From positions 248,001 to 312,000 of the forward strand of contig NZ_LT629736.1 of assembly GCF_900104945.1 (NCBI RefSeq): 64,000 nt of DNA. Reading direction: 5' to 3'. The notes under the pieces were generated by a model. It saw nothing but the letters and a program-made list of their open reading frames with translations. It was not told where the DNA came from and made no database searches. Each line of letters opens with the position of its first letter. Position 1 is the stretch's first letter. Source of the DNA: Halopseudomonas xinjiangensis. GTDB taxonomy: Bacteria > Pseudomonadota > Gammaproteobacteria > Pseudomonadales > Pseudomonadaceae. The position numbers were made by a program, and so were the translations under genes. Positions 1-64,000 of this stretch are shown here, piece by piece.

Positions 1-26
1 GTGAGTACTGGAAAGACGTGCACTGA
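1..26 (+). CDS. petC: Cytochrome c1 (petC), C-terminal end only
   Basis: Only the last seven codons and the TGA stop (24-26) are inside the window; they read E-Y-W-K-D-V-H. This matches the C-terminal tail expected of the cytochrome c1 subunit of the bc1 complex after its single membrane anchor. The assignment also rests on the following sspA-sspB pair, which lies directly after petABC in Pseudomonas. Too little sequence is present to see any domain. Confidence 0.6.
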
Positions 27-48
27 TCCCGTTGTTTTGCGAAACCTT

Positions 49-80
49 GCACGCGCCCTTAGGGGCGCGTGCTCGTTTCT
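49..80 (+). terminator. Rho-independent terminator after petC
   Basis: A perfect 10-bp stem (49-58 with 63-72, GCACGCGCCC arm) with a four-base TTAG loop is followed by a short T-rich stretch. It lies between the petC stop and the sspA promoter region. Confidence 0.7.
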
Positions 81-84
81 GGGG

Positions 85-90
85 TATACT
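85..90 (+). promoter_or_regulatory. Candidate -10 element for sspA
   Basis: TATACT lies just after the petC terminator and about 110 bases before the sspA start. No convincing -35 hexamer is at the right distance, so this is a weak prediction based mainly on the -10 match and position. Confidence 0.35.
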
Positions 91-198
91 ACGCCACTGC
101 TGGCAGCGGCCGGAAAGGTTGGCCGGCCGATGTGACTGCTTTACATCCCGTGGAGCAGTGTGTATCGCGTGTATCGCCACAGGATGAGGGTTTGATTT

Positions 199-828
199 AT
201 GGGTGTTACTGCCAACAAGCGTTCCTCGATGGCCTTCTTTTCGGATCCGGCCGATCATTATTGTCATCGGGTGCGGATAGTTCTGGCGGAAAAGGCAATT
301 ACGGTCGACATCGTCAATGTCGAGCCAGGCCGTCATCCGCAGGAGTTGGCTGAAGCGAATCCGTATAACAGCGTTCCAACTTTGCTCGACCGCGATCTGG
401 TTCTGTATGAATCGACGATCATGATGGAATATCTGGACGAGCGTTTTCCCCATCCCCCGTTGTTACCGGTTTATCCGGTTGCTCGCGCCAACAGCCGTTT
501 GCTGATGCACCGCGTCCAGCGCGACTGGTGCGGTCTGGTAGACACCCTTCTGGATTCGCGTACGCCTGCTGCAGCCGCAGCCAAGGCACGCAAGGAGCTG
601 CGAGAAAGCCTGATCGGCGTCGCTCCGGTGTTTGCCGAAATGCCATTCTTCATGAGCGAAGAATTCAGTCTGGTCGATTGCTGCATCGCGCCGATCCTCT
701 GGCGACTTCCAGCTCTGGGCGTCGAGTTGCCGCGTCAGGCAAAGCCGCTGACCGATTACATGGAGCGGCTGTTTCAGCGTGATGGTTTCATCGCCAGTCT
801 GTCCTCCGCTGAGAAGGACATGCAGTAA
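199..828 (+). CDS. sspA: Stringent starvation protein A (SspA)
   Basis: SspA is an RNA-polymerase-associated regulator with a glutathione-S-transferase fold that acts in stationary phase and stress. The 209-residue protein has a thioredoxin-like N-terminal half (about 12-88) and a helical C-terminal half. The sequence [10 protein letters not shown] at 84-93 is the conserved surface patch known to be needed for SspA function, and P84-H85-P86 sit at the same numbers as in E. coli. An AGGATGAGG ribosome site at 181-189 supports the ATG at 199. sspB follows after 29 bases, so the pair is probably co-transcribed. Confidence 0.95.
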
Positions 829-857
829 CGTCCCCTATCTGCCCCAAGGAGGCCCGC

Positions 858-1277
858 ATGGCTCAGATGAAATCCAGCCGCCCGTACCTCTTGCGCGCGT
901 TGTATGAGTGGATTCTCGACAACAACTGCACGCCCTACCTGCTGGTCAACGCGGGTTATCCTGAAACTGTCGTTCCGCAGAACTTCGTCGAGGATGGTCA
1001 GATCGTCCTGAACGTGTCACCTAGCGCGGTGCGTCAGCTTGAGATGGATAACGACCGCGTCACCTTTGACGGTCGCTTCGGCGGCGTCCCCCAGCAGGTG
1101 TGGTTGCCCGTTCAGTCGGTGATGGCCATCTATGCGCGAGAAAATGGCCAGGGCATGGTCTTCGAGATAGAGCCGGTGAACCCGCCGGAACCGCCGGAGG
1201 GCGGCGAGAAGGGGGGCGAGAAGAAACCCGACGCCAAGCCCGCCACCGCCCGTCCGTCCTTGAAAGTGGTGAAATAA
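858..1277 (+). CDS. sspB: ClpXP protease specificity-enhancing factor SspB
   Basis: SspB is an adaptor that delivers ssrA-tagged and other substrates to the ClpXP protease. The 139-residue protein has the folded substrate-binding domain in about 1-110, then a low-complexity Gly/Glu/Lys/Pro linker. It ends in S-L-K-V-V-K, which corresponds to the short C-terminal ClpX-docking peptide of the family. An AAGGAGG ribosome site is placed just before the ATG. It sits directly downstream of sspA, the normal arrangement, and is followed by a terminator. Confidence 0.95.
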   Translation: MAQMKSSRPYLLRALYEWILDNNCTPYLLVNAGYPETVVPQNFVEDGQIVLNVSPSAVRQLEMDNDRVTFDGRFGGVPQQVWLPVQSVMAIYARENGQGMVFEIEPVNPPEPPEGGEKGGEKKPDAKPATARPSLKVVK

Positions 1278-1309
1278 ACTCGTCAGACGGGAACGGCGGG
1301 AGGGAAGCA

Positions 1310-1343
1310 GGTAGCGCGCCGTTGCACGCTACCGGGTTTTGCT

Positions 1344-1344
<1 letters not shown>
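1310..1344 (+). terminator. Terminator after sspB
   Basis: A stem of GGTAGCG (1310-1316) with CGCTACC (1327-1333) is followed by GGGTTTTGCTT. It lies between the convergent sspB and the BON-domain gene and overlaps the latter's stop region, so it may serve both directions. Confidence 0.6.
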
Positions 1345-2515
<1,171 letters not shown>

Positions 2516-2890
2516 TTAGCAGGTAAAGGCTTCGCGGATCCAGCGGTACGAGGCGGGATCCGCCGGGTTGCCCTCGGCGGCAACGACATCGAAGCGACAG
2601 GGCTGGTCGGCCAGGTGAGGATGGGTGATCAGGTAGTGATGAGCGGCTGCGATCAGGCGCTTCTGTTTGCGCCAGTCGACAGTCTCTACCGCGCTGCCCC
2701 ACTGGTTTTTGCGTCTGTAGCGTACTTCGACGAATACTACTGTATCCGCATCGCGCATGACCAGATCGAGCTCGCCTTGCTTGCAGCGATAATTACGAGC
2801 GAGCAGTCGCATGCCGCTGTCGGCAAGCAGGCGCTCGGCAGCGCGCTCGGCGCGGTTGCCGAGTAGCTGCCGCAGCGTAAGCGCCGTCAC
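2516..2890 (-). CDS. yraN: YraN family protein (UPF0102), predicted nuclease-fold protein
   Basis: YraN proteins have a restriction-endonuclease-like fold and no settled cellular function. The motif series GELDLVMRD ... VVFVEVRYR is the typical Asp/Glu...Glu-x-Arg/Lys core, at about residues 38-60. An upstream ATG would give 141 residues, but the extra N-terminus is unlike the family. I prefer the GTG at 2890-2888, which overlaps the lpoA stop as GTGA and gives 124 residues, the usual length. It lies between lpoA and the SIS-domain gene, as in E. coli. Confidence 0.85.
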   Translation of the reverse strand: MTALTLRQLLGNRAERAAERLLADSGMRLLARNYRCKQGELDLVMRDADTVVFVEVRYRRKNQWGSAVETVDWRKQKRLIAAAHHYLITHPHLADQPCRFDVVAAEGNPADPASYRWIREAFTC

Positions 2891-4704
2891 GGCTGGGAAG
2901 GACCCGCTGGTCGGACCTGTCCGTCTTCGATCACGCCCCATTCGGTTGCGCGAGAAACCCGTCCGTCCTCGGTCAGAGTCAACTCACCCGTTGCGCCGTC
3001 GAGGCGGGTTTCGGTGTGCTGGCGCATTTGCGGCAGCCGGCTGAAGATTCGCTGCGCGTCGATGCCCATCGCATACAGTCGGCCAAGCGCCCCGGTTGCT
3101 TGCGGCCAGCTCTGGCTCACGGAAGCATAAAGCTCATCGTCGCGGCTGAGCAGCCAGGGCACCTCTGCGACCATGATGCCTTCCAGATCGGCATTCTGCG
3201 TTGGATCACCGCTGAGCTGATAGACATGCGAGGTGGCATAAACCGGCAGGTCTGCTGCGTACTGGAATGCCAGGGTCGGCTTGATCTGGCGTGCCTGTTG
3301 AGGTGTAGCGCTGAGAAACAGTGCGTCGAGATCCTGACGGGGGGTAGGCTGGACCACTGCATCCTCTACCACGGATTTCACCCGGGCATTGCGCTGCTCA
3401 CTTTCGCGAATCTGCAACAAATCGCCGATCTGTTGCGCCATGGTCGCAGGCTGGTCGATGGTTTCGCGGCCGACGAAGACACCGCCTTGCGCCTCCCATT
3501 CCTGACGAAACGCCTGGTAGGCCCGCTCGGCCCAGTCAGTCTGTGCCACCAGCGCGCCCATGTAGCGATGACCGTCGTTCCACGCGCGCTGGGCGGCGGA
3601 GCGGGCCTCGTCCTCAGGCGCCAGGCCGAACTGGAACAGAGCCTGATCGCCTTGCGTGGCCTGGTCGGTATAGTTCAGTGCAAGCGTCGGCAGGGGAATT
3701 TCCTGCATCTGCGCCAACCTGGTGACCTGGTCGCGCTCCAGTGGTCCGATGACCCAGTCCACTCCGTCGGCCTGCGCCTGTCGATAAAACTGCATCAGGT
3801 CGGTGTATGAGGTGCTGTCATACAAGGTGACCCGGGGCTGCTCAATGCCTTCGCTGTAAGCCTGATACTGCGAAGCAAGAAAACCGTCGCGCAGGGCCTG
3901 GGCCGGCCCGGCCAACGGGCCCTGGAAGGGCAGCAGCAATGCGACGTGCCGCGGCCGGCTGGCATGCAGTTCCAGAAGCTGTGCCATCGCCTCGGGCAAT
4001 GGTTCGGCTGCAGGATGATCGGAAAACTCCTCCTGCCACTGTTTCAGCTCGCGAACCTGGATATCCAGGTTGCCGTGCTGACGGCCGATCAGCGCGAGGC
4101 TGATCCAGCCGGCGAGATCGCCGGTGGCAGTCGCGGCAGCTTCCTCGAGCGCTGGCGTCGACGCCTGGTTCAGGCTCTCCCAGATAGCCTGCTGGTTGGT
4201 CTGCTGCTGTTCGGGCGGAAGCAGTCCATCGACGAAAACACGTTCCCGGGCCGCTGCGACCGGATCCCCGGTCGCTTGCAGTGCCTTGGCGCGCAGCATT
4301 TGGATACGCACCTGGTCTTCGGTCGGCAGCGTCTCGATCTGCTGCATCGAAGGATGGCGCAGCGCACGAAGCGCACCGGTGGCTTGACCGAGGTTCAACA
4401 GGCTTTCGGCCTGCAATGTGCTGAACAGCAGCTGTTGATCGGTCGGCAAATCGCTTTGCGGAATGTTCTCCAGAATGCTCAGTACCTGCTGGGGACGGTC
4501 CTGCATCAAGGCAGCACGGGCGGCCTGAAGACGCAGCAGGTTGGCTTCGGCACCGGACTCGCTATCGGCATCCTTGAGCAGTTCTTCCACCGAGGCCTGG
4601 GGCGTGCGGGGCAGATCGGACAGCTGTTTCGGCGGCGAGCTGCAGCCAGAAAGAATCGCTGCAAGAACGGCAGCAGCGACGGGCAGGCGGTTAATGCGGG
4701 GCAT
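2887..4704 (-). CDS. lpoA: Penicillin-binding protein activator LpoA
   Basis: LpoA is an outer-membrane lipoprotein that reaches through the periplasm to activate the peptidoglycan synthase PBP1a. The 605-residue product has a lipoprotein signal ending L-S-G-C (Cys about 21), an N-terminal TPR-like helical half (about 30-250) rich in Leu/Ala/Gln, and a C-terminal LppC domain with a periplasmic-binding-protein fold starting near HVALLLPFQGPL (about 258). It is divergent from rsmI, the normal arrangement, and is translationally coupled to yraN. In pseudomonads PBP1a may have other activators as well, so partner choice is family inference. Confidence 0.9.
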   Translation of the reverse strand: MPRINRLPVAAAVLAAILSGCSSPPKQLSDLPRTPQASVEELLKDADSESGAEANLLRLQAARAALMQDRPQQVLSILENIPQSDLPTDQQLLFSTLQAESLLNLGQATGALRALRHPSMQQIETLPTEDQVRIQMLRAKALQATGDPVAAARERVFVDGLLPPEQQQTNQQAIWESLNQASTPALEEAAATATGDLAGWISLALIGRQHGNLDIQVRELKQWQEEFSDHPAAEPLPEAMAQLLELHASRPRHVALLLPFQGPLAGPAQALRDGFLASQYQAYSEGIEQPRVTLYDSTSYTDLMQFYRQAQADGVDWVIGPLERDQVTRLAQMQEIPLPTLALNYTDQATQGDQALFQFGLAPEDEARSAAQRAWNDGHRYMGALVAQTDWAERAYQAFRQEWEAQGGVFVGRETIDQPATMAQQIGDLLQIRESEQRNARVKSVVEDAVVQPTPRQDLDALFLSATPQQARQIKPTLAFQYAADLPVYATSHVYQLSGDPTQNADLEGIMVAEVPWLLSRDDELYASVSQSWPQATGALGRLYAMGIDAQRIFSRLPQMRQHTETRLDGATGELTLTEDGRVSRATEWGVIEDGQVRPAGPSQP

Positions 4705-4765
4705 CGGGAATCCTTACATGGGCGCAGGTCGCGCACCCGGCCAGGTTGGATGACGGTCTGGCAGC

Positions 4766-4771
4766 ATTGTA
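4766..4771 (-). promoter_or_regulatory. Candidate -10 element for lpoA
   Basis: On the minus strand TACAAT occurs about 60 bases before the lpoA start. The -35 position is poor, so the call rests on the -10 match and its placement in the divergent lpoA/rsmI gap. Confidence 0.4.
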
Positions 4772-4824
4772 ACCAAGCCCCCCGTGTACCGCCATGCGCT
4801 TCGCGGGATGCCGGTCACGTCCTG

Positions 4825-4830
4825 TACAAT
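4825..4830 (+). promoter_or_regulatory. Candidate -10 element for rsmI
   Basis: TACAAT lies about 28 bases before the rsmI ATG, giving a short leader. A poor -35 (TTCGCG-like, 19-base spacing) makes this tentative. Confidence 0.4.
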
Positions 4831-4858
4831 CCCTCGACCAGCCAGCCCGAGACTCGCC

Positions 4859-5701
4859 ATGACTGCCGGAACCCTTCATATCGTCGCCACGCCCATCGGC
4901 AACCTCCAGGACATCAGCCCCCGCGCGCTGGACGTGCTGCGCTCGGTCAGTCTGATCGCTGCCGAGGACACCCGGCACAGTGCGCGCTTGCTGCAGCACT
5001 TTGGCATCCAGACCCCGACGACCGCCTGTCACGATCATAACGAGCGGGACAAGAGCGAGCGGCTGGTGCAACGGATGCTCGGCGGTGAAAGCATGGCGCT
5101 GATCTCCGATGCCGGCACGCCGCTGGTCTCCGATCCCGGCTACCACCTGGTGCGCCAGGCACGTGCGGCCGGCGTCCGCGTCAGCCCGGTTCCCGGTGCC
5201 TGCGCCCTGATCGCTGCGCTGAGCGCGGCAGGCCTGCCGTCGGATCGCTTCGCCTTTGAGGGGTTTCTTCCGGCCAAGGCGCATGGTCGTCGCCAGCGGA
5301 TCGAGGCGCTGGCAGGCGAGTCGCGCACCTGGATGTTGTATGAGGCGCCGCATCGGCTGCTCGAATGCCTGGAAGACATGCGCGATTTGCTGGGTGACGA
5401 CCGGCAGGTGGTGCTCGCACGCGAGTTGACCAAGACCTTCGAAACCATCAAGGGTGCGCCGCTGAGCGAGCTGGTCGAGTGGGTTCGCGGCGATTCCGAC
5501 CAGCAGCGGGGCGAATGCGTGCTGTTGGTCGAAGGCGCGCCGCAGCGTGACGAGGATGCACTGGATCCGGAAGTCGAGCGCATCCTTGATGTGCTACTGG
5601 AAGATTTGCCGGTGAAGCAGGCCGCTGCGCTCGCGGCGAAGATCACTGGCGAGAAGAAGAACAAGCTGTACCAACTCGCGCTGGAGCGGGGCGGGCGCTA
5701 G
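4859..5701 (+). CDS. rsmI: 16S rRNA (cytidine-1402 2'-O)-methyltransferase RsmI
   Basis: RsmI methylates the ribose of C1402 in the decoding centre of 16S rRNA; RsmH, encoded at 13933, methylates the base of the same nucleotide. The 280-residue protein has the tetrapyrrole-methylase fold with the diagnostic VATPIGNLQDIS (about 8-19), the AEDTR motif and the SDAGTPLVSDPG SAM-binding loop. The ATG at 4859 is chosen because the family begins just before this TPIGNL segment; an in-frame ATG at 4784 would add a tail without homology. In other pseudomonads rnpB follows directly; here a 7-kb operon intervenes. Confidence 0.95.
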   Translation: MTAGTLHIVATPIGNLQDISPRALDVLRSVSLIAAEDTRHSARLLQHFGIQTPTTACHDHNERDKSERLVQRMLGGESMALISDAGTPLVSDPGYHLVRQARAAGVRVSPVPGACALIAALSAAGLPSDRFAFEGFLPAKAHGRRQRIEALAGESRTWMLYEAPHRLLECLEDMRDLLGDDRQVVLARELTKTFETIKGAPLSELVEWVRGDSDQQRGECVLLVEGAPQRDEDALDPEVERILDVLLEDLPVKQAAALAAKITGEKKNKLYQLALERGGR

Positions 5702-5723
5702 GCGCCACACCCCGTTACAGCCT

Positions 5724-8700
5724 TCAGTCAGCGCCGATAACCAGCACCCGCTGCCCTGCGCGCACCGGAGAGCCCGGTTGTGCCTGGACGGCCTTGACCA
5801 CGCCATCGACCGGCGCCGTAAGCGGTATCTCCATTTTCATCGATTCGAGAATCACCAGCACATCGCCAGCCTTGACAGTATCGCCTTCGCTCACCTGCAC
5901 CTGCCAGAGGTTACCGGCGATGTGGCTCTCGACGCTGTGCTCCCCCGCTTGGAGCGGTGCGTCTTCGCCCACCTCGGCAACCGCTTCGTCACTTTGGTAA
6001 TCCGCCTGGCCGTTGGCGATCCAGCGTTCGCGCTCGGCGTTGAACGCGGTCTTCTGCTGGTCGCGAAACGCCTGGATGCTGTCGGCCTCTTCATCGAGGA
6101 ACGCCTGATACTCGTTGAGCTTGAGTTCGGTCTCTTCGACGCGCAGCGGATAGCGGCCCAGCGGAAAGTCGCGGCGAATCTGCAGCAGTTCGTCGGCGCT
6201 GACCGGATAGAAGCGAATCTGATCGAAGAAGCGCAACAGCCACGGCTGGCCGCCGAAGGCTTCCACTTCGCGATAGCGATTCCACATCTGCAGCGTGCGA
6301 CCGACGAACTGATAGCCGCCCGGGCCTTCCATGCCATACACGCACATGTAGGCGCCGCCGATGCCCACCGAGTTCTCGGCCGTCCAGGTGCGCGCCGGGT
6401 TGTACTTGGTGGTGACCAGCCGGTGGCGCGGATCGAGCGGGGTGGCAACCGGCGCACCCAGGTACACATCACCGAGGCCCATGACCAGGTAGCTCGCCTC
6501 GAAGACGGTGCGGTACACCTCCTCCAGGTTGGGTAGATCGTTGATGCGGCGAATGAATTCCAGGTTGCTCGGACACCAGGGCGCGTCCTTGCGCACCGTC
6601 GTCATGTACTTCTGGATCGCCAGCTGGCAGGCCGGATCGTCCCAGGACAGCGGCAGGTGGACGATGCGCGAGGGCACCTTGAGGTCGCGCGCGCTGCATA
6701 CCTGGTTCCATTCCCGCTCGACTGTGGCAAGCAGGCTGTCAAGCTGCAATGTTTCGGACTGGTAGTGAACCTGCAGCGAGCGAATGCCAGGCGTCAGATC
6801 AATCACACCTTCGAGTGCGAGGGCTTCGAGCGCCTGCATCAACGCATGCCCGCGGAAACGTAGCACCAGATCGAGCTCCGGCTGGCCGATTTCGAGCAGC
6901 AGATGCGTATCGCCAGAGAGGCGAGCGACCAGGCGGGTGTCGGCTTCGCCGATATCCAGCACGATGGGCGATGCGATGGGTTCGGCTGGGCTGTCCTGCG
7001 GGCACAGCGGGGCCAGCGATTCGATTTCGTTGCGGCGCGCGACCGCGAGCTCGCGGGCGCTCTCAAGACTCACCGGCACGAAGCGCAGCTTGTCGCCCGC
7101 CTTGAGCTGGCCGAGTTGCCACAGGTCCGCCTCGATGATGGTCACCGGGCAGACGAAGCCGCCCAGGCTCGGGCCATCCGGGCCGAGGATCACCGGCATG
7201 TCGCCGGTAAAGTCCACTGCGCCGATGGCGTAGGGGTTGTCGTGGATGTTGGACGGGTGCAGGCCCGCTTCGCCGCCATCTTCGCGGACCCATTCCGGCC
7301 GCGGTCCGATCAGTCGCACGCCGGTGCGGCTGGAGTTGAAATGCACTTCCCAATCGGTCGACAGGAAGCGCTCCATGTACGCCTGCGTGAAATATTCGGG
7401 CGCTGCGTGCGGGCCGTAGATGACTCGCAGCGTACGCACTTCGGGTAGCTGTGAGCACAGCTCGGCCATCAAGGACGCGCCGGCGTTGGCGTCGGTCAGC
7501 GCCGTCAGATGCAGTACGTCACCGGTGCGCAGCGCGCGGCCGGAGTGGCCGCCGAACTGGCCCAGCGTGAAGGTGCTCTTGCTGCCCAGATACTCCGGTA
7601 CCTGAATGCCGCCGCGGATCGCCAGATAGCTGCGTGCACCAGCGCCGGCAATGGTGCCGATGGCCAGCGTGCTGCCAGCAGAGATGTGGAGGGCGGTGCA
7701 CATGGGTTGCGCGGCGCCGTCCAGCGTCAACGGAATCTCCGCCCCGGTCACAACTACCACTGCGTCGGTATTGAAGCGCAGAGTGGGGCCGGTCATGGTG
7801 ATTTCCAGGCCGGCGGCGTCTTCCGGGTTGCCCAACAGGCGATTACCCAGACGCAGGGCGCGATTGTCCATCGGGCCTGACGGCGGTACGCCGACAGCCC
7901 AGTATCCCAGGCGGCCCGGCACGTCCTGCACGGTGGTCTGGGTACCGCCGGTCAGCACTTCCATGGTCGTGCTGCGGTATTCCAGATCCTCAAGGCAGCG
8001 AGTCCAGGGGTGGCCGCTGGCGAAGGGTTTGTCACGCAGGATCTGCTGCAGGTAGCCCTGGTTGGTTTCAACGCCGTACAGCAGGGTAGCGCCCAGCGCT
8101 GTGTCGAGTGCTTCGATCGCCTCGTCACGGCTCGGCTGCCAGGCGATGACCTTGGCGATCATCGGATCGAAGTAGGGCGGAATCTCGCAACCGGCCTCGA
8201 CCCAGGTGTCGATACGCAGTTGCTCGCCATCAGCTTCGGGAAACTGCACGGCAGTCAGCAGGCCAGGGCACGGCTGGAAGTCCCGGCCCGGATCTTCGGC
8301 ATACAAACGCGCCTGAATCGCATGGCCCTTGGCTTCGAGACCATGGCCGAGCACGTCGAGGGAAGGCAGGTCGCCGGCGGCGAGCTGGATCATCCAGCTG
8401 ACCAGGTCGACACCCCATACCTGCTCGGTGACGCCATGCTCGACTTGCAGGCGGGTGTTCACTTCAAGGAAATAGAAGCGGTCGGCCTCGCTGTCGTAGA
8501 CGAATTCGACGGTGCCGGCGCTGCGGTAGCTGACGGCCTTGCCGAGCTGGATGGCGGCTTCGCACAGAGCTTCGGCCATGCCTTCCGGCAGGTTCGGCGC
8601 CGGGGTTTCTTCCAGCACCTTCTGGTTGCGCCGCTGCACCGAGCAGTCGCGGACGCCCAGGGCAACGACGTCGCCCTGGCCATCGCCAAAGATCTGCACT

Positions 8701-9332
8701 TCAAGATGGCGGGCGCGCTGGATGTATTTCTCGATGAATACGCCCGCGTCGCTGAAGTTGTTCTGGCCCAGGCGACGTACCGCTTCGAAGGCGTCGCTGA
8801 GCTCGGCTTTGCTGCGACATACTCGCATGCCAATGCCGCCACCGCCTGCCGTGCTCTTGAGCATGACTGGGTAGCCAACCCCCTCTGCCGCTTCGAGCGC
8901 GGTCTGAACGTTTTCCAGCAGCTCGGTGCCCTCCAGCATCGGTACGCCGTGCTGTTTGGCCAGTGCCCGTGCGGTGTGCTTGAGACCGAATACGCGGAGT
9001 TGCTCAGGGGTCGGGCCAACAAAAGCGATTCCTGCTGCTTCGCAGGCTTCGGCAAAGGCTGCATTTTCCGAGAGGAAGCCGTAACCGGGGTGGATCGCTT
9101 TGGCACCGGTCTGCCTGGCAACGCCGAGGATCTTCTCTACATCGAGATAGGTGGCCGAGGCGGGGCCCTCACCCAGCGAATGTGCCTCGTCAGCCTGCTG
9201 GATGTGCAGGCTCGCCGCGTCTGCCTCTGAGTACACCGCCACGCCCTGCACATCGAGCTGCTTCAGCGTGCGAAGAATGCGGCAGGCAATGGCGCCACGG
9301 TTGGCGATCAGCAATTTGTCGAACATCGTCAT
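5724..9332 (-). CDS. uca: Biotin-dependent carboxylase: guanidine carboxylase (usually annotated urea carboxylase)
   Basis: This 1202-residue enzyme has, in order, an N-terminal biotin carboxylase domain (about 1-450, ATP-grasp loop GGGGIGMR near 165), an allophanate-hydrolase-like KipA/KipI carboxyltransferase region (about 460-1050) and a C-terminal biotinyl domain with ESMKME, the biotinylated Lys near 1166. It fixes bicarbonate onto urea or guanidine at ATP cost. Family members behind a guanidine-I riboswitch and beside two DUF1989 proteins have been shown to be guanidine carboxylases, so guanidine is the favoured substrate here. The start could be the ATG at 9332 or 9326; GAGGAA lies just upstream. 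Allophanate hydrolase, the usual last step, is not adjacent. Confidence 0.88.
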   Translation of the reverse strand: MTMFDKLLIANRGAIACRILRTLKQLDVQGVAVYSEADAASLHIQQADEAHSLGEGPASATYLDVEKILGVARQTGAKAIHPGYGFLSENAAFAEACEAAGIAFVGPTPEQLRVFGLKHTARALAKQHGVPMLEGTELLENVQTALEAAEGVGYPVMLKSTAGGGGIGMRVCRSKAELSDAFEAVRRLGQNNFSDAGVFIEKYIQRARHLEVQIFGDGQGDVVALGVRDCSVQRRNQKVLEETPAPNLPEGMAEALCEAAIQLGKAVSYRSAGTVEFVYDSEADRFYFLEVNTRLQVEHGVTEQVWGVDLVSWMIQLAAGDLPSLDVLGHGLEAKGHAIQARLYAEDPGRDFQPCPGLLTAVQFPEADGEQLRIDTWVEAGCEIPPYFDPMIAKVIAWQPSRDEAIEALDTALGATLLYGVETNQGYLQQILRDKPFASGHPWTRCLEDLEYRSTTMEVLTGGTQTTVQDVPGRLGYWAVGVPPSGPMDNRALRLGNRLLGNPEDAAGLEITMTGPTLRFNTDAVVVVTGAEIPLTLDGAAQPMCTALHISAGSTLAIGTIAGAGARSYLAIRGGIQVPEYLGSKSTFTLGQFGGHSGRALRTGDVLHLTALTDANAGASLMAELCSQLPEVRTLRVIYGPHAAPEYFTQAYMERFLSTDWEVHFNSSRTGVRLIGPRPEWVREDGGEAGLHPSNIHDNPYAIGAVDFTGDMPVILGPDGPSLGGFVCPVTIIEADLWQLGQLKAGDKLRFVPVSLESARELAVARRNEIESLAPLCPQDSPAEPIASPIVLDIGEADTRLVARLSGDTHLLLEIGQPELDLVLRFRGHALMQALEALALEGVIDLTPGIRSLQVHYQSETLQLDSLLATVEREWNQVCSARDLKVPSRIVHLPLSWDDPACQLAIQKYMTTVRKDAPWCPSNLEFIRRINDLPNLEEVYRTVFEASYLVMGLGDVYLGAPVATPLDPRHRLVTTKYNPARTWTAENSVGIGGAYMCVYGMEGPGGYQFVGRTLQMWNRYREVEAFGGQPWLLRFFDQIRFYPVSADELLQIRRDFPLGRYPLRVEETELKLNEYQAFLDEEADSIQAFRDQQKTAFNAERERWIANGQADYQSDEAVAEVGEDAPLQAGEHSVESHIAGNLWQVQVSEGDTVKAGDVLVILESMKMEIPLTAPVDGVVKAVQAQPGSPVRAGQRVLVIGAD

Positions 9333-9422
9333 GTTCCTCGGCCAGGCCGTCCTGGACGTTTCGTTCCATGCCGCCGGGTCGTCCCGACGGGGTTGATTCG
9401 ATTTACAAACGACGGGAGGCGC

Positions 9423-10058
9423 TCAGTCCCAGACCAGCATTTCTGCCGGAGTGGGGTTGTAGCCGTTGCAGGGGTTGTTCAGCTGCGGGCAGTTGGAAAT
9501 CAGGATGATGATGTCCATGTGCGCGACCAACTCGACGTACTTGCCCGCGCCGGAAATGCCGTCTTCGAAGGTCAGGCCGCCTTCCGGTGTCACCGGCACG
9601 TTCATGAAGAAATTGATGTTGTGGCTGATGTCGGCCTTGGTCAGACGGCCGTCATGCAGCGAGGCGCGCAGGAAGTTGTCGCGGCAGCTGTGCATGTAGC
9701 GCGTGTCGAGCGCGTAGCGCACGGTGTTGCTTTCCTGCGCACAGGCGCCGCCTAGGGTGTCGTGGCGCCCGCAGGTGTCCGCGGTGATGGTCAGCATCGG
9801 ATTGCCGCGGTTGCTGTACAGCACGCTGCCGGTGGTCAGGTAGACCTGGTTCTGGCGGCGCAGGGTGCGCTGTACGTCGTAGCGCTCGCGCGGGTTGGCG
9901 GCGCTGAAAAACAGCGTGTCGACAGCCTGGTTGCCTTCCAGATCCAGCAGGCGGACAGTCTGCCCGGCCTTGATGTCCTTCATCCAGGGTTCACCGGCGG
10001 GCATGACCGCGCGGTACGCGGCGTTCTCTGGCTGTTTGTCGCTGTGAGTCATTGTCAT
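9423..10058 (-). CDS. DUF1989 protein UAAP1, probable carboxyguanidine deiminase subunit
   Basis: The 211-residue protein belongs to the urea-carboxylase-associated family 1 (DUF1989). Segments such as [17 protein letters not shown] and RDNFLRA are shared with its neighbour at 10070, so the two are paralogues. Proteins of this pair form a heteromeric carboxyguanidine deiminase (CgdAB), which removes ammonia from carboxyguanidine to give allophanate. The start is taken at the ATG at 10058, preceded by AAGGGG; a longer reading frame would run into the upstream gene. Which subunit is CgdA and which CgdB I cannot assign. The carboxylase gene follows after 90 bases. Confidence 0.85.
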
Positions 10059-10069
10059 GGTTCGGCCCC

Positions 10070-10798
10070 TTACAGATAAGTGCGGTCGGTGTTGTGCAAG
10101 GCGCGCACGTTTTCCGGGCGCGTGTTGCGGCACAGCACGGTGATGCCGTCGTCGGCGACGCGATGCCAGCTCAGGCCGACCGGCTTGGGTGCGTAGTCGG
10201 GAGCAGGGTCCATCGGATGCTGTAACGCGGTGAGTACGACCAACGTGTCCATGGGGGCGTACAGCTCGATCACGTCGCCTGCCTTCGAGTTGCCTGAGTG
10301 AAATTCGAAAGCACCACTGGCATCGACGGTGACCTTGCTGAACAGGTTGAGAGCCATCAACAGGTCGGACAGGGTCATGTTCCACTTGCCCATTTCGACC
10401 AGCAGGTTGTCCACGCCGTTGCGGTAAAAACCATTGCGCAGTTCCTGATAGCGACCTTCGCCGTACTTGTCCTTCACTTCTTCTGCATTGAGCACCCCGC
10501 CGAAGCTATCGCTCCAGCCGCAGGTATCGGTGACGATCGCGGCCAGCACCTTGCCCATGTCCGAGTAGAGGCAATGGCCGGCCGTGAGCTTGGCGGTGTG
10601 CTGTCCCTTGAGCGAGTCGGGTAGGTTCAGGCGTTCGCTCTTGTCCTGGGCGTTGAACATCAGCAGGCTGACGTTGGCACCGCCTTCGATATCGGTCAGG
10701 CGCAGCAGTTGTCCGCGCTTGAGCACGAAGGAAGTATGGCCACCGCCGGGGACGGTTTCCTCATACAGCGTGGGTCGCAGGGCAGCAGGGATGCTCAT
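10070..10798 (-). CDS. DUF1989 protein UAAP2, probable carboxyguanidine deiminase subunit
   Basis: The 242-residue protein is the larger partner of the DUF1989 pair (urea-carboxylase-associated family 2). It shares the [12 protein letters not shown] core with UAAP1, Cys and Asp being candidate metal or catalytic residues. Its ATG overlaps the stop of the ABC ATPase gene by four bases (ATGA), and UAAP1 begins 11 bases after its stop, so expression is coupled. Function as a carboxyguanidine deiminase subunit is inferred from family plus the riboswitch; older annotation gives only urea amidolyase-associated protein. Confidence 0.85.
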
Positions 10799-11607
10799 GG
10801 GCGGGCTCCTTGATGGGTGTCGTCCGGCAGCTGACCGCCGGTAATGCGTTCGGGCAGGGCGCTGACGGCGTCACGCGCGGCCTTCCGGTCGCTGTTTAGG
10901 GGTATGTCATAAGTAATGCGCGCACCGTAGGCGCCGGGTGCTTGCGGATCGATACGGGTCTTGTCGAACACCAGCAGGCGCGTTCCGAGGGTGAAGCCTT
11001 CGGACAGATCGTGCGTCACCATGAACACGGTCAGCCCGGTTTGTTTCCACAATTCCAGCAGCAAATCGTGCATGTCCTTGCGGATGCCTGGGTCGAGCGC
11101 GCCGAATGGCTCGTCCAGCAGCAGGATGCGTGGCGTCTTGACCAGTGCCTGGGCAATCGCCAGGCGCTGCTGCATGCCGCCCGAAAGGGCGTGCGGGTAT
11201 TTGTCGAGCGAATTGCCCAGGCCAACCTTTTCCAGGATGGCCACCGCCTTCTCGCGCGCTTCGCGCTTGGCGCTGCCGAAGAGTCGGCCAATCAGCGGTG
11301 CCTGCTGCAGCTCCATGCCCAGCATGACGTTGCCCAGCACGGTCAGATGTGGAAAGACCGAGTAGCGCTGGAATACCACGCCGCGATCCGGGCCCGGCTC
11401 CGGCGGCAGCGGCTTGCCATCGATGAGCAGTTGACCTCTGCTGGGCGTTTCCTGGCCGAGCAGCAGGCGCAGGAAGGTCGACTTGCCACACCCCGAAGCA
11501 CCGACCATGGTGATGAATTCGCCGCTGGCGACTTCCAGATCCAGATTTTCCAGCACGACCTGATCGCCGTACTCCTGCCAGACTTGCTTGATGGAAATGG
11601 CGGACAT
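10795..11607 (-). CDS. ABC transporter ATP-binding protein (probable guanidine/urea-type uptake)
   Basis: The 270-residue nucleotide-binding subunit has Walker A GASGCGKST (about 37-45), the Q-loop, signature LSGGMQQRLA (about 142), Walker B RILLLDEPFGALD and a switch His in MVTHDLSEG. It is most like SsuB/TauB-type ATPases of nitrate/sulfonate/taurine importers. It starts one base after the permease stop and overlaps the UAAP2 start. The riboswitch-led operon suggests guanidine, or a related nitrogen compound, as cargo; this is inference. Confidence 0.88.
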   Translation of the reverse strand: MSAISIKQVWQEYGDQVVLENLDLEVASGEFITMVGASGCGKSTFLRLLLGQETPSRGQLLIDGKPLPPEPGPDRGVVFQRYSVFPHLTVLGNVMLGMELQQAPLIGRLFGSAKREAREKAVAILEKVGLGNSLDKYPHALSGGMQQRLAIAQALVKTPRILLLDEPFGALDPGIRKDMHDLLLELWKQTGLTVFMVTHDLSEGFTLGTRLLVFDKTRIDPQAPGAYGARITYDIPLNSDRKAARDAVSALPERITGGQLPDDTHQGARP

Positions 11608-11608
11608 G

Positions 11609-12427
11609 TCAGTGGGCTCCCTTGGGTTCGAACCAGGGGAACAGCACGCGTGTGGTTCCCTTCAGCAGGCGGTCCATGATGAAAGCGAGCAACGTGATCC
11701 AGGCGACATACGGCAAGATCACATCCATTGCCAGGTAACGGCGCACCAGGAAGATGCGATATCCCAGGCCGTCGGTCGACGCGATCGCCTCGGCGGCAAT
11801 CAGAAACAGCCAGGCCGGGCCGAGAGCGAGTGCCAGCCCCTGCAGCAAACGCGGAAAGAGCTGCGGCAACACGACGCGGATCAGTACCTGCCATGTATTG
11901 GCGCCCAGGGTCTGCGCCTTGACCAACAGCTCTGCCGGGATCTCCTTGACGCGCTGCTCCATGTCGCGAATCAACACCGGCGTGATACCGATGACGATCA
12001 ACATCACCTTGGATAGCTCGCCCAGCCCGAGCACGATGAACAGGATCGGCAGGATCGCTAGCGGTGGAATCATCGATAGCACCGTTGTCAGCGGAGACAG
12101 AGGCGTGCGTAACAATGGAATGAGCATGGCCATCCCGAGGACCAGGCTGACCAGAGCGGAGATGCCCAGGCCGGTCCCCAGACGTTTGAGGCTGGAAGCG
12201 GTGTCCTCCCACCATAGATAAGCGCCGGTGCGTCGATCCTCGGTAAAGGCCATGCGGTCCACGGCCTCAGCCATCTGGGTGAAGCTGGGCAGCAACTTGT
12301 CATCAGGGTTTTCTGCCAGACGCGCCTGGGAACTGAACAGATAGAACATCAGCAACAGAGCGAAGGGGAGAAGTATCAGCCCGAGGCGCAGCGGGCGGCT
12401 GGGTTCCCGGTTCATGAGGCGGGGCAT
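11609..12427 (-). CDS. ABC transporter permease (SsuC/TauC type)
   Basis: First gene after the riboswitch. The 272-residue inner-membrane protein has about six membrane segments, beginning near residue 14, and the cytoplasmic EAA-like loop in IPAELLVKAQTLGANTW typical of BPD-type permeases. The ATG at 12427 is chosen because TTGGAGAC lies 6-8 bases upstream; a longer frame to 12523 would run through the riboswitch. A substrate-binding protein normally precedes this gene in related operons but is absent here, so the importer must use a binding protein encoded elsewhere or none. Confidence 0.85.
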   Translation of the reverse strand: MPRLMNREPSRPLRLGLILLPFALLLMFYLFSSQARLAENPDDKLLPSFTQMAEAVDRMAFTEDRRTGAYLWWEDTASSLKRLGTGLGISALVSLVLGMAMLIPLLRTPLSPLTTVLSMIPPLAILPILFIVLGLGELSKVMLIVIGITPVLIRDMEQRVKEIPAELLVKAQTLGANTWQVLIRVVLPQLFPRLLQGLALALGPAWLFLIAAEAIASTDGLGYRIFLVRRYLAMDVILPYVAWITLLAFIMDRLLKGTTRVLFPWFEPKGAH

Positions 12428-12474
12428 GGCAGTCTCCAATGGGTACACGTGACGAGATCTCAGCTGTCTGAGGC

Positions 12475-12566
12475 TCTCCCGGGCTTTTATCCCGCCGTGT
12501 AACCCCCTGCCGGAGGTCGACAACTCTCGGACCAGTCACCTGCGTTGCAGGCCGGAACCCTAGTCG
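12475..12566 (-). promoter_or_regulatory. Guanidine-I (ykkC) riboswitch aptamer
   Basis: Read on the minus strand, the leader contains, in order, CTAGGGTTCCGGC (12563-12551), ACTGGTCCGAGAG (12536-12524) and ACGGCGGGATAAAAGCCCGG with GAGA after it (12498-12475). These are the three invariant blocks of the ykkC class that binds guanidinium. The aptamer ends about 48 bases before the permease ATG. No poly-T terminator follows, so control may act on ribosome access; the short region after the aptamer holds CTCAG...CTGAG and the TTGGAGAC ribosome site. I regard the aptamer as near certain and the mechanism as open. Confidence 0.95.
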
Positions 12567-12651
12567 TCCATTGATGTTCATTTTAGCGACCCGCTTGGGC
12601 CGAATAACACCTGGGTCAGACAGACCCGATCTCGCATATTGTCATTGTCAA

Positions 12652-12667
12652 TGCACTTGCTGTGCCA
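12652..12667 (-). promoter_or_regulatory. Sigma-54 (RpoN) promoter for the guanidine operon
   Basis: On the minus strand TGGCACAGCAAGTGCA matches the -24/-12 consensus (TGGCACG-N4-TTGCW) at all but two fixed positions. GG and GC are at the required spacing. Transcription would start near 12641, giving a leader of about 215 bases that contains the riboswitch. An NtrC-like site lies upstream at 12742. Confidence 0.75.
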
Positions 12668-12741
12668 ATTGCCTCGAGTGCCGCAAAACGGGGCGCCGGG
12701 AGCCGTGGCTATTCGGGAAGTCGGTTCTCCGCCGGCCTAAT

Positions 12742-12758
12742 TGCACCGATGTGGTGCG
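12742..12758. promoter_or_regulatory. NtrC-type enhancer palindrome
   Basis: TGCACC-GATGT-GGTGCG fits the NtrC consensus TGCACC-N5-GGTGCA with one mismatch. Its centre is about 110 bases upstream of the predicted sigma-54 start near 12641, an ordinary enhancer distance. It also lies upstream of rnpB on the other strand, but rnpB has its own sigma-70 promoter. Confidence 0.7.
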
Positions 12759-12791
12759 CTACGTGCGCTGAATCTGTGCGCTTGAGAAATC

Positions 12792-12820
12792 TTGCCGTTA
12801 GCCGCGAAGCGGGATAACCT
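12792..12820 (+). promoter_or_regulatory. rnpB promoter
   Basis: TTGCCG (12792-12797) and TAACCT (12815-12820) are separated by 17 bases, placing the start about seven bases later, close to the first base of the RNase P RNA at 12828. Confidence 0.55.
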
Positions 12821-12827
12821 TGCCGCA

Positions 12828-13179
<352 letters not shown>

Positions 13180-13376
13180 TATTTCTTCCTTTCTGTCCTT
13201 CAGATGCCCCGCTTTAGTCCAAAAAAATATTACTCGTGAGACTTTACTTTAAGTTGTCACGCCATCCCCTTGTACGTGGTCTCCTTTGTCCCGCCATATT
13301 CATGTCGTTTCTCCCCCGCTGAGCCCTTTTTGGACCTAACCCCCCGTCAATAAAGGATTTTTCGTCAGTTGCTCAC
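13180..13376. other. Non-coding spacer between rnpB and the mra promoter
   Basis: About 200 bases without a supportable gene. The only structure noticed is a 9-bp inverted repeat, GTCCAAAAA (13217-13225) and TTTTTGGAC (13327-13335), spaced about 100 bases apart. No clear terminator for rnpB was seen. Confidence 0.5.
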
Positions 13377-13405
13377 TTGACGGTGTATAGGCGCATTTCT
13401 ATAGT
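13377..13405 (+). promoter_or_regulatory. P-mra promoter of the division and cell wall cluster
   Basis: TTGACG (13377-13382) and TATAGT (13400-13405) are separated by exactly 17 bases, a strong sigma-70 promoter. The predicted start near 13412 falls at the first MraZ box, and mraZ begins about 70 bases further on. Confidence 0.85.
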
Positions 13406-13410
13406 GTGCC

Positions 13411-13447
13411 GAAGTGGTATGAAGTGGATAAAAGTGGGATTTATTGG
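13411..13447 (+). promoter_or_regulatory. MraZ operator: tandem AAGTGG boxes
   Basis: AAGTGG occurs at 13412, 13422 and 13432 with an exact 10-base period, followed by a degenerate TATTGG at 13442. MraZ is known to repress its own operon by binding tandem GTGG-type boxes with this spacing. The boxes cover the predicted transcription start, so bound MraZ would block initiation. Confidence 0.85.
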
Positions 13448-13483
13448 CATGGACAGCCGGTCTTTCAGGGGAAGCTCTTAATC

Positions 13484-13936
13484 GTGTTCCGAGGAACCAA
13501 CGCCATCAGTCTTGACGCCAAAGGGCGGCTTGCGATGCCATCACGGTATCGCGACCGGCTCGTGGGCGCCTGCGAAGGTCAGTTGGTGGCAACGATCGCC
13601 CTGGAAGAGAAGTGTCTGTGGATCTACCCCCTGCCTGAATGGGAAAAGGTCGAGCAGCAGCTCGCCGCCGCCCCCAACATGAATCAGCAGGTCAAGCGCC
13701 TGCAGCGTCTGCTCATCGGCAACGCCAATGATATCGAACTCGACGGTAATGGCCGCTTCGTTGTGCCGCCATTGCTACGCGATCACGCAGGTCTGGACAA
13801 AAAAGTCATGCTGGTCGGACAGCTGAACAAGTTCGAACTGTGGAGTGAAGACGCGTGGCTGGCTCAGACCGACGCTTATCTTGAACAGCAGGGCATCGGC
13901 GAGCTGCCGGTGGAACTGCAGTCATTGAGTCTATGA
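13484..13936 (+). CDS. mraZ: Transcriptional regulator MraZ
   Basis: MraZ is a ring-forming DNA-binding protein related to AbrB that autoregulates the division and cell wall operon. The GTG at 13484 is chosen because the family starts at (M)[16 protein letters not shown] and CAGGGGAAG lies just upstream; an in-frame ATG at 13406 would place coding sequence over the operator. The 150-residue product holds the two tandem SpoVT-AbrB repeats, each with a D-x-K-G-R or D-G-N-G-R core (about 12 and 86). It overlaps rsmH by four bases. Confidence 0.95.
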
Positions 13937-14870
13937 TCATGCAGCCGACCCTCCAACACATCAGCGTGCTGCTCAATGAAGCCCTTGTCGGGCTCGATGT
14001 TCGTCCGGACGGACTTTATGTCGATGGCACCTTCGGTCGCGGAGGGCATAGCAGAGCGATTCTCGACAAGCTTGGGGAGAGCGGCCGGCTGATTGCCTTC
14101 GACAAGGACCCGGAGGCGATTCGGGTCGGAGACCAGCTGGCGGCCGAAGACGGCCGCTTTGTCGTTGTACGCCGTTCGTTTGCCGATATGGCGGAAGAGC
14201 TTCGCCAGCGAGGCGAAAGCGGCACGGTAGACGGCGTGCTGCTCGATCTCGGTGTTTCGTCCCCGCAGCTTGACGATCCCGAGCGCGGCTTCAGCTTCCT
14301 CAACGACGGTCCGCTGGACATGCGCATGGACCCGACTCAGGGTCAGAGCGCAGCTCAGTGGATCAACTCGGCGAGTGAAGCCGACATCGCTACCGTGCTC
14401 TTCGAATACGGTGAAGAGCGTTTTTCGCGTCGTATGGCCAAGGCCATCGTGATGCGTCGTGCCGAGCAGCCGTTCACCCGAACCGCTGATCTGGCGGAAG
14501 TGATCAAACAGGCCAATCCGGCCTGGGAAAAACACAAGCATCCGGCCACGCGGGCCTTTCAGGGCATTCGCATCTTCATCAATCGCGAGCTGGATGACTT
14601 GTCGCTGGGCCTGAAGGCCGCGCTCGAAGTGCTCGCTCCAGGCGGGCGTCTGGTGGTGATCAGCTTTCATTCGCTGGAAGACCGGCTGGTCAAGCAGTTC
14701 ATGCGGCTCGAAGCCAAGGGTGCGCCGATACCGCGCGGCCTGCCGATCCGCGAGAGCGACATTTCAGTCAGCGTCAATCTTGTCGGCAAGGCGATCAAGC
14801 CGTCTGCCGACGAAGTGTCTGCCAACTCTCGGTCTCGTAGCGCCGTGCTGCGCATTGCGGAGAAACGTTG

Positions 14871-14871
<1 letters not shown>
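13933..14871 (+). CDS. rsmH: 16S rRNA (cytosine-1402 N4)-methyltransferase RsmH (MraW)
   Basis: RsmH adds the N4-methyl group to C1402 of 16S rRNA, the same base whose ribose is methylated by RsmI. The 312-residue protein shows the SAM motif [10 protein letters not shown] (about 33-42), the [12 protein letters not shown] motif and the FHSLEDR C-terminal signature. The start ATG overlaps the mraZ stop as ATGA, so translation is coupled. The next gene ftsL overlaps its stop by one base. Confidence 0.96.
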
Positions 14872-18349
<3,478 letters not shown>

Positions 18350-18357
<8 letters not shown>

Positions 18358-19732
18358 AGCCAAGCGCCTGAGCGATATGGTCAAAGCACTGAGCGCCAGC
18401 CTGCATGGCGATGATGCTCGTTTCGACCACGTCTGCATCGATTCGCGTGAAGCGCGGACGGGCTCGCTGTTCGTTGCGCTGCAGGGCAGCCGTGTGAACG
18501 GTCACGACTTCGTCGGCAAGGCCCGCGAGCGCGGCGCCGTCGCTGCGCTGGTCGAATATCTGGTTGATGATCCACTGCCACAACTGCTGGTGCACGACGC
18601 CCAACTGGCGTTGGGGCAGCTGGGCGCGCTGGCGCGAGACGATTTTTCCGGCCCGCTGGTCGCCATCACTGGTTCCAGCGGGAAGACCAGCGTCAAGGAA
18701 ATGCTGGCGGCGATTCTTCGCGAAGAAGGGCCTGTGCTCGCCACCCGCGGCAACTTGAACAACGAACTCGGCGTTCCGCTGACCCTGCTCGAACTCTCCG
18801 TCGAGCATAAGTTCGCAGTGATCGAAATGGGCGCAGCGGGCATTGGCGACATCGCCTACAGCATGCGCCTGGCACGTCCGCATGTCAGTGTTCTGACCAA
18901 CGCCGGCACTGCCCACGTCGGCCGCTTCGGCGGTCCAGAGCAGGTGGCGCGTGCCAAGAGCGAGATCTACACCGGGCTCGACGCCGATGGCCAGGCGGTG
19001 ATCAACCTCGATAGCCCGTGGTTCGAGCAGTGGTATCAGCTGCTGGGCAAACGCAAGAGTTTCGCCTTCAGCCTGCAAAACCCAACCGCCGAGTTGCGCG
19101 CCGAGTCGGTCGAGCTCGACCGACGCGGTTGCCCGGGCTTCGCGCTGGTGACGCCGAAAGGCTCGATCACCGTACAGCTCAACCTGCTTGGCAAGCACAA
19201 CATTGCCAATGCTCTGGCTGCTGCAGGCGCCGCGCTGGCGCTGGATGTCGATCTCGAAATGATCCGCCGTGGCCTGGCCAAGGTGATGCCGGTGCCAGGT
19301 CGCGCCCAGAGCCTGCCGGGCAAGGATGGCGCGTTGATCATCGATGACAGCTATAACGCCAACCCTGGTTCGGTGAAGGCTGCAATCGATCTGCTCGCAG
19401 CCTTCGAAGGCAAGCGAATCCTGGTGCTCGGTGATATGGGCGAGCTGGGCCAGTGGGAAGAGGAAAGCCACCGCGAGGTGGGCGACTACGCGAGCGAGCA
19501 AGGGCTCGACGGGCTGTACGCGGTCGGCAGGCTCTCGGCCCTGGCCGTGGAGAGCTTTGGCGAAGGTGCCCGGCTGTTTGCCAGCAAGGCCGAGCTGACA
19601 GCCGCGCTGCTGGATCAGCTCTCCTCGGACGTGCGCGTACTGGTCAAGGGATCACGCAGTGCCGGAATGGAACAAGTCGTCGCCGGGCTGACCGAACACA
19701 ACGATAACCATAACGACGACAAGGCTCATTGA
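18350..19732 (+). CDS. murF: UDP-MurNAc-tripeptide--D-Ala-D-Ala ligase MurF
   Basis: MurF finishes the cytoplasmic pentapeptide precursor by adding D-Ala-D-Ala, made by Ddl encoded at 25870. The 460-residue protein carries the Mur-ligase ATP loop [12 protein letters not shown] (about 105), the central NxxNNE-like segment [11 protein letters not shown] and the [11 protein letters not shown] motif of the C-terminal part. It overlaps murE by eight bases. Its C-terminus ends in an Asn/Asp/His-rich tail. Confidence 0.96.
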
Positions 19733-19733
19733 G

Positions 19734-20816
19734 ATGCTCCTGTTACTAGCTCAATACCTTCAGCAGTTTCATACCGGGTTCTCGGTATTTCAGTACCTGA
19801 CCCTGCGCGGCATTCTCGGTGTGCTGACCGCACTGGGCATCGCTCTGTTCATGGGCCCGCAGATGATTCGTGCGCTGGTGTTTCGGCAGATCGGCCAATC
19901 CGTGCGCAACGATGGTCCGCAGAGTCACCTGTCCAAGGCCGGTACGCCGACCATGGGCGGAGCACTGATCCTCATCGCGATTGCAGTGAGCACGTTACTT
20001 TGGGCCGATCTGACCAATCTGTATGTCTGGGTAGTATTGGGCGTCACGCTGTCGTTCGGTGCGATCGGCTGGGTCGACGACTACCGCAAGGTCATCGAAA
20101 AGAACTCGCGCGGACTGCCGTCGCGCTGGAAGTATTTCTGGCAGTCGGTGTTCGGCCTGACCGTCGCGGTCATTCTCTATTTCACCGCACAGACCCCGAT
20201 CGAAACCACGCTGATCGTGCCGTTCTTCAAGGATGTGACGATTCAGCTGGGGCTGTTCTACATCGTGCTGACCTACTTCGTGATTGTCGGCTCGAGCAAT
20301 GCGGTCAACCTGACTGATGGCCTCGACGGGCTGGCGATCATGCCTACGGTCATGGTGGGTGGTGCGCTGGGCATCTTCGCGTATCTCTCGGGCAACGTGC
20401 GCTTCGCCGACTACCTGCTGATCCCCTACGTACTAGGGTCCGGCGAACTGATCATCTTCTGTGGCGCGTTGCTCGGCGCGGGCCTGGGTTTTCTCTGGTT
20501 CAACACGTATCCGGCTCAGGTGTTCATGGGCGACGTCGGTGCACTGGCCCTCGGCGCTGCGCTGGGCACCATCGCGGTGATCGTTCGGCAGGAAATCGTG
20601 CTGTTCATCATGGGCGGCATTTTCGTCGTCGAGACACTGTCGGTCATCGTCCAGGTTGCCTCGTTCAAGCTGACCGGGCGCCGCGTTTTCCGTATGGCAC
20701 CGATTCACCACCATTTCGAATTGAAGGGCTGGCCTGAGCCACGCGTAATTGTGCGTTTCTGGATTATCACCGTGGTACTGGTGCTGATCGGCCTTGCCAC
20801 CCTGAAGCTGCGTTGA
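19734..20816 (+). CDS. mraY: Phospho-MurNAc-pentapeptide transferase MraY
   Basis: MraY is the integral-membrane enzyme that links the nucleotide precursor to undecaprenyl phosphate, giving lipid I. The 360-residue protein has about ten membrane segments and the family motifs [21 protein letters not shown] and MAPIHHHFE, which carry the catalytic Asp residues and the His triad. It starts one base after the murF stop. Confidence 0.97.
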
Positions 20817-20826
20817 GGAAAAGACT

Positions 20827-22176
20827 GTGTCACTGATTACCACGGACAAGAAGCGGATCATCGTCGGGCTCGGTAGCACCGGGCTCTCGGTCGCCCGTTT
20901 TCTGGCGGGCCGTGGGATTCCCTTTGCCGTCGCCGATACCCGCCAGACGCCGCCCGGGCTGGATCAGCTCAAGCGCTTTGCGCCTATGGCCGACCTGTAT
21001 CTGGGTGAACTGGACGCCGACCTGCTATCCAGCGCTGGCGAACTGATCGTCAGTCCGGGTATCGCGCTGGCCACGCCTGCGCTGCAGCAGGCGAAGGCCG
21101 CCGGCGTCAGCATCATCGGGGACATACAGCTGTTCGCCCGCGAGGCGAAAGCTCCGATCATTGCGATCACCGGGTCGAACGCAAAAAGCACGGTAACGAC
21201 GCTGGTCGGCGAGATGGCTCGGGCAGCCGGAAAGCGCGTTGGTGTTGGTGGCAATCTCGGCACGCCGGCACTCGATCTGCTTGAAGAGAACGCCGACCTA
21301 TATGTGCTCGAGCTTTCCAGCTTCCAGCTGGAAACCACCGAGCGGCTGAACGCCGCGGTCGCTACCGTGCTGAATATCAGCGAAGACCACATGGACCGTT
21401 ACGCCAACCTGGGCGCTTATCACCAGGCCAAGCACCGGATTTTCCGTGGCGCGCGCAGCGTCGTAATCAACCGTGACGATCCGCTATCGCGCCCGCTGGT
21501 TGCCGACGAGTTGCCGCGTTGGACGTTCGGTCTGTCGCGTCCGGATTTCCATGGTTTCGGACTGCTTACCGAGGCGGGCATCATCTCGCTCGCCTACGAA
21601 TTCGACGCGATCATGCCGGTCGCGGAACTGAAGATTCGTGGCGCGCACAACCAGTCGAATGCTCTGGCGGCTCTCGCGCTGGGCCAGGCCGCCGGTTTGC
21701 CTATGCCGGCCATGCTCGAGGCTTTGCGAAACTTCGCAGGTCTTGCCCATCGCTGCCAGTGGGTAGGCCAGCGGGCCGGAGTCGACTACTACGACGACTC
21801 CAAGGCAACCAATGTCGGCGCTGCGCTGGCTGCGATCGAAGGGCTGGGCGCCGACATCCAGGGCCAGTTGGTACTGATCGCCGGTGGCGATGGCAAGGGC
21901 GCCGATTTCGCGCCCCTGCGCACACCGGTCTCCCGTCATTGCCGTGCCGTGGTGCTGCTGGGTCGTGATGCTCCGGTGCTGGAGCAGACCCTATCCGGGG
22001 CAAGCCAACTGATCCGCGTCGACACATTGGAGCAGGCCGTGGAGACGGCTGCTGAACAGGCCCGGCCGGGTGATGCGGTGCTGTTGTCGCCCGCATGCGC
22101 AAGCCTGGACATGTTCAAGAATTTCGAAGAGCGCGGCAGGCTCTTTGCAGCAGCCGTGCAGAGGATGCCGCAATGA
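20827..22176 (+). CDS. murD: UDP-MurNAc-L-Ala--D-Glu ligase MurD
   Basis: MurD adds D-Glu as the second stem-peptide residue. The 449-residue protein starts at a GTG (20827) preceded by GAGGAAAAG. An N-terminal Rossmann domain with VGLGSTGLS (about 14-22) is followed by the ATP loop ITGSNAKSTVTT, where Ala replaces the Gly usual in many Mur ligases, and by the DDSKATN motif (about 325). It overlaps ftsW by four bases. Confidence 0.96.
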   Translation: MSLITTDKKRIIVGLGSTGLSVARFLAGRGIPFAVADTRQTPPGLDQLKRFAPMADLYLGELDADLLSSAGELIVSPGIALATPALQQAKAAGVSIIGDIQLFAREAKAPIIAITGSNAKSTVTTLVGEMARAAGKRVGVGGNLGTPALDLLEENADLYVLELSSFQLETTERLNAAVATVLNISEDHMDRYANLGAYHQAKHRIFRGARSVVINRDDPLSRPLVADELPRWTFGLSRPDFHGFGLLTEAGIISLAYEFDAIMPVAELKIRGAHNQSNALAALALGQAAGLPMPAMLEALRNFAGLAHRCQWVGQRAGVDYYDDSKATNVGAALAAIEGLGADIQGQLVLIAGGDGKGADFAPLRTPVSRHCRAVVLLGRDAPVLEQTLSGASQLIRVDTLEQAVETAAEQARPGDAVLLSPACASLDMFKNFEERGRLFAAAVQRMPQ

Positions 22177-23354
22177 TCTGGGCCGATGTCATTCAGCGCG
22201 CCACCGGGCCACTGGCCGGTGAGCGTCGCTTCGATATGGACCTCCCGCTGCTGGTCGGCGCGCTGTGCCTGCTCGGGCTGGGGCTGGTAATGGTCAGCTC
22301 CGCCTCCATGGAAGTCGCCGCCGGGCAACTCGGCAACCCCATGTTCTACATGGTTCGCCAGATCATCTATCTGTTGATCGGTATCGCGGCCCTGCTGGTC
22401 ACGCTGTCGATTCCGCTGGCTCTGTGGGAGCAGTTTCGCTTCCCCTTGCTGTTCCTCGGCTTTGCTCTGCTGGTGGCAGTCTTGATTCCCGGCATCGGTC
22501 GGGAAGTGAACGGTAGCTGGCGCTGGATCCAGGTCGGTCCGATCAACGTCCAGCCCTCCGAGTTGGCCAAGCTGTTCGCCGTGGTCTTCCTCGCCGGCTA
22601 TCTGGTCCACCGCAAAGAAGAAGTAAAGGAGCAGTGGTTCGGCTTCATCAAGCCATTCATGGTGCTCGGCCCCATGGCCTGGCTATTGATCATCGAGCCG
22701 GACTTCGGCGCGACTGTCGTTCTGATGGGCGCGGCTACGGGCATGCTATTTCTCGGCGGCGTTGGGCTGTTCCGGTTCGCCCTCCTGTTCGGATCCCTAG
22801 GCGGCATGGCGGGTCTGCTGGTGCTGTTCGAGCCCTATCGCCTGCAGCGCCTCACTGGCTTTCTCAACCCCTGGAACGACCCGTATGGCACCGGCTATCA
22901 ACTGACCCAGGCGCTGATCGCGTTCGGTCGCGGTGACTGGTTCGGCATGGGGCTGGGCAACAGCATCCAGAAACAGTTCTATCTGCCGGAAGCACACACC
23001 GACTTCGTATTCGCGGTGCTGGCCGAAGAGCTGGGGCTTATCGGTGCTCTGGCCGCTTTCGGGCTGCTGATCTTCGTTGCCATCCGCAGCCTGTATATCG
23101 GCCTTTGGGCCGAGCGCGCCGGCCGGCTGTTTTCCGCTTACCTGGCCTACGGTCTGGCGATCATGTGGTGCGGTCAGATTCTGATCAATGTCGGCGTAAA
23201 TGTCGGGCTGCTGCCTACCAAGGGCTTGACGCTGCCCTTCCTCAGTTATGGGGGCAGTTCGCTCGTGGTCTGTTGTATCAGTCTCGGATTGCTGCTGCGT
23301 ATCGACTGGGAGCGCCGGCAGGCGCAAAAGGAGGGCGCAGCCAATGGCCAATAA
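22173..23354 (+). CDS. ftsW: Septal peptidoglycan polymerase FtsW
   Basis: FtsW is the SEDS-family glycosyltransferase that polymerises lipid II at the septum together with FtsI. The start is the ATG at 22173 overlapping the murD stop (ATGA), giving 393 residues with about ten membrane helices. Family features include IQVGPINVQPSELAK (about 124) and the loop LAEELGLIGAL (about 284) that carries catalytic acidic residues. The C-terminus overlaps murG by 11 bases. Confidence 0.95.
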   Translation: MIWADVIQRATGPLAGERRFDMDLPLLVGALCLLGLGLVMVSSASMEVAAGQLGNPMFYMVRQIIYLLIGIAALLVTLSIPLALWEQFRFPLLFLGFALLVAVLIPGIGREVNGSWRWIQVGPINVQPSELAKLFAVVFLAGYLVHRKEEVKEQWFGFIKPFMVLGPMAWLLIIEPDFGATVVLMGAATGMLFLGGVGLFRFALLFGSLGGMAGLLVLFEPYRLQRLTGFLNPWNDPYGTGYQLTQALIAFGRGDWFGMGLGNSIQKQFYLPEAHTDFVFAVLAEELGLIGALAAFGLLIFVAIRSLYIGLWAERAGRLFSAYLAYGLAIMWCGQILINVGVNVGLLPTKGLTLPFLSYGGSSLVVCCISLGLLLRIDWERRQAQKEGAANGQ

Positions 23355-24406
23355 CGTTCTGATCATGGCTGGCGGCACTGGCGGGCATGTTTTCCCGGCA
23401 CTGGCCTGCGCTCGGCTGTTGCGTGACCAGGGCTACCAGGTCCATTGGCTTGGCACCCGCCGCGGCATCGAAGCGGAACTGGTCCCGGCGGCGGGCTTCC
23501 CGATTCACTACATCGATATCCAGGGCCTGCGTGGTAAGGGCAAGTCTGCGCTGCTTAAGGCGCCGTTCGCGCTGACCCGTGCGCTGCGTCAGGCGTTGGC
23601 CATCATCAACGAGCTGAAGCCGATCTTCGTGCTTGGCGCTGGCGGCTATGTTACCGGCCCCGGCGGGCTGGCTGCCTGGATGCGCCGGGTACCGGTCATC
23701 ATCCACGAGCAGAACGCGGTGGTAGGCACAGCGAACCGTTTGCTGGCGAATATCGCCGCGCGGCGCTGCGAAGGCTTCCCCGGCAGTTTCGCCGACGACA
23801 GCAAGCGCCGCAGCACCGGCAATCCGGTGCGCGACGAGATTTTTCAGGTTCCGGCGCTGGATTACGACGGTAGCCGGCGTCCGCGGCTTTTGGTTCTCGG
23901 CGGCAGCCTTGGCGCTGCCCCGTTGAACCGTATCGTGCCTGAGGCGGTATCCATGCTGCCTCTGGAAGAGCGTCCTGAGATCGTCCATCAGTGCGGCAAA
24001 CAGCACGTCGAAGCGGCCAGCGACAGCTACGCCACCTGCGGCGTGCAGGCGATTGTCGAGCCGTTCATTGCCGATATGGCCGGCGCCTATGCCTGGGCCG
24101 ATCTGATTGTATGTCGCGCGGGCGCGCTAACGGTGGCCGAGCTCGCCGCAGCCGGGCGCCCAGCGCTGCTGGTGCCGCTGCCGCATGCCATCGACGATCA
24201 TCAGAGCGCCAATGCGAGATTCCTTGCCGAGCATGGAGCCGCCGAGCTGTTGCCTCAGGCGACGCTTAGCGGCGATGTGCTGGCCGAGCGTCTGCACACG
24301 CTATTTACCAAACCGGAGATTCTGCAACACATGGCAGCCAGCGCCCGCAAACAGGCCGCACCCAACGCGACCTCCGACGTCATTCGTGCCTGCCTGGAGG
24401 TTGCTC

Positions 24407-24417
<11 letters not shown>
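23344..24417 (+). CDS. murG: Lipid II synthase MurG
   Basis: MurG transfers GlcNAc from UDP-GlcNAc to lipid I on the inner face of the membrane. The 357-residue GT28 enzyme has the N-terminal Gly loop [12 protein letters not shown] (about 8-19), a second G-loop [12 protein letters not shown] and the nucleotide-binding region ending in a TVAELAAAG motif. ATG at 23344 lies inside the ftsW end and gives the family N-terminus. Its stop overlaps the murC start. Confidence 0.96.
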
Positions 24418-26787
<2,370 letters not shown>

Positions 26788-26800
26788 GGGCACGACAAGC

Positions 26801-27667
26801 ATGTTGGGGCTGACGATTCGTGACGAAAGGGCAGGTAGACCGCTAGGTCGGCGCAGTGCGCCCGGCCGCGGCGCCGTGCGCGTCACGCCGCCAGCTCCGC
26901 GCAGCTGGCCCACGCTGAAGCTGACCCGGCCGTCACTGGAAGGCGCCTGGACACGCATCCAGCAGGTCATGTGGCCGCTACTGTTGGTGGCGCTGGGCGT
27001 GGGCTTGTACGAGCTGAGTACCCGGCTGTTGCCGCTGGCGGACCGGCCGATCAGTCTGATCAGCGTGCAGGGCGATCTGCAGTACATTGATCGCGCCTCC
27101 GTGCAGGAGGTGATCCAGCCGTACGTGGATGACAGCTTCCTGAGTATCGATCTCGCGGGGCTGCGCACGGATCTGGTGGATATGTCCTGGGTGGCCAGCG
27201 CTTCGGTGAAGCGGGTATGGCCGGACCAGCTGATCATCCATCTCGACGAGCAGCTGCCGGTAGCGCGTTGGGGTGGATCGACACTACTGAACAATGAAGG
27301 CATGGCCTTCGAGCCGGGCGACATGAGTCGCTTCGAAGACCTGCCGCGGCTCGACGGGCCGCAGCGCGCCAAGCGGCGAGTGATGCGCAACTACCAACAG
27401 TTCAACCGGTTGCTGCGCTCGTACGGCCACGGCATTTCGCGGCTCGAGCTGCGCGACCGGGGTAGCTGGTTTCTGACCACGCAGGACGGTATCGAGATTC
27501 TCTTGGGCCGTGACGACGTGGTCGACAAGATGCAGCGTTTCCTGACCGTGGATCAGCTGATGCTGTCCGAACGGCGGCAGCAGATCGAGCGGGTCGATCT
27601 GCGTTACAGCAATGGCATGGCAGTGGCCTGGCGCGAGCCGCCGGCTGAAGCTCAATCGGGGGAGTGA
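26801..27667 (+). CDS. ftsQ: Cell division protein FtsQ
   Basis: FtsQ is the bitopic scaffold that recruits FtsL, FtsB and downstream divisome proteins. The 288-residue protein has a basic Arg/Pro-rich cytoplasmic tail (1-50), one membrane helix (about 57-77), a POTRA domain starting at ISLISVQGDL (about 82) and the beta domain that binds FtsB. It starts 13 bases after ddlB. Confidence 0.94.
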   Translation: MLGLTIRDERAGRPLGRRSAPGRGAVRVTPPAPRSWPTLKLTRPSLEGAWTRIQQVMWPLLLVALGVGLYELSTRLLPLADRPISLISVQGDLQYIDRASVQEVIQPYVDDSFLSIDLAGLRTDLVDMSWVASASVKRVWPDQLIIHLDEQLPVARWGGSTLLNNEGMAFEPGDMSRFEDLPRLDGPQRAKRRVMRNYQQFNRLLRSYGHGISRLELRDRGSWFLTTQDGIEILLGRDDVVDKMQRFLTVDQLMLSERRQQIERVDLRYSNGMAVAWREPPAEAQSGE

Positions 27668-27676
27668 CGGGGAATT

Positions 27677-28909
27677 ATGGCTAGCAAGCAGGGTAGCAGG
27701 ATGATCGTCGGTCTCGACATCGGCACCTCAAAGGTGGTGGCGCTGGTCGGCGAGATCGGCGCGGACGGGCAGCTGGAGATCGTCGGCATTGGCTCGCATC
27801 CTTCCCGCGGGCTGAAGAAAGGCGTGGTGGTGAATATCGAATCCACCGTGCAGTCGATCCAGCGTGCCATTGAAGAAGCCGAGCTGATGGCTGGCTGCCA
27901 GATCCACTCGGTGTTCGCCGGTGTGGCGGGCAACCATATCCGCAGCCTGAACTCCCACGGCATCGTCGCCATTCGTGATCGCGAAGTCATTCCGGCGGAC
28001 ATCGAGCGGGTGCTCGACGCAGCCCAGGCAGTGGCTATTCCTGCCGACCAGAAGGTCCTGCACATCCTGCCGCAGGAATACGTTATCGATAACCAGGAAG
28101 GCGTCCGCGAGCCGCTGGGCATGTCCGGCGTGCGGCTGGAAGCCAAGGTTCACCTGGTTACCTGCGCGCTGAACGCGGTACAAAACATCGAAAAATGCAT
28201 CCGCCGCTGCGGGCTGGATGTGGAAGACGTGATTCTCGAGCAGTTGGCGTCCAGCTATGCCGTGCTGACCGAGGACGAGAAGGAGCTGGGCGTGTGCATG
28301 GTCGATATCGGCGGCGGCACCACCGACATCGCCATCTTCACCGAAGGTGCGATCAAGCACACCGCGGTGATTCCGATCGCGGGCGACCAGGTCACCAACG
28401 ACATCGCCATGGCGCTGCGTACCCCGACGCAGTACGCCGAGGAAATCAAGATCCGCTACGCCTGTGCGCTGGCCAAGCTGGCCGGCCCAGAGGAAACCAT
28501 CAAGGTTCCCAGCGTTGGCGAGCGTCCGCCGCGCGACTTGTCGCGCCAGGCGCTGGCCGAGGTGGTCGAGCCGCGCTACGACGAGCTGTTCACGCTGATT
28601 CAGGCAGAACTACGCCGTTCGGGATTCGAAGACATGATCCCGGCCGGCATCGTGCTGACCGGCGGCACTTCCAAGATGGAAGGCGCCGTCGAGTTGGCCG
28701 AAGAGATATTCCATATGCCGGTGCGCCTTGGCGTACCGCAGGAATTCAAGGGACTCACCGATGTGGTTCGCAACCCGATCTATTCGACCGGGGTGGGGCT
28801 GTTGCACTACGGCATGAAGCACCACGGTGAGCACGGAAGCGGTCATTCGGAGCAAGCCAAGGCTTCACCGCTCGAACGCGTAAAGCGGTGGTTCAAGGGC
28901 AATTTTTAA
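27677..28909 (+). CDS. ftsA: Cell division protein FtsA
   Basis: FtsA is the actin-like protein that tethers FtsZ to the membrane. The 410-residue sequence has the phosphate loops VGLDIGTSKVVAL (about 12-24) and MVDIGGGTTDIAIF (about 209), and ends in LERVKRWFKGNF, the amphipathic membrane-targeting helix. GGGGAA precedes the ATG. It lies between ftsQ and ftsZ as usual. Confidence 0.97.
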   Translation: MASKQGSRMIVGLDIGTSKVVALVGEIGADGQLEIVGIGSHPSRGLKKGVVVNIESTVQSIQRAIEEAELMAGCQIHSVFAGVAGNHIRSLNSHGIVAIRDREVIPADIERVLDAAQAVAIPADQKVLHILPQEYVIDNQEGVREPLGMSGVRLEAKVHLVTCALNAVQNIEKCIRRCGLDVEDVILEQLASSYAVLTEDEKELGVCMVDIGGGTTDIAIFTEGAIKHTAVIPIAGDQVTNDIAMALRTPTQYAEEIKIRYACALAKLAGPEETIKVPSVGERPPRDLSRQALAEVVEPRYDELFTLIQAELRRSGFEDMIPAGIVLTGGTSKMEGAVELAEEIFHMPVRLGVPQEFKGLTDVVRNPIYSTGVGLLHYGMKHHGEHGSGHSEQAKASPLERVKRWFKGNF

Positions 28910-28913
28910 CAGA

Positions 28914-28927
28914 CCCGCTTAAGCGGG
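28914..28927. repeat. 14-bp perfect palindrome between ftsA and ftsZ
   Basis: CCCGCTTAAGCGGG starts five bases after the ftsA stop. No T-run follows, so it does not look like a terminator; a small RNA hairpin or a protein site is possible. Confidence 0.5.
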
Positions 28928-28976
28928 CGGTAGTACCAACGAAACGAAACGAGTTCAAAACTCAGGAGATCGAACC

Positions 28977-30143
28977 ATGTTTGAATTGATCGATAACGTT
29001 CCCCAGAATGCAGTAATCAAAGTCGTCGGTGTTGGTGGTGGTGGCGGCAACGCCCTGCAGCACATGGTCGTCAACAACGTCGAAGGCGTGGACTTCATCT
29101 GCGCCAATACCGATGCCCAGGCATTGAAAAACGTCAGCGCACGCACTGTTCTGCAGCTGGGTTCGGCAGTGACCAAGGGTCTTGGTGCTGGAGCCAACCC
29201 GCTGATCGGCCGCGAGGCCGCGATAGAAGATCGCGAGCGCATCGCCGAAGTCCTGCAGGGCGCGGACATGGTCTTCATCACCGCTGGCATGGGTGGTGGT
29301 ACCGGTACCGGCGCGGCGCCGATCGTTGCCGAAGTGGCGCGTGAAATGGGCATCCTGACCGTGGCCGTCGTCACCAAGCCGTTCCCGTTCGAAGGTCGCA
29401 AGCGCATGCAGATCGCCGAAGAAGGCATTCGCGAGCTGAGCCTGCATGTCGACTCGCTGATCACCATTCCCAACGAGAAGTTGCTGACCGTACTGGGCAA
29501 GGACGCCAGCCTGCTGGCCGCCTTCAGCAAGGCCAACGACGTACTGCTCGGCGCCGTTCAGGGTATCGCTGACCTGATCATGCGTCCGGGTATGATAAAC
29601 GTTGACTTCGCCGACGTGAAAACCGTCATGAGCGAGATGGGCATGGCAATGATGGGTACTGGTCATGCCAGCGGCCCGAACCGCGCCCGCGAAGCGGCTG
29701 AAGCAGCTATTCGCAGCCCGCTGCTGGAGGATGTGAACCTCATGGGCGCCCGCGGCATCCTGGTCAACATTACCGCTGGTCCGGATCTTTCGCTGGGTGA
29801 GTTCTCCGAGGTCGGTTCTACTGTCGAAGAGTTTGCATCCGAAAGCGCCACCGTCGTGGTGGGCACCGTTATCGATCCGGAACTGCGTGACGAACTGCGC
29901 GTGACCGTGGTCGCGACCGGCCTGGGCGCCAAGGAAGTCAAGCCGGTCAAGGTGGTCGACAACACGGCAGCCAACGCCAGCGCGCGGCAGCATAACGAAG
30001 GCAGCTCGCCGAACTATCGCGATCTGGATCGCCCGACGGTCATGCGTCAATCAGGCGGCGCCGCGGCAGCCCGTTCGGCACAGACACAGGACGACCTGGA
30101 CTATCTCGACATCCCGGCTTTCCTGCGTCGCCAGGCTGACTAA
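28977..30143 (+). CDS. ftsZ: Cell division protein FtsZ
   Basis: FtsZ is the tubulin-like GTPase that forms the division ring. The 388-residue protein has [14 protein letters not shown] at the N-terminus, the tubulin signature [10 protein letters not shown] (about 105-114) and the synergy T7 loop [12 protein letters not shown] variable linker (about 320-370) precedes the conserved C-terminal peptide [15 protein letters not shown] that binds FtsA and ZipA. An AGGAGAT ribosome site lies eight bases upstream of the ATG. Confidence 0.98.
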
Positions 30144-30202
30144 GCCATAGGTTGAGTCAATCAATCGAATAGGGCTGATTGGTATGCATCAAATGGGTGG
30201 TT

Positions 30203-30211
30203 TGCTATCAT
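30203..30211 (+). promoter_or_regulatory. Candidate extended -10 promoter for lpxC
   Basis: TGCTATCAT is an extended -10 element about 50 bases before lpxC, in the 117-base gap after ftsZ. The -35 region is weak, which extended -10 promoters tolerate. Confidence 0.5.
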
Positions 30212-30260
30212 CGCCGCCAGTTTGATGGAAATTCTTCGCAACTAGCGGAAGCCGTACAGC

Positions 30261-31172
30261 ATGATCAGACAGCGCACACTGAAGAACATTATCCGGGCCA
30301 CTGGTGTTGGTCTGCACTCGGGTGAGAAGGTTTACCTCACCCTGAAACCGGCTCCGGTCGATACCGGGATCGTGTTCTGTCGCGTCGATCTGGACCCTGT
30401 GGTTCAGATTCCGGCTCGTGCCGAGTACGTAGGCGAGACGACCATGTCCACCACCCTGATCAAGGATGGGGCCAAGGTCGACACTGTCGAGCACCTGTTG
30501 TCGGCCATGGCCGGCCTGGGTATCGACAACGCCTACGTTGAACTCAGCGCGCCGGAGGTTCCGATCATGGACGGTAGCGCCGGGCCCTTCGTATTCCTGA
30601 TTCAGTCAGCGGGTATTGAAGAGCAGGACGCAGCCAAGACGTTCATTCGCGTCAAACGTGAAGTAACTGTGGAAGAAGAAGGCAAGACCGCCACTTTTGT
30701 GCCTTTCGAGGGTTTCAAGGTGTCGTTCGGCATCGACTTCGATCATCCGGTATTCCGTGGTCGCAGCCAGTTCGCCAGCGTTGATTTTTCGAGCACTTCC
30801 TTTGTCAAGGAAGTGAGCCGTGCGCGAACCTTCGGGTTCATGCGCGACATCGAATACCTGCGCTCGCAGAATCTGGCCCTGGGCGGCAGCGTCGATAACG
30901 CGATCGTAGTAGACGAATATCGTGTGTTGAACGAGGACGGCCTGCGGTACGAGGACGAATTCGTCAAACACAAGATTCTCGATGCGATTGGTGACCTGTA
31001 CCTGCTGGGCAATAGCCTGGTTGGTGAGTTTCGCGGGTTCAAGTCCGGTCATGCACTGAACAACAAGTTGCTTCGAGCGCTCATCGCCAACCGCGATGCG
31101 TGGGAAACTGTCACATTTGAAGATGCCGGCACCGCACCGATCTCCTTCATGCGGCCGGCAGCGGCAGTCTGA
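30261..31172 (+). CDS. lpxC: UDP-3-O-acyl-N-acetylglucosamine deacetylase LpxC
   Basis: LpxC is the zinc enzyme for the committed step of lipid A synthesis. The 303-residue protein shows the zinc-ligand motif [11 protein letters not shown] (His about 78) and [14 protein letters not shown] (His about 237, Asp about 241), plus GHALNNKLL with the catalytic His near 264. It is the last gene of the cluster and is followed by a strong terminator. Confidence 0.97.
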
Positions 31173-31188
31173 TTTCTCGTTTCGTTTC

Positions 31189-31216
31189 AACGGCCACTTC
31201 GGTGGCCGTTTTTTTT
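31189..31216 (+). terminator. Terminator after lpxC
   Basis: Stem CGGCCAC (31191-31197) and GTGGCCG (31202-31208) with a TTCG tetraloop, followed by eight T. It closes the dcw-lpxC transcription unit. Confidence 0.9.
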
Positions 31217-31271
31217 GCGCTGCTTTCAGGTCTGATGCAATTCGGAATATGAGCGTGAGGCGGGAACCGGT

Positions 31272-31724
31272 TCAGTCGTCCGCGTGATGACGTGCCAGCC
31301 GCTCAAGCGCACCCTTCAATGCTGAATCGGTGACTTGTTCGGCGGTCTCGAAAAGACTCTCCGAAGCGACTTTCGAGCGCTTCATTCTGCGAACTGGTCC
31401 GGCTTTCTGGATCAACGGCGGTTGTACCTTGCAATGCAATTTCGTTAAGGTTCGAAATTCCGTGTAAGCCTGTAGTTGGCGAACGAGACGTTTTTGCTGG
31501 TAACGCATGCGCGTTGCCCACTGACTGTCGGTGACAATCAGACGCAACACACCGTCTCGCAGGGAGGCCACCCGGCAATGTTCCCGCGCTGCAGGTTCCA
31601 TCACGACATTGACGAGCGCCTGCAGGCGCTCGAGCTCTCGAGCCTTCGAATACAGGCCCTTCAGGGTGACATTGGTGCGTATCAGGTCGCCTGGGCGACG
31701 CGCATTAAGCGGATAGAAGGCCAT
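31272..31724 (-). CDS. dciA: DciA family protein (DUF721), replicative helicase loader
   Basis: DciA loads the DnaB helicase in bacteria that lack DnaC. The protein has the compact DUF721 domain including AAREHCRVASLRDGVLRLIVTDS, then a Lys/Arg-rich and acidic C-terminal tail. I take the ATG at 31724 (150 residues, starting MAFYPLNAR) because related proteins begin there; an in-frame ATG at 31754 would add ten residues. It lies between lpxC and secA, divergent from the M23 peptidase gene, as in other pseudomonads. Confidence 0.85.
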   Translation of the reverse strand: MAFYPLNARRPGDLIRTNVTLKGLYSKARELERLQALVNVVMEPAAREHCRVASLRDGVLRLIVTDSQWATRMRYQQKRLVRQLQAYTEFRTLTKLHCKVQPPLIQKAGPVRRMKRSKVASESLFETAEQVTDSALKGALERLARHHADD

Positions 31725-31789
31725 ACAGTGCGCAGCAGCTGGGTTGATCGCCATCCTAGCAGAATCGCACCGGGAAGGAGGGGGACTAG

Positions 31790-32716
31790 GTGAACATCAT
31801 TATTCTTTCGGACCGCCTGGGCGCGGCAAGGGCGTTGCGGCTTAGCGCACCCTCGGTACTGCTCGCGCTGGTTCTGATACTGGCAATGCCCGCGGCAGCC
31901 GCCTGGATCACTTGGCGGCTGGTTGCGCCTATGGCCGAGCCTGTGACGCAAAGTGTTGACTACGAAGCAATCTGGCAACAGGCGTTGGCCGAACAGCAGA
32001 TCGAAGCACCGGTGAACGAGTCGCAGGTAGAGCTGGCGAGAATGACCGAGCAGCTTGGCCAGTTGCAGACGCGTCTTACGCGCCTGGACGCCCTCGGCGA
32101 GCGGCTCACCGAGCTGGCCGAGTTGTCTGATGGCGAGTTCGACTTCGATTCTGATCCCGGCATGGGCGGGCCGGAACTGCGCCGCAACCGTGATTCCAGC
32201 TACCGTGCCCCCGATGTACAGACGATCATCGACCAACTGGCGGCGCGCATCGATGATCGCACCCAGCAGTTGCGGCTGATCGAACAGCTGATGATTGACC
32301 GTCGTTCCGACGCCAATGCGCTTCTCGATTTCATGCCTGTCGACGAAGGCTATGTATCGTCCGGCTTCGGTCGCCGTACCGATCCCATCAGCGGACGGAT
32401 GTCGATGCATACCGGGATAGACTTTGCTGCCAAGCGCGGCACCGCGATCCACGCGGTCGGTGCCGGTGTCGTGACCTTTGCCGGACGCAAGGGCGCTTAC
32501 GGCAATACGGTCGAAATTACCCACGGCAATGGTTACAAGACCCGCTACGCCCACGCGCACGAAGTGCAGGTAGCCAAAGGTGATCTGGTCCAGAAGGGGC
32601 AGGCTATCGCCACGGTTGGCTCGACTGGCCGGTCTACCGGACCGCACCTTCATCTTGAAGTCTTCCGCAACGGCATGGCAGTCAACCCCGCCCGCCACAT
32701 CGCCATGAAGCAGTGA
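31790..32716 (+). CDS. M23-family metallopeptidase (LytM domain), membrane-anchored
   Basis: Probable peptidoglycan endopeptidase or a LytM-type activator of amidases. The 308-residue protein has an N-terminal membrane segment (about 20-42), a coiled-coil region (about 70-190) and a C-terminal LytM domain (about 200-300). The zinc-site motifs H-T-G-I-D and H-L-H-L-E are present, so it is likely catalytically competent. It starts at a GTG with a strong AAGGAGGGG site upstream. The gene lies just before secA, a conserved pseudomonad order. Exact substrate unknown. Confidence 0.88.
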   Translation: MNIIILSDRLGAARALRLSAPSVLLALVLILAMPAAAAWITWRLVAPMAEPVTQSVDYEAIWQQALAEQQIEAPVNESQVELARMTEQLGQLQTRLTRLDALGERLTELAELSDGEFDFDSDPGMGGPELRRNRDSSYRAPDVQTIIDQLAARIDDRTQQLRLIEQLMIDRRSDANALLDFMPVDEGYVSSGFGRRTDPISGRMSMHTGIDFAAKRGTAIHAVGAGVVTFAGRKGAYGNTVEITHGNGYKTRYAHAHEVQVAKGDLVQKGQAIATVGSTGRSTGPHLHLEVFRNGMAVNPARHIAMKQ

Positions 32717-32878
32717 TCTGTACCTGCCGGAGGCGAACGCTTGCTCCTGCAGCGGTTGCCCTCTAGCGGCGCGAGCCGACTGCAACAGCATGCCAGGGGC
32801 GCCGTAGCGGCCTTCTTTGGAGCCGGGCAAGCCTTGAGCGCGATCATTTGGTCTATCAGCGCGCCAAACCAGCACGGT

Positions 32879-32907
32879 TTATTGTCTCGCTGGAATCAGA
32901 GTAGAAT
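32879..32907 (+). promoter_or_regulatory. Candidate secA promoter
   Basis: TTATTG (32879-32884) and TAGAAT (32902-32907) are 17 bases apart, about 70 bases before secA. The preceding spacer from 32717 holds no other gene that I can support. Confidence 0.5.
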
Positions 32908-32978
32908 GCCCTTCTTCTGGTCGAGGCGAGCCGCGCGCTGGGCTCTGGCCAACCATCAAACGGATATCAAAGTCGACT

Positions 32979-35723
<2,745 letters not shown>

Positions 35724-35746
35724 GCAACGCTTAACCTAACGCGATA

Positions 35747-35783
35747 GCGGGAGCGGGCCCTGTACTGGAGGGTCGCCTCCCGC
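35747..35783 (+). terminator. Possible terminator after secA
   Basis: GCGGGAG (35747-35753) pairs with CTCCCGC (35777-35783) across a 23-base loop that itself may fold. It is followed only by TTCACGTTT, so termination is uncertain. Confidence 0.35.
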
Positions 35784-35836
35784 TTCACGTTTCGAACTGT
35801 CCACCCTATCTCGCGCTCATTGTTGGAGTCATCTCG

Positions 35837-37054
35837 ATGCCTGTCGGTCTCGGTCCCTTGCCTACGCTCAACCCTGTTCCTGGTTTTCGCCTTGGTATTG
35901 CTTCTGCTGGCATCAAGCGTCCCGGGCGCAAGGATGTAGTGATCATGGAGGCGGCCGAGGGGTCAACGATCGCCGGGGTGTTCACCACCAACGCGTTCTG
36001 TGCCGCGCCGGTTACCTTGTGCAAGAAACATCTGGAGCATGCGCCTCGCTATTTACTGGTCAACACCGGCAATGCCAACGCCGGCACGGGTAAGCCGGGC
36101 ATGCAGGCGGCAGTGCGCACCTGTGGAGAGCTGGCGCGCATGGTAAATGTTCAGCCCGAACAGGTGTTGCCGTTCAGTACCGGCGTGATAGGCGAACTGC
36201 TTCCGGCCGACAAAATCATTTCCGTGTTGCCGCAGGCTCTTTCCAATCTAAGCGAGTCAAACTGGGCAGATGCTGCCGCCGGTATCATGACTACCGATAC
36301 TGTTCCGAAAGGGGCAAGCCGGCAAGTCACCATTGACGGCCAGACCGTGACCGTCACCGGTATCTCCAAAGGCGCAGGGATGATCCGCCCGAATATGGCG
36401 ACCATGCTCGGCTACATCGCTACCGACGCCAAGGTCGCGCAGCCTGTGTTACAGCAACTCGTGCGCGAAGCGGCCGATCTGTCGTTCAACCGCATCACCA
36501 TTGACGGCGATACCTCGACCAACGATTCCTGCATGTTGATCGCCACCGGCAAGGCGGCGATCACTGAAATTACCGAAGCGGGAAGTGCGGCCTACCAGCA
36601 GCTTGCTGACGTAGTGAAGTCAGTCATGCTCGAACTGGCCCAGGCCATCGTCCGCGATGGCGAGGGTGCTACCAAGTTCGTCACCATCAAGGTGAACGGT
36701 GGGGGTAATCGCGATGAGTGTCTGGATGTCGCCTATGCGGTGGCCCATTCTCCGCTGATCAAGACCGCACTGTTTGCTTCGGACCCGAACTGGGGCCGCA
36801 TCCTCGCCGCGGTCGGCTATGCAGGCGTTCCCGAGCTGGACGTGGAAAAGATCGACGTCTACCTGGACGAGGTATGTATCGCTCAGCACGGCGGTCGCGC
36901 CGCCAGCTACACGGAAGAACAGGGCGCGCGGGTCATGGCGCAGGAAGAGATCACCATCCGGATCGAGCTGGGGCGCGGCGACTACAGCGAAACCCTGTGG
37001 ACCACCGACCTCTCGCACGAGTATGTGCGGATCAACGCCGAGTACCGGACCTGA
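35837..37054 (+). CDS. argJ: Bifunctional glutamate N-acetyltransferase / amino-acid acetyltransferase ArgJ
   Basis: ArgJ recycles the acetyl group in the cyclic arginine pathway. The 405-residue precursor has the self-cleavage site A-T in [14 protein letters not shown] (Thr about 191), which yields alpha and beta chains with Thr as nucleophile. It also has the TNDSC motif (about 231) and ends in the conserved NAEYRT. It stands alone between secA and the pilin genes, followed by a terminator. Confidence 0.97.
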
Positions 37055-37070
37055 CCTGGTATGGCAAACG

Positions 37071-37099
37071 AAAAGGCCGAGCATCTGCTCGGCCTTTTT
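37071..37099. terminator. Bidirectional terminator between argJ and fimT
   Basis: An 11-bp perfect stem AAAGGCCGAGC (37072-37082) / GCTCGGCCTTT (37087-37097) with an ATCT loop, T-run on one side and A-run on the other. It lies between two convergent genes. Confidence 0.9.
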
Positions 37100-37120
37100 C
37101 ATTGTCGGCAGCGGTCCCCA

Positions 37121-37645
37121 TCAACCATCTGCCGAACAGTAAGACGGATCGATCACGTCGCTGGCCGTCCGCAGCCGCCCAACGCGATTCATCACCAGCA
37201 ACCGGCCTTTGCTAGATTCATCCTGCGGACAGAAGCGAAACGTCCCAGCCTGAAAGCCGCCGTTGAGCAGCTCGGATTCGCCCTGCGGGTTGAAGCGAAC
37301 ATAGTTCGCGATAGAGCTCGCTGCATGAATGTTGATTGGCGTCGGCTGTAGTTCCTCCCGAAGCAAGCGTTCGCCATCATCGTATGATCCATTCGCATTA
37401 TCATCGATGAAAACCCGCCAGCCAACCGACCATCCGCCAGCGGGTGGAGCAACGGTGATGGGTCGGTTACGCTCGATAGCCTCTTGCCGGGCGGTACGTA
37501 ATCCACGCAGCAGCACATCCAGACTCGAATCAATGCGCTGTCGGTCGATCAGACTGCTAAAGGAAGGCACGGCAATGCTCACCGCAATCCCTAGCACCAC
37601 AAGCGCGACCATCAATTCCAGCAACGTAAACCCACGAGATTTCAT
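37121..37645 (-). CDS. fimT: Type IV pilus minor pilin FimT-like (GspH family)
   Basis: A prepilin-like protein of 174 residues. The start at 37645 gives MKSRG|FTLLELMVAL, a five-residue leader with the PilD cleavage site after Gly and Glu at +5; GGAGG lies upstream. The rest is a GspH/FimT pseudopilin domain. It is on the opposite strand to the fimU-pilE operon. FimT homologues have been linked to DNA binding during uptake or have weak pilus phenotypes, so its role here is open. Confidence 0.85.
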   Translation of the reverse strand: MKSRGFTLLELMVALVVLGIAVSIAVPSFSSLIDRQRIDSSLDVLLRGLRTARQEAIERNRPITVAPPAGGWSVGWRVFIDDNANGSYDDGERLLREELQPTPINIHAASSIANYVRFNPQGESELLNGGFQAGTFRFCPQDESSKGRLLVMNRVGRLRTASDVIDPSYCSADG

Positions 37646-37802
37646 GCCTGCCGATCCTCCCTGATAAGCGATGAATCGGGCCACTGTCTTGTAGACCCGA
37701 CGAATGACCTGTCGTCCGTCAGATTTTACCGGTTATCGCCTCAAGCAAGACCTTGCCAGGCCGAGTTTTTATAGTGCATGCATCTGAAGGAGGGTTGTTT
37801 TG

Positions 37803-38285
37803 ATGAGAAGTGTGAAGGGCTTCACTTTGGTTGAGTTGATGATCGTCGTCGCGCTGGTGGCTATCACGGCTACCATCGCGGTTCCGAACTTCAACAACCT
37901 GATCCAGAACAATCGCGTGCAATCGCAGGCGGAAGATCTGAACGCATTATTCCAGTACGCACGGAGCGAGTCCGCTATACGCAAACGTAGCGTGACGGTG
38001 AGCATCGATGAAGCAACAGGCGAGATCGATGTAGCCGCAGGCGATGGCACGGTCCTGCGCAACACAACGTTAGATATCAACGCGGTTGATTTCGTTGCTA
38101 GCCATGACTCGCTGACGTACCGGCCGAACGGTACGTCCACGGTAAACAACTTCAGGAGCCTGATATGCCGGGACAACGATCCGGCTGACGGTTACGAGAT
38201 CACAGTGGCTGGTAGCGGATCGTCGCGCATCAGCGCAAAAGGCAAAACTGTTTCGGGGACGAGCTTGGGAGGTTGCACTCTGTGA
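37803..38285 (+). CDS. fimU: Type IV pilus minor pilin FimU (GspH family)
   Basis: First gene of the minor-pilin operon. The 160-residue prepilin begins MRSVKG|FTLVELMIVVAL, a six-residue leader with Glu at +5. The start ATG at 37803 follows AAGGAGGG. FimU, PilV, PilW and PilX form a priming complex at the pilus tip with PilY1. The C-terminal region has two Cys that may form a disulfide. pilV overlaps its stop. Confidence 0.85.
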   Translation: MRSVKGFTLVELMIVVALVAITATIAVPNFNNLIQNNRVQSQAEDLNALFQYARSESAIRKRSVTVSIDEATGEIDVAAGDGTVLRNTTLDINAVDFVASHDSLTYRPNGTSTVNNFRSLICRDNDPADGYEITVAGSGSSRISAKGKTVSGTSLGGCTL

Positions 38286-38800
38286 AGCGCTTGACGAATG
38301 GATTCAGCTTACTTGAGGTGCTCATAACAATCCTGCTTACCGCTATCGGTATTTTGGGAATGGTGGCGATGCAGGGGCAGGCGATTCGTCACACTCAGGA
38401 TTCTGTCCAGCGCACGCATGCGGTGATGCTTGCGAACGATCTGATGGAGATCATCAGAGCGCGTCCGAGTGTTCTCGCCGACCTGCAGGCTGGCGTCCAG
38501 AACGCCGACTCGCCGCTTTTCAGCGCATTGGCAAGCACGGCGCCAAACGATTGCGTTCAACTTGGCGCGAACAACCTCATGTCGAACCAGGTTGGTTGCT
38601 GGGCACAGAAAGTCCGAAGGTATCTACCTGGAGCTGGGAATGCAGCCAACTCGTTCCATGCGTGTTTCTCTACTACCCCGGGTGCTTGCGATAACGCAGG
38701 AGCGATCGTCGAAATACAGATTGCTTGGGAAGGTATCGGTGGAGAGTGCATGAGCGGAAACGAAACCGTTTGTATCTATCGCTTTAGGTCGCAGATATGA
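38282..38800 (+). CDS. pilV: Type IV pilus minor pilin PilV
   Basis: The 172-residue prepilin starts at the GTG at 38282, overlapping the fimU TGA as GTGA, and reads MKRLTNG|FSLLEVLITI with Glu at +5. A TTG nine bases earlier is also possible. The globular part holds several Cys residues. In the GspI-like position of the priming complex it contacts PilW and PilY1. Order and coupling with fimU and pilW support the name more than sequence similarity does. Confidence 0.85.
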   Translation: MKRLTNGFSLLEVLITILLTAIGILGMVAMQGQAIRHTQDSVQRTHAVMLANDLMEIIRARPSVLADLQAGVQNADSPLFSALASTAPNDCVQLGANNLMSNQVGCWAQKVRRYLPGAGNAANSFHACFSTTPGACDNAGAIVEIQIAWEGIGGECMSGNETVCIYRFRSQI

Positions 38801-39564
38801 AGCGGCGCGAGGACAAAAAAGTGCGGGAACTAGGCTTGTCCATGATTGAACTGCTCGTCGCATTGGCGCTTAGCAGCTTGTTGATTCTTGGTATTACTCA
38901 GATATATGTCGATAACAAGAGCAATTACGCGTTCCAGCAAGGTCAGTCCGATACGATCGAAGGTTCGCGCTACTCGATGTTGATTTTTGAAGAAGAACTT
39001 TACAGGACGGGCTATCGAGCGAGACCGGACGCCGAATACGCGGAGATCTTCCGCACCGAAACGGTCGGGCAGTGTTCTTTCGCTGCAGGCGAGGTCATCA
39101 ATTTCAGCAGCAACAGTCAACGTCTTTGCGTCCGCTACCAACCGAACGTTCCGGGCGTCACTGCCTGCGACGGCAACGACCTGACTGCCGGCGGTGAGCC
39201 GTATTCGGAATCTGTAGCTCCTGCTGTCGTAGCTTTGCAAGTCGATAACGGAAATCTGCTGTGTAACGGTGAAGTGATCGTGGCGAACCTGGTGGATTTC
39301 AAAATGGAATTCGGCGTCAGCAGTGAAGGAGTGAGAGAAACGGAGCAGTTCAAGCTTGCTCCAGCGGCCACTGATCGTATCCGCTCGGTCCGCTACGCCG
39401 CTCTTATCAAGAGTCGTTCGACCAACCTCGCCGACCAAACAAACAGTAGCCAATACGCTGCGTGGCGGGAGAAGTGGTACGACGGAGAGAGCTCTGCGCC
39501 TACTGATCGAGCCCTGTATATGGTTACGGAAAACACCATCGCTTTGAGGAACCTATCCCAATGA
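38797..39564 (+). CDS. pilW: Type IV pilus minor pilin PilW (GspJ-like)
   Basis: The 255-residue protein has a 13-residue basic leader, then G|LSMIELLVALALSSLLIL with Glu at +5. The long C-terminal globular domain and its place in the operon fit PilW. The ATG overlaps the pilV stop (ATGA), and its own stop overlaps pilX in the same way. Base composition looks more A+T-rich than in the dcw genes. Confidence 0.85.
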   Translation: MKRREDKKVRELGLSMIELLVALALSSLLILGITQIYVDNKSNYAFQQGQSDTIEGSRYSMLIFEEELYRTGYRARPDAEYAEIFRTETVGQCSFAAGEVINFSSNSQRLCVRYQPNVPGVTACDGNDLTAGGEPYSESVAPAVVALQVDNGNLLCNGEVIVANLVDFKMEFGVSSEGVRETEQFKLAPAATDRIRSVRYAALIKSRSTNLADQTNSSQYAAWREKWYDGESSAPTDRALYMVTENTIALRNLSQ

Positions 39565-40133
39565 ACGCACGCGATTTCCGGCGCAACCAGAGCGGCGTTT
39601 CGCTAGTTGTGGCGTTGGTTTTTTTGCTCATTTTAACGATGCTTGCTGTAACCAATATGCGCGAGGTTTCCTTGGAGACGCGAATCACCGGGAATCTTGT
39701 GGACGAAAAGCGCTTGTTTAACTCTGCTGAAGCCGGCCTAAAAGATGGAGAATTCCGCACTATCGGCACCCTCCGAAAAATCCCTGGTGAATACAGCATC
39801 GAGGCGGCATTGGTTCCGTTGGATGCTGTTCAGACCTGCGCTTCGTTGGCTGCTAAGCAGCCGTGTTTGCTGAAGCGTGACCCAACATTCGAGCAAGACT
39901 TCGCAAGCCTGCAAAATTATTCTCCTGACGACGTCAGTACCCTCGAGGACGATGTCGACTGGTACGCGCTACCGGCTCCAAGTGGAGCTAGCCGTGGCGA
40001 GAGCGAAAATCCTGAGTATGGGAATATGACCCAAGGCATCGGTATTTTTCGCTACGAAATCAACAGTCGGGCCATTAGCGATACTGGCGGTGACACTCGA
40101 CTTCGTTCCACCGTTTCGCGCGTCTACAACTGA
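39561..40133 (+). CDS. pilX: Type IV pilus minor pilin PilX (GspK-like)
   Basis: The 190-residue prepilin reads MNARDFRRNQSG|VSLVVALVFLL. Residue +5 is Val, not Glu; absence of Glu5 is known for the GspK/PilX class that caps pseudopilus tips, so this supports the call. It overlaps pilW by four bases and precedes pilY1 by 14 bases. Confidence 0.85.
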   Translation: MNARDFRRNQSGVSLVVALVFLLILTMLAVTNMREVSLETRITGNLVDEKRLFNSAEAGLKDGEFRTIGTLRKIPGEYSIEAALVPLDAVQTCASLAAKQPCLLKRDPTFEQDFASLQNYSPDDVSTLEDDVDWYALPAPSGASRGESENPEYGNMTQGIGIFRYEINSRAISDTGGDTRLRSTVSRVYN

Positions 40134-40147
40134 CGGCAGGAAGCCTT

Positions 40148-43100
40148 ATGAATACATCCTTTAAATCGCTTGGAACCCCCATCGCTGCGGTTCTCTATTT
40201 TGTTTGTTTTCAAGGTGTCAACGCTGCGGCTCTAGATGTAAGCCAGAAACCGCTTATCTTGGTGGACTCGGTGGCTCCAAACCTCGTCGTTACGCTCGAC
40301 GACTCGGGGAGTATGTGGCGTGCCCAGGTTCCGGATACCTCGGAGGGCAGGCATGATCGCCGCGGGAAGTCTGCGGCATGGAACCCACTTTATTATGATC
40401 CTTCCATCACGTACGAGATTCCTCGGGGTCTGGACACTAGCGGCAACGTGGTGAATTTCAACACTAGTTTCACACAAGCCTGGCATAACGGGTTCGATAC
40501 CAGCCAAGGATCGGTGGATCTAAGTGGGAGTTACAAGGTCGACTGGTATTGCGACCATAACAGCTTCGCCAACTGCACCTACACAAGCAACTCGATTGGC
40601 GGACAGCTAGGCAGAAACCCCACAAGTGATTTTCGGTATGACGAACATTATTCCGAAGTGAGGGAGCGGGAAATTGACGGCGACGCTAGGAGTTGCGATG
40701 CGTCGATTTATCGTTGTGAGGAGTATAAGGACTGGCGGGGCCGCACGCGTTACCGCGTATACTGGGTATATACCGAGACCGGAACCAGGACGGTAGATAA
40801 GACCGCGGTTGGAGTGCCAGCGTATTATTACACGTTGAACGCAGGCTGCATGAAGGGCACTGCCGACGAAAACTGTTACTCCAAGGTAGATGTGTCGGCC
40901 TCCTCTGGTCCTAGCGGGATCGATGAGCGGCAGAATTTTGCGATCTGGTACTCGTTCTACCGTGATCGTGGCCTCGCCACGATTTCCGCGGCGCACTTGG
41001 CTTTCTATACTCTTCCTGATGACATGCGGCTTACTTGGCAAGCCCTAAACCGCTGCACTGCTGTCAATTCGACGCAATCCGCTTGTAGGGATAATAAGTT
41101 CCGGCGGGTCAACGATCAGCACAAAGGCAACTTCTATACTTGGTTGAGAAATATCACCTTCGGTAGCGGCACCCCGCTCCGAGGCGCTTTGAGCAACGCT
41201 GGCGAATTCTTCAAAGGAAATGACGCCTGGGCATTCAACCCGAACCCCGTCGGTGGAACGACCGTTACCAGCCCTGAATACTCCTGCCGCGCCAGTTATC
41301 ACATCATGATGACGGACGGTATCTGGAACGGAAATAGCGACATCGTCACGCCGTCCCGGGCAGATAATTCCTCTTTCACGCTACCGGACGGCACCGCATA
41401 TAACGGAAGTCGCGCACCCTTCGCAGATAACACGACGAAAACTCTCGCTGACTATGCGATGCATTACTGGGCGAACGATCTGAAAGGCACTCTCGATAAC
41501 GAGGTCAAGCCTTATACCCCCTTCCGCGGGGCAAGCGACACCGCGACTTATTGGGATCCGCGCAACAACCCGGCAACCTGGCAGAGCATGAGCAACTTCA
41601 TGGTCGCGCTCGGCCTTGGAAATGCGATGAACAACGCGAATATTCCGTGGTCCGGCAGCACGTTCGAAGGGAATGGGTACCAGAACCTCGTTGGTGGGAC
41701 GGCTTGGCCAGCGGCTGGCTCAGACAACAACAACAATGTTTACGACCTTTGGCACGCTGCGATTAACTCCCGCGGCGAATTCTTCAGCGCGGATTCGCCC
41801 GAGGATCTCACCAAGGCATTCAAAGACATCCTGAATCGTATCGCCGAACGCCAGTCGACAGCCGCAGCATCTGGTAGTACTACGTCCGTCAGCGCCGACG
41901 ATCCGTCCGACCCGTACAACCTGACTATCGTGAACCGGTCCTTCTTCCCTGAGTTCGACAGCTCGGACTGGAGCGGTGATGTTAAACGGCGGGATATTGA
42001 GCGAGGCCTAAACGGAACCTATGTACGTAAAGACGTATGGTCGGCAAAAGCCAAGCTAAACGCTACGGCTGAGAACGCTCGCAACATCCTTATGGCAGGC
42101 GGCGCTGCAGCAAGCGGGTTGCATAATTTTACCTACGACCATCTCACGAACGAACAACAGACGTTGTTCAACGTAAACCCGGATAGTGCCTCGGGGACCG
42201 TCGACAACCGCGGTGCGGCTCGCGTTTCCTATCTGCGTGGCAGCCGCACAGGTGAAGGTGTCGCCACTGCTGATTTCCGCCGGCGTGGGTCGGTTCTTGG
42301 CGATATCATCAACTCCACCCCAGTCGTCGTAGGCGCTCCGAGTTATATCCCTTACCTCGCTGATGATATCGATGGTGAAGATGGAGATTATCTTGCCTTT
42401 CGTGAGGCCAACAAGAATAGGCCTGAACTGGTTTACGTTGGTGGGAACGACGGCATGCTGCACGCGTTCCTCGCAGGCAAGACCGCAACGGACGAGAACG
42501 GAAACGAGACTGTGGTACACGAAGGCGGTAAAGAAGCCTTCGCCTTTGTTCCGAGTGTACTCATCGATAAACTTCCCAAGCTGACTGCGCAATCGTATAA
42601 AGGTGGTGCTCACCAGTTCTACGTCGATGGTTCGCCTGTGGTGCGTGACGTATATATCAATGGCACGTGGCGCACCGTTCTCATAGGTACGCTTCGTGCC
42701 GGCGGGAAGTCTGTTTTTGCCCTCGACATAACCAGCCCGGGAGAGGATGGTTCCGGCGTCAAGTTGCTTTGGGAAATCAGCGACCAGACAGAAGGCTATG
42801 CCAATCTGGGCTATACCTTCCCGCAGCCGGAAGTCGCACGTCTCCACACCGGCGAATGGGCCGTGCTGTTGGGCAATGGCTACGATAGCGCGAACGATGC
42901 CGCTTCGATGTTCATTATCGACGTTGCCGACGGTAGCCTAGTTCGCGAACTAGTGGTCGATAACGGTGAAAACACCGTCAATGGTCTTTCGGGCGTCCGT
43001 GGTGCTGATAACAACGGTGATGGCGTAGCTGACTATGCTTACGCCGGAGACCTCCGAGGCAACCTGTGGCGGTTCGACTTGTCGAGATCTGTGACTGAGG

Positions 43101-44014
43101 AAGAGGCAGACCCGTTCGATACCAGTGTACAGGGCACTGTTTCGGCCGGCAGTTTTGGAGTGTCTTACGGCGGACAGCCTCTCTATACGGCGAGATATCC
43201 TGCTGCGGCGGATGATCTAAGAATTCAGTCCATCACTGCTCCGCCCTCTCTCGTGCGACACCCGACTCGCCGCGGTTACCTGGTTATCTTCGGTACTGGC
43301 AAGTTCTTCGAGACAGATGACGCTGCGGGCGACATTGAGAAGGCGAATAGTGTCTATGCGATATGGGACAGAAACACGCGTGCAGAGTCGACGAGCACAG
43401 CTCCTACTCTGACTAGAGCGAGCCTGCAGCAGCAAACCATCGCCGCTGAACAAGTGAACACGTTCAGCAACTCAGATGGAGGATCGCAAACCTGGAATGT
43501 CCGGACGGTCAGCGAGAATCCGGTGCGCTGGTACGCAGACGGTACTACTCGTGCCGAAGAAGCGAACGATGCTAACGTCAGTAAGTGGGGCTGGTTTCTG
43601 GACCTGCGGGTACAAGGCCAGGCCTTGAAAGGTGAAATGATGTTGGACCGAATGCTTGCCCGGGGCACCTCGCTAATCTTCGGTACGCTCACGCCAAACG
43701 ATGATCCATGCGCTGATGGCGCAAGCTATTGGGCTTACACGATCGATGCACGATCCGGAGCAAGAACGGTCCGACCTGCGCTCGATTTCAACGGCGATGG
43801 ACGCTTTGACAGCGGAGACACCATCAGTAACGTACCGCCTTCCGGATACGGTACCGACTCGCCAATATCGTTGGGCAAGGACGGTACGATCATTTCAGCC
43901 GGTGGGCAGACTCAGTTCAACCCGTCGCCAGAGCTCCAAGGTCGTCAGAGCTGGCAAGTAGTCCCGTTGGATATCGCCAATGGCACCGAAGAAGATGCTG
44001 AGGAAGAACTATGA
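40148..44014 (+). CDS. pilY1: Type IV pilus tip adhesin / assembly protein PilY1
   Basis: PilY1 is a large secreted or tip-located protein needed for pilus extension, adhesion and surface sensing. The 1288-residue product has a signal peptide (about 1-28), a von Willebrand A-like N-terminal half with the MIDAS motif D51-x-S53-x-S55, and a C-terminal beta-propeller. A calcium loop DNNGDGVAD lies at 954-962, the site known to control pilus retraction in homologues, and a second [12 protein letters not shown] loop lies near 1213. I saw no RGD motif. Length is near the usual 1160-1300. It overlaps pilE by four bases. Confidence 0.93.
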
Positions 44015-44424
44015 TCACTTATGCAAACAGGCAGCGTGGTTTCACTCTGATCGAAGTGATGATTGTCGTGGTGATTGTGGGCATTCTTGCCGCGATAGCA
44101 TTGCCGAGCTACCGAGAGTACGTGTTGCGGGGCAATAGAGCTCAGGGTCAAGCATTGTTAATGGAAGCCGCGGCACGTCAGGAGCGGTTCTACGCACAGA
44201 ACAGTGCGTACGTTACTGATAACGCCAACAAGGGAAGCCTGAACGTCAATGAGGGCGCGTATGACCTGTATGTGCTATCAGTGGGCTCTGCTGCTAACGA
44301 CGGCGGTTATACACTGACCGCGACGCAGCAATTCGGTGACACAGGTTGTGGAAATCTCACGCTGGACGCTCGAGGTAATAAGGAAAATACAGGTAGCAAG
44401 GCTTGGGCTGATTGTTGGAAGTGA
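44011..44424 (+). CDS. pilE: Type IV pilus minor pilin PilE
   Basis: The 137-residue prepilin begins [23 protein letters not shown], with the cleavage site and Glu +5 intact, and has a C-terminal Cys pair (in DTGCGN and ADCWK) forming the D-loop. It is classed as minor pilin PilE because it closes the fimU-pilY1 operon; the major pilin usually sits beside pilB. Its start overlaps the pilY1 stop. No pilY2 lies between them, unlike P. aeruginosa. Confidence 0.88.
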
Positions 44425-44821
44425 AGGTCTCGTTGTAAAGCTTGTTCGTCTCCTTTGGGCTAACTACGATGGGTACTCTGCACAGCCCGCACTTGTTGTC
44501 GCTGCAGGGTACTTCTTATCCTTACGCGAGCCTATCAGCCTACCTCGGTACGGTCGGCTGTAATCGCATATTTCTTGGAAAATATTAGTCAGCCGATCAA
44601 CCTCGGCCCGGCTGGGTGACTAGTTGCCCTGGGTAATATTGGACGGGTCTGGTTACCGATCGCTTTGTGATGTTGGCGCCGTCAGTCTGAGTATGGGACC
44701 GCTCGGAGAAAAGAAACACCGGAGCGATCATGCGTTCTGGTTTGCTTCGCGAAGGAATGGGCGAGCGCTGTTTGTAGACACAGCCGTACGAACTGTCGAT
44801 CTTTGGCTGTCCGAGCGCTGG
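44425..44821. other. Intergenic region between pilE and trmA
   Basis: About 400 bases separate two convergent genes. I see no supportable gene; a 100-codon plus-strand frame from 44624 runs into the antisense of trmA and has no recognisable features. A long imperfect hairpin lies at 44552-44598. No standard terminator with a T-run was found for either gene. Confidence 0.5.
44552..44598. other. Imperfect hairpin of unknown role
   Basis: Outer arms GGTCGGCTG (44552-44560) and CAGCCGATC (44590-44598) pair with one mismatch, and inner arms ATATTT and AAATAT flank a CTTGGA loop. The structure is about 47 bases long and is not followed by a T-run. Confidence 0.5.
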
Positions 44822-45907
44822 TCAGCGCTTCTCCAAGAGCACCCCGCACTCCATATGGTGCGTGTAAGGAAACTGGTCGAACAGCGCGCTGCGCGTTACC
44901 TGGTGCGTCTGGCTGAGAGTTTCTAGGTTTGCGGCAAGGGTCTCGGGGTTGCAGGAAATATAGAGTATGCGCGGATAGCGGCTCACCAACTCCAGTGTCG
45001 CTGGGTCCAGCCCGGCCCGCGGTGGATCGACGAAGACCGTTCCGAAGTTGAACTCATTCAAATCCACGCCTTCCAGGCGGCGAAAAGCCCGAGCTCCATT
45101 CAATGCTTCGGTAACTTCTTCACTCGATAGTCTGACCAGCGTTACGTTGGTGACATTGTTTTCATCCAGGTTCTGCAGCGCCGAGCGGACCGAGCTTTTC
45201 GACAGCTCAGTTGCCAGCACCTTGCGGAAGCGGGTCGACAGCGGCAGCGTGAAGTTGCCGTTGCCACAATACAGTTCAAGCAGATCGTTTTCGTTCCGGC
45301 CGGCAGCGTCCAGCGCCCAGCTGAGCATATGCTGGTTTACGGTGCCATTGGGCTGGGTAAAGCCGCCCTCTACCTGCTGATACCTCCAGGCTCGGCCGGC
45401 CACGCTCAGCTCTTCGCACACGTGGTCGCGCTGCAGCACGCGCTTGCGACCGCGGCTGCGGCCGATGATCATGATGCCCAGATCTTCGGCCAAACGCTGC
45501 GCTGCGATGTCCCACGATTCGTCTATGGGCCGGTGATAACAGAGCGTAACCAGCGCTTCGCCGCTCAAGGTAGTCAGGAATTCAACCTGAAACAGCTTAC
45601 GACCCAGCACTGGGTCAGCCTTGCAGGCCTCCAGCAGTGGGTTCATTAGCTCGTTGATGCGATGGGCGGCAATCGGTAACTGGTCGATCAGTACGGCCTT
45701 GCGCTTGTCGCCCTGTTCGAACATCGCGTAGTGCGGCACGCCACCTTCGTACCACAGACGAAACTCCGCGCGGAGGCGGAAATGCTCGCGCGGGGACTCG
45801 AATATTTCCGGCGCTGGCGCGTTGAAGGGTGCGAGCAGATCGACGAGTCGCTGACGTTTCTCCGCCAGCTGTTCCTCGTAGCGCTCCGGTTCGAATCCTA
45901 AGCCCAT
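44822..45907 (-). CDS. trmA: tRNA (uracil-54 C5)-methyltransferase TrmA
   Basis: TrmA makes ribothymidine at position 54 of tRNAs using SAM. The 361-residue protein has the [12 protein letters not shown] motif (about 213), the catalytic Cys in the [11 protein letters not shown] segment (about 320) and the terminal [14 protein letters not shown] signature. ATG at 45907 is chosen because [14 protein letters not shown] matches the family N-terminus; a longer open frame continues only as a shadow of the upstream gene. It overlaps that gene's stop by one base. Confidence 0.96.
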
Positions 45908-47199
45908 CAGTTGAACAACGCGAGCTTGATGACGAACAGGCCGGCCAGCACATACAGGCTTGGGTTCAGCTCCTTCCATCGGCCAGACAGCACCTTGATC
46001 GCGGTCCAGCTGATAAAGCCAAGCGCGATACCATTGGCGATGGAGAAGGTCAGCGGCATCATGATTGCGGTGATTACCACCGGCGCTGCTTCGGTCAGAT
46101 CTTCCCAGTCCACCTGGACCAGGCCACCAGTCATCAGTACCGCAACGAAGAGCAAGGCTGGCGCGGTCGCGAATGCCGGGACGGCGCCGGCCAGCGGTGA
46201 GAAGAACAGGCACAGCAGGAACAGGCCGGCAACGACGCAGGCAGTCAGGCCGGTCCGGCCGCCTGCGGTGGTGCCTGCAGCCGATTCGATATAGCTGGTT
46301 GTAGTAGAGGTACCGAGCATGGCGCCGGCCATGGTTGCGGTACTGTCGGCCATCAGGGCGCGCCCCAGGCGCGGCATTTTGCCCTCGGCATCGACCAGGT
46401 TGGCTTTCTGCGCAACGCCGATCAGCGTGCCGGAGGTGTCAAACAGGTCGACAAATAGGAAGGCGAAGATCACGCTGATCAGGCCAATCTCCAGCGCGCC
46501 GCGGAGGTCCAGCTCAAGGAAGGTGGGTGCCAGGCTCGGCGGGGCGGAAACGATACCGCTCGCCCGCGTTAGACCTGTCAGTAGGCTGATGCCAGTGATC
46601 AACAGGATGCCGATCATCACAGCGCCGGTAACGCGGCGGTACGCCAATGCAACGATCACGGCGAAGCCCAGGGCTGCCAACAGCGGGCCGGGCTGGGTCA
46701 GGTCACCCAGGGCGACCAGGGTGGCTGGATGATCGACCACCAAGCCCGCGTTCTTCAGCGCAATCAATGCCAGGAACAGGCCGATACCAGCAGCGATCGC
46801 GGAGCGCAGCGGCATCGGAATGCTATTGATGATCCATTCACGAATCTTGAAGATGCTGAGCAAGAAGAACAGGAAGCCGGAGAGGAAGACGGCGCCGAGC
46901 GCGACCTGCCAGCTATAGCCCATCGAGCCAACTACCGTATAGGCGAAGAACGCATTGAGGCCCATGCCTGGCGCCAGGGCGATCGGGTAGTTCGCCCACA
47001 GTCCCATGATCAACGAGCCAATCGCCGCAGCCAGGCAGGTCGCCACGAAGGCTGCGCCCGGGTCGATCCCGGCATCACTCATCATCATCGGATTGACGAA
47101 GACGATGTACGCCATGGTCAGAAAGGTGGTCAAGCCGGCAAGGATTTCCGTGCGAACGGTCGTGCCGTGTGCTTTGAGTTGGAACAGCTTTTCCAGCAT
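45907..47199 (-). CDS. Purine (guanine/hypoxanthine-type) permease, NCS2 AzgA family
   Basis: The 430-residue membrane protein has about 12-14 helices and AzgA-family features: [13 protein letters not shown] (about 25), the [14 protein letters not shown] motif (about 73), [12 protein letters not shown] and [14 protein letters not shown]. The family takes up guanine, hypoxanthine or adenine with protons; the exact substrate cannot be read here. The start at 47199 gives the usual MLEKLFQLK opening. The pairing with trmA is also seen in P. aeruginosa. Confidence 0.88.
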
Positions 47200-47236
47200 G
47201 GCGGGGATCTCGAATGAGGAGGCCGAAAAGCGGCGC

Positions 47237-47242
47237 ATTCTA
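47237..47242 (-). promoter_or_regulatory. Candidate -10 element for the permease-trmA pair
   Basis: TAGAAT on the minus strand lies about 38 bases upstream of the permease ATG. No good -35 is present. Confidence 0.35.
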
Positions 47243-47356
47243 ACCTAGTTTGCAACGCAATTGGATACCGGCGCTCTTGGCTGTCCTGGCAGCTATGCGT
47301 GATCCCTGGCGAAATCTGTGGCAGGCTTGGCGGTCACTTTTAACGGGGAAAGCATC

Positions 47357-47971
47357 ATGAGCGATTCGATCAGCACCGACGAGCAGCGCGTCAGCTACGG
47401 CATCGGCCGGCAGATGGGCGACCAACTCGCCGCCAGCAACATTCCGGATCTGAATGTCGACCTGGTCGTGGCGGGTCTGCGCGACGCATTCAGCGGTCAG
47501 CCGAGCCAGGTTGACGAGCAGCAGCTCGCTGCGGCATTCCAGGTATTGCAGGGCAAGATGCAGGCCCAGGCTGAAGAGGCCGCTCGCCAGGCGGGCCAGG
47601 CGGGGACTGACTATCTCGCGCAGAATGCCCAGCGCGACGGCGTGGTTACCCTGCCATCGGGCTTGCAGTATGAAGTGATCAGCGAAGGGACCGGCGCAAC
47701 GCCCAGCGCCAGCGATACCGTGCGCACCCACTACGAAGGCACGCTGATCAATGGCGAAGTGTTCGACAGTTCCTACAAGCGTGGAGAGCCGGCTGAGTTT
47801 CCGGTCGGTGGTGTTATCGCTGGCTGGACCGAAGCGCTGCAGCTGATGAAGGAAGGGGCCAAGTGGCGTTTGTATATTCCATCAGAGTTGGCGTACGGCG
47901 CTCGCGCAGCAGGCAGCATTCCGCCGCACAGCACGCTGGTGTTTGATATCGAGCTGATCAAGGTTCTGTAA
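47357..47971 (+). CDS. fklB: FKBP-type peptidyl-prolyl isomerase FklB (FKBP22-like)
   Basis: The 204-residue protein has an N-terminal helical dimerisation region (about 1-90, Gln/Ala-rich) and a C-terminal FKBP domain (about 97-204) with VFDSSYKRGEPAEFPVGGVI and ELAYGARAAGSIPPHSTLVF, which carry the prolyl-binding pocket residues. It has no signal peptide, matching cytoplasmic FklB. ATG at 47357 follows GGGGAAAG; an in-frame ATG at 47318 lacks family similarity. REP repeats follow the stop. Confidence 0.92.
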   Translation: MSDSISTDEQRVSYGIGRQMGDQLAASNIPDLNVDLVVAGLRDAFSGQPSQVDEQQLAAAFQVLQGKMQAQAEEAARQAGQAGTDYLAQNAQRDGVVTLPSGLQYEVISEGTGATPSASDTVRTHYEGTLINGEVFDSSYKRGEPAEFPVGGVIAGWTEALQLMKEGAKWRLYIPSELAYGARAAGSIPPHSTLVFDIELIKVL

Positions 47972-47976
47972 AAGAC

Positions 47977-48060
47977 TTCGCGGTCATGCCTCGGCGGCCC
48001 CGCCCGCTCCTACATGGCGATTTGATGGGTTTTTGTAGGAGCGCACCTGGGCGCGAATGC
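47977..48060. repeat. REPIN 1 (paired inverted REP elements)
   Basis: Left REP CTTCGCGGTCATGCC...CGCTCCTAC (47977-48013) and right REP starting GTAGGAGCGCACCTGGGCGC (48035-48060) are in inverted orientation. The left copy contains about 14 extra bases (TCGGCGGCCCCGCC) compared with the copies at 52578 and 59233. The right half is identical to the copy at 59285 apart from one base. Confidence 0.85.
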
Positions 48061-48087
48061 GGCGTGCAGGAAAGGCCAGGACAACCC

Positions 48088-48111
48088 CTTCGCGGTCGTG
48101 CCCGCTCCTAC
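48088..48111 (+). repeat. Single REP element before ispB
   Basis: CTTCGCGGTCGTGCCCGCTCC followed by TAC, a lone left-type REP 27 bases after REPIN 1 and just outside the ispB stop. Confidence 0.8.
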
Positions 48112-48125
48112 AGGTGGTTTTGGTG

Positions 48126-49094
48126 TTAAAACTGGCGGGCGATGGCGAAGCGGGCGAGCTGTTCCAGGGAGTCACGGAACACTGATGGCGGCAGCGTTTG
48201 CAGCATTTCTACCGCCAGATCCGACTGCTGTTGAGCCATGCGCTGGGTATAGGCGAGGGCGCCGCTGGTTTCAACCGCCTCACGGATCGGCGCGATGTCT
48301 TCTAGCCCACCTTTCTGAATGGCGTGCCGAACCAGCTTCGCCTGCTCAGGGGTGCCTTCGCGCATCGTGTAAATCAGCGGAAGCGTCGGTTTGCCTTCAG
48401 CCAGGTCGTCCCCGACGTTCTTGCCCATGGCAGACGCGTCGCCACTGTAGTCCAGCACGTCGTCGACCAGCTGAAACGCTACACCCAGCGCGTCGCCGTA
48501 GCGGCGAAGCGCCTCGGTCTGTTCATCGCCGGCCTCGGCCAGCAGTGCCGCGGTATGAGAAGAGGCTTCGAACAGCATCGCTGTCTTGCTGCGGATCACC
48601 TCAAGATAGGTGGCTTCGTCGGTGTTGGCGTCGCGCACCTTGGATAACTGCAGCACCTCGCCTTCGGCGATGACGTTGGTCGCATTGGCGAGCGCGCGCA
48701 TGATGCGCATGTCGCCGAGCTCGACCATCATTTCGAAGGCGCGAGAATAAAGGAAATCGCCAACCAGGACGCTTGGCGCATTGCCCCATAGGGCATTCGC
48801 GGTAGAGCGGCCGCGACGCATATCGGAGGTATCGACGACGTCATCGTGCAATAGCGTGGCGGTGTGCAGGAATTCAATGATCGCGGCCAGAGAATGCTGC
48901 TGGGTATCGTGGACGCCGCAGGCGCGCGCAGCGAGGAGGACGACCAGCGGGCGCAGACGCTTGCCGCCGGCTCCGATAATATAGTTGCCGATCTTTTCTA
49001 CCAGCGGGACACGTGAATGCAGCTGGCGCATGATCAGCTGGTTGACGGCTTCGAAGTCGTCCGTCACGGCGGAATAGAAGGGCAGGGTGGTCAT
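48126..49094 (-). CDS. ispB: Polyprenyl (octaprenyl/nonaprenyl) diphosphate synthase
   Basis: IspB makes the long isoprenoid side chain of ubiquinone. The 322-residue trans-prenyltransferase has GGKRLRP (about 44), the first Asp-rich motif L-L-H-D-D-V-V-D (about 80-87) and the second L-V-D-D-V-L-D-Y (about 208). Pseudomonads mostly use ubiquinone-9, so nonaprenyl may be the product; chain length cannot be read directly. Divergent from rplU-rpmA, the conserved order. Confidence 0.94.
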   Translation of the reverse strand: MTTLPFYSAVTDDFEAVNQLIMRQLHSRVPLVEKIGNYIIGAGGKRLRPLVVLLAARACGVHDTQQHSLAAIIEFLHTATLLHDDVVDTSDMRRGRSTANALWGNAPSVLVGDFLYSRAFEMMVELGDMRIMRALANATNVIAEGEVLQLSKVRDANTDEATYLEVIRSKTAMLFEASSHTAALLAEAGDEQTEALRRYGDALGVAFQLVDDVLDYSGDASAMGKNVGDDLAEGKPTLPLIYTMREGTPEQAKLVRHAIQKGGLEDIAPIREAVETSGALAYTQRMAQQQSDLAVEMLQTLPPSVFRDSLEQLARFAIARQF

Positions 49095-49422
49095 CTAACG
49101 CACGCTTTATGAGTGGTTGCGCGGCATGCTAGGCGGCACACTTGTCGCTGTCAAGAAAGCGGCGGTGTTTGCCTCCGATAGACTTCATTTCGGCGCTTTT
49201 TGTCAGCCAGTTCGCGACTGTCCGAGGCCGGGGCGCCAGCGCTTCGCAGGGCTTGCGCCGAGGGCTGTGGTTGCGTAGAATCCACGCCCCTGAAAACCCG
49301 ATTTACAGCATCCCTGTTTTGACAATGGCAAGGTCGGGCCCGATAGGCGGGTTCACTTGCAGCCATGCCGGCCACTAACCATTATTCCTAAGCGCCGGGT
49401 GAGCAGGTTACGGAGAAAACAC
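49095..49422. other. ispB/rplU divergent intergenic region with long rplU leader
   Basis: This 328-base gap holds the rplU promoter at 49253 and a structured leader. In the leader, ATGGCAAG (about 49325) can pair with CTTGCAGCCAT (about 49359) around a TCGGGCCCGA palindrome. No further gene is supportable. Confidence 0.5.
49253..49281 (+). promoter_or_regulatory. rplU-rpmA promoter
   Basis: TTGCGC (49253-49258) and TAGAAT (49276-49281) are separated by 17 bases. The predicted start near 49288 leaves a leader of about 135 bases before rplU. Confidence 0.7.
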
Positions 49423-49734
49423 ATGTACGCAGTAATTGTTACTGGTGGCAAGCAGTACAAGGTCGCAGAAGGCGAATACCTGAGGGTCGAGAAGCTGGAA
49501 GGCGAAACCGGCTCCAGCATCCAGTTCGATCGCGTTCTGCTGGTTGCCAACGGTGATGACGTCACCATCGGTGCTCCGGTTGTCGACGGCGCCAAGGTGA
49601 CTGCAGAGATCAGCGCTCATGGTCGTGGCGATAAGGTCCGGATCATCAAGTTCCGCCGTCGTAAGCACCACATGAAGCGTCAGGGCCACCGTCAGTGGTA
49701 CACCGAAATCAAGATCACCGGCATCTCTGCCTGA
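49423..49734 (+). CDS. rplU: 50S ribosomal protein L21
   Basis: L21 is a large-subunit protein that binds 23S rRNA near L20. The 103-residue product starts [20 protein letters not shown] and holds the [16 protein letters not shown] rRNA-binding stretch (about 77-92). The ATG at 49423 follows GGAGAAAAC. rpmA follows after 24 bases. Confidence 0.98.
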
Positions 49735-49758
49735 TCCAGCTTTAGGAGATACAATCCC

Positions 49759-50016
49759 ATGGCACACAAAAAAGCAGGCGGTTCCACGCGCAACGGTCGC
49801 GATTCAGAATCCAAGCGACTAGGCGTCAAACTGTTCGGCGGTCAGGTTGCCAATGCCGGCAACATCATCGTTCGTCAGCGCGGTACTGAATTCCACCCGG
49901 GCAAGAACGTCGGTATGGGCAAGGATCACACCCTGTTCGCCAAGGCGGAAGGCGTGATCAAGTTCGAAGTGAAGGGCAAGTTCGGTCGTCGCTACGTGAA
50001 TGTCGTAGCTGGCTGA
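49759..50016 (+). CDS. rpmA: 50S ribosomal protein L27
   Basis: L27 reaches with its N-terminal tail into the peptidyl-transferase centre. The 85-residue protein begins [20 protein letters not shown], without the protease-cleaved extension of Firmicutes, and has [11 protein letters not shown] and [20 protein letters not shown] lies upstream of the ATG. A strong terminator follows. Confidence 0.98.
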
Positions 50017-50019
50017 TAG

Positions 50020-51333
<1,314 letters not shown>

Positions 51334-51425
51334 TTCGCACCGCACCTGTCATGCGGCAGGCTGCGGTGAGTCTCGTCTCGCAGTACAATGCCGACTCTTT
51401 CCCGATCCTCGTTGATGGAATCAGC

Positions 51426-52544
51426 ATGCGTGAAAAGGTAACCAACGCCCGGCGGTGGGTGGTCAAGATTGGCAGTGCGCTTCTGACTGCCGACGGTCGC
51501 GGTCTAGATCGTGACGCCATGGCGGTCTGGGTCGATCAACTGGTCGCGCTGAGAAAGAGTGGCGCCGAACTGGTGTTGGTGTCCTCCGGTGCGGTCGCAG
51601 CCGGGATGAGCCGGCTGGGCTGGTCCGAACGTCCAAAGACTATCCATCAAATGCAAGCCGCAGCTGCCATCGGGCAGATGGGGCTGGTTCAGGCGTGGGA
51701 ATCCAGTTTCCAGGCGCATGGGCTTTCCACTGCGCAAGTGTTGCTCACCCATGACGATCTGTCTGACCGCAAGCGCTATCTCAACGCGCGTAGCACGCTC
51801 CGAGCTCTGTTGGATCTTGGCGTCATCCCGGTAGTGAATGAAAACGACACCGTAGTCACCGATGAGATCCGCTTTGGTGACAACGATACGCTGGGCGCAT
51901 TAGTGACCAATCTCGTCGAGGCCGATGTCCTGGTGATTCTCACCGACAGGGATGGCCTGTACACCGCCGACCCGCGTAGCAACCCCGATGCCGAACTGGT
52001 TTCGGAGGCGATGGCGGACGACTCGAAACTGGACACCATGGCCGGTGGCAGCGCCGGTGCGCTGGGCCGTGGCGGAATGTTGACCAAGCTGCGCGCGGCG
52101 CGCCTGGCTGCGCGTTCCGGTGCTGGCACAGTGATCGTCGGTGGCCGTATCGAGCGGGTCATCGAGCGGCTGCAGGCGGGGGAGGCGCTGGGCACGTTGT
52201 TGCTGCCAGAGAAGGGTATGCTGGCTGCTCGCAAGCAATGGCTCGCCGGTCACCTGCAGACACGGGGCAAGCTGTTTATCGACGAAGGTGCAGCTGGTGC
52301 GCTGACAGCTGGTCGCCGCAGCTTGTTGCCTGTCGGGGTGACGGCCGTGGAAGGCAACTTCCGTCGCGGAGAAATGGTCGTTTGTGTCGGGCCCGATGGG
52401 CGCGAAGTTGCGCGCGGTCTGGTCAATTACAGCGCGCAGGATGCAGTGCGAATCATTGGGCAGCCTACCGAGGCCGTGATGCAGATCCTTGGTTACATCG
52501 ATGAGCCAGAGCTGGTTCACCGGGACAATCTGGTTCTGGTCTGA
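51426..52544 (+). CDS. proB: Glutamate 5-kinase ProB
   Basis: ProB phosphorylates glutamate in the first step of proline synthesis. The 372-residue protein has the amino-acid kinase domain (about 1-255, with [10 protein letters not shown] at 12 and NENDTV near 140) and a C-terminal PUA domain (about 275-360). The ATG at 51426 gives the family N-terminus. TACAAT at 51384 may be its -10 element. Order obgE-proB is usual in pseudomonads. Confidence 0.96.
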
Positions 52545-52577
52545 GTCGGGTTCGCGTCGCAACGCCAGTGGATTCTT

Positions 52578-52653
52578 CTTCGCGGTCGTGCCCGCTCCTA
52601 CATAGGACGTCGCGCATGGAAGGGTTTCTGTAGGAGCGCCTGGGCGCGAAAGC
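52578..52653. repeat. REPIN 2 (paired inverted REP elements)
   Basis: Left REP CTTCGCGGTCGTGCCCGCTCC+TAC (52578-52601) and right REP GTAGGAGCGCCTGGGCGCGA+AAGC (52630-52653), inverted and 28 bases apart. The right half lacks two bases (AC) seen in REPIN 3. Confidence 0.88.
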
Positions 52654-52684
52654 GGAGCCCTGTAGGGCGGGGCTAGTGCAGCCC

Positions 52685-52709
52685 TTTTCGCGGTCATGCC
52701 CGATCCCGC
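52685..52709 (+). repeat. Degenerate single REP element
   Basis: TTTTCGCGGTCATGCCCGAT followed by CCCGC resembles the left REP with changes at its 3' end. It lies between REPIN 2 and the rpsT terminator. Confidence 0.65.
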
Positions 52710-52734
52710 AAAAGCAAATCGAGTTTTGGCCACA

Positions 52735-52762
52735 AAAAAACCGGCTCATGAGCCGGTTTTTT
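52735..52762. terminator. Terminator of rpsT, bidirectional
   Basis: A palindrome with core CCGGCTCATGAGCCGG flanked by A-run and T-run. It can end rpsT (minus strand) and transcripts from proB. Confidence 0.9.
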
Positions 52763-52780
52763 ACATCAACAGGAACGCTA

Positions 52781-53053
52781 TCAGGCGGCTTCGGACATTG
52801 CCTTGATGTGTGCATTCAGGCGGCTCTTGTGACGAGCGGCCTTGTTCTTGTTGATGATGCCCTTGTCGGCCATGCGGTCAATGACCGGGACGGCTGCAGT
52901 GTATGCAGTCCGGGCCTTCTCGAGATCTTTGGCGTCAATTGCCTTGACGACGTTCTTGATATAAGTACGAACCATGGAGCGCAGGCTTGCATTGTGATTG
53001 CGGCGCTTCTCGGCCTGCTTGGCGCGTTTCTTGGCTTGAGGTGAGTTGGCCAC
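52781..53053 (-). CDS. rpsT: 30S ribosomal protein S20
   Basis: S20 binds 16S rRNA early in small-subunit assembly. The 90-residue product is highly basic, reading (M)[20 protein letters not shown] and ending [20 protein letters not shown]. The start is a GTG at 53053 with GAGGAGC upstream; a rare start codon is also known for rpsT of E. coli (TTG), where it serves autoregulation. A strong promoter lies at 53105-53133. Confidence 0.97.
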
Positions 53054-53104
53054 CGTCTTGCTCCTCAGAAAATCTGGATGAATAAGGTACAAATAAGGCC
53101 GCGT

Positions 53105-53133
53105 ACTATGCCGTCGAGCCCCGTTAATGTCAA
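53105..53133 (-). promoter_or_regulatory. rpsT promoter
   Basis: On the minus strand, consensus TTGACA (53133-53128) is followed after 17 bases by CATAGT (53110-53105). The predicted start is about 45 bases before the rpsT GTG. Confidence 0.8.
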
Positions 53134-53244
53134 GGGGCGCGGCGAAGCCTTTCAATGAGGTATCGCAGCGCTGCGCGACGGCCGCGGTGATAGCCAGCGC
53201 TGCCTTGCCGGCGCTATGATCGCGGTTTTGCCCAAGACCCTCCC

Positions 53245-54813
53245 ATGACCCGAGAAACACCTGCTTCGCCGGTTGAAAAAGCCCCCAGTCTGCTGCGCTC
53301 CGGCATGGTAGTGAGCGTGATGACCATGCTTTCCCGCGTGCTTGGAATGGTACGGGATGTGGTTATCGCTGCCTACTTCGGCTCTGGCTCGTCCGCGGAT
53401 GCATTCTTCATCGCGTTCAAAATCCCCAATTTCATGCGCAGGTTGTTCGCCGAGGGCGCGTTCAACCAGGCATTCGTGCCGGTACTTAGCGAGTACCGCG
53501 CCAAGCGCGCCTTCGAAGAAGTCCGTGATCTGGTCAACCGGGTGGCTGGTACGCTGACGCTGACTCTGGTGGGTATCACTGCCGTCGGGGTAGCCGGAGC
53601 GCCGGTTTTGATTACCGTATTCGCCCCGGGCTTTCATGATGACCCAGCCAAGCTGTCGCTGGCTGCGGACATGTTGCGTATTACCTTTCCATACCTGCTG
53701 CTGATTTCACTGACGGCACTATGCGGGTCCATCCTGAACAGCTACGGCCGCTTCGCCGTTCCCGCGTTCACTCCGGTGTTGCTGAACCTCAGCATGATCG
53801 GCGCGACGCTGTTGCTTACGCCGTATTTCGATCAGCCGGTCATGGCGCTGGCCTGGGGTGTGTTCATTGCCGGCGTGGTTCAGCTTTTATTTCAGCTGCC
53901 ATTTCTGGCGCAGATCCGCCTGCTGCCGGTGCCGCGGCCGGATCGCAAGCACGAGGGTGTCAAGCGGATCATGACGCTGATGGTGCCGGCCTTGTTCGGG
54001 GTCTCCGTCAGCCAGATCAACCTTTTGCTGGATACCGTGCTCGCTTCCTTCCTGCAGACCGGCAGTATCTCCTGGCTGTATTACGCCGACCGGCTTTCCG
54101 AGCTGCCCCTGGGTGCCTTCGGCATCGCGATTGGCACGGTGATCCTTCCGGCACTTTCTCGCCAGCATGCGGGCGATGATCCGAAAGGTTTCGCCGCCAC
54201 CTTGGACTGGGCGGTGCGCATGGTTCTGCTGGTCGGCGTACCCGCAGCGCTGGCGCTTCTTCTGCTGGCCGAGCCATTGATCGCCACGTTGTTTCACTAC
54301 GGCGCAATGACCGAGGGTGATGTGCTGCAGTCTGCCGCGGCGCTACGTGCCTATGCGGTCGGAGTATTGACCTTCATGTTGATCAAAGTGCTGGCGCCCG
54401 GCTTTTTTGCGCGGCAGGACATGAAAACACCGGTGACCATTGCCATGATCTGCATGGGCGCGAACATGGTATTCAACCTGATACTCATCTGGCCGCTGGC
54501 GCACGTCGGGCTTGCGCTGGCTACCTCAATGTCCGCCGTGCTCAACGCCGGGCTGCTCTGGTGGGGCTTGCGCAAGGCGGGCATCTATCAGGCGCAGCCC
54601 GGTTGGCCGATGTTCATGCTGCGCCTCGTGCTGGCGTGTGCGGCAATGGCTGGTGCGGTTGTATGGTTGGCACCCGGCGTGCCGGAGTGGTTCGCCTGGG
54701 GTTGGCAGCAGAAGGCGCTTGAGATGACCATTCTTGTGGTAGCAGGTATCGGGGCCTACCTCGCTGCGCTGCTTGTCGCCGGGTTGCGCATCCGGCATCT
54801 GCGGCACGGCTGA
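53245..54813 (+). CDS. murJ: Lipid II flippase MurJ (MviN)
   Basis: MurJ carries lipid II to the periplasmic face of the inner membrane. The 522-residue MOP-superfamily protein has 14 predicted membrane helices, the N-terminal [20 protein letters not shown] segment and [19 protein letters not shown], holding the basic residues of the central cavity. It is divergent from rpsT and followed by ribF, the conserved order. It complements MurG, FtsW and FtsI encoded at 15-24 kb. Confidence 0.96.
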
Positions 54814-54881
54814 ACCGGTCGCCGCGAGTCGGGCCTCCCACAAAGTTCAGGCGCCGCTCTTACGATGCGCTGGCAGCGCGC

Positions 54882-54911
54882 ATGACGTGTGAACCGCTAT
54901 ACCTGTATACT
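54882..54911 (+). promoter_or_regulatory. Candidate ribF promoter
   Basis: ATGACG (54882-54887) and TATACT (54906-54911) are separated by 18 bases, about 36 bases before ribF. Confidence 0.5.
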
Positions 54912-54946
54912 TTCGCGTTTCGATCCTTCAGCCAATCAAGAGCATT

Positions 54947-55873
54947 ATGGAACTGGTCCGCGGCCTACATAACCTGCGGCCCCGTCACCGGGGCTGCGTG
55001 GCGACAATCGGTAACTTCGATGGTGTGCACGCTGGGCATCAGGCCATTCTCAAGCGTTTGCGGACGCACTCGGATCGGCTTGGGCTGCCCGGTTGCGTGG
55101 TGATTTTCGAGCCCCAGCCGCGGGAGTACTTCTCGCCGCAGAGCGCGCCGCCGCGCCTGACCCGGCTTCGCGACAAGCTGGTGCTGCTCGCCCGGCAGGG
55201 CGTTGATCGTGTGCTGTGCCTGGCCTTCAATCGCCGGTTGCGTGAATTGAGCGCCGAAGAGTTTGTTCAACAGGTGCTGGTGGATGGCCTCGGTGTGAAG
55301 CACTTGGAAGTCGGTGACGACTTTCGCTTCGGCTGCGACCGTTCCGGCGACTTTGCCTTTCTCCTTGAAAGCGGCAAGCGACACGGTTTCACCGTAGAAG
55401 CTGCCAACACCGTGGCCGATAGCGGAGAGCGGGTCAGCAGCACACGGTTGCGTCAGGTTCTGGCCGACGGTGACTTCGACTTGGCCGAACGGCTGCTGGG
55501 TCGGCCGTTCAGCATCACCGGCCGCGTCATGCACGGGCAGAAGCTCGGGCGCACGCTCGGCGCGCCGACTGCCAACGTCCAGCTGAAACGGCTGCATGCG
55601 CCGCTTCAGGGTGTTTATCGCGTCAGCGCCGAGGTCGATGGCGAGGCGCACAAGGGTGTAGCCAATATCGGCACACGCCCGACCGTCGAAGGCGACGGCA
55701 GGCCGCACCTGGAGGTTCATCTGCTCGACTTTGCCGGTGATCTCTACGGCAAGCGGATGACCGTAACCTTTCATGAAAAGATCCGTGATGAACAGCGATT
55801 CGATTCGCTGGACTCGCTGCAGCAGGCGATCCAGGCTGACTTCGCCACTGCCCGGGCCCTCTGGGGCCTCTGA
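54947..55873 (+). CDS. ribF: Bifunctional riboflavin kinase / FAD synthetase RibF
   Basis: RibF converts riboflavin to FMN and FAD. The 308-residue protein has the N-terminal FAD synthetase domain with TIGNFDGVHAGHQ (about 22-34) and the GDDFRFGCDRSGD motif, and the C-terminal riboflavin kinase domain (about 180-305) with LGRTLGAPTAN and GVANIGTRPT. It is followed by ileS after 18 bases. Confidence 0.96.
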   Translation: MELVRGLHNLRPRHRGCVATIGNFDGVHAGHQAILKRLRTHSDRLGLPGCVVIFEPQPREYFSPQSAPPRLTRLRDKLVLLARQGVDRVLCLAFNRRLRELSAEEFVQQVLVDGLGVKHLEVGDDFRFGCDRSGDFAFLLESGKRHGFTVEAANTVADSGERVSSTRLRQVLADGDFDLAERLLGRPFSITGRVMHGQKLGRTLGAPTANVQLKRLHAPLQGVYRVSAEVDGEAHKGVANIGTRPTVEGDGRPHLEVHLLDFAGDLYGKRMTVTFHEKIRDEQRFDSLDSLQQAIQADFATARALWGL

Positions 55874-55891
55874 CTGACAAGTGTGGATGAG

Positions 55892-58720
55892 ATGACCGAT
55901 TACAAAGCGACGCTGAACCTGCCGGAAACGGCATTCCCGATGAAGGCCGGCCTGCCCACGCGCGAGCCTGAAACCCTGAAGCGCCTGAACAGTATCGATC
56001 TCTACCAGAAGATTCGCGACATCAGTCGCGGCCGCCCGCAGTTTGTTCTGCATGACGGCCCGCCCTATGCCAACGGCAGCATCCACATTGGTCACGCAGT
56101 CAACAAGATTCTCAAGGACATGATTACCCGGTCCAAGACGCTGTCGGGCTTCGATGCGCCCTACGTACCCGGTTGGGACTGTCATGGCCTGCCGATCGAG
56201 CACAAGATCGAGACTACCCATGGCAAGAACCTTGAGCCGGCCAAGACTCGCGAGCTCAGCCGTGCCTACGCCGCGGAGCAAATCGAGGGGCAGAAGAACG
56301 ACTTCGTCCGGTTGGGTGTACTCGGCGACTGGGGCAACCCCTACAAGACCATGAACTTCCAGAACGAAGCCGGTCAGCTTCGTGCGCTGGCGAAGATGAC
56401 CGAGCAGGGTTATGTGTTCAAGGGGCTGAAGCCGGTCAACTGGTGCTTCGATTGCGGCTCGGCGCTGGCCGAGGCTGAGGTCGAGTACGCAGATAAGCAG
56501 TCCCCGACTATCGATGTAGGCTTTCCCTGCGCCGAGCCGGAGAAGCTGGCTGCTGCCTTTGGCGTAGAGAGCCTGTCCAAACCTGCGCAGATGGTTATCT
56601 GGACTACCACCCCCTGGACCATCCCCGCCAACCAGGCGCTGAACATTCATCCCGAGTTCAACTACGCCCTGGTCGACGTTGGCGATCGCTATCTGGTGCT
56701 GGCCGAAGAGCTGGTCGAAAGTTGCCTGAAGCGCTACGGCCGCGAAGGGCAGGTGATCGCGACTACCACGGGCGACACGCTGGAACTGATCAACTTCCGG
56801 CATCCCTTCTACGATCGACTATCTCCGGTTTACCTGGCCGACTACGTCGAGCTCGGCGCCGGTACCGGCATCGTGCATTCCGCGCCGGCCTACGGTGAGG
56901 ACGACTTCTATACCTGCAAGCGTTACGGCATGGTCAACGACGACATCCTTAACCCGGTGCAGGGCAACGGGGTGTACGTCGAATCGCTGGAGTTCTTCGG
57001 CGGCCAGTTCATCTGGAAGGCCAACCCGAACGTAGTCGCCAAGCTCGAAGAGGTGGACTGTCTGCTGGCGCACGAAAAGGTCAGCCACAGCTACATGCAC
57101 TGCTGGCGTCACAAGACGCCGGTCATTTATCGCGCCACTGCGCAGTGGTTCGTCGGTATGGATGTGCAGGTGCAAGGCGAAACCCTGCGTGAGCGCGCGC
57201 TCAAGGCCATTGAGGACACGCAGTTCGTCCCCGCCTGGGGTAAGCAGCGTCTGCACAACATGATCGCTGGCCGTCCCGACTGGTGTATCTCCCGTCAGCG
57301 CACCTGGGGCGTGCCGATCCCGTTCTTCCTGCACAAGGAAAGCGGCGAGCTGCACCCGCGCACCATCGAACTCGTCGAACAGGTCGCGCAGCGCGTCGAA
57401 CAGCAGGGCATCGAAGCCTGGTTCGCCATGGATGCATCCGAACTGCTGGGTGAAGAAGCGGCGCAGTACGACAAGATCAACGACACCATGGACGTCTGGT
57501 TCGACTCAGGAACCACGCACTGGCACGTCATGCGCGGCTCGCACCCGATGGGGCACGAAACCGGCCCGCGTGCGGACCTGTATCTGGAAGGCTCCGACCA
57601 GCACCGTGGCTGGTTCCATTCGTCCTTGCTGACCGGCTGCGCCATCGACGGTCACGCGCCGTACAAGGGCCTGCTGACCCACGGCTTCGTCGTCGACGAA
57701 AACGGCCGCAAGATGTCCAAGTCACTGGGCAATGTGGTGGCACCGCAGCAGGTCAACGACAGCCTGGGTGCCGATATCCTGCGCCTGTGGGTCGCCTCAA
57801 GCGACTATTCGGGCGAGATGGCGGTATCCAAGGTGATCCTGCAGCGCAGCGCTGATGCCTATCGCCGTATCCGCAATACTGCGCGCTTCCTGTTGGCGAA
57901 CCTCAGCGGCTTCGAGCCCAAGGTTCACATGGTAGCGCCCGACCAGATGCTTGATCTGGATCGCTGGGCGGTCGACCGGGCGCTGGTGATGCAGCAGGAA
58001 ATCATCGAGGCGTACGACAGCTACAAGTTCTGGAACGTCTACCAGAAAGTACACAACTTCTGCGTGCAGGAGCTGGGCGGCTTCTATCTGGACATCATCA
58101 AGGACCGGCAGTACACCACCGGTGCCGACAGCACCGCGCGGCGGTCCTGTCAGAGCGCGCTATATCATATCGCCGAAGCGCTGGTGCGGTGGATCGCGCC
58201 GATCCTGGCCTTCACTTCCGAAGAGATCTGGCAGAACCTCCCGGGCGAACGTGGCGAGTCCGTCATGCTCGATACCTGGTACCAGGGTCTTACCGCTTTG
58301 CCGGAAGGCGCAGCGCTGGATCGTGCGTTCTGGGACGACGTGATGCAGGTCAAGGCAGCGGTGAACAAGGAGCTGGAGAATCAGCGTAACGCCAAGGTGA
58401 TCGGCGGCAATCTGCAGGCCGAGGTGACACTGTACGCGGAAGCTTCTCTGGCCCAGCGGCTGGCTCTGCTTGGTGACGAGTTGCGCTTCGTGCTTATCAC
58501 ATCGCGTGCCGACCTCGCTCCGCTGGAACAGGCTGGTGCCGAGGCGGTGGAGACCGAGCTGGGCGGGCTGAAGCTGGCCGTCGCCAAGTCCGGTAATCCG
58601 AAGTGCGGCCGCTGCTGGCACTTCCTCGCGGACGTGGGCAGCCATCCGGAGCACCCGGAAATCTGTGGTCGCTGCATCGAGAACATTGAAGGGCAGGGCG
58701 AGGCACGCCAGCATGCCTGA
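55892..58720 (+). CDS. ileS: Isoleucyl-tRNA synthetase
   Basis: The 942-residue class I synthetase has the HIGH motif in [12 protein letters not shown] (about 61), the editing domain (about 200-400), the KMSKS loop in [10 protein letters not shown] (about 602) and a C-terminal zinc site with CGRCWH and CGRC pairs (about 898 and 926). This is the type common in Gammaproteobacteria and normally mupirocin-sensitive. I take ATG at 55892; a GTG at 55883 is in frame. lspA overlaps its last codons. Confidence 0.97.
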
Positions 58721-59219
58721 GCTTCGCTATAGCGGTCTGCGTTGGGTGTGGGTGGCTGTGTTGGTCATCGCGTTGGATCTGGCAACCAAGTGGATCGTCG
58801 ACGATCGCTTGATGACGTTTCAACAGGTGCCGATTATCGACGGCCTTCTGAGTCTGACGCTGGCATTCAACTCGGGCGCCGCGTTCAGCTTTCTTGCTGA
58901 TGCCGGAGGCTGGCAGCGGTGGTTCTTCATCGCCGTCGCGGTAGGCGTGAGCCTGATGTTGATCGTCTGGATGTCTCGCCTGCCGAAGGACAAGGTCATG
59001 GAGCCGATAGCGCTGTCGCTGGTACTCGGTGGCGCGCTGGGCAATCTGTATGACCGGATCGTCCACGGCCACGTCGTCGACTTCATTCTGGTTCACTGGC
59101 AGGACCAATGGTACTTTCCGGCTTTCAACGTCGCCGACAGTGCTATCACCGTCGGCGCCGGGCTGTTGATTGTGGATATGCTGCTATCGTCGGGTAAGGA
59201 GCAAGAGAGCAAGGCCTGA
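58713..59219 (+). CDS. lspA: Lipoprotein signal peptidase LspA
   Basis: LspA removes signal peptides from prolipoproteins such as LpoA and the BON lipoprotein in this window. The 168-residue aspartic protease has four membrane helices and the catalytic Asp pair in [15 protein letters not shown] (about 117) and FNVADSAI (about 138). The ATG overlaps ileS by eight bases. Confidence 0.97.
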
Positions 59220-59232
59220 CCTGTCACAGACC

Positions 59233-59310
59233 CTTCGCGGTCATGCCCGCTCCTACAAGGACGCTGCGCATCGAAAGGGTTTCTGTAGGAGCGCACCTGG
59301 GCGCGAAAGC
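59233..59310. repeat. REPIN 3 (paired inverted REP elements)
   Basis: Left REP CTTCGCGGTCATGCCCGCTCC+TAC (59233-59256) and right REP GTAGGAGCGCACCTGGGCGC+GAAAGC (59285-59310), inverted, 28 bases apart. It separates lspA from fkpB, and the spacer shares CGCGCAT/TGCGCAT and AAGGGTTTCT with REPIN 2. Confidence 0.9.
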
Positions 59311-59380
59311 AGACTCTCCAGCTCGCACGACACACGAGGGCGTTTCCCGCCCAACCACAACACATACGAAAGGTTCGACT

Positions 59381-59812
59381 ATGAGCGAAACACGTATAGG
59401 GCACGACAGCGAAGTGACCCTGCATTTCACCGTGAAACTGCCAAACGGCGAAGTCGTCGACTCCACCGCAGACAAATCCCCGGCGACCTTCAAGGTTGGC
59501 GACGGCAACCTGCTGCCCGGGTTCGAACAGAGCCTGTTCGGTCTTAAGGCCGGCGACCAGCGCACCTTCGAGATCGAACCCGAGCACGGCTTCGGTCCAG
59601 GCAATCCGCAGAACATCCAGACGGTCCCGCGCGGCCAGTTCAATGAAATGGAGCTCGAACCCGGCCTGCTGGTGATTTTCCAGGACGCTGCCGGCGGTGA
59701 ATTACCCGGCGTAGTGAAGACCGTGCACGACACCACCGTCGATGTAGACTTCAATCACCCACTCGCTGGCAAGACGATTACCTTCGAGGTCGAGATCCTT
59801 TCAGTCAGCTGA
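59381..59812 (+). CDS. fkpB: FKBP-type peptidyl-prolyl isomerase FkpB (SlpA)
   Basis: The 143-residue SlyD-like FKBP has [18 protein letters not shown] (about 11-28) and the inserted-in-flap domain with [18 protein letters not shown] (about 66). It lacks the His-rich tail of SlyD. The ATG at 59381 follows GAAAGG; reading upstream would cross the REPIN. The order lspA-fkpB-ispH is widely conserved. Confidence 0.93.
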
Positions 59813-59894
59813 GCGCTCCGCTGCGGCTCGAATCGCCAGAGGCGCCCCGTTCATGGATAATGGGCGCTCGGCTTGCCCACTTCCGAGGCCCTCC

Positions 59895-60842
59895 ATGCAG
59901 ATCAAATTGGCAAATCCCCGCGGTTTCTGCGCAGGTGTCGACCGCGCGATCGAGATCGTAAACCGCGCGCTCGAAGTGTTCGGTCCGCCGATCTATGTGC
60001 GCCATGAAGTGGTGCACAACAAATTTGTTGTGGACGACCTGCGTAGCCGCGGCGCCATCTTCGTCGAAGAGATCGAGCAGGTGCCGGACGACGTCATCGT
60101 CATCTTCAGTGCCCATGGTGTTTCCCAGGCGGTGCGCAAAGAAGCAGCCGACCGCGGCTTGAAGGTGTTCGATGCGACATGCCCGCTGGTGACCAAGGTG
60201 CATCTCGAGGTCGCCAAGTACAGCCGAGACGGCCGCGAATGCATCCTCATAGGCCACGCCGGCCATCCCGAGGTGGAAGGCACCATGGGTCAGTACGACA
60301 CGCGCAATGGCGGTGCGATCTATCTGGTGGAGGACGAGCAGGACGTCGCTAACCTGAAAGTACGCGATCCCTCGAGCCTGGCGTTCGTCACGCAGACCAC
60401 ACTATCGATGGATGACACCGCAAAAGTGATCGACGCGCTTCGCGAACATTTCCCGACCATACATGGCCCGCGAAAGGATGACATTTGCTACGCCACTCAA
60501 AACCGCCAGGATGCCGTGAAACAACTGGCCGCAGACTGCGATCTGGTGTTGGTCGTTGGCAGTCCGAACAGCTCGAATTCGAATCGCCTACGGGAATTAT
60601 CAGAGCGTATTGGTACGCCGGCTCATCTAATCGATGCCGCTGACGAGATTCGAAGCGAATGGCTGGAAGGTGTAAAGAACATCGGCGTAACCGCCGGCGC
60701 ATCCGCGCCTGACATCCTGGTGCGCCAGGTCATCGAGCACCTTCACAGTCTGGGCGCGACGGGCGCCGAAGAACTCGCTGGCCGCCCGGAAAACGTCGTG
60801 TTCAGCATGCCGAAAGAACTCCGGGTAGTTTCGGTAGACTGA
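59895..60842 (+). CDS. ispH: 4-hydroxy-3-methylbut-2-enyl diphosphate reductase IspH
   Basis: IspH is the last enzyme of the MEP isoprenoid pathway and supplies precursors for IspB and undecaprenyl phosphate. The 315-residue protein has the three iron-sulfur Cys in GFCAG (12), [10 protein letters not shown] (about 96) and the [11 protein letters not shown] segment (about 197), and the conserved Glu in the AHGVS-to-GHP region. The ATG at 59895 gives the standard [14 protein letters not shown] opening. Confidence 0.97.
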
Positions 60843-60860
60843 GGCTTCTGTCTCTCTGCA

Positions 60861-60973
60861 GTAGCCGCGCCGAGGGCGACGCTCCCATCAATGCCAGCGC
60901 GCTGCTGGTGAGCTGAATCTCGCACGGCTTGGTCCCATTACTTCTGCGGGAGCGCCGTCCCCGGCGCGATCGC
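60861..60973. repeat. Second REP family, inverted pair after ispH
   Basis: CGCGCCGAGGGCGACGCTCC near 60866 and its inverted relative near 60946 (GGGAGCGCCGTCCCCGGCGC) flank about 60 bases. Core bases differ from the CTTCGCGG family elsewhere in the window. The rest of the 180-base gap to 61022 holds no gene that I can support. Confidence 0.7.
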
Positions 60974-61022
60974 GCCCTAGGCGCGTTTCAAGTTCGTTGT
61001 AGCTTGCGCATTAACTTTTTCC

Positions 61023-61961
61023 TCAACGCAACCACAGCGCTCTTATAGCCGCGATTCCCTGCGCACCCGCCTCAAACACTTGAGAAAGATTGGAATCGCT
61101 CAGCCCGCCCAAAAGATACGCAGGCAGGTTCGTGCTACGCAGCAGGCTGGTCGCGCGCTCCCAGCCCAACGAGGGCGATCCGGGGTGGCTTTGCGTCGGC
61201 AGAACGGGCGATAGCGTCACGAAATCCACTCCGACTCTGTCGGCCAACTTCAGCTCTTCCTCGTCATGACAGGAAGCCGCGAGCCAAGCGATGTTGTCGG
61301 TCCGTCGCCATCCGGCTGCAGCAAACTGTCTCAGCTGCCGGGCAGAGAGATGCCAACCCGCGCCAGCCTGAGGAGGCGGGTGGTCGCCTTTCAACATCCA
61401 GGTGAAGGCGGAGCCGAAATGCTCCATCGCTGCGTCGGCCAGTTTGCGATAGGCGTCGGGATCGAGGTGCGTCTGGCGAAGCTGAACGAGTCTGACGCCG
61501 TTCTCCGAAGCCGCTTGCAGGCCGGCGAACAGCGCGTTTCGGTCGGTCAGATCCGGTGTAATCAGATATCGGGGCGGAAGGCGGGCAGCGGTGACAATGG
61601 GCGCGTTGGCTTCCGGGAACGCATATTCATCCAGGTCATCAGCAGCCACCCAGCGAATGGGCTGGCCCTCCGCACCATGAGCGACGCCCTCGAACTCATC
61701 AACCTGCCAGACATCGAGACGGATGGATTTGTCAGGGTAGTCGTGGTGGATATCAAGCAAAGGGCGGGCGCGGGCGACCGTGATGCCTAACTCTTCGCGC
61801 AGCTCGCGCGCCAGCGCGACGTTGCGCTGTTCGCCAGGCTCGAGCTTGCCGCCGGGAAACTCCCATAACCCGCCCTGGTGAGCATGGTCTGGCCGTTTGG
61901 CAATCAGAATACGGCCGGCAGGATCGCGAATGACCGCAGCCATGACGTGGATGCGGCGCAT
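61023..61961 (-). CDS. Nudix hydrolase (MutT) fused to a thiamine-phosphate-synthase-like domain
   Basis: The 312-residue protein has an N-terminal MutT domain (about 1-130) with the Nudix box GGKLEPGEQRNVALARELRE+ELG (about 36-58), which cleans 8-oxo-dGTP, joined to a ThiE-like TIM-barrel domain (about 140-312) with HLSARQL and VDFVTLSPVLPTQSHPG. The fusion is known in pseudomonads (PA4400 type); the second domain's activity is unproven. ATG at 61961 gives MRRIHVMAAVIRD; longer frames overlap yacG. It ends the yacG-coaE-pilD group. Confidence 0.9.
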   Translation of the reverse strand: MRRIHVMAAVIRDPAGRILIAKRPDHAHQGGLWEFPGGKLEPGEQRNVALARELREELGITVARARPLLDIHHDYPDKSIRLDVWQVDEFEGVAHGAEGQPIRWVAADDLDEYAFPEANAPIVTAARLPPRYLITPDLTDRNALFAGLQAASENGVRLVQLRQTHLDPDAYRKLADAAMEHFGSAFTWMLKGDHPPPQAGAGWHLSARQLRQFAAAGWRRTDNIAWLAASCHDEEELKLADRVGVDFVTLSPVLPTQSHPGSPSLGWERATSLLRSTNLPAYLLGGLSDSNLSQVFEAGAQGIAAIRALWLR

Positions 61962-61965
61962 CGAG

Positions 61966-62154
61966 TTAGCGTTCCGGCAGGTCGTCGGAGTAGATATCTT
62001 GCTCGAGTTCTTCCCCTGGAATGGCATGTTCTTCAGATGCCCAGGCGCCCAGGTCAATCAGCCGGCAACGGGGTGAGCAGAACGGCCGGTCGGGAGAGCT
62101 GGCGCTCCACACGACCGGCGCCTTGCAGGTAGGGCATTCGACGGTCAGGGTCAT
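61966..62154 (-). CDS. yacG: DNA gyrase inhibitor YacG, zinc protein
   Basis: The 62-residue protein has four zinc Cys: C-P-T-C (about 9-12) and C-S-P-R-C (about 27-31), followed by [17 protein letters not shown]. YacG inhibits GyrB. Its start overlaps the coaE stop by four bases. Confidence 0.95.
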
Positions 62155-62756
62155 AACGTGTCTCCGGATAGCATGGCTAGGTATCGATCATGCAACGCGT
62201 CTACCTGAGCATGCAACGCGGCCAGGTCACCATCATTCACGAGGACATCGTGCGCCTGGCGCAACCGATCATCCCGGCTAGCTTGTGCCTCCATGATGGC
62301 TCGGACCTGGTCGAGCGGAACCTGATCTCGCGCAGCCGTACGGGCGAGCTGAATAGATTCCGGCACGTCGACCACGATGACACGCTCGGTCATGCGGTGT
62401 TGTCCAGATTCGATAAGCAGAGGCGATACGAGCAAGGCATAGGGCGATTCGGCGGAGGCGAGATCGTTCACGACCTCCTCGCGAATCAGCGGATGCAGCA
62501 GCTCTTCCAGCCACAGGCGTTGCGTCGGGTCACGAAACACCACCTCGCGTAACGCGGGGCGGTTGAGCGAGCCGTTGTCGAGCAAGACATCATCGCCGAA
62601 CCGGTCGACGATACGAGCCAGCGCAGGCCGGCCTGGCTCGACTACTACTCGGGATTTCATGTCGGCGTCGACGACGTGAACGCCGTGCGCCTCGGCGAAG
62701 CGGTCGGCAGCAGCGCTCTTGCCGCTACCGATACCGCCGGTGAGACCTATGATCAT
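62151..62756 (-). CDS. coaE: Dephospho-CoA kinase CoaE
   Basis: CoaE makes the final phosphorylation in coenzyme A synthesis. The 201-residue P-loop kinase begins [20 protein letters not shown], with Walker A near 8-15, and has [12 protein letters not shown] in the lid region. It starts at 62756, sharing one base with the pilD stop. The pilD-coaE-yacG order is conserved in pseudomonads. Confidence 0.96.
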
Positions 62757-63628
62757 TAGAATCCGGCAAATTGTAGATACTGGCTGGTGATTGTCTCACC
62801 CCAGATCAACGCAATCCAGCCGGCAATGGCGAGGTAAGGACCAAAAGGAAGCGGCGTGGCATTCGAGTCGCCACGGCTCTTGAGAATGATGATGCCGAGA
62901 ATAGCGCCAACCAGTGACGACAGCAGAATGGTGAGTGGCAACACCTGCCAGCCGCCCCAGGCGCCGATCATCGCCAGCAGCTTGAAGTCACCGTAACCCA
63001 TCCCTTCCTTGCCGGTCACCAGCTTGAACAGCCAGTACACGGACCATAGGCTGAGATAACCAAACACCGCGCCGGCGAGCGCCGTGTTCAGATCAGTGAA
63101 TAACCCGAAGCTGCTCACGATCAGTCCCAGCCAAAGCATCGGCAGAACGATCGCGTCTGGCAGCAGCTGAGTATCCGCATCGATCAGGCTGAGGGTGACC
63201 AGCGCCCAGGTCAGCAGCAGCATCGACCCAGCTTGCCAGGTAAAACCGAACTGCCACGCCACGACCATCGACAACGCGGCAGTCAACAACTCGACCAGCG
63301 GATAACGAGGGCTGATCCCCATCTTGCAACTGCCGCAACGCCCACCGAGCGCCAGGTAGCTTACAACCGGCACGTTCTGCCATGCCTTGATCTCGGCCTG
63401 GCACTTCGGGCAGTGGGAATGGGGTAGAACGAGATTGTAAGTCGGCTCGCTGGGGTGGTCGGTTTCCGGCTCGAGAATTTCCCGAGCCTGCTGGCGCCAT
63501 TCGCGCTCCATCATCCGAGGGAGGCGATGGATAACCACGTTGAGGAAGCTGCCGACAATCAGGCCGAACAGGCCAGCGAGCAAAATAAAGGCCAGCGCAT
63601 TGCTGGCCAAGTATTCGAGGAGTCCCAT
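62756..63628 (-). CDS. pilD: Prepilin peptidase / N-methyltransferase PilD
   Basis: PilD cleaves the leaders of type IV prepilins, including FimT, FimU, PilV, PilW, PilX and PilE encoded at 37-44 kb, and methylates the new N-terminus. The 290-residue protein has the zinc-binding tetrad C-P-K-C ... C-G-S-C (about 72-99), eight membrane helices, and the catalytic Asp motifs [12 protein letters not shown] (about 148) and GMGYGDFK (about 211, G-x-G-x-x-D). Start three bases after pilC. Confidence 0.96.
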
Positions 63629-63631
63629 GGG

Positions 63632-64000
63632 TTAAACGACAGCGCCCAGCTGGAAGATTGGGAGATACATGGCAATGATCAAGCCGCCGATCAGTACGCC
63701 CAGCACAGCCATGATCATAGGTTCCATGAGGGTGGTGAGGTTATCCACCGCATTATCCACTTCCGCTTCGTAATAATCAGCGACCTTCTCCAGCATGCCG
63801 TCCAGGTTGCCCGACTCTTCACCGATCCCAGCCATCTGTACCGCAAGCGACGGAAAAACGTTTGTGGTGCGCATTGAAAAGTTTAGCTGGGAGCCTGCAG
63901 AAACATCGTCCTTGATTTTCAATACCGCGTTGTAAAAAACTACGTTGCCGGCGGCACCGGCTACAGAGTCTAGGGCGGATACGAGGGGTACGCCTGCTGC
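63632..64000 (-). CDS. pilC: Type IV pilus inner-membrane platform protein PilC, C-terminal part
   Basis: The gene enters the window at 64000 without its start, so only the last 122 codons are visible. They hold the second GspF/T2SSF domain, with MAGIGEESGNLDGMLEKVADYYE and a final membrane helix MAVLGVLIGGLIIAMYLPIFQLG typical of PilC C-termini. The frame stays open to the edge. pilD follows after three bases, matching the pilBCD operon. Confidence 0.93.
   Translation of the reverse strand, partial: AAGVPLVSALDSVAGAAGNVVFYNAVLKIKDDVSAGSQLNFSMRTTNVFPSLAVQMAGIGEESGNLDGMLEKVADYYEAEVDNAVDNLTTLMEPMIMAVLGVLIGGLIIAMYLPIFQLGAVV

Follow-up and report, generated by a model that had tools for sequence, protein, structure and literature searches.

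A probable guanidine-assimilation operon of Halopseudomonas xinjiangensis with a predicted NtrC/sigma-54 promoter in series with guanidine-I and guanidine-II aptamers

Introduction

Guanidine riboswitches are commonly treated as switches that answer to guanidine only. The carboxylase operon of Vreelandella boliviensis begins with a guanidine-I element, carries a guanidine-II element before the carboxylase gene and encodes an ABC importer, a deiminase and the carboxylase; the KD of its guanidine-I is 44 uM (PMC12508155). The main text of that paper does not mention NtrC, its single match to 'sigma' being a chemical supplier, and on our reading its comparison of guanidine with ammonium as the only source of nitrogen cannot separate a nitrogen input from a guanidine input. 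In nitrogen-limited Burkholderia cenocepacia H111, loss of ntrC lowers expression of the cluster I35_7283-7286, comprising a urea carboxylase and its ABC transporter, with a log2 of -6.0 for the carboxylase; of the 150 top-ranking NtrC genes, 95% were under sigma-54 control as well. The cluster is interpreted as serving urea use, and the main text contains neither guanidine nor a riboswitch (PMC5491218). Finally, the nas operon of Klebsiella stands under Ntr control followed by a substrate-sensing step in the leader RNA (PMC5424462).

Here we analyse an operon on the minus strand of a 64 kb window of H. xinjiangensis DNA, the window being the whole stretch analysed, which resembles each of these systems. 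We assign a probability of roughly 80% to the reading that it serves guanidine assimilation and is controlled in series, by an NtrC/sigma-54 promoter followed by guanidine-I and guanidine-II riboswitches.

Results

Gene content of the operon

The genes of the operon and its surroundings are as follows.

11609..12427, minus strand: ABC permease (BPD_transp_1, TauC/SsuC/NtrB-like), from profile matches
10795..11607, minus strand: ABC ATP-binding protein, from a profile match
10070..10798, minus strand: UAAP1 (DUF1989), TIGR03425 at 315 bits, cut-off 206
9423..10058, minus strand: UAAP2 (DUF1989), TIGR03424 at 331 bits, cut-off 285
5724..9332, minus strand: guanidine carboxylase (annotated as urea carboxylase), TIGR02712 at 1886 bits, cut-off 1304
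12434..12437, minus strand: Shine-Dalgarno GGAG of the permease gene, from the sequence
12828-13183, plus strand: rnpB (RF00010), from Rfam, starting 70 bp past the NtrC-like palindrome described below

The profile matches bear out the first-pass annotation, which had placed transporter, DUF1989 pair and carboxylase genes downstream of an aptamer. Following a published assignment, we take UAAP1 and UAAP2 to be the subunits of carboxyguanidine deiminase, and we equate DUF1989 with COG3665. Neither a substrate-binding protein gene nor an allophanate hydrolase gene lies inside the operon, both being present elsewhere in the genome. In V. boliviensis, by contrast, mgdH and mgdL are inside the operon, whereas the candidates here lie elsewhere with the substrate-binding protein gene (PMC12508155).

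Promoter and guanidine-I aptamer

Upstream of the permease gene, the following elements can be recognised.

12742..12758, no strand assigned: NtrC-type enhancer palindrome CGCACC-N5-GGTGCA (CGCACCACATCGGTGCA), matching 11 of the 12 specified consensus positions
12652..12667, minus strand: sigma-54 -24/-12 element TGGCACAGCAAGTGCA, GG-N10-GC, matching 10 of 12 consensus positions
12641, minus strand: predicted transcription start, about 12 nt past the -12 GC, from promoter geometry
12474..12574, minus strand: guanidine-I riboswitch aptamer (RF00442), cmscan 90.5 bits against a gathering score of 63, E 5.6e-15

For scoring we used TGCACC-N5-GGTGCA, which we take to be the NtrC consensus, and a 12-position sigma-54 -24/-12 consensus. 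In the consensus scan, the palindrome is alone in the 64 kb window in reaching a score of at least 11, and a sigma-54 site of at least 10 paired with an NtrC-like site of at least 10 at a centre distance of -150 to -50 occurs once, at this locus, with both strands scanned. The centre of the palindrome lies at -83 relative to the -24 T; the corresponding distance in the glnK-amtB promoter of the same genome is 84 nt. Both ntrC (783.8 bits) and rpoN (529 bits against a cut-off of 277) are present in the genome, and a sigma-70 consensus scan of 9000-13300 returned zero sites. Judged by the -24/-12 element, its conservation in relatives and the presence of rpoN, the operon promoter is probably sigma-54-dependent; the palindrome at enhancer distance and the ntrC gene likewise point to activation by NtrC. 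As the first-pass annotation had claimed, the leader contains a guanidine-I aptamer, which scores above the Rfam gathering score for RF00442 and is predicted to bind guanidinium.

Recurrence of the pairing across Proteobacteria

Our survey covered 196 proteobacterial guanidine-I sites from 174 genomes, with a strict sigma-54 search within 150 nt upstream. A strict site was found at 160 of the 196, whereas dinucleotide shuffles gave about 10 and far-upstream windows 21 of 777. The pairing of a -24/-12 element with a ykkC aptamer seen in the first-pass annotation recurs. By sampling level, strict matches were found at 31/31 sites for the genus (the sites read of 39 listed, each with a score of at least 9 within 150 nt), 38/38 for the family (where sampling is biased to high-scoring aptamers), 44/68 for the order, 40/45 for the class and 7/14 for the phylum. 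The relaxed pattern TGGCAY-N6-TG within 200 nt occurred at 119/196 sites (2.2 expected), and 179/196 had a strict or relaxed match. Selection by TTGGCAY alone (85/196 sites) provides a non-circular test of the -12 element, whose positions were G in 96%, C in 80% and A/T in 98% of the sites so chosen.

We also scored a named set, of which 80 loci are listed from at least 120 stretches (81 aptamers scored, 2 too close to an end). Among the loci listed, a sigma-54 site was present at 16/17 gamma-, 15/18 beta- and 12/16 alphaproteobacterial aptamers, and outside these classes at 0/19 in Bacillota, 1/7 in cyanobacteria, 0/3 in actinobacteria and 0/1 in Campylobacterota. The plasmid of Pantoea vagans C9-1 combines a 12/12 sigma-54 site, guanidine-I and guanidine-II 5' of uca; when the plasmid set was searched by protein, the 60 of 505 records listed included Caballeronia and Pantoea and no Burkholderia. 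Of the guanidine-I elements read, those from Gamma- and Betaproteobacteria have this architecture as a rule, and those from Alphaproteobacteria commonly do.

These counts bear directly on the idea that the sigma-54 and NtrC matches arise by chance, or that the gene to which they belong is rnpB, which is divergent. The palindrome does lie close to the rnpB 5' end, and when 150-nt windows are shuffled, about 5% of them reach a sigma-54 score of at least 9; conservation nevertheless already disfavours this explanation, as the pair recurs beside guanidine-I across the class in varied locus contexts and the controls are low, with 2/30 strict and 0/30 relaxed matches at TPP riboswitches of the same genus and a sigma-54 promoter at 0/10 guanidine-II elements before SMR exporters. 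We regard it as extremely improbable. The two control elements proposed in the first-pass annotation, promoter motifs and guanidine-I aptamer, are real and stand in the right places; they are also conserved, and their frequency greatly exceeds that expected by chance.

A more serious alternative is that the sigma-54 promoter is served by a different enhancer-binding protein, such as NtrX or a regulator unlinked to the operon, and responds to an input other than nitrogen limitation. Nine long NtrC-family matches occur in the genome, and, of the 12 sigma-54-positive alphaproteobacterial sites among the named-set loci listed, only 1 has a palindrome that our consensus scores as NtrC-like. In the survey, however, NtrC-like sites scoring at least 9 and centred 50 to 150 nt upstream of the -24 T accompany 113/159 strict sites against 11.6 in shuffles, and those scoring at least 10 in the same range 53/159 against 1.7. 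The promoter geometry, moreover, matches that of the glnK promoter of the same genome, no regulator gene occurs among the operon genes, and dependence on NtrC is published for the homologous cluster of B. cenocepacia (PMC5491218). We therefore consider a different activator improbable and retain NtrC as the predicted one.

We read individually the 36/196 sites that lack a strict match. Nineteen fit the relaxed rule, mostly as TTGGCAC/T with TG instead of GC at -12, and 17/196 fit neither rule, one of which has a strict site just past the 150 nt limit. RpoN was then scored in 51 genome rows, namely 26 picked as having a site and 25 no-site rows (24 genomes), the latter being the genomes of the 17 neither-rule sites and of 8 named-set misses. 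All 26 rows with a site passed the RpoN cut-off, and the 6 failing rows (5 genomes) were all no-site rows, among them G1228, which fails narrowly (275.1 against 277.35), and G1244, a 2.6 Mb genome of unstated completeness. Because 19/25 no-site rows pass, Nitrosomonas and Nitrosospira included, the absence of RpoN accounts for only a few of the misses, Rhodobacteraceae included.

Output of the guanidine-I aptamer

Between the aptamer and the permease gene lie two further elements.

12459..12472, minus strand: small hairpin CTCAG-ACAG-CTGAG, 3' of the aptamer, kept in a 10-sequence genus alignment, window included
12441..12449, minus strand: candidate anti-aptamer segment CGTGTACCC, immediately 5' of the ribosome-binding site, complementary to aptamer GGGTTACACG with one bulge

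The second gate might be transcriptional, with guanidine-I controlling premature termination, intrinsic or Rho-dependent, and no full mRNA made without guanidine. A review describes class I as transcriptional, and the V. boliviensis guanidine-I is described as 'presumably' destabilising an intrinsic terminator (PMC12508155). In the window, however, the terminator-hairpin rule recognised no intrinsic terminator directly after the aptamer, and terminator-like structures follow guanidine-I at 0/31 sites in the genus and at 9/181 sites overall, against 4.7 in shuffles. At scorable sites among the named-set loci listed, they were found at 7/12 in Bacillota and 1/32 in Proteobacteria; because just 7 of the 12 Bacillota sites were detected, the sensitivity of the rule is moderate. 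The distal carboxylase transcript of B. cenocepacia, where a riboswitch may or may not precede the cluster, is strongly NtrC-dependent when nitrogen is limiting, in a study whose main text does not refer to guanidine (PMC5491218). Termination control is, in our judgement, unlikely, though it deserves serious consideration. An intrinsic terminator was accordingly rejected as the output of guanidine-I, and the first-pass statement that the mRNA is 'made productive' by guanidine is doubtful if such a terminator was meant.

With no intrinsic terminator recognised downstream of it, the guanidine-I aptamer of the window may instead act as a translational gate. The complement of GGGTTACACG is kept in 10/10 aligned genus sequences as CGTGTACCC, CGTGTAACC or CCTGTAACC, with at most one mismatch or bulge; the share of shuffles with a duplex as good is 0.075 for the window and at most 0.05 for 6/10 genus sequences. 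When folds are constrained to the aptamer, the predicted accessibility of the Shine-Dalgarno sequence relative to free folds goes up in 6/10 sequences (in one by 0.03) and down in 3. In the window it is unchanged (0.48 in both folds), so that these folds do not show unmasking of the Shine-Dalgarno sequence in the window leader, and the case for a translational gate is weak for the window itself. Folding of the leader alone was uninformative (z 0.10). A terminator-like hairpin in the leader 5' of the aptamer, at 12627-12613 (a 5-pair stem followed by AGGTGTTATT), is unexplained and probably due to chance, because the region holds 4 such sites against 3.0 in shuffles.

Guanidine-II aptamer and carboxylase specificity

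The operon contains a second candidate switch, overlooked in the first-pass annotation, in the gap that separates the second DUF1989 gene from the carboxylase gene.

9342..9390, minus strand: guanidine-II (mini-ykkC) riboswitch (RF01068), 41.8 bits, gathering score 32

With a score above the covariance-model gathering score, this element is predicted to be a guanidine-II aptamer. In the carboxylase downstream of it, Asp707 aligns with the Asn at position 737 of yeast urea carboxylase chain 3va7, which corresponds, via the offset from 5i8i, to residue 1330, presumably the position that decides specificity. An Asp as opposed to an Asn in the carboxyltransferase active site is a mark of guanidine specificity (PMC12186494), and by this Asp-for-Asn exchange the protein is predicted to be a guanidine rather than a urea enzyme.

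Discussion

Combining motif conservation with profile and covariance-model matches, we propose a cascade that would couple nitrogen status to substrate sensing. Under nitrogen shortage, phosphorylated NtrC bound at 12742-12758 would activate sigma-54 polymerase at 12667-12652, giving an mRNA that, to judge from the conserved motifs, starts near 12641. Binding of guanidine to guanidine-I would then permit expression of the ABC transporter and deiminase genes; without guanidine, GGGTTACACG of the aptamer could pair with CGTGTACCC ahead of the ribosome-binding site, probably blocking translation. Guanidine-II, 5' of the carboxylase gene, would gate the committing enzyme a second time. Guanidine would be imported and carboxylated; deimination would then give allophanate, and hydrolysis ammonia. 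Nitrogen need would be reported by the promoter and the substrate by the RNAs, and we infer, as did the first-pass annotation, that the two inputs combine as an AND.

Most Gamma- and Betaproteobacteria examined link guanidine-I to a nitrogen-starvation promoter, which indicates that guanidine-I serves nitrogen assimilation there. SMR exporters under guanidine-II, which belong to detoxification, are without a nitrogen promoter in our sample. We tentatively hypothesize, with somewhat less than even confidence, that the promoter is where Proteobacteria sort guanidine-switch genes by purpose, with NtrC/sigma-54 serving assimilation genes and not exporters; that the starvation mRNA is a poised transcript whose translation is licensed by guanidine at one riboswitch and then at another of a different class; and that in many Alphaproteobacteria the promoter is placed so that the RNA starts at aptamer nucleotide 1. 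Serial control predicts that guanidine alone leaves these operons off in cells supplied with ammonium and that starvation for nitrogen, by itself, gives no protein; sole-nitrogen-source tests of guanidine versus ammonium would confound the two inputs. For engineering, the arrangement would offer a compact two-input device that occurs in nature, and it would also give a simple rule for telling assimilation loci from export loci by sequence.

The first-pass annotation knew of no description of this pairing. Among the matches listed, we likewise found no paper joining sigma-54 or NtrC to a guanidine riboswitch, but each half is partly in print. An in silico sigma-54 regulon places sigma-54 promoters at 102 COG3665 genes of alpha-, beta- and gammaproteobacteria, in a text without guanidine and with a riboswitch solely in a reference title (PMC12316311). 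Guanidine-I copies are reported in Herbaspirillum and Alcanivorax with the promoter class unstated (PMC7011215, PMC9788540), and passages of two Pseudomonas nitrogen-regulon papers leave guanidine and allophanate genes unnamed (PMC8443478, PMC7801951).

The nas operon of Klebsiella offers a functional parallel. There, a protein antiterminator, NasR, senses nitrate at the leader, whereas in the window the RNA itself is predicted to sense guanidine, and, unlike nas, the window has a second switch within the operon (PMC5424462). By analogy, the arrangement described here works like that of nas, with riboswitches taking the place of the protein antiterminator.

Organization of the operon

The guanidine-assimilation genes lie on the minus strand of the window, behind the following elements and between the following neighbours.

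12758-12742, minus strand: NtrC-type palindrome, from sequence
12667-12652, minus strand: sigma-54 -24/-12 element, from sequence
12574-12474, minus strand: guanidine-I aptamer (RF00442, 90.5 bits)
3' of guanidine-I, minus strand, in order: genes for ABC permease, ABC ATPase, UAAP1 and UAAP2 (both DUF1989)
9390-9342, minus strand: guanidine-II aptamer (RF01068, 41.8 bits), between UAAP2 and the carboxylase gene
After guanidine-II, minus strand: carboxylase gene (1202 residues), last of the operon
12828-13183: rnpB, upstream of the operon and divergent
4784-5701: ORF, downstream of the operon and convergent

The combination of promoter and guanidine switch in the window is confirmed: the palindrome, the sigma-54 element and the guanidine-I aptamer of the first-pass annotation are all present in the order it gave, and the guanidine-II aptamer, absent from that annotation, is an additional element. 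A sigma-54 site and an NtrC site, each scoring at least 10, occur at enhancer distance only once in the window, at the operon promoter. The genome's own glnK-amtB promoter (sigma-54 site 10/12, NtrC site 11/12) has nearly the same offset between the starts of the two sites, 92 versus 91 nt. A weak terminator-like hairpin at 12613-12627 (minus strand), in the predicted leader between start site and guanidine-I, may be due to chance. Judging by eye, we take the downstream ORF to be rsmI; rnpB and rsmI are presumably neighbours in Pseudomonas, which would place the operon between genes normally adjacent there. The host genome is one contig of 3.54 Mb; its kinship and gene order point to Pseudomonadaceae, perhaps Halopseudomonas.

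Conservation and specificity of the pairing

We sampled 196 guanidine-I aptamers from 174 genomes at genus, family, order, class and phylum level, taking 31 of the 39 listed aptamers at genus level and mainly the best-scoring ones at family level. A strict sigma-54 site (GG and GC obligatory, at least 9/12, no more than 150 nt upstream) precedes 160 of the 196 (genus 31/31, family 38/38, order 44/68, class 40/45, phylum 7/14); the chance level is about 10 in shuffles and 21/777 in windows farther upstream. Many order-level misses have TTGGCAC/T with TG instead of GC at -12, and the strict rule combined with a relaxed one (TGGCAY-N6-TG within 200 nt) covers 179/196. Selection by TTGGCAY, which makes no assumption about the -12 element, picks 85 of the 196 sites, where the properly spaced -12 positions are G in 96%, C in 80% and A/T in 98%. 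Of 159 strict sites, 113 have an NtrC-like palindrome centred 150 to 50 nt upstream of the -24 T, versus 11.6 in shuffles.

A second set, from an aptamer pattern scan with one genome per species (at least 120 stretches, 80 loci listed), was grouped by record titles, two matches too near a contig end being omitted; it overlaps the first sample, at least four contigs having the same length in both. Among its listed loci, strict sites precede 16/17 in gamma-, 15/18 in beta- and 12/16 in alphaproteobacteria, 0/19 in Bacillota, 1/7 in cyanobacteria, 0/3 in actinobacteria and 0/1 in Campylobacterota, and NtrC-like palindromes accompany the strict promoter in 13/16, 11/15 and 1/12 of the gamma, beta and alpha loci, respectively. 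All 12 listed alpha promoters have a predicted start at -3 to +2 of the first aptamer nucleotide; the listed gamma and beta leaders measure 22 to 66 nt, apart from one gamma site with 5. The listed beta misses (two Nitrosomonas, one Nitrosospira) are all ammonia oxidisers and have RpoN; guanidine may there feed energy metabolism instead of nitrogen need. Across the sampled proteobacteria the pairing is a general design.

Separately, four genomes hold divergent guanidine-I pairs about 0.3 to 0.45 kb apart (L148, L153, L155, L156), with strict sites at 8/8 aptamers. Same-strand pairs 1.4 to 1.6 kb apart (L043, L048, L062, L125 of genome G122, and genomes G039, G049 and G094) look as if a second switch followed the first operon gene.

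Controls bear on what the promoter accompanies. TPP riboswitches of the same genus (30 of those listed) have strict sites in 2/30 and relaxed ones in 0/30, and the 31 guanidine-II loci have strict sites in 0/10 before an SMR exporter, 1/18 before a carboxylase and 2/3 before a desaturase-like gene. The promoter therefore tracks what the genes are used for rather than which ligand is sensed. Searching about 1.5 kb downstream of each of the 196 guanidine-I sites (tblastn, one SMR query; 27 stretches shorter) revealed no SMR gene, and 12 sites matched none of eight query proteins. Elements, spacing, conservation and specificity against controls are matters of observation.

In an RpoN test of 51 chosen loci from 50 genomes, RpoN scored above the cut-off in 26/26 rows with a sigma-54 site and in 19/25 rows chosen as misses; since all six failures (five genomes) fell among the misses, absence of RpoN accompanies absence of the site, and most misses occur despite RpoN. 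In one genome (G318, contig 1, 1827992-1829358) the rpoN match is split in two, the parts lying side by side, and guanidine-I (L114) is preceded by a site that looks degraded; a relative (G513, locus L179) has a similarly degraded site although its rpoN match is single and intact.

Output of the riboswitch

No terminator-like structure was recognised 3' of the window's guanidine-I. Such structures follow 9/181 guanidine-I sites, versus 4.7 in shuffles; by the same rule, among listed, scorable loci of the second set, they follow 7/12 in Bacillota and 1/32 in proteobacteria. A leader segment complementary to aptamer GGTTACACG, perfectly or with one mismatch or bulge, is kept immediately 5' of the ribosome-binding site in 10 aligned genus sequences, and a duplex matched by no more than 5% of shuffles occurs at 56/181 sites versus 8/179 in a region 300 nt farther downstream. 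For the ribosome-binding site, predicted accessibility is unchanged in the window, and goes up in 6/10 and down in 3/10. A translational guanidine-I gate is therefore no more than our best guess.

The main line of the earlier interpretation, an operon made when nitrogen is short and productive when guanidine is present, is likely. NtrC would act as activator at the window promoter, guanidine would gate expression, probably with a translational output, and the two inputs would combine in AND logic.

Related genes and loci in the genome

Asp707 of the carboxylase, presumably the position deciding between guanidine and urea, aligns with Asn of the Kluyveromyces urea carboxylase chain. Asp in place of Asn is a mark of guanidine carboxylases, according to an excerpt of PMC12186494. 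An allophanate hydrolase gene lies outside the operon (genome 181119-182777, 820.6 bits), and a substrate-binding protein of 'urea carboxylase' ABC type (TIGR03427, 521 bits) is encoded at a separate locus, L007, adjoining a 2OG-Fe(II) oxygenase and a protein without family match. By their gene neighbourhood these two resemble mgdH and mgdL of Vreelandella boliviensis, and L007 is a candidate mgdH/mgdL locus. In this locus (L007:5844-10643, genome 1818461 region) a third guanidine-I lies before an EamA transporter and divergent from these three genes, each side having its own sigma-54 site (9400 plus, 9101 minus).

A second guanidine-I and sigma-54 locus lies near glnK-amtB (L006:8960-17669, genome 3260959 onward), with genes for an SsuA-like binding protein, a fatty-acid-desaturase-family membrane protein, an SDR, a creatininase and an MBL-fold hydrolase, plus EamA-like and ABC ATPase-like ORFs assigned by eye. 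Its products may convert a creatinine-like or alkylguanidine compound into guanidine; no paper joining guanidine, riboswitch and creatininase was found in the literature searched. Relatives of its desaturase-family protein closely follow guanidine switches of both classes, at 3/31 guanidine-II loci (L389, L374, L382) and 8/196 guanidine-I sites. At L005 (genome 3042849-3042893, minus strand), a guanidine-II match of 31.8 bits, just below the 32-bit cut-off, lies ahead of an SMR exporter-like gene with an apparently broken reading frame in the assembly; no strict sigma-54 site was found for this match.

Comparison with known systems

Among the papers listed in the searches (for longer lists, the best-ranked part), none was found to link a guanidine/ykkC riboswitch to NtrC, RpoN or sigma-54. 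The consulted portion of PMC12508155 describes both guanidine switches with binding data in V. boliviensis, and a review, as excerpted, places the dual guanidine-I/guanidine-II arrangement in three enterobacteria. According to passages of PMC5491218, nitrogen-limited Burkholderia cenocepacia H111 expresses the urea-carboxylase cluster I35_7283-7286 less when ntrC is mutated (log2 -6.0 for the carboxylase), and sigma-54 likewise regulates 95% of the 150 top-ranked NtrC genes, a figure that is not a value for I35_7283-7286 itself. An in silico sigma-54 study includes COG3665 (PMC12316311, in part). The nearest functional model for the guanidine operon is the Klebsiella nas operon, as presented in the section of PMC5424462 consulted.
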